Source of the DNA: Deltaproteobacteria bacterium RBG_13_61_14
Lineage (GTDB): Bacteria > RBG-13-61-14
Assembly (NCBI GenBank): GCA_001797815.1
Contig: MGQK01000083.1
Location: 7,060 to 26,276, forward strand
Length of the DNA stretch: 19,217 nt
Direction of reading: 5' to 3'
A model generated the notes under the pieces. It was not told where the DNA came from, did no database searches, and was given only the letters and a program-made list of their open reading frames with translations. Numbering within the stretch: the stretch's first letter is position 1; each line of letters starts with the position of its first letter. Made by a program: the position numbers and the translations under genes. Below, in pieces: positions 1-19,217 of the stretch.

Positions 1-534
1 GCCGGCGCCGCGGAGCCCGGCGCCGATGAAGAAGCCCAGCGCCATCGGGATCAGGCCGAAGTAGAGGGTGATGATATACTGGGCGCCGTATTCCACCACC
101 GCGGGCGCACTGCCCAGAGCCCGGAGCAGGGGCCGGGCGGTGAGGATCCCGGCCACCGCGATCACGCCGGAGAAGAGGCTGCCCACGATCAGCGACTGCT
201 TGAGCACCTCGCTGGCCTGCTCCCGCTCGCCGGCGCCCACGTGCCGCGCCACCAGGGCGGTCACGCCCATGCCCACCGCGCCCAGGAGCACGATCAGGGC
301 GAAAAAGATCATCTGGCCCACGCCCACCGCGGCCAGCACTTCCTCCCCCAGGCTGTTCACCATCACCCGGCTGGCCAGGACCACCGCCTGGCTCATGCCC
401 TGGGCGATAAACACCGGCCAGGCCAGACGCCACAGCTCGCCCTTCAGCGCGCGCAATTCCTCCCGGCTCAGGTTCTCGCGGAACAGAGACAGCCGGAGGC
501 TTTCGGCAGGGCTGGTTATTGCACCGGTCACCAT
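1..534 (-). CDS. MATE-family multidrug/cation antiporter, N-terminal part (partial)
   Basis: This is the first 178 codons of an inner-membrane exporter of the MATE (NorM/DinF-like) family; the rest lies beyond the left edge. Such proteins expel drugs or metabolites in exchange for Na+ or H+. The translation starts MVTGAITSPAESLRL, and a short cytoplasmic lead precedes family-typical text such as WRLAWPVFIAQGMSQAVV, GVGQMIFFALIVLLGAVGMG and TALVARHVGAGE. About four hydrophobic segments are visible. ATG at 534 was chosen because an in-frame TGA lies three codons upstream; GTG at 531 is an alternative, and neither has a clear Shine-Dalgarno sequence. The gene points the same way as the aminotransferase upstream of it but is separated from it by palindromic repeats, so it is probably not tightly coupled. 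Family assignment is by remembered sequence pattern; the substrate is unknown. Confidence 0.85.
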   Translation of the reverse strand, partial: MVTGAITSPAESLRLSLFRENLSREELRALKGELWRLAWPVFIAQGMSQAVVLASRVMVNSLGEEVLAAVGVGQMIFFALIVLLGAVGMGVTALVARHVGAGEREQASEVLKQSLIVGSLFSGVIAVAGILTARPLLRALGSAPAVVEYGAQYIITLYFGLIPMALGFFIGAGLRGAG

Positions 535-574
535 GTTTTCAATTCAGGCTGGAATAAAAAATTTGACCGAAAGG

Positions 575-601
575 GTAGGGGCGGGTTTGAAAACCGCCCC
601 C
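575..601. repeat. Palindromic REP-like element (GTAGGGGCGGG type)
   Basis: The sequence GTAGGGGCGGGTTT is followed by GA and AAACCGCCCC, giving an inverted repeat with one bulged base. It lies between the MATE gene and the class III aminotransferase gene. The opening GTAGGGGC is identical to the start of the perfect palindrome at 1921-1948. Neither orientation shows a U-tract right after the stem, so a dispersed palindromic repeat fits better than a classical terminator. Confidence 0.6.
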
Positions 602-613
602 CTCACCTTTTTC

Positions 614-630
614 CTCCCCCAGTGGGGGAG
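614..630. repeat. Short palindrome CTCCCCCA-g-TGGGGGAG
   Basis: Perfect 8-bp arms (614-621 and 623-630) surround a single base. The palindrome sits 13 bases beyond the previous repeat and about 30 bases beyond the aminotransferase stop codon. Pyrimidine- and purine-rich flanks extend the imperfect symmetry. It could act as a weak 3' hairpin for the aminotransferase mRNA, but the bases after the stem on the minus strand are A-rich rather than U-rich. Confidence 0.5.
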
Positions 631-658
631 AGGGGAGGGAGAATAATCCCCGAACCCT

Positions 659-1900
659 TCAGCGCAAGAATCCCTCCAGGGCCTGAAAGGACTTGGCCAG
701 CGCCGCCAACACTTCCTCCACCTCTTCCGCAGTCACGATCAGCGGCGGCATGATGATCATGACCGAGGGATCATTGTGCGCGAACATGGCGATCACCCCG
801 TTCTGGGCCAATTGACTGGTGAGCAATATGCCCAACCGGTCTTCGCACATCTTCAGGCCGATCATGAGGCCCTTTTGCCGGACCTCGATCAGCAGCCGCG
901 GGTGATTCAACTGCAGCCGGATCAGGCCCTTGGCGAAGATTTCCGCCATGGTATTGACGTGGCCCAAAAGCTCGGGCGAGCTGAGCCGGTCCAGGACGGC
1001 GAGGGTGACCGCGCAGCCCAGCTCCGAGCCTCCGTAGGTGGAGACGTGGACAAAGGGGTGCTGGTCAAAAAAAGATTGCAGGCGCGGCCGGTAGCAGGTG
1101 GCGGACATGGGGTAAAGCGCGCCGGAAAGGCCCTTGCCCAGGACCAGGATATCCGGCGCCACCTGGTATTCATCAATGGCCCAGAACCTTCCGGTCCGGC
1201 CCAGGCCGGCCTGGACCTCGTCAATGATCAGGACCGCACCTTGGGCGTCGCAGATTTTCCGGACCGCTGGAAAGTAATCGTCGGGCGGGATGACGATGCC
1301 CAGGGTGGCCGGGATGGTCTCGAAAATCACGGCCGCGGTCTCTTCGGTGACCGCTTCTTCCAGCGCCTCGAGGTCGCCGAACGGGACCTGGCTGAAGCCG
1401 GGCGCGAGCGGGCCGAAATATTCCTTGAAGGAGTCCTCGCCGGTGGCCAGGGCAAAGCCGGTGTGGCCGTGATAGCCGCCGATGGCGGAGATGATCCCGG
1501 GCCGGCGGGTGTAGCCCCGGGCCAGCTTGATGGCCAGGTCCACCGCCTCGCCGCCGCCGACGCCGAAGGTGGTGTATTGGATGTCGCCGGGAGTTAGCTC
1601 GGCCAGGCGTTTGGCCAGGCGGGCGCGCCATTCGCTGAGCAGGAGGTGGTCGCCGAGGTCCAGAGTTTCCAGGGCCCGGGTGAGCGCGGCCAGGATTTCC
1701 GGCGGCCGGTGTCCGAGATTGAAGACGCCGCCGGAGGACCGGCAGTTGATATAGGATTTTCCGTCCTTGTCCCAGAGGCGCGAGCCCTCGCGGCGGGCGG
1801 GGACGATCTCCATGCCCAGCATTTGATAGGTTTTCAGCTTGCCGGGGGAGACGAACTCTTCAAAGGCTTTGAGGGCTTGGGCTTTGGTCCATGTTTCCAT
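659..1900 (-). CDS. Class III PLP-dependent aminotransferase
   Basis: A 413-residue fold-type I, class III aminotransferase of the acetylornithine/putrescine/GABA aminotransferase superfamily, presumably cytosolic, moving an amino group from an omega- or alpha-amine to a keto acid. The phosphate-binding segment GVGGGEAV is at about residues 113-120, the PLP-ring aspartate is in LIIDEVQAGLGRTG (D227), and the Schiff-base lysine is K256 in LVLGKGLSGALYP. STYGGSELGCAV matches the second-subunit contact typical of the class. The ATG at 1900 (METWTK) was chosen over an upstream ATG at 1930 because the latter lies inside the 1921-1948 palindrome; a weak AGGCGG precedes 1900. It stands alone between repeats with no pathway neighbours, so the substrate cannot be assigned. 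Confidence 0.88.
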   Translation of the reverse strand: METWTKAQALKAFEEFVSPGKLKTYQMLGMEIVPARREGSRLWDKDGKSYINCRSSGGVFNLGHRPPEILAALTRALETLDLGDHLLLSEWRARLAKRLAELTPGDIQYTTFGVGGGEAVDLAIKLARGYTRRPGIISAIGGYHGHTGFALATGEDSFKEYFGPLAPGFSQVPFGDLEALEEAVTEETAAVIFETIPATLGIVIPPDDYFPAVRKICDAQGAVLIIDEVQAGLGRTGRFWAIDEYQVAPDILVLGKGLSGALYPMSATCYRPRLQSFFDQHPFVHVSTYGGSELGCAVTLAVLDRLSSPELLGHVNTMAEIFAKGLIRLQLNHPRLLIEVRQKGLMIGLKMCEDRLGILLTSQLAQNGVIAMFAHNDPSVMIIMPPLIVTAEEVEEVLAALAKSFQALEGFLR

Positions 1901-1920
1901 CTCATTCCGCCTAAATGAAG

Positions 1921-1948
1921 GTAGGGGCACGGCTTGCCGTGCCCCTAC
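1921..1948. repeat. Perfect 13-bp-arm palindrome (GTAGGGGCACGGC type)
   Basis: The arms GTAGGGGCACGGC (1921-1933) and GCCGTGCCCCTAC (1936-1948) are perfect reverse complements around TT. The element lies between the lipoprotein stop codon and the aminotransferase start. A run of seven T follows about seven bases later on the plus strand, but no plus-strand gene ends here. The motif closely resembles short dispersed palindromes that I recall from many bacterial genomes, and it shares its first eight bases with the element at 575. Confidence 0.75.
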
Positions 1949-1972
1949 CCGGAATTTTTTTACCCGCCAGGC

Positions 1973-3286
1973 TCAGAACTCGAACCCGGTCCCGGCCTCG
2001 ATGTCCGGGCAAAGAGAGGGCAGCCAGTCGGGTTTGGTGATGTCAAACGTCCGGGTGGCCGCATCCACGTTTTCGACCTGGACCTGGCAGCCGGTGCCCA
2101 GTCCATCGTTCCACAAGTGGTCTCGATCATAGAAAGTCAGCAGCCAGCAGACGCCGCTGCCGCCGATGCACGCAGCGGGCATCGGCAACTCCCAGGGAAT
2201 GGGCAACTGGTTCGGAAGGCGCGGCAACACGGCATTGTTCTTCTGCAACAAGACATGACCGTCTTCCCAGTCCACGGCCAGGCGCAGATCGTATTGGCCC
2301 GGAGCCTCTGCGGTCAGCTCGCCGTCATCGTCCACTTCCACGGACACGTCGAAAATGTCCATGCCGTCGGGCAGTCCGGTGCTGCCCGCGGCCTGGGTCC
2401 CATCCGGTTTCACCACCCGGTAGATCAGGTGCTGGCCGTTCAGCATCAGGCTGGGATTGACCAGGTCTTCGCGTTCATCGAAATTGGCCTGGACAAAATC
2501 CTGCAAGTCCAGCCGATAGCGTTGGTAAGTGATCTCGATGGCTTGCTCGTCCACCCCCCCGATCCCATAATGGTAGGTGATGGCGCCATTGAGGTTCCAG
2601 TTGGCGGTGCTCTCGCCGAGGACGTTTAAAATCCAGGAGATGGTGGTGGGAGTGGTAATGACCACCGGAATCCCCCCCACCGTCCCGGTTATCGTCGTGA
2701 TGGTTTGGGTGGTGGTAACAAGGGTGGTATTGTTGAAGGTAGTGACCACCAGGAACCGCTGGTATTCAGGGTCCGGCCAGCGGCAGTCGCTGTAAATAAT
2801 CTTGAAGCTCCGGGGCCCGATGATCTCGCAGTTGACCTCGTTGCGCCGGGCCAGGCAGAGATCGGTATAGTCGGAGTTGCCGTCGTTGTCCAGGTCCTGG
2901 GTGCAAGGGTTATTATCCACGGAGGCCGGGTCCAGGGGGGACTGGAGAACCGCTGAAGAGAGCGAGGTGATCGTGCCCTGGTTGGCTGCGGCCATTCCCT
3001 TCAGGGAGGTGTCCTCGACCAGGCGGAGGTAGGCGAGGACCGTGTCCATGTTGACCTGGCCCCGGAGATTATTCCCCAGGTGGCTGAGCGGTCCGGGTGC
3101 CGGGTCGCTGGTATCAATGGGTCCAAGCTGCTCGTCAATCGCCCGGGCCAGCGCGATCGGGATAAAGTGGTGCGTCTCCCCTTCTTCTTTCGGCTCGTCC
3201 GTGATACAGCCGGCGGCCAGGCTGAGGACCAGCAACGCCGCCAGAATCCCCGCTATTCCCTTGATTGAAAAATTGTTGTCGCGCAT
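1973..3286 (-). CDS. Secreted lipoprotein of unknown function
   Basis: A 437-residue protein that I cannot place in a family. It begins with a short basic/polar N-region, a hydrophobic stretch at residues 10-25 and a lipobox-like LAAGC with the lipidated cysteine at C27, so it should be membrane-anchored outside the cytoplasm. Visible features are a DLDNDGNSDYTDL segment (131-143) resembling EF-hand-like or thrombospondin type-3 calcium loops, a strongly threonine-rich stretch (about 182-215), and at least eight cysteines after C27, suggesting periplasmic disulfides. The C-terminal half reads as beta-rich text (for example GQYDLRLAVDWEDG). ATG at 3286 has a strong AAGGAGGGG ribosome site. A TTGACA-type promoter lies upstream, and the gene is probably monocistronic. 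Confidence 0.8.
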   Translation of the reverse strand: MRDNNFSIKGIAGILAALLVLSLAAGCITDEPKEEGETHHFIPIALARAIDEQLGPIDTSDPAPGPLSHLGNNLRGQVNMDTVLAYLRLVEDTSLKGMAAANQGTITSLSSAVLQSPLDPASVDNNPCTQDLDNDGNSDYTDLCLARRNEVNCEIIGPRSFKIIYSDCRWPDPEYQRFLVVTTFNNTTLVTTTQTITTITGTVGGIPVVITTPTTISWILNVLGESTANWNLNGAITYHYGIGGVDEQAIEITYQRYRLDLQDFVQANFDEREDLVNPSLMLNGQHLIYRVVKPDGTQAAGSTGLPDGMDIFDVSVEVDDDGELTAEAPGQYDLRLAVDWEDGHVLLQKNNAVLPRLPNQLPIPWELPMPAACIGGSGVCWLLTFYDRDHLWNDGLGTGCQVQVENVDAATRTFDITKPDWLPSLCPDIEAGTGFEF

Positions 3287-3331
3287 TCCCGCCCCTCCTT
3301 CTGAGAAGTAAATCGGATTTAAGCGGCTTCT

Positions 3332-3361
3332 ACACTAACACGCCTTTTTTATCGCTGTCAA
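3332..3361 (-). promoter_or_regulatory. Candidate sigma-70 promoter for the lipoprotein gene
   Basis: On the minus strand TTGACA (3356-3361) is followed after 18 bases by TAGTGT (3332-3337), preceded by an extended-10-like TG. The hexamer pair lies about 45 bases upstream of the lipoprotein ATG. The -35 is perfect and the -10 is weak (three of six). Confidence 0.45.
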
Positions 3362-3368
3362 GTAAATT

Positions 3369-3427
3369 CCACCTGCGGCCCGGCAAGGGCCAAAGAAGGT
3401 TGCCAGCACCCAAAGGGCCTCAGGTGG
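3369..3427. repeat. Long-range inverted repeat overlapping the trxA stop codon
   Basis: CCACCTGCGGCCC (3369-3381) and GGGCCTCAGGTGG (3415-3427) pair with one mismatch in 13. The outer arm includes the trxA TGA. On the trxA transcript this would fold the stop codon and 3' region into a stem with a 33-base loop. No U-tract follows, so it looks more like an RNA-stability or processing hairpin than an intrinsic terminator. Confidence 0.45.
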
Positions 3428-3752
3428 AAATCACTTGATTGATAAATTTAACCAACTCGGCCTTGGGCTGAGCGCCCACGGTCTGTGAGGCCACCTTGCC
3501 CCCTTTGAACAGGATCAAGGTCGGGATGCTCCGCACCCCGTATTGGGCCGCGGTGTTGATGTTATCATCCACGTTGAGCTTGCCCACCTTGATCTTTCCG
3601 GCATATTCCTTGGCCAGCTCTTCCACCATCGGCCCCACCATCCGGCAGGGTCCGCACCAGGGCGCCCAGAAATCCACCAGCGCGGGCAGTTCCGACTTCA
3701 GAACCTCCGCCTCAAAGTTCTGGTCGTTCAATTCATTGACCCATTCCGACAT
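3420..3752 (-). CDS. trxA: Thioredoxin
   Basis: A 110-residue cytosolic thioredoxin that reduces protein disulfides, normally recharged by thioredoxin reductase. The active site WAPWCGPC is complete (C33 and C36), the buried aspartate is in LVDFWAPW (D27), the cis-proline is in [12 protein letters not shown], and the length matches the family. The start is ATG at 3752 (MSEWVNEL), preceded by AAAGGAG at proper spacing; a longer reading beginning at 3830 would add 26 residues with no family counterpart and would cover the likely promoter. It lies head-to-head with the glycosyltransferase gene. Tpx enzymes draw electrons from thioredoxin, so this may be the reductant of the Tpx encoded about 2.5 kb away, but that link is inferred. 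Confidence 0.95.
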
Positions 3753-3798
3753 GCTTGACTCCTTTCCAAGACTAAGGGACGAGTTTGCCGTTTGAGAA

Positions 3799-3804
3799 AT
3801 TATA
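3799..3804 (-). promoter_or_regulatory. Candidate -10 element (TATAAT) upstream of trxA
   Basis: A perfect TATAAT on the minus strand lies 46 bases upstream of the trxA ATG. The region 17 bases further upstream is an A-tract without a recognisable -35 hexamer, so this is a -10-only call in the divergent trxA/glycosyltransferase gap. Confidence 0.4.
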
Positions 3805-3859
3805 GTAGCATAGAAGAATTTTTTTTCCATCCCTCCCGGAAAAATGGTTTAATAGGGTT

Positions 3860-5530
3860 ATGCTCGCCGGGCGGCAGCAAAGGCTGGAAGCGTTTCTCCG
3901 GCGCCAGCGCCGGAAAATCCAGATCGGCGTGTTCCTCGGCCTGGCCGTCCTTTATGCCGGCACGGCCTCGAATGAGTTGGGCGGCAACCTGGGAGGAGAC
4001 AACGCCCAATACCTGCTCCTGGCCAAAGCGCTGGCCCAGGGGCAGGGCTACGTGGACCTTTACCTCCCCTGGCATCCGCCCCATACCAAGTATCCCCCTT
4101 TGTTCCCGCTGCTCTTGGCTCCCTTCACCTGGCTCGGCGCTTATCAACTCCTGGCGGTTCATCTGTTCATCTCCTTCCTGGCCTTGGCCGTGCCTTTTGC
4201 CCTGGCCGGCTGGACCCGACGGCAGGGCTATTCGGAAACCGCCAGCCTCGGCGTCCTCCTCCTGGCGGCCACCATCCCTTATTATTACCAGTTTCTGCTC
4301 CACATCCTCAGCGAAGTTCCATTCATGGCTTTCTCCTACTTCACGCTCTGGGGGATGGCCCGAACCCATTCCCGATCCGGGGCCCGCGATCTCCTGATCA
4401 TCACCCTGGCCACCCTGGCTGCCCTTTTCACCCGCACCGCCGGCGCGGCGCTAGTCGCGGCCGTGATGCTCGAACTCCTCCGCCGGCCGGAGCTCCGCCG
4501 CCTCCGCCTCGCCCGGATCCCCTGGCCCGCCTTTTTCGCGGCCGTGGTGGTTTTAGCCTGGCTGGGATGGTCGCTTCGGAACTATGGGGCAGGGGGTTCG
4601 AGTCCGGGCTATGTCCAGGAATTTTTGCTCAAAGATGCCTATCGGCCGGAGGCCGGTTACGCCGGCTTCCAAGAACTGGCTCACCGCTTTTTCTCCCGCG
4701 CTTATGATTACCTTCCCTTTTTAGCGGTGCAGGTCACCCTGGGTGATTTTCATTTTTCGATACATGCACCTCCTTATTATTTCTTGCCGTTGCTTTTCGT
4801 GATCATGGTTGGAATTGCCCAACGCTGGGACAGCCAGGAGCGCACCGCGGAGTGGTTCTTTATCTTTTCCATCATGATTTTATCGCTGTGGTGGCAGAAT
4901 GACGCCCGCTTTGCCGTGCCCCTCCTGCCCCTGGCCAGCCTGTATCTGCTGTTGGGGATACGAACCATCGCCGGATGGATCACGAGCGGACTCCGGCTGG
5001 CTAATTCCTCGAGCCTGGCCCGCGCCTCCACCCTGGGTCTGGGTTTGCTGATCCTGCTCCACCAAGGCTGGGCCGTGGCCGGCATTTTTCTTCAGGAACA
5101 CACCCCGCGTCTGGAACCGGCCGCTCCGGTCGAGATCCAAGGTTACGGAACCTGGCGGGAGCCGGTCATGAATTGGGCCCGGTACGAAGGAGATTGGCTC
5201 AGTCCGGCGGAAGTCCGGCTCTACACCCGTTTTCTGATCATCCATCGCATCGCGGCCCAGCGGGTTCCGGCTGGACGCGTGATCTTAAGCCGCAGACCCA
5301 CGCTTACTTCCTGGTTTACGGACCGGCCTTCGGTCTGCTACCTCTTTACCGAGAATGCCAAGGAACAATGGAACTTTCTGCGCCGTAATCAGGTTTCTTA
5401 TGTCCTGGTCAATACCTTCAGCCGGGAACTCCAGGCCCTGTTCGATAGCTGCCCCGGCTGTTTCCGGCCTCGGGTCTCTTTTCCGGAAGGCTTTCCGGCT
5501 TTATATCAAATCGTGTCTTATCCCGAGTAG
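3860..5530 (+). CDS. GT-C fold membrane glycosyltransferase (PMT/ArnT-like)
   Basis: A 556-residue integral membrane protein resembling GT-C glycosyltransferases (dolichyl-phosphate-mannose transferase/ArnT-like), which use polyprenyl-phosphate sugars outside the cytoplasmic membrane. After a basic N-terminus and a first membrane helix (about 20-36), the loop motif GGDNAQYLLLAKALAQG (45-61) carries the acidic residue D47 expected near the sugar-phosphate site. KYPPLFPLLLAPF (77-89), SE (151-152) and TRTAG (191-195) are further patterns of this family. Roughly nine helices reach to about residue 410; the last 140 residues read as a soluble domain. The ATG at 3860 has a poor ribosome site. It is divergent from trxA and not accompanied by glycan genes. 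Donor and acceptor are unknown. Confidence 0.78.
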   Translation: MLAGRQQRLEAFLRRQRRKIQIGVFLGLAVLYAGTASNELGGNLGGDNAQYLLLAKALAQGQGYVDLYLPWHPPHTKYPPLFPLLLAPFTWLGAYQLLAVHLFISFLALAVPFALAGWTRRQGYSETASLGVLLLAATIPYYYQFLLHILSEVPFMAFSYFTLWGMARTHSRSGARDLLIITLATLAALFTRTAGAALVAAVMLELLRRPELRRLRLARIPWPAFFAAVVVLAWLGWSLRNYGAGGSSPGYVQEFLLKDAYRPEAGYAGFQELAHRFFSRAYDYLPFLAVQVTLGDFHFSIHAPPYYFLPLLFVIMVGIAQRWDSQERTAEWFFIFSIMILSLWWQNDARFAVPLLPLASLYLLLGIRTIAGWITSGLRLANSSSLARASTLGLGLLILLHQGWAVAGIFLQEHTPRLEPAAPVEIQGYGTWREPVMNWARYEGDWLSPAEVRLYTRFLIIHRIAAQRVPAGRVILSRRPTLTSWFTDRPSVCYLFTENAKEQWNFLRRNQVSYVLVNTFSRELQALFDSCPGCFRPRVSFPEGFPALYQIVSYPE

Positions 5531-5554
5531 GTGGATCCGGAGGGAGGAATGAAC

Positions 5555-5583
5555 TTGACAGGGTATCCGCTCGCTGCTAATCT
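5555..5583 (+). promoter_or_regulatory. Candidate sigma-70 promoter for the cytochrome gene
   Basis: TTGACA (5555-5560), a 17-base spacer and TAATCT (5578-5583) lie 76 bases before the cytochrome ATG and just after the glycosyltransferase stop codon. Perfect -35 and spacing with a weak -10 suggest the cytochrome has its own promoter. Confidence 0.5.
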
Positions 5584-5613
5584 AACTCTTGCCTGGATTA
5601 GGTAGAAGGGCGA

Positions 5614-5639
5614 GATGACATCGGAAGTCATCGCCGATG
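5614..5639 (+). other. Two mutually exclusive hairpins in the cytochrome 5' leader
   Basis: GATGAC (5614-5619) can pair with GTCATC (5627-5632), while CATCGG (5619-5624) can pair with CCGATG (5634-5639). The two 6-bp stems overlap, so they cannot form together. Both lie about 20-45 bases before the start codon, downstream of the promoter candidate and upstream of the AGGGAGGT ribosome site. Confidence 0.35.
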
Positions 5640-5658
5640 CAATGAGGGAGGTTATCGA

Positions 5659-6030
5659 ATGAAAAACCGGAAAGGGTGGGCAGGGGGAGTCCTGCTGGCC
5701 TTGCTGGTGGCCGTGGGCTTGGCCCTGGCGGCCACGGCTCCGGACACCGTGCCCCTGGACAAGGTCAAAGACAAGATGGCGCCGGTCGTTTTCCCGCACC
5801 AGAAGCACGCCGTGGATCAAAAGATCGAGTGCAAGACCTGCCATCACAAGGATGCCGAACCGGCCAAGGCCGTCGTTTCCTGCTACAACTGCCACAAGGC
5901 CGCCGCGGAGGGTAAGACCCCCGACGCCAAGACCGCGTTCCACACCCGGTGCCAGGGTTGCCACAAGGAAAAACAGGCCGCCAACCCCAAGGCGCCGATC
6001 AAGTGCATGGACTGTCATAGGAAGTCTTAA
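5659..6030 (+). CDS. Periplasmic four-haem cytochrome c (class III, c3/c7-like)
   Basis: A 123-residue secreted multihaem cytochrome, expected to carry electrons in the periplasm, for example between hydrogenase or formate dehydrogenase and membrane complexes. A signal peptide (MKNRKGWAGG, then a hydrophobic core to about residue 25) precedes four CxxCH haem sites at C58, C75, C98 and C116. The protein has exactly eight histidines: four proximal (62, 79, 102, 120) and four others (47, 50, 63, 95), just enough for bis-histidine ligation of all haems. The FPHQKH stretch matches the class III cytochrome start. Unlike classical c3, which mixes CxxCH and CxxxxCH, all four sites here are CxxCH. The ATG has a strong AGGGAGGT site. 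It is followed by a terminator, so it is probably monocistronic. Confidence 0.92.
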   Translation: MKNRKGWAGGVLLALLVAVGLALAATAPDTVPLDKVKDKMAPVVFPHQKHAVDQKIECKTCHHKDAEPAKAVVSCYNCHKAAAEGKTPDAKTAFHTRCQGCHKEKQAANPKAPIKCMDCHRKS

Positions 6031-6045
6031 CCGGCTTCGATCCCT

Positions 6046-6088
6046 AAGACCCTGTCCAGGCTGGACTTCTGCGACAGGGTCTTTTTTT
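6046..6088 (+). terminator. Rho-independent terminator of the cytochrome gene
   Basis: AAGACCCTGTC (6046-6056) and GACAGGGTCTT (6073-6083) form a perfect 11-bp stem followed by a run of T, starting 15 bases after the cytochrome stop codon. Confidence 0.9.
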
Positions 6089-6090
6089 GT

Positions 6091-6249
6091 TCAGAAAGAA
6101 AACACCCCCTCGTCGAGTTCGATGATTTTCTCCATCCGGGGCGCCGGAACTCCTTCGTAATCGGCCTCGGTCAGCTTGCCCCTGGCCTTGATCCCCAGGA
6201 GGTTGCCCTCGCTTCCTTGTTCGCTCAGGAGATCCGCCCCCGCCGGCCC
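6091..6249 (-). pseudogene. Broken fragment of a SpoIIAA-like (STAS-fold) gene
   Basis: Downstream of the intact tpx, one minus-strand frame reads about 50 residues to a TGA at 6091. It includes SEGNLLGIKARGKLTEADY followed by EGVPAPRMEKIIELDEG. This matches, from memory, the N-terminal strand-loop-strand and first helix of the SpoIIAA-like family (proteins of about 120 residues, often beginning ESEGNVLGIKASGKLT). No start codon with a ribosome site is in frame, and the rest of the domain is missing; the cytochrome terminator begins right after. I read it as the remnant of a gene that once followed tpx. Confidence 0.5.
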
Positions 6250-6256
6250 GCCCTTC

Positions 6257-6772
6257 CTAAAGCAGCTTGCGCACGGTCCCGAGCACCGCGTTGTAGTCGG
6301 GTTCTTTGCCGATTTCGGGAACTACCTGGACGTATTGGACCACGTGTTTCTTGTCCAACACGAATACTACCCGCGCGAGTAGCCGCGACTCTTTCATCAG
6401 CACGCCGTAGGCGAGGCCGAAGGCGGCCTCCTTGTAGTCGGAGAGGGTCTGCACCCGGCTGACCCCGGCCGAGGCGCACCAGCGTTTCTGGGCAAAGGGC
6501 AGGTCCATGCTCACGGTGACGATGGCCACCTCCGGGCCGAGCTTGTCCGCTTCCAGGTTGAAATGGCGGGTCTCCAGGTCGCAGATCGAGGTGTCGAGCG
6601 AGGGGACCGAAGAGAGCACCAGCACCTTGCCCCGAAAGGATGACAGCTTGACCGGCTGGAGGTTGGGGGCGATCAACTCCAGGTCCGGGGCCAGGTCTCC
6701 GACTTTCACTTCATTGCCGACCAGGGTCACCGGCTTGCCGGCCATGGTCACCAGGCCTTTGCGTTCTTTCAT
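6257..6772 (-). CDS. tpx: Thiol peroxidase (atypical 2-Cys peroxiredoxin), intact
   Basis: A 171-residue Tpx that reduces H2O2 or alkyl hydroperoxides with electrons from thioredoxin. The peroxidatic motif SVPSLDTSICDLETRHFN has the catalytic T61 and C64, and the resolving cysteine C99 is in KRWCASAGV. MDLPFAQKRW and LSDYKEAAFGLAYGV are family signatures, and the length is normal. The ATG at 6772 follows GGGAG closely, with AAAGGA further upstream. It lies 320 bases downstream of a paralogue without redox cysteines; the two share 44 of their first 60 residues, so they are a tandem duplication. A promoter candidate at 6966-6994 and a 23-codon ORF precede it. Confidence 0.93.
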   Translation of the reverse strand: MKERKGLVTMAGKPVTLVGNEVKVGDLAPDLELIAPNLQPVKLSSFRGKVLVLSSVPSLDTSICDLETRHFNLEADKLGPEVAIVTVSMDLPFAQKRWCASAGVSRVQTLSDYKEAAFGLAYGVLMKESRLLARVVFVLDKKHVVQYVQVVPEIGKEPDYNAVLGTVRKLL

Positions 6773-6814
6773 CTCCCAGTTCCTTTCTCTGGAATAGAAT
6801 GGATCAATTCTCGC

Positions 6815-6886
6815 TCAGGACTCGTTCGTCATATTCGATTTCCAAGCGCAGCTGAGGATCTCTTCGGTCGTGATAAGCTTAGCCAT
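6815..6886 (-). CDS. 23-codon leader-like ORF upstream of tpx
   Basis: The ORF reads MAKLITTEEILSCAWKSN plus five residues. ATG at 6886 follows AAAGGGAGGGG, a strong if close ribosome site, and the TGA lies 42 bases before the tpx ATG. It sits between the 6966-6994 promoter and tpx, so it would be on the same transcript. I do not recognise the peptide. It may be a leader peptide, a small protein, or the surviving start of a truncated gene. Confidence 0.35.
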   Translation of the reverse strand: MAKLITTEEILSCAWKSNMTNES

Positions 6887-6965
6887 CCCCTCCCTTTCTT
6901 TCAGTTGATCAGGCAGTCTTCTCACGGTTTTTTCCGGAGCTGCTCGAGACGGGGCGTTAATCGGG

Positions 6966-6994
6966 AAGGTAATGAGTGGATCAGGTTTTGTCAA
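6966..6994 (-). promoter_or_regulatory. Candidate sigma-70 promoter for the leader ORF and tpx
   Basis: On the minus strand TTGACA (6989-6994), 17 bases, then TACCTT (6966-6971). It is about 80 bases upstream of the 23-codon ORF and about 190 upstream of tpx. It indicates that tpx can be transcribed separately from its upstream paralogue. The rest of the 320-base gap holds the leader ORF and the hairpin at 7049-7090. Confidence 0.5.
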
Positions 6995-7048
6995 GAAAAA
7001 ATTATCGAGAATGAGCCGCGGCAATCATCAAGCAAAAGGGAAATGAGA

Positions 7049-7090
7049 CGGGCCTTCCCGGAATGGCCGGCTCTTCCGAAAATGGCCCCG
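7049..7090 (-). terminator. Possible terminator hairpin after the cysteine-less Tpx gene
   Basis: Just past the stop codon at 7093 the minus strand reads CGGGGCC, an inner pair CGGAA/TTCCG, then GGCCCG, followed by a T-rich but interrupted stretch. The stem is imperfect, so intrinsic termination is plausible rather than clear. Confidence 0.35.
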
Positions 7091-7092
7091 CC

Positions 7093-7620
7093 TCACGCTC
7101 TGGCGGAATTCCGCCGCTGCAGATCACTCCAGCTCCAATGAGGGCTGGAAACTTTCCGGTTATCCGGCACCAGTTGCCGGTAGCGAATGATCCCTTCCTC
7201 GTCCACCACGAACATCGCCCGCGATAACAGCCGAAACTCCTTGATCAACACGCCATAGGCCAGGCCGAAAGCGGCTTTGAGGTAGTCGGAGAGGGTATGA
7301 ACCCGATCCACCTGGGCCATATCCCGCCATCTCTTTTGCGCAAAGGGCAGATCCATGCTCACGGTCAGGATCGTCACTTTGGGATCCAGGGCCTGGGCCT
7401 CCAGGTTGAAATGACGGACTTCCTCATCATACTCCGGATGTTCGAGCGACGGCACGGAGGAAATCACGCAAAGTTTGCCCCGGAAGGCCGAAAGCTTGAC
7501 CGGCTCTAAGTCCGGGGTAATGAGCTCCACATCCGGGGCCGGCTCTCCTACATTGACTTCATTGCCGATCAGAGTCACTGGCCGACCGGCCAGGGTCACG
7601 ATCCCTTTGCGCTCTTTCAT
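7093..7620 (-). CDS. Tpx-family paralogue lacking both redox cysteines
   Basis: A 175-residue peroxiredoxin-fold protein clearly homologous to the neighbouring Tpx (MKERKG.VT.AG.PVTL start, SVPSLE, MDLPFAQKRW, LSDYLKAAFGLAYGVL). Where Tpx has DTSIC this protein has EHPEY: catalytic T61 is histidine and peroxidatic C64 is tyrosine. The resolving C99 is arginine (KRWRDM). Its only cysteine is C51, not a known catalytic position. The reading frame is open over the full length, with conservative differences elsewhere and a divergent C-terminus (SSPHWSWSDLQRRNSARA). Peroxidase activity by the normal mechanism is therefore not expected. ATG at 7620 follows AAAGGAA, and the upstream region has a good promoter. 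It could have a regulatory or binding role, or be early in decay. Confidence 0.85.
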   Translation of the reverse strand: MKERKGIVTLAGRPVTLIGNEVNVGEPAPDVELITPDLEPVKLSAFRGKLCVISSVPSLEHPEYDEEVRHFNLEAQALDPKVTILTVSMDLPFAQKRWRDMAQVDRVHTLSDYLKAAFGLAYGVLIKEFRLLSRAMFVVDEEGIIRYRQLVPDNRKVSSPHWSWSDLQRRNSARA

Positions 7621-7778
7621 GGCACTTTCCTTTCTGCCTTGTTCGACAGGTTAAGGTTTCTTGTGCAGGGGTTAGCTCCGCTTGACCCTCAACCACCCTG
7701 GGTGCCGGGGAACACCCTAAGCCAGGGAAAGGGAAAAACTGCCGAAGCCGTGATCTTGAGGACTGAAATTTCATTTCG

Positions 7779-7807
7779 AAGATAATAGCAGAAGCGATTT
7801 TTGTCAA
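7779..7807 (-). promoter_or_regulatory. Sigma-70 promoter for the cysteine-less Tpx gene
   Basis: On the minus strand TTGACA (7802-7807), 17 bases, then TATCTT (7779-7784). The implied transcription start is about 150 bases before the ATG at 7620, leaving a long leader that contains the GC-rich stretch around 7690-7730. Confidence 0.6.
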
Positions 7808-7813
7808 GGTTAA

Positions 7814-7831
7814 TTGTGAATTATATTACAA
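7814..7831. promoter_or_regulatory. CRP/FNR-type operator candidate
   Basis: TTGTGA-N6-TTACAA is an 18-bp near-palindrome, one base off full symmetry per pair, lying seven bases upstream of the TTGACA of the Tpx-paralogue promoter in an AT-rich island. Spacing and half-sites resemble those recognised by CRP/FNR-superfamily regulators (TGTGA-N6-TCACA). Its centre is about 50 bases before the implied start site, so activation or repression cannot be decided. Confidence 0.4.
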
Positions 7832-7866
7832 AATCAAATAGGGTCTTTCGCAGCGTTATGAAAAGG

Positions 7867-9642
7867 TCACCTTTTTCCCAGAAACTGGCGGCGGGGATCG
7901 AACAGGCGCAAGAGCTTAAGCTCGTCCCGCGAGGGCGGAGGCTCCACTTGGACCTGCGGCGCAATTTTCAGGTCCCAGCCGGTGTTTTCGCGGATGAAGC
8001 GGAGGTGCGCTTCTTCGCCTTTCAGCTCGGGCCGGGGGAAGTAGGTAGTCAGGACCAACTCTTCCCCCTGTTTTTCGTAAATGCCCAGGTCCGAGACGAC
8101 GGTGCGCACGCGCCGGCCCGGGCTGGAGATGTAAGACACTTTTGGGAGGAACCGGTTCTTGTCCTGGAGCGCGGTGACCATGACCTCCTGGGCGGCCGAG
8201 CAGATGTCATTGGCCCCGCCCGAGCCGGTGATGAAGAACTTGCCCGGGATCAGGGTGGAATTGACGTTGCCGTGCCGGTCCACCTGGGCGGCGCCGATCG
8301 AGCCGATGCAGGAGTTGTTCGCCCCGCCCATGAACACGCCCATGATGGTCGGGATCCCGGTGAGCATCTTGCAGGTCGGGAGGTTGCGGTAGTTGAAGAT
8401 GAAAGGGTCGGCCGGCCGGGGCGCGTAGCCGAAGAAACCCAGCTCGGCCATCAGCTCACAATCGAAGTGCTCGCTGCGGAGCTCATAGTAAGCGAGCCAG
8501 GCGGAGAGGTTGCTGGCGCCGACGCCGGCCAGGATGGTGCGATAGTTTTGCTCCCGGATCCGCGCCGCCAGTTTGCGGCCGCCGGCCACCACCATCATCT
8601 CCACCGGGCTGGAATCGGGCTGGTCCGAGATATCAGGTGACAGCTCCAGCAACTCCGAGCGCCAGGAGTCGCCGTCGGCCTTGCCCTTGAGCGCCCAGAT
8701 CCGGTCGCGGCCCAGCTTCTCCAGGTAGTCCTCCCAGGCCGGGCAGTCGTCCACATACTTCTTGATCCAGGCGTCCATGGCCTCGGGCGAGCGGCTCGCC
8801 TGGCGGACCTCCTGGACAAAGTCGTAGTCGTCGGCATAGGCCTCGAACTCGGGGCAGCCGCGGTTGCTTACGCCCCCCGGGTGCGCGCCGAAGGGCACCT
8901 CGCACACCGCCTGGACCAGGAACGCCGGCACCCGGCAGATATGGCTGTAGCGGCGGACGAACTCGGTGGAGACGATGCGGTCCACCGTGGCGATCACGCC
9001 CTCGCGGGCGGCCCAGGCGCCGTAGACTTCGTCGCCGTAGGGCGGGGGCAGGAGCACGTTGCCGGCCGGGTCCGCGGCGGCGCCGTGGACCAAGGCCCAG
9101 TCCGGCCGGAAGGCGCGGAGCAGGCCGATGGTCTCGCCGGTGTGAGGGTCCTGGGCGGTGGAGAACCATTCCTTGTTTTCCTCGGCCATGGACGATCCGA
9201 TCAGCGAGCGGGTGGGGATGTAGGGGATGCCCATGGCGCCGGCGAGCAGGCGCAGGGGGAAGGTGAGGATGGTCCAGTTTTCGATCTGGAGCGAGCCCTG
9301 GAGCCAGGCGCGTTGGATCACCGGGTTGGGGCCGGGAGTCGGGTAGGAGTCTCCGGCAAAGGTGGTGCTGATCTTCCGGCACAGTCCGGCGTGGACCAGC
9401 GCGACCGCGGTCCCGACCACGCCCAGGGAAGAGAGGGTGAAGCCCGGGTTCTTGCCCCGGAATTGGCGGATGAGTTCGAGCACGACGGCGCCGGGGCGGT
9501 TGTGGGTGGTGCAGAGGTGCAGGGTCTGCCCGGGCCGGATGAAGCGGGCGATGGCATCGGGAAGCGGCTGGGTCTTGTCGGGTCCTTCGGCCGGCGGGAT
9601 GACCAGGTCGCGTTCCAGGAGGTGGCGGAAGGGATCGAGCAT
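7867..9642 (-). CDS. Fused two-domain CoA-transferase (glutaconate CoA-transferase-like, family I)
   Basis: A 591-residue cytosolic enzyme expected to transfer CoA between acyl-CoA and a free acid. Residues 1 to about 280 correspond to an alpha (GctA-like) subunit; residues from about 345 read like a beta (GctB-like) subunit (SSPVEMMVVAGGRKLAAR, MLTGIPTIMGVFMGGANN, GAAQVDRHGNVNSTLI, GSGGANDICSAA). The likely catalytic glutamate that forms the CoA thioester is E400 in MAELGFFGYAPRP. GctA and GctB are usually separate genes of about 320 and 265 residues, so this is a natural fusion with a 60-residue linker (about 285-345). ATG at 9642 begins 8 bases after the LapA-like gene, with a weak ribosome site, suggesting coupling. 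The acyl substrate cannot be told from sequence. Confidence 0.85.
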   Translation of the reverse strand: MLDPFRHLLERDLVIPPAEGPDKTQPLPDAIARFIRPGQTLHLCTTHNRPGAVVLELIRQFRGKNPGFTLSSLGVVGTAVALVHAGLCRKISTTFAGDSYPTPGPNPVIQRAWLQGSLQIENWTILTFPLRLLAGAMGIPYIPTRSLIGSSMAEENKEWFSTAQDPHTGETIGLLRAFRPDWALVHGAAADPAGNVLLPPPYGDEVYGAWAAREGVIATVDRIVSTEFVRRYSHICRVPAFLVQAVCEVPFGAHPGGVSNRGCPEFEAYADDYDFVQEVRQASRSPEAMDAWIKKYVDDCPAWEDYLEKLGRDRIWALKGKADGDSWRSELLELSPDISDQPDSSPVEMMVVAGGRKLAARIREQNYRTILAGVGASNLSAWLAYYELRSEHFDCELMAELGFFGYAPRPADPFIFNYRNLPTCKMLTGIPTIMGVFMGGANNSCIGSIGAAQVDRHGNVNSTLIPGKFFITGSGGANDICSAAQEVMVTALQDKNRFLPKVSYISSPGRRVRTVVSDLGIYEKQGEELVLTTYFPRPELKGEEAHLRFIRENTGWDLKIAPQVQVEPPPSRDELKLLRLFDPRRQFLGKR

Positions 9643-9650
9643 GCGGCGTC

Positions 9651-9983
9651 TCAGGCTGGAGGTTGCTTTTCCGGGCCTGAGGGCGAGGGCTTGCGGAACT
9701 GGCTCAATTCTTTTTGCAGGAGATGGATGAGCTTTTTCTGCTGGCGGATGGTGCGGGTGTAGCCGAACCAGTAATAGACTTCGAAGCTGACGGCGAGGAG
9801 GAATCCCAGGGCGAAGAACAGGATCAGGCCGGTGGCCAGGGAGAAGGTGACTTGGCCCAGGAGGATCCGGGGCAGGCGCAGGACCAGGGAGACCGGCGCG
9901 GCCAGGGCGGTGTAGTTGTAAATGACCTGGAAGATGATGAAGAGGGCGAGGGCGAGGACGAGGATGGTCTTGAGGTAGCGCAT
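9651..9983 (-). CDS. LapA-domain (DUF1049-type) inner-membrane protein
   Basis: A 110-residue protein with two hydrophobic helices (about residues 5-27 and 44-68) separated by a short loop (LVLRLPRILLGQ), then a basic, coiled-coil-like tail (YTRTIRQQKKLIHLLQKELSQF). This matches the small LapA family linked to lipopolysaccharide assembly in Gram-negative bacteria and often found near ihfB, sppA or rpsA. It starts 3 bases after the HIT-protein stop codon and ends 8 bases before the CoA-transferase, so all three are likely cotranscribed. The family call rests on topology, tail and gene neighbourhood; direct evidence of function is absent. Confidence 0.7.
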   Translation of the reverse strand: MRYLKTILVLALALFIIFQVIYNYTALAAPVSLVLRLPRILLGQVTFSLATGLILFFALGFLLAVSFEVYYWFGYTRTIRQQKKLIHLLQKELSQFRKPSPSGPEKQPPA

Positions 9984-9986
9984 GGC

Positions 9987-10499
9987 TTAGTGGGCCTGGC
10001 CGGAGATTTCGGCCAGGGCTTGCTTGAGCTTGCGGAAGGTCTGGGTCAGGTGTTCGGGCATGATTTTTACGTCGGCCAGCACCGGCATGAAGCTGGTGTC
10101 GCCGGCCCAGCGGGGCACGATGTGGAGGTGGAGGTGGTTGGGGACCCCGGCGCCGGCCACTTCGCCTTTGCCCAGGTTGAAGCCGACGTTGAAGGCGTCG
10201 GGTTTCATGGTCAGCTTGAGCGCGCGCAGGCAGAGCCGGGTGACCTCCATCAGCTCGAGCAGCTCCTTCCCGTCGAGGTCATCAAGCTCGCCGGTATGCT
10301 TCTGGGGCATGACCAGGAGGTGCCCGTTGCTGTAGGGGTAGCGGTTGAGGATGGCCACGGTCCGGGGGGCGCGATAGACGAGCAGGTTGGTCTCGTCATC
10401 GTTGCCGGCGATGCGGGGGCAGAAGATACAGCCGGTTTTCTTGTCGGGCGTGTCGTCCAGGATATATTCCAGGCGCCAGGGAGCCCAGAGCGTTTTCAT
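9987..10499 (-). CDS. HIT-family nucleotide hydrolase/phosphorylase
   Basis: A 170-residue histidine-triad protein. The N-terminus MKTLWAPWRLEYIL and the CIFC pair (C24, C27) are typical of the AP4A phosphorylase/FHIT-like bacterial branch, with a likely zinc site. The triad HLHLHIVPRW (H122, H124, H126) gives the catalytic histidine H124. PYSNGHLLVMPQKHTGELDDL is the conserved nucleotide-pocket strand. It probably splits dinucleoside polyphosphates or AMP conjugates in the cytosol. ATG at 10499 follows GAGGTG. An 11-bp-stem hairpin sits just before that ribosome site, between ihfB and this gene. The family is certain; the substrate is inferred. Confidence 0.9.
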   Translation of the reverse strand: MKTLWAPWRLEYILDDTPDKKTGCIFCPRIAGNDDETNLLVYRAPRTVAILNRYPYSNGHLLVMPQKHTGELDDLDGKELLELMEVTRLCLRALKLTMKPDAFNVGFNLGKGEVAGAGVPNHLHLHIVPRWAGDTSFMPVLADVKIMPEHLTQTFRKLKQALAEISGQAH

Positions 10500-10511
10500 G
10501 CCTGCACCTCG

Positions 10512-10552
10512 GAAAGAGCGGGCCGAGGGCTTACTTATCCACCCGCTCTTTC
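10512..10552 (-). other. 11-bp perfect hairpin bridging the ihfB 3' end and the HIT-gene ribosome site
   Basis: GAAAGAGCGGG, inside the last ihfB codons (10542-10552), pairs perfectly with CCCGCTCTTTC (10512-10522), with a 19-base loop containing the ihfB stop codon. The hairpin ends five bases or fewer before the GAGGTG ribosome site of the HIT gene. It lacks a proper U-tract, so an intercistronic processing or attenuation hairpin is more likely than a full terminator. Confidence 0.6.
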
Positions 10553-10809
10553 AGTTCTTTGCCGACCTTGAAGAAGGGAACCTTTTTCTGTGCCACAAAG
10601 ACCTTGTCTCCGCTCCGGGGGTTGCGGCCTTCCCGGGCGCGGCGCTGTTTGACTAAAAAGCTGCCTAAGCCGCGGATCTCGATGCGATCGCCGGCGGCGA
10701 GAGCCTCGGTCATGCTTTCAAAAATGGTGTTCACGATCATCTCGGCATCTTTTTGACTCAGGTTCTTGACCCTTTCGGCCAGTTTCTCGACCAGATCCCT
10801 CTTCGTCAT
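10531..10809 (-). CDS. ihfB: Integration host factor beta-type / HU-family DNA-bending protein
   Basis: A 92-residue nucleoid protein of the HU/IHF family. It bends DNA and supports sigma-54 promoters, replication and recombination. MTKRDLVEKLAERV, the dimer core, then IEIRGLGSFLVKQRRAREGR and NPRSGDKVFV form the DNA-gripping beta arm with the intercalating proline in GRNPRSG. The C-terminal FKVGKELKERV is typical of IhfB. ATG at 10809 follows AAAGGAGACGTC. Its place after sppA fits the conserved rpsA-sppA-ihfB order. IHF alpha is not in the window, so HU-like homodimer function cannot be excluded. Confidence 0.9.
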   Translation of the reverse strand: MTKRDLVEKLAERVKNLSQKDAEMIVNTIFESMTEALAAGDRIEIRGLGSFLVKQRRAREGRNPRSGDKVFVAQKKVPFFKVGKELKERVDK

Positions 10810-10861
10810 GACGTCTCCTTTCCCCTCTTCGCGATCGTCAAATCCCTCTGCGAGGGACGGG

Positions 10862-11818
10862 CTAATAGCCAGGCAACAGATAGAGTGCGCGGATCGAGGA
10901 AGGCCGGGCTTCCTCCACCACCTGCTTCGCGATATCCTGGGCCAGCCGGGCGAGCCAGAAGGGCCGCGGCCGTTCCGGCCAGATCACCTCGGGCTCTCCC
11001 TTGATCCCTACCAGGTCCGCGGCCAGGCGGATCGCATCCTCCAAATTCCCGATCTCGTCCACCAAGCCCAGCTCCTTGGCCTGCCGGCCGGTGAAAATCC
11101 GGCCGTCGGCCAGCTTATGCACCGCGGCGGAGTCCAGGTGCCGGCCTTCGGCCACCGCTTCCTCGAACTGGGCGTGGACGTCGTCCACAAACCCTTGCAG
11201 AAAGGCACGCTCCGCCGGGGTCATCTCCCGGAAAGGGCTGCCCACGTCCTTGAACTTGCCGCTCTTGATCACCTGGTGCCGGATCCGGATCCACTGCATC
11301 AGCCCTTCCAGGTTGGTTATCTCCATCACCACCCCGATGCTGCCGGTGAGGGTGCCGGGGTTGGCCATGATCTTGGTGGCAGGGCAGGCGGCGTAATAGG
11401 CGCCGGAGGCCGCCACTCCCCCGAACGACGCCACCACCGTCTTTTCCTGGACCAGCCGTTGCACTTGCCGGAAAATTTCCTGGGAAGGACCGACCGCGCC
11501 GCCCGGAGAATCCACCCGCAGCACCACCGCCTTGACGCTCCGGTTTCTCCGGTGGCGGCGCAGTTGCTCCATCGTTTCCTGCGAATCCAGGATCACGCCT
11601 TCGAGCTTGACCACCGCGATCTTGTCGCCCAGCGAAAACCGCTCCGGCCGGCCGCTCTGGGACAGACCCACGGCCAGGAGAACGATGAGGATGACCAGGA
11701 ACAGTAACACCACCGCCAGACCGACCAGGAGCGGGTGCCGGCCGAGAAAACCCTTGGCCGGCATCGGCTCCCCCGGCGGGAACGAAGCGTGGGGCGGCAG
11801 CGGCGGCGCTTGGCTCAT
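10862..11818 (-). CDS. sppA: Signal peptide peptidase SppA (S49 family)
   Basis: A 318-residue membrane-bound serine protease that degrades released signal peptides. A proline-rich cytoplasmic lead is followed by one transmembrane helix (about 29-51). The catalytic serine is S138 in FGGVAASGAYYAA and the general-base lysine is K190 in IKSGKFKDVGSPFREMT; their 52-residue separation equals that of the short Bacillus-type SppA. TLTGSIGVVME is the usual substrate-strand motif. The length fits the single-domain form rather than the duplicated E. coli 67K form. The start is ATG at 11818, overlapping the rpsA TGA as ATGA and preceded by GGGAGG in the rpsA tail; an upstream TTG at 11830 would also be in frame but is less likely. 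Translational coupling to rpsA is probable. Confidence 0.93.
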   Translation of the reverse strand: MSQAPPLPPHASFPPGEPMPAKGFLGRHPLLVGLAVVLLFLVILIVLLAVGLSQSGRPERFSLGDKIAVVKLEGVILDSQETMEQLRRHRRNRSVKAVVLRVDSPGGAVGPSQEIFRQVQRLVQEKTVVASFGGVAASGAYYAACPATKIMANPGTLTGSIGVVMEITNLEGLMQWIRIRHQVIKSGKFKDVGSPFREMTPAERAFLQGFVDDVHAQFEEAVAEGRHLDSAAVHKLADGRIFTGRQAKELGLVDEIGNLEDAIRLAADLVGIKGEPEVIWPERPRPFWLARLAQDIAKQVVEEARPSSIRALYLLPGY

Positions 11819-13719
11819 GTTTCCTCCCAAGGTTCCTCGGGCTTTTCCGTTTCAGCAGCGGCCGGCTTTTCCGGTTCCGCGGCGGGGGTCGCCTTCTCGG
11901 CGCCGGCTTCCGATGCGGCCTTGGCCTGGGTCAGGGCCGCGGTCTTGAGTTTGCTCAACTTATCCTGGATCAACTCGCCCAGCTTGGAAGTCCCGTCGCC
12001 CTCCTGGCGCTGGAAATCCCGAAAGGCCCGCGCCTCTTCGCTGCGCTCGCGGGCCCGGATGCTGAGCCGGATCTTGCGGTCGGTCGAGTCCACGTTCAGG
12101 ATTTCCGCGGTCACTTGCTGGCCCGTCTGCACGATCTCGCTCGGGTCCTTCACCTTTTCCCGGCTGAGCTCGGTGATGTGGATCAGTCCTTCCACCCCTT
12201 CTTCCAGCTCGACAAACACCCCGAAATCGGTGATGTTGACCACCTTGCCGGTTACCTCGTCGCCCGGCCGGTACTTGGTGGGCACGGCCATCCAGGGATC
12301 GGCCTCCAACTGCTTGATGCCCAGGGAGAAGCGCTCGTTCTCCTTGTCAATGTTGAGCACCACGCATTCCACTTCCTGGCCCTTCTTGTAAAGCTCGGAG
12401 GAATGCTTGACCCGCTTGATCCAGGAAAGGTCGGAGATGTGCACCAGGCCGTCAATCCCTTCCTCCACCCCCACGAAGATCCCGAAGTTGGTGACGTTGC
12501 GCACCTTGCCCCGGATCCGGGAGCCGGGCGGGTATTTCTCGATCAACTCGTCCCAGGGGTTGGGCAGGGCCTGTTTGAGCCCGAGCGAGATGCGGTGGTT
12601 CAAGAGGTCAATATCCAGCACCTTGGCCTCCATCTGCTGGCCCGCGCTCACGATCTTGGACGGGTGCACCCGCTTCCGGCTCCAGGACATCTCAGAGACG
12701 TGCACCAGGCCTTCCACCCCCTCTTCCAACTCGACGAACGCGCCGTAGTCGGTGATGCTGACCACTTTTCCGCTGACGATGGTCCCCACCGGGTATTTCT
12801 TGTCCACGTTCTCCCAGGGATCGGGCAGGCACTGCTTGAGCCCGAGGCTGACCCGCTCGGTCTCCCGGTTGAACTTGAGGACTTTGACCGTGACCTCATC
12901 GCCCACCATCAGCACCTCGCTGGGGTGACCGATGCGGCCGTAGGACATGTCGGTGATGTGCAAGAGCCCGTCAATCCCGCCCAGGTCAATGAAGGCCCCG
13001 TACTCGGTGATGTTCTTCACCCGGCCCTTGACCACCTGGTCTTTCTCGAGCGTGGCCAGGGTCAGCGTCCGCGCTTCCTCCCGGAACTTCTCCATCAGCG
13101 CCCGCCGGCTGACCACCACGTTGCCCCGCTTGCGGTTGAACTTGATGATCTTGAACTGGTCTTTGACCCCCAGCAACTGCTCGAGGTTGCGCACCGGCCG
13201 GACGTCCACCTGCGAACCCGGCAAGAAGGCCCGCACCCCGCCCACGTCCACGGCCAGCCCGCCTTTGACTTTTTCGGCGATGGTCCCTTCCATGTGCAGG
13301 TCGCCGCGAAAGGCGTGTTCGAGCTCGTCCCAGATTTTTCGCTTTTCGGCTTTTTCCTTGGAGAGGATGAGGACCCCGGTGTTCTCATCCCGGCCTTCGA
13401 TGATCACCCAGACCGCATCGCCCACCTGGGGCTCGGTCCGGCTCTCGGGCCGGCCAAATTCCGCCATCGGGATCTGGCCCTCGGACTTGCCCCCGAAATC
13501 CACCATCACCACGTCCTTGCCGACGCTGACGATGGTGCCGCGGATCAGTTCCTCCCCCTGCTCGCGAGCCCGCTCCTTCTCCTTCAAGCTCTGCTCGAAC
13601 AAGGAGCCGAAGTTCTCGCCGGTCTCTCCGTTTTCTTCCCGTGCCTTTTCTTCCAGTTCGTTCTCGGAAGCTTCTCCCTCGGATCCGAGGTTTTCCTGAT
13701 TGTTGTTCTCTTTGTCCAC
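11815..13719 (-). CDS. rpsA: 30S ribosomal protein S1
   Basis: A 634-residue S1 with six OB-fold repeats at about residues 58-123, 142-210, 228-297, 313-383, 400-470 and 487-556. The last four are highly alike (GKVVNITDFGVFVELEEGVEG pattern) and bind mRNA; the first two are divergent and tether S1 to the ribosome. An acidic lead of about 55 residues and an Ala/Glu/Pro/Lys-rich tail of about 50 residues extend it beyond the 557-residue E. coli protein. No ATG is available: the start is GTG at 13719 or the adjacent TTG at 13722, with GGGGGG and AGTAGG upstream. It lies 24 bases after cmk and overlaps sppA by 4 bp. The ispH gene often found between cmk and rpsA in related genomes is absent. Confidence 0.95.
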   Translation of the reverse strand: MDKENNNQENLGSEGEASENELEEKAREENGETGENFGSLFEQSLKEKERAREQGEELIRGTIVSVGKDVVMVDFGGKSEGQIPMAEFGRPESRTEPQVGDAVWVIIEGRDENTGVLILSKEKAEKRKIWDELEHAFRGDLHMEGTIAEKVKGGLAVDVGGVRAFLPGSQVDVRPVRNLEQLLGVKDQFKIIKFNRKRGNVVVSRRALMEKFREEARTLTLATLEKDQVVKGRVKNITEYGAFIDLGGIDGLLHITDMSYGRIGHPSEVLMVGDEVTVKVLKFNRETERVSLGLKQCLPDPWENVDKKYPVGTIVSGKVVSITDYGAFVELEEGVEGLVHVSEMSWSRKRVHPSKIVSAGQQMEAKVLDIDLLNHRISLGLKQALPNPWDELIEKYPPGSRIRGKVRNVTNFGIFVGVEEGIDGLVHISDLSWIKRVKHSSELYKKGQEVECVVLNIDKENERFSLGIKQLEADPWMAVPTKYRPGDEVTGKVVNITDFGVFVELEEGVEGLIHITELSREKVKDPSEIVQTGQQVTAEILNVDSTDRKIRLSIRARERSEEARAFRDFQRQEGDGTSKLGELIQDKLSKLKTAALTQAKAASEAGAEKATPAAEPEKPAAAETEKPEEPWEET

Positions 13720-13743
13720 CAACCTACTCTACCCCCCAACGAA

Positions 13744-14427
13744 TTATCTCAAGCGGCCCGCGGCCTCGGCCACGACTCGCAAGAGCACTTCCACCACCTC
13801 ATCCGGCGTGAGGTCCGTCGAATCTATGATAACCGCGTCCGGGGCCGGCCTCAAGGGGGCCAAGGCCCGCTGCTGGTCGTCCCGGTCGCGCTTTTGGACT
13901 TCCTCCAAAGTGGAGGTGTAATCCACGGCCAGACCCTTGCCGCGCAACTCCTCACACCGGCGCCGCGCCCGAACCTCGGGCGTGGCATCCAGGTAAAACT
14001 TGCATTCCGCCTCCGGGAACACCACTGTCCCGATATCGCGGCCTTCCGCCACGATCCCGCCTTCCCGGCCGATGCGGCGCTGCAGCTCCCACAGCTTTTC
14101 CCGCACCGGCTGCTGGGCGGAAACGCGGGACGCACCCATGCTCATTTCCGGCATCCGGATCGCCTCGGAGACGTCCTCGCCGAAGAGCAGGGTGCAGGGC
14201 TTCCCTTTTTTCAACACCAGGTCAATCTCGAGCTTGGCGCACATCCGCGCCAGCTCTTGGGGGTCGTCCCACGACACTCCGAGACGCTTGGCCTGGAGCG
14301 CGGCCGCCCGATACATGGCCCCGGTGTCCAGGTATAAATAATTCAGACGGCGGGCCAACTCCTGGCTGACCGTGCTTTTCCCGGCGCCGGAAGGCCCATC
14401 AATCGCAATAATGCACCCCCTTTTCAT
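13744..14427 (-). CDS. cmk: Cytidylate kinase
   Basis: A 227-residue nucleoside monophosphate kinase that phosphorylates CMP and dCMP with ATP in the cytosol. The P-loop GPSGAGKST is at residues 11-19, then YLDTGAMYRAAAL, the CMP-site text GASRVSAQQPVREKL, and the DGxD-like strand VAEGRDIGTVVFPEA. RARRRCEELRGKG is the lid region. Length and order match bacterial Cmk. ATG at 14427 lies 3 bases after the aroA TAA. The aroA-cmk-rpsA order is widely conserved and here forms part of the long minus-strand string. Confidence 0.96.
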   Translation of the reverse strand: MKRGCIIAIDGPSGAGKSTVSQELARRLNYLYLDTGAMYRAAALQAKRLGVSWDDPQELARMCAKLEIDLVLKKGKPCTLLFGEDVSEAIRMPEMSMGASRVSAQQPVREKLWELQRRIGREGGIVAEGRDIGTVVFPEAECKFYLDATPEVRARRRCEELRGKGLAVDYTSTLEEVQKRDRDDQQRALAPLRPAPDAVIIDSTDLTPDEVVEVLLRVVAEAAGRLR

Positions 14428-14430
14428 ACC

Positions 14431-15750
14431 TTATTTACAAATCCGATGCAAGTCCAAAGTGAAATTCGGAAACGAGGTGGCGATACAGGCCACGTCCCGG
14501 ACCCGGGTGACCCCCTGGGCGCCAAGCCCGGCCACCGCGAGCGCCATGGCCACCCGGTGGTCGCCGTGGCTTTCGACCTCCGCGCCCAAGAGCGGGACGC
14601 CGCCCTCGATCACCAACCCATCCTCCAACTCCTCGACCCGCGCGCCCATCTTCTTAAGCTCCTGGGCCATGGTCGCGATCCGGTCCGATTCCTTGACCCG
14701 CAGCTCCCGAGCCTCCCGGATTTCGGTGCGGCCCCGGGCATAGGCCGCGGCCACGCACAGGATGGGGAACTCGTCAATGGCGCGGGGGATCAGGTTGCCG
14801 CGCACGCTGGCGCCGCGCAAGGCCGAGGACCGCACCCGCAAGTCCGCCACCGGCTCGCCCGCCGCCTCGTGCTCGTTCTCCCGCCGGATCTCCGCGCCCA
14901 TGGCCGCCAGAATCTCGAGGATGCCGGTGCGGGTGGGGTTGACGCCTACGCCCCGGATCAAGAGCTCCGAGCCGGGCACGATCAGGGCCGCGACCAGGAA
15001 AAAAGCAGCCGACGATAAATCGCCCGGCACCTCGATGGTGCAGGCCCGCAGCCGCGGCCGGCCCTCGACCCCAATCACCTCGCCTTGCTTGAAGAGATCC
15101 GCGCCGAAGCCTTGGAGCATCCGCTCGGTGTGGTCGCGGGTCGGCACTTTCTCGATCACCTCGGTCCGGCCCGGCGCAAACAGCCCGGCGAGCAACACCG
15201 CGGACTTCACCTGGGCGGAAGCCACCGGCAGCTCGTAGCGGATGGGGTGTAAAGATCTGCCGCCCTTGATCATAAGCGGGGCGGTCATTTTCTCTTTTGT
15301 GGAAATCGCGGCGCCCATCAGCGACAGGGGCTCGATAATTCTGCCCATCGGGCGGGAAGAAAGGCTTTGATCGCCGATCAAGATCGAATCAAATTTTTGA
15401 CCGGCAAGAATTCCAGCAAGAAGCCTCATGCTGGTTCCAGAATTACCCATATCCAGGGGTTGGGGAGGCTTGGTTAGACCCCATAAACCAACTCCATTTA
15501 TTTTATGTTCGATGATGGTATCGGGATTGCCGGATAATATTTTTTTTTCGGATTGAATTTTTACTCCCATATCCACAAAAGCATTGATGGTCCTTTGCAC
15601 ATCTTCACCCAAGACTAAATTGCGAACCATGCTGGTCCCCTCGGCCAGCGCGGCCAGCATCACCGCCCGGTGGGAGATGCTTTTGTCCCCCGGCACCGTG
15701 AGCTCGCCCTGGAGCGTCTTGCCGGCTTGAATGTCCAGGTGCTCGGCCAT
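14431..15750 (-). CDS. aroA: 3-phosphoshikimate 1-carboxyvinyltransferase (EPSP synthase)
   Basis: A 439-residue enzyme joining shikimate-3-phosphate and PEP, the penultimate step to chorismate. The N-terminal GDKSISHRAVMLAALAEG holds the catalytic lysine and serine; LDMGNSGTSMRLLAG, SLSSRPMGRIIEPL and the C-terminal VKESDRIATMAQEL and DHRVAMALAVAGL are all diagnostic. The start is ATG at 15750 (MAEHLDIQ), 4 bases after the tyrA stop codon and after GAGG; a longer frame to 15795 would overlap tyrA needlessly. Residues about 37-155 are encoded by a markedly AT-richer stretch (about 15285-15640, with a nine-T run and AT-ending codons), unlike the GC-rich flanks and the rest of the operon, but the protein is intact there. 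Confidence 0.96.
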   Translation of the reverse strand: MAEHLDIQAGKTLQGELTVPGDKSISHRAVMLAALAEGTSMVRNLVLGEDVQRTINAFVDMGVKIQSEKKILSGNPDTIIEHKINGVGLWGLTKPPQPLDMGNSGTSMRLLAGILAGQKFDSILIGDQSLSSRPMGRIIEPLSLMGAAISTKEKMTAPLMIKGGRSLHPIRYELPVASAQVKSAVLLAGLFAPGRTEVIEKVPTRDHTERMLQGFGADLFKQGEVIGVEGRPRLRACTIEVPGDLSSAAFFLVAALIVPGSELLIRGVGVNPTRTGILEILAAMGAEIRRENEHEAAGEPVADLRVRSSALRGASVRGNLIPRAIDEFPILCVAAAYARGRTEIREARELRVKESDRIATMAQELKKMGARVEELEDGLVIEGGVPLLGAEVESHGDHRVAMALAVAGLGAQGVTRVRDVACIATSFPNFTLDLHRICK

Positions 15751-15754
15751 GGCC

Positions 15755-16618
15755 TCAATCCTCGAGCCGCGCCCGGACCTCCCGGCAACTCGCAAACACC
15801 CGCTCCAGCCCCTTCGCGTCGCCCGCCTCCACCAGCCGGCGCAGATCCGTAAGCGCCCGGCCGTAGCGGTCCAGGGCCTGGATGATCGCCTCCCGGTTCT
15901 CCAGGCAGATGTCGCGCCACATCTCGGGCGAGCTGCCGGCGACGCGGGTGAAGTCCTTGAACCCGCCCGCGGAATAGCGGAGCATGGGGCTCTCGCGGTC
16001 CCAGCGCACGAGCGTATCTACAAGTGCATAAGCGACCAGGTGGGGCAAATGGCTGATCCCGCCCAGCACCCGGTCGTGCAACTCCGGGTCCATCAACTCC
16101 ACCTGGGCGCCGCATTGCTCCCAGAGCGATCGCACCCGGTCCACCGCCCGGCCGTCGGTGCGGCCGGTAGGAGTGAGGATGGTCCAGCGGTCGGTAAAGA
16201 GGTCAGCCGAGCTGGCGGTCACGCCGGTGAGCTCTTTGCCGGCAATGGGGTGGCCGGGCACGAACTGGGCGCCGGGGGGAAGCAGCGGCTCCAGCGAACG
16301 GATCAGGTTGGCCTTGGTGCTGCCCGCGTCGGTGAGCAGGGTCTCTTCGGTCAGGGAACCGCGAAGGGTCTTGACGATTCCGGGCATGGCCCGGACCGGG
16401 GTAGCGAGGAAGATCAGGTCCGCGGCTTGAGCCGCCTCGGCCGGGTCATGGGTGAAACGATCCACCACGCCCAGGCGCTTGGCTTCTTCCAGGTTTTTCC
16501 GGGAGCGGCCGCAGCCGATCACCTCGTGCACCAGGCCCTTGGCCCGGAGCGCCCGGGCAAAGGAGCCGCCGATCAGGCCCACGCCGATGATGCAGAGCTT
16601 GCGGACGGGTTCGGTCAC
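15755..16618 (-). CDS. tyrA: Prephenate dehydrogenase
   Basis: A 287-residue NAD(P)-dependent enzyme that oxidatively decarboxylates prephenate to 4-hydroxyphenylpyruvate, the tyrosine branch. The Rossmann motif CIIGVGLIGGSFARALR is at the N-terminus; DLIFLATPVRAMPGIV, LTDAGSTKANLI, GHPIAGKELTGV and the helical ISHLPHLVAYALVD follow in the usual order. The start is GTG at 16618, overlapping the hisC TGA as GTGA, with GAGGG seven bases upstream; the longer in-frame ATG at 16687 would overlap hisC by 70 bases and add unrelated residues. No chorismate mutase or ACT domain is fused. Translational coupling to hisC is likely. Confidence 0.95.
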   Translation of the reverse strand: MTEPVRKLCIIGVGLIGGSFARALRAKGLVHEVIGCGRSRKNLEEAKRLGVVDRFTHDPAEAAQAADLIFLATPVRAMPGIVKTLRGSLTEETLLTDAGSTKANLIRSLEPLLPPGAQFVPGHPIAGKELTGVTASSADLFTDRWTILTPTGRTDGRAVDRVRSLWEQCGAQVELMDPELHDRVLGGISHLPHLVAYALVDTLVRWDRESPMLRYSAGGFKDFTRVAGSSPEMWRDICLENREAIIQALDRYGRALTDLRRLVEAGDAKGLERVFASCREVRARLED

Positions 16619-17706
16619 AAAAGTCCCTCGAGCGCGGAGATAAATCGGCGGTTCTCGGCCGGGGTGCCCACGGTCACCCGCAGCCATTGTGGGAGCTTGT
16701 AGCCGCCCATGGGCCGGACGATGACGCCTTGGTGGAGCAGGCGCTCATAAAGAACTCTGGCCTCCATCGAGCTCTTAAACAGCACGAAATTGGCGACCGA
16801 GGGGATGAACTCGAGCTTCAGCCGCTTGAACTCGCGATAGAGGTATTTCAAGCCCTTGCGGTTGGTCGCCCGCGAGCGGCGGACAAAAGCGTCGTCGTCG
16901 AGCGCGGCATAAGCCGCGGCCTGGGCCAGGCTGTTGGTGTTAAAGGGCTGGCGCACGCGGTTCATGTAATCGGCAAACTCCGCGGGCATGACCCCGTAAC
17001 CGATCCGGCAGCCGGCCAGGCCGTAAATTTTGGAGAAAGTGCGGGTGGCGATCAACCGGGCGCCGCTCTTTACCAGCTCGACCCCGTCCGGGTAAGCGGG
17101 GTCCTCCACGTATTCGAAGTAAGCCTCGTCCAAAACCACGATCACCGGCTCGGGCAGCGACTTGAGGAGCGCGTCCATCTCGGCGCGCGTCGCCATGGTG
17201 CCGGTGGGGTTGTTGGGATTGGCGATGAAGAGCATCCGCGTCTTGTCGGTCACCGCCCGGGCCATGGCCGCGAGGTCGTGGCCGTAGTTCTTGCCGGGCG
17301 GGACCACGGTCTTGCTCAGGCCCCGGGAGTCCACCGCCAGGTCATAGACCACGAAGGCGTGCTCGGAGATCACCGCATGATCGCCCGGCCGCATGAATGT
17401 GGCCGCGGCCAGCTCCAGCACCTCGTTGGAGCCGTTGCCCATCACGATCATCTCCGGCTTCACCTTGAGCTTCCCGGCCAGCTTCTCCTTGAGCACGGTG
17501 GCGTTGCCGTCCGGGTAGCGGTTGAGCGTCTTCAGCGCGGCCCGGATGGCCCGGAGCGCCTTGGGCGAAGGCCCGAGCGGGTTCTCGTTGCTGGCCACCT
17601 TGATCGAATCCGTGATCCCCAACTCCCGCTCCAACTCCTCCATGGGCTTGCCCGGCACATACGGCACCAGCCGGGCAATGTAATCGGCGACTAACTCCCG
17701 GGACAT
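16615..17706 (-). CDS. hisC: Histidinol-phosphate/aromatic aminotransferase (HisC family)
   Basis: A 363-residue PLP enzyme of fold type I, HisC subgroup. VASNENPLGPSPKAL, LNRYPDGN, FIANPNNPTGT, VLDEAYFEY and the Schiff-base segment TRTFSKIYGLAGCRIGYG (K226) are all present, as is the arginine in WLRVTVGTPAEN that grips the substrate carboxylate. HisC normally makes histidinol phosphate, but placement directly before tyrA and after pheA suggests it transaminates prephenate or phenylpyruvate/4-hydroxyphenylpyruvate for Phe and Tyr. No other his genes are nearby. ATG at 17706 follows GGAAGGGAA, which lies in the last codons of the broken HEPN gene. The 3' end overlaps tyrA by 4 bp. Confidence 0.92.
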   Translation of the reverse strand: MSRELVADYIARLVPYVPGKPMEELERELGITDSIKVASNENPLGPSPKALRAIRAALKTLNRYPDGNATVLKEKLAGKLKVKPEMIVMGNGSNEVLELAAATFMRPGDHAVISEHAFVVYDLAVDSRGLSKTVVPPGKNYGHDLAAMARAVTDKTRMLFIANPNNPTGTMATRAEMDALLKSLPEPVIVVLDEAYFEYVEDPAYPDGVELVKSGARLIATRTFSKIYGLAGCRIGYGVMPAEFADYMNRVRQPFNTNSLAQAAAYAALDDDAFVRRSRATNRKGLKYLYREFKRLKLEFIPSVANFVLFKSSMEARVLYERLLHQGVIVRPMGGYKLPQWLRVTVGTPAENRRFISALEGLL

Positions 17707-17708
17707 GA

Positions 17709-18039
17709 TTATTCCCTTCCTTCCAAAAACTGCTTGGCCGCAGCGAAAAATTCCTGAGCATGCCGCAACTGTTCTTCTGCATCATTTTTGCTGAAGTCAA
17801 ATGGAATTGTATATGGGAAATCTTCCCGTGGCCACGAAATTTCTTCCCAGTGCGGAAATGACCGCCTGATGACTGGAAAAACTCTTGCCTTCGCTCATCA
17901 AGATGGCCTCGGCTAAATAAAACATCGAAAAATAACCCCGGGAAACAGCCAGCATATAATGACCTAGATTAATGTTATCTCTTATCGCCACGAGCTCTTT
18001 TTCCGCCCTCTTGATAAGCTCCTGAATGCTCGAGGTCAT
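17709..18039 (-). pseudogene. HEPN-domain (toxin-like) gene, frameshifted
   Basis: From ATG at 18039 the frame reads MTSSIQELIKRAEKEL, then AVSRGYFSMFYLAEAILMSE and SSHQAVISALGRNFVATGRFP, the classic core of HEPN proteins (helical toxin partners of MNT nucleotidyltransferases), before stopping at 17797 after 80 residues. The adjacent +1 frame continues with DFSKNDAEEQLRHAQEFFAA to a TAA at 17709, which looks like the normal HEPN C-terminal helix. Relative to the usual 120-130 residues, about 15-20 residues after the TGRFP motif are missing. A deletion plus frameshift explains both. No Rx4-6H ribonuclease motif is visible in what remains. The ATG overlaps the mntA-like TGA as ATGA, and the TAA lies 2 bases before hisC. 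Confidence 0.65.
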
Positions 18040-18356
18040 ATTGCGATCCCCTCCCGGTGGAGGTTCATCGTGATCGGCCACTGATTTTCTTCATAAAGTT
18101 GCTCTTCGAGAAAAATCAGGGAGACCAATAGATCATGCTCCAGGCTGAGATCAGTAACCAGTTCTCCGGTCCGATTGATTTCCTGGCAGGCATCGAGTTT
18201 CCCTTCCAGGATCACCGCCACGTCAAGATCCGACTCCGGATCCGCCTCGCCCCGCGCCTGCGACCCGAACAGGATCAGCTCCTTGAGCCGCTCCCCGTAA
18301 ATTTTTTCCAGCTCGCCGCGAAGCTCAGCCAATACCGTCTTGACTTTCTCATCCAT
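18036..18356 (-). CDS. MNT-domain nucleotidyltransferase (antitoxin-like)
   Basis: A 106-residue minimal nucleotidyltransferase, the usual partner of HEPN toxins; characterised MntA antitoxins inactivate HepT by adding AMP. The catalytic GSx10DxD signature is complete: FGSQARGEADPESDLDVAVI with G31, S32, D43 and D45, and a likely third carboxylate in LEHDLLVSLIFLEE. ATG at 18356 begins 2 bases after the pheA stop codon and its TGA overlaps the HEPN start by 4 bp. The catalytic residues and frame are intact although the adjoining HEPN gene is broken. The pair interrupts an aromatic amino acid operon and is more AT-rich than its neighbours, so I infer horizontal insertion. Confidence 0.88.
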   Translation of the reverse strand: MDEKVKTVLAELRGELEKIYGERLKELILFGSQARGEADPESDLDVAVILEGKLDACQEINRTGELVTDLSLEHDLLVSLIFLEEQLYEENQWPITMNLHREGIAI

Positions 18357-18358
18357 GC

Positions 18359-19217
18359 TCAGACCTCCAGCCGCTGGTGAGCTTTCCTCGCCTTGGGGAA
18401 CGAGCCCAGCACCTTGACGAACACCGCATACTTCTCCAGCGCCGAGAGCGCTTTCTGGATCCTCGGCTCTTCCCCGTGCCCGTCCATCTCCGCGAAGAAC
18501 ACGTATTCCCAGGCCTTGCCCTTGAGTGGCCGCGACTCGATCTTGCTCAGGTTGATCCCCCGCCGGGCAAAGGTGCCCAGCGCCCGCCACAAAATGCCCG
18601 GCTGGTCCTTGACCGAAAACATGATCGAGGTGATATCGTTGCCGCTCTGCACCCCCGGCTGAAACCCTATGACCAGGAAACGGGTGAAGTTGTTGGACTG
18701 GTCCTCGATCCCCCGCTCCACCACCTTCAGCCGATAAACATCCCCCGCATACTCGCTGGCAATCGCCCCGGCCTCCGGGTCCGCAGCCGCGCGCCGCGCC
18801 GCCTCCGCGGTGCTCGCAACCTCCTCGATCGGCGCCGCCGGCAGGTGCTTCCGCAGCCACTGCCGGCATTGGGCAACCGCCTGCCGGTGCGAATACAAGC
18901 GTTTGATCGCCTGAAGCCGGCTCTGCTTGCTCAAAAGGTTGTGCCGCACTTCCATCACGATCTCGGCATAGATCTGGAGCGGCGAGTCCAGGAACATGTC
19001 CAGCGTATGGCTGACCACGCCCTCGGTGGAATTTTCGATCGGCACCACCCCGTAGTCCGCCCGGCCCCGCTCCACTTCCTCGAACACGTCGGTGATGCTC
19101 TGCTCCGGCAAAAACTCGGCCATGTGCCCGAACTGCCGGCGCGCGGCCAGATGGGTGAAGGTGGCTTCCGGGCCCAGGTAGGCCACGGAAATCCGTTTTT
19201 CCAGCGAGCGGCAGGCG
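18359..19217 (-). CDS. pheA: Prephenate dehydratase (probably bifunctional P-protein), 3' part
   Basis: The last 285 codons of pheA; the gene continues beyond the right edge. The prephenate dehydratase domain is clear: VAYLGPEATFTHLAAR, YGVVPIENSTEGVVSHTLD, and the catalytic threonine segment DQSNNFTRFLVIG. It is followed by a regulatory ACT domain (SIMFSVKDQPGILWRALGTF, with LSKIESRPLKGKAWEYVFF, the ESRP phenylalanine-binding motif). The frame stays open upstream as ACRSLEKRISVAYLGPE, which is how P-proteins join an N-terminal chorismate mutase domain to the dehydratase, so a bifunctional enzyme is likely and the GTG at 19186 is not the true start. Feedback inhibition by phenylalanine is expected from the ACT domain. 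Confidence 0.94.
   Translation of the reverse strand, partial: ACRSLEKRISVAYLGPEATFTHLAARRQFGHMAEFLPEQSITDVFEEVERGRADYGVVPIENSTEGVVSHTLDMFLDSPLQIYAEIVMEVRHNLLSKQSRLQAIKRLYSHRQAVAQCRQWLRKHLPAAPIEEVASTAEAARRAAADPEAGAIASEYAGDVYRLKVVERGIEDQSNNFTRFLVIGFQPGVQSGNDITSIMFSVKDQPGILWRALGTFARRGINLSKIESRPLKGKAWEYVFFAEMDGHGEEPRIQKALSALEKYAVFVKVLGSFPKARKAHQRLEV

Follow-up and report, generated by a model that had tools for sequence, protein, structure and literature searches.

The window analysed here, the whole stretch of 19,217 nucleotides, carries a tandem pair of genes for thiol peroxidase (Tpx)-like proteins, designated A and B (Table 1). The draft genome (4.7 Mb in 132 contigs) has no further Tpx genes. 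Pfam assigns both products to Redoxin/AhpC-TSA, and both score above the curated cut-off (123 bits) of the NCBIfam thiol peroxidase equivalog NF001808, with 186.8 bits for A and 136.1 bits for B. A first-pass annotation of this DNA had described B as a complete frame with 44 of its first 60 residues identical to the neighbouring Tpx; both points were confirmed, and over the first 156 residues the identity is 66% (103/156).

Table 1. Features of the Tpx gene pair and its upstream regions (positions within the window)
Feature	Position	Strand	Remarks
A, intact Tpx	6257..6772	-	171 aa, with T61, C64, C99 and R134; sister of B
Weaker similar promoter-like site of A	6966..6994	-	TTGACA-17-TACCTT; from sequence; between A and B
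B, cysteine-less Tpx paralogue	7093..7620	-	175 aa; complete frame, ATG to TGA, no stops
C-terminal segment of B, codons 153-175	7096..7164	-	Without the conserved EPDY motif
Former C_R region of B, codons 97-105	7306..7332	-	R99-D-M-A-Q
beta4-alpha2 loop of B, codons 86-97	7330..7365	-	TVSMDLPFAQKR; lines the partner's peroxide cleft in Tpx dimers (PMC3288085)
Former C_P loop and first turns of helix 1 of B, codons 58-70	7411..7449	-	S-L-E60-H61-P-E63-Y64-D-E-E-V68
Sigma-70-like promoter of B	7779..7807	-	TTGACA-17-TATCTT; consensus match only
Palindrome, Rex/CRP-family-like	7814..7831	.	TTGTGAATTATATTACAA; just upstream of the -35 box of B

The TTGACA promoter that had been proposed for B is present, with a spacing of 17 nt to TATCTT, and this promoter-like site starts approximately 160-190 nt before the ATG. 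Two such sites were found in that 2 kb where 0.6 would be expected by chance. The palindrome TTGTGAATTATATTACAA has two mismatches to the Rex consensus and one to that of CRP, and 0.33 Rex-like matches are expected in the window. Together, the promoter-like sites and the palindrome hint weakly that B might be expressed and redox-regulated. The leader of A contains a 23-codon ORF (6815-6886, reverse strand) with a good ribosome-binding site (MAKLITTEEILSCAWKSNMTNES); a convincing homologue was not seen in the regions preceding tpx in relatives. A thioredoxin gene (3420-3830, reverse strand) lying some 2.4 kb away from A and B encodes a possible electron donor for A. In a relative (SURF_34; locus L026, 2699-5510), Tpx is part of an anaerobe oxygen-defence operon with the order rubrerythrin, rubrerythrin, Tpx, rubrerythrin-like protein and desulfoferrodoxin, and in the present genome the tandem Tpx pair is found in place of a cluster of this type. 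Elsewhere in the window, adjoining ORFs for a HEPN-domain protein and a nucleotidyltransferase (17797-18350, reverse strand) resemble an MNT/HEPN toxin-antitoxin pair and lie beside pheA within a cluster of aromatic amino acid genes.

Alignment of B with A gives the substitutions previously noted, namely T61 to H, C64 to Y and C99 to R. At the codon level these are ACC to CAT, TGC to TAT and TGC to CGG, and as each involves changes of 2-3 bases, the three residues can hardly stem from faulty sequencing; a simple error at two separate codons, the way out left by the first-pass annotation, is thereby ruled out. B does not possess the PxxxTxxC motif with its peroxidatic Cys, reading P57xxxH61xxY64, and the resolving Cys at position 99 (C95 in E. 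coli-type numbering) is missing with R99 in its stead. The loss goes beyond three residues, with D60, I63, T68, A100-S101 and G103 also changed. Past approximately residue 153 the protein is unrecognisable as Tpx, a region with conserved E153, P158, Y160 and L164 in the family. A simple frameshift as the cause of this C-terminal divergence was rejected, there being a Tpx score in none of the three frames. Of the active-site residues, Arg134 and Pro57 are retained. The first-pass annotation also considered a protein making use of C51; this idea is weakened, as Cys occupies column 51 in 33 of 143 ordinary Tpx relatives and C51 thus needs no special role.

B is therefore like Tpx, an atypical 2-Cys peroxiredoxin, over residues 1-152, including the N-terminal hairpin region, P57, R134 and the SMDLPFAQKR loop, but differs from it in lacking the peroxidatic Cys, the resolving Cys, the active-site Thr and the EPDY C-terminal segment. 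Without these two cysteines and the Thr, it should be incapable of cysteine-based peroxide reduction. A homologue of an enzyme family that is devoid of the essential catalytic residues is a pseudoenzyme, and B is of this description. As judged from its sequence, ancestry and profile score place it in Tpx whereas the defining catalytic residues do not, its general kind being that of a pseudoenzyme paralogue.

The defining feature of peroxiredoxins is a cysteine that is essentially invariant. Tpx sequences were sampled among relatives of this genome and in several other phyla, one of them a large phylum to which most of the closest homologues belong. In three sets of these, 153 of 154, 35 of 35 and 29 of 29 sequences had both Thr61 and Cys64 (a few loci being counted twice). 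B is the sole exception, both residues being kept in all of the approximately 215 other Tpx inspected. Loss of the resolving Cys by itself is less rare, since Ala or Ser takes its place in most Tpx of one other phylum (that of G007, loci L170-L198); the peroxidatic Cys is kept in this group, whose members look like 1-Cys enzymes or users of another resolving Cys. In-frame stop codons were also encountered. The Tpx gene of L073 (G435) is apparently broken by an in-frame TAA. In a peroxiredoxin homologue of L019 (G023; approximately 1477-1899, reverse strand), the codon at the very position of the peroxidatic Cys is an in-frame TGA (FTFV*PTE), an arrangement known from selenocysteine peroxiredoxins; L020 and L023 likewise have one in-frame TGA each.

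A cysteine-less form in related genomes, which the first-pass annotation had proposed to look for, was absent everywhere searched, and no orthologue of B was found in any other genome searched, nor were there relatives in the viral contigs. The phylum to which B belongs is represented by three of the genomes searched, the other two being without Tpx, and B is so far known from a single genome.

In a maximum-likelihood tree of 145 sequences, A and B are sisters (support 98/94), which, within the limits of the sampling, makes B the product of a duplication in its own lineage. Codon identity at shared amino acids is 55.6%, with 46% expected at full saturation, and the Nei-Gojobori (NG86) estimates for the core are a dS of about 1.0 and a dN of 0.25. 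Silent sites are thus near-saturated and the duplication is old. The core of the two genes differs at approximately 138 scattered positions, mostly third positions of codons. Recent gene conversion was considered for the likeness of A and B and rejected, since third-position differences are even along the gene. From these sequence comparisons the pair is an old, lineage-specific tandem duplication.

A codon-model branch test of the two copies was discarded because of saturated silent sites and branch lengths at their bounds, and was replaced by relative-rate counts, NG86 and a neutral simulation. Outside the two cysteine loops (residues 58-70 and 97-105), differences unique to A against those unique to B number 15:12, 9:11, 12:10, 11:8 and 8:9 with five outgroups. 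Within the loops the corresponding counts are 2:6, 2:8, 2:6, 0:7 and 2:8. By counts, B evolves no faster than A outside the loops, with a mild excess in B being possible; the maximum-likelihood branch for this part measures 0.17 in A and 0.25 in B. The dN between A and B is 0.60 in the loops (bootstrap 0.32-1.04) and 0.21 elsewhere (0.14-0.27), with the opposite order for A against the outgroup L034 (0.18 in the loops, 0.28 elsewhere). The dN/dS against the intact paralogue, put forward earlier as a check, lies far under 1, at 0.25 for the core and 0.21 outside the loops.

Conservation was also scored at 56 core columns where A carries the residue shared by 85% or more of the family. B departs from the family at 6 of 12 such columns in the loops and at 0 of 44 elsewhere. 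When neutral drift was simulated from A, none of the 1000 runs at any divergence gave six or more changes in the loops together with none elsewhere, and once drift reached 0.03 substitutions per site, no more than about 5% of runs left the outside columns untouched, these probabilities being somewhat flattering as the loop boundaries were set around the two cysteines after the data had been seen. The simple reading of these sequences is that the fold stayed constrained during or after the dismantling of the catalytic centre, and the thioredoxin-type fold of B would be under approximately the same purifying selection as that of A. The frame of B shows none of the stops, frameshifts or conservation-blind scatter of a pseudogene, the loss at its C-terminus being noted. 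The suggestion of a dead enzyme kept for another job gains support, with constraint outside the active site equal to that of the active copy. B is thus likely to be a selectively maintained pseudoenzyme, a pseudoperoxidase, the indication of maintenance being a comparison of A with B within one genome so far.

The crystal structure of Yersinia Tpx is that of a homodimer in which the peroxide cleft is built by both subunits (PMC3288085). One subunit provides the C_P, alpha3-beta6 and beta7-alpha5 loops, and the other contributes the beta1-beta2 (L35') and beta4-alpha2 (F89') loops, with a D57-R93' salt bridge being possible across the interface (PMC3288085). Of the conserved columns forming its own cleft, B keeps 6 of 12 in the C_P segment (57-70), 1 of 4 in the C_R region and 0 of 4 in the beta7-alpha5 loop. 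It keeps 7 of 8 in the alpha3-beta6 loop and all eight in the partner-facing beta4-alpha2 loop. This last loop, TVSMDLPFAQKR (SMDLPFAQKR, including F93 and R97), is the same in B as in A at the protein level, with several silent changes in the DNA. The change of D60 to E preserves an acid able to form a salt bridge with R97 of a partner (numbering mapped from D57-R93, PMC3288085). At the position equivalent to R110, a reported contact of the interface, A has K and B has L, which is a point against dimerisation of B. Structure predictions of B from one or three sequences are of low confidence (pLDDT 36 and 47).

As B has lost most parts of its own site and has kept the loop that serves a partner, a dimer with A is proposed. 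The regulatory partner of the intact Tpx, one of the roles suggested in the first-pass annotation, is accordingly the reading preferred here. B would still dimerise, most likely with the co-encoded A, and in such a heterodimer the site of A alone would be active, to be completed or tuned by B. Judged on these retained and lost segments, heterodimer formation is quite conceivable, if short of probable. Somewhat more tentatively, B may act as a bacterial peroxiredoxin prozyme, lending its SMDLPFAQ loop to the cleft of A and so setting activity or peroxide specificity. Overall, the best explanation, and on balance a probable one, is that B is a pseudoperoxidase that arose by an old tandem duplication, with a constrained fold, and that may dimerise with A.

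Retention of the loop also fits homodimers of B, since the loop acting in trans serves the general fold too. B could accordingly be a maintained non-catalytic protein that operates without A, either as a homodimeric holdase or chaperone or by binding thioredoxin or lipid peroxides, with which the constraint data (relative rates and conserved columns) agree equally well. A chaperone role independent of peroxidase activity is documented for the Leishmania mitochondrial peroxiredoxin mTXNPx (PMC3203189). However, the known peroxiredoxin chaperones are decameric typical 2-Cys enzymes and Tpx is a dimer, and an identical partner-facing cleft loop is left unexplained by such a role alone. We consider independence from A to be a less likely, if respectable, alternative.

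It is unlikely from the sequence that B is in early decay, having been a working Tpx until recently and then having lost its active site and C-terminus. This would account for the disappearance of a C-terminal segment conserved in the family, the lack of an orthologue in the other genomes searched, the longer end branch of B on all columns (0.81, with 0.36 for A) and its lower codon adaptation (0.62 vs 0.73 for A), a value lying within the range of neighbouring genes. Neutral hits should nevertheless scatter, and those in B are confined to the loops among the conserved core columns; moreover, the loop codons are mostly changed by 2-3 bases and the frame is free of stops. The recent duplicate in decay that the first-pass annotation had also offered sits poorly with a duplication that is old and with changes limited to catalytic segments and the C-terminal tail.

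New chemistry at the remodelled site, in the form of metal or ligand binding by E60, H61, E63, Y64, D65, E66, E67 and H70 together with R134, is improbable. The dense cluster of acidic, His and Tyr residues at the N-terminus of helix 1 did come about through codons with multiple hits, and Sco proteins, which are Trx-fold relatives, bind metal near the equivalent position. Yet H70 is common to A and B, and a precedent in the family was not found. That B is a sequencing or assembly artefact of a draft genome has a negligible chance, given the approximately 138 scattered, mostly third-position differences from A and the multi-base codon changes.

For the preferred reading, a pseudoperoxidase acting with A, the nearest functional precedent comes by analogy from trypanosomatids, in which dead paralogues of AdoMetDC and of deoxyhypusine synthase, the prozymes, activate a living partner (PMC5201418, PMC3663545). 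The prozymes share with the present pair a catalytically dead paralogue beside an active one, with hetero-oligomerisation proposed (PMC5201418, PMC3663545), but they are eukaryotic and of another fold and chemistry, and the partnership of B is proposed from sequence. Leishmania mTXNPx likewise has a peroxiredoxin role with no need for peroxidase activity (PMC3203189); it differs in being an active peroxidase with its cysteines kept and in forming a typical 2-Cys decamer, Tpx being a dimer. A literature search reaching few subscription journals yielded neither a cysteine-less Tpx nor a peroxiredoxin pseudoenzyme or prozyme, and peroxiredoxins are unmentioned in a pseudoenzyme review. If a cysteine-less Tpx is indeed maintained, a large family of redox enzymes would join those with regulatory dead paralogues. 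B would then also be a natural test of the role of the Tpx dimer beyond catalysis, since its own pocket is gone and its contribution to the pocket of a partner is intact.
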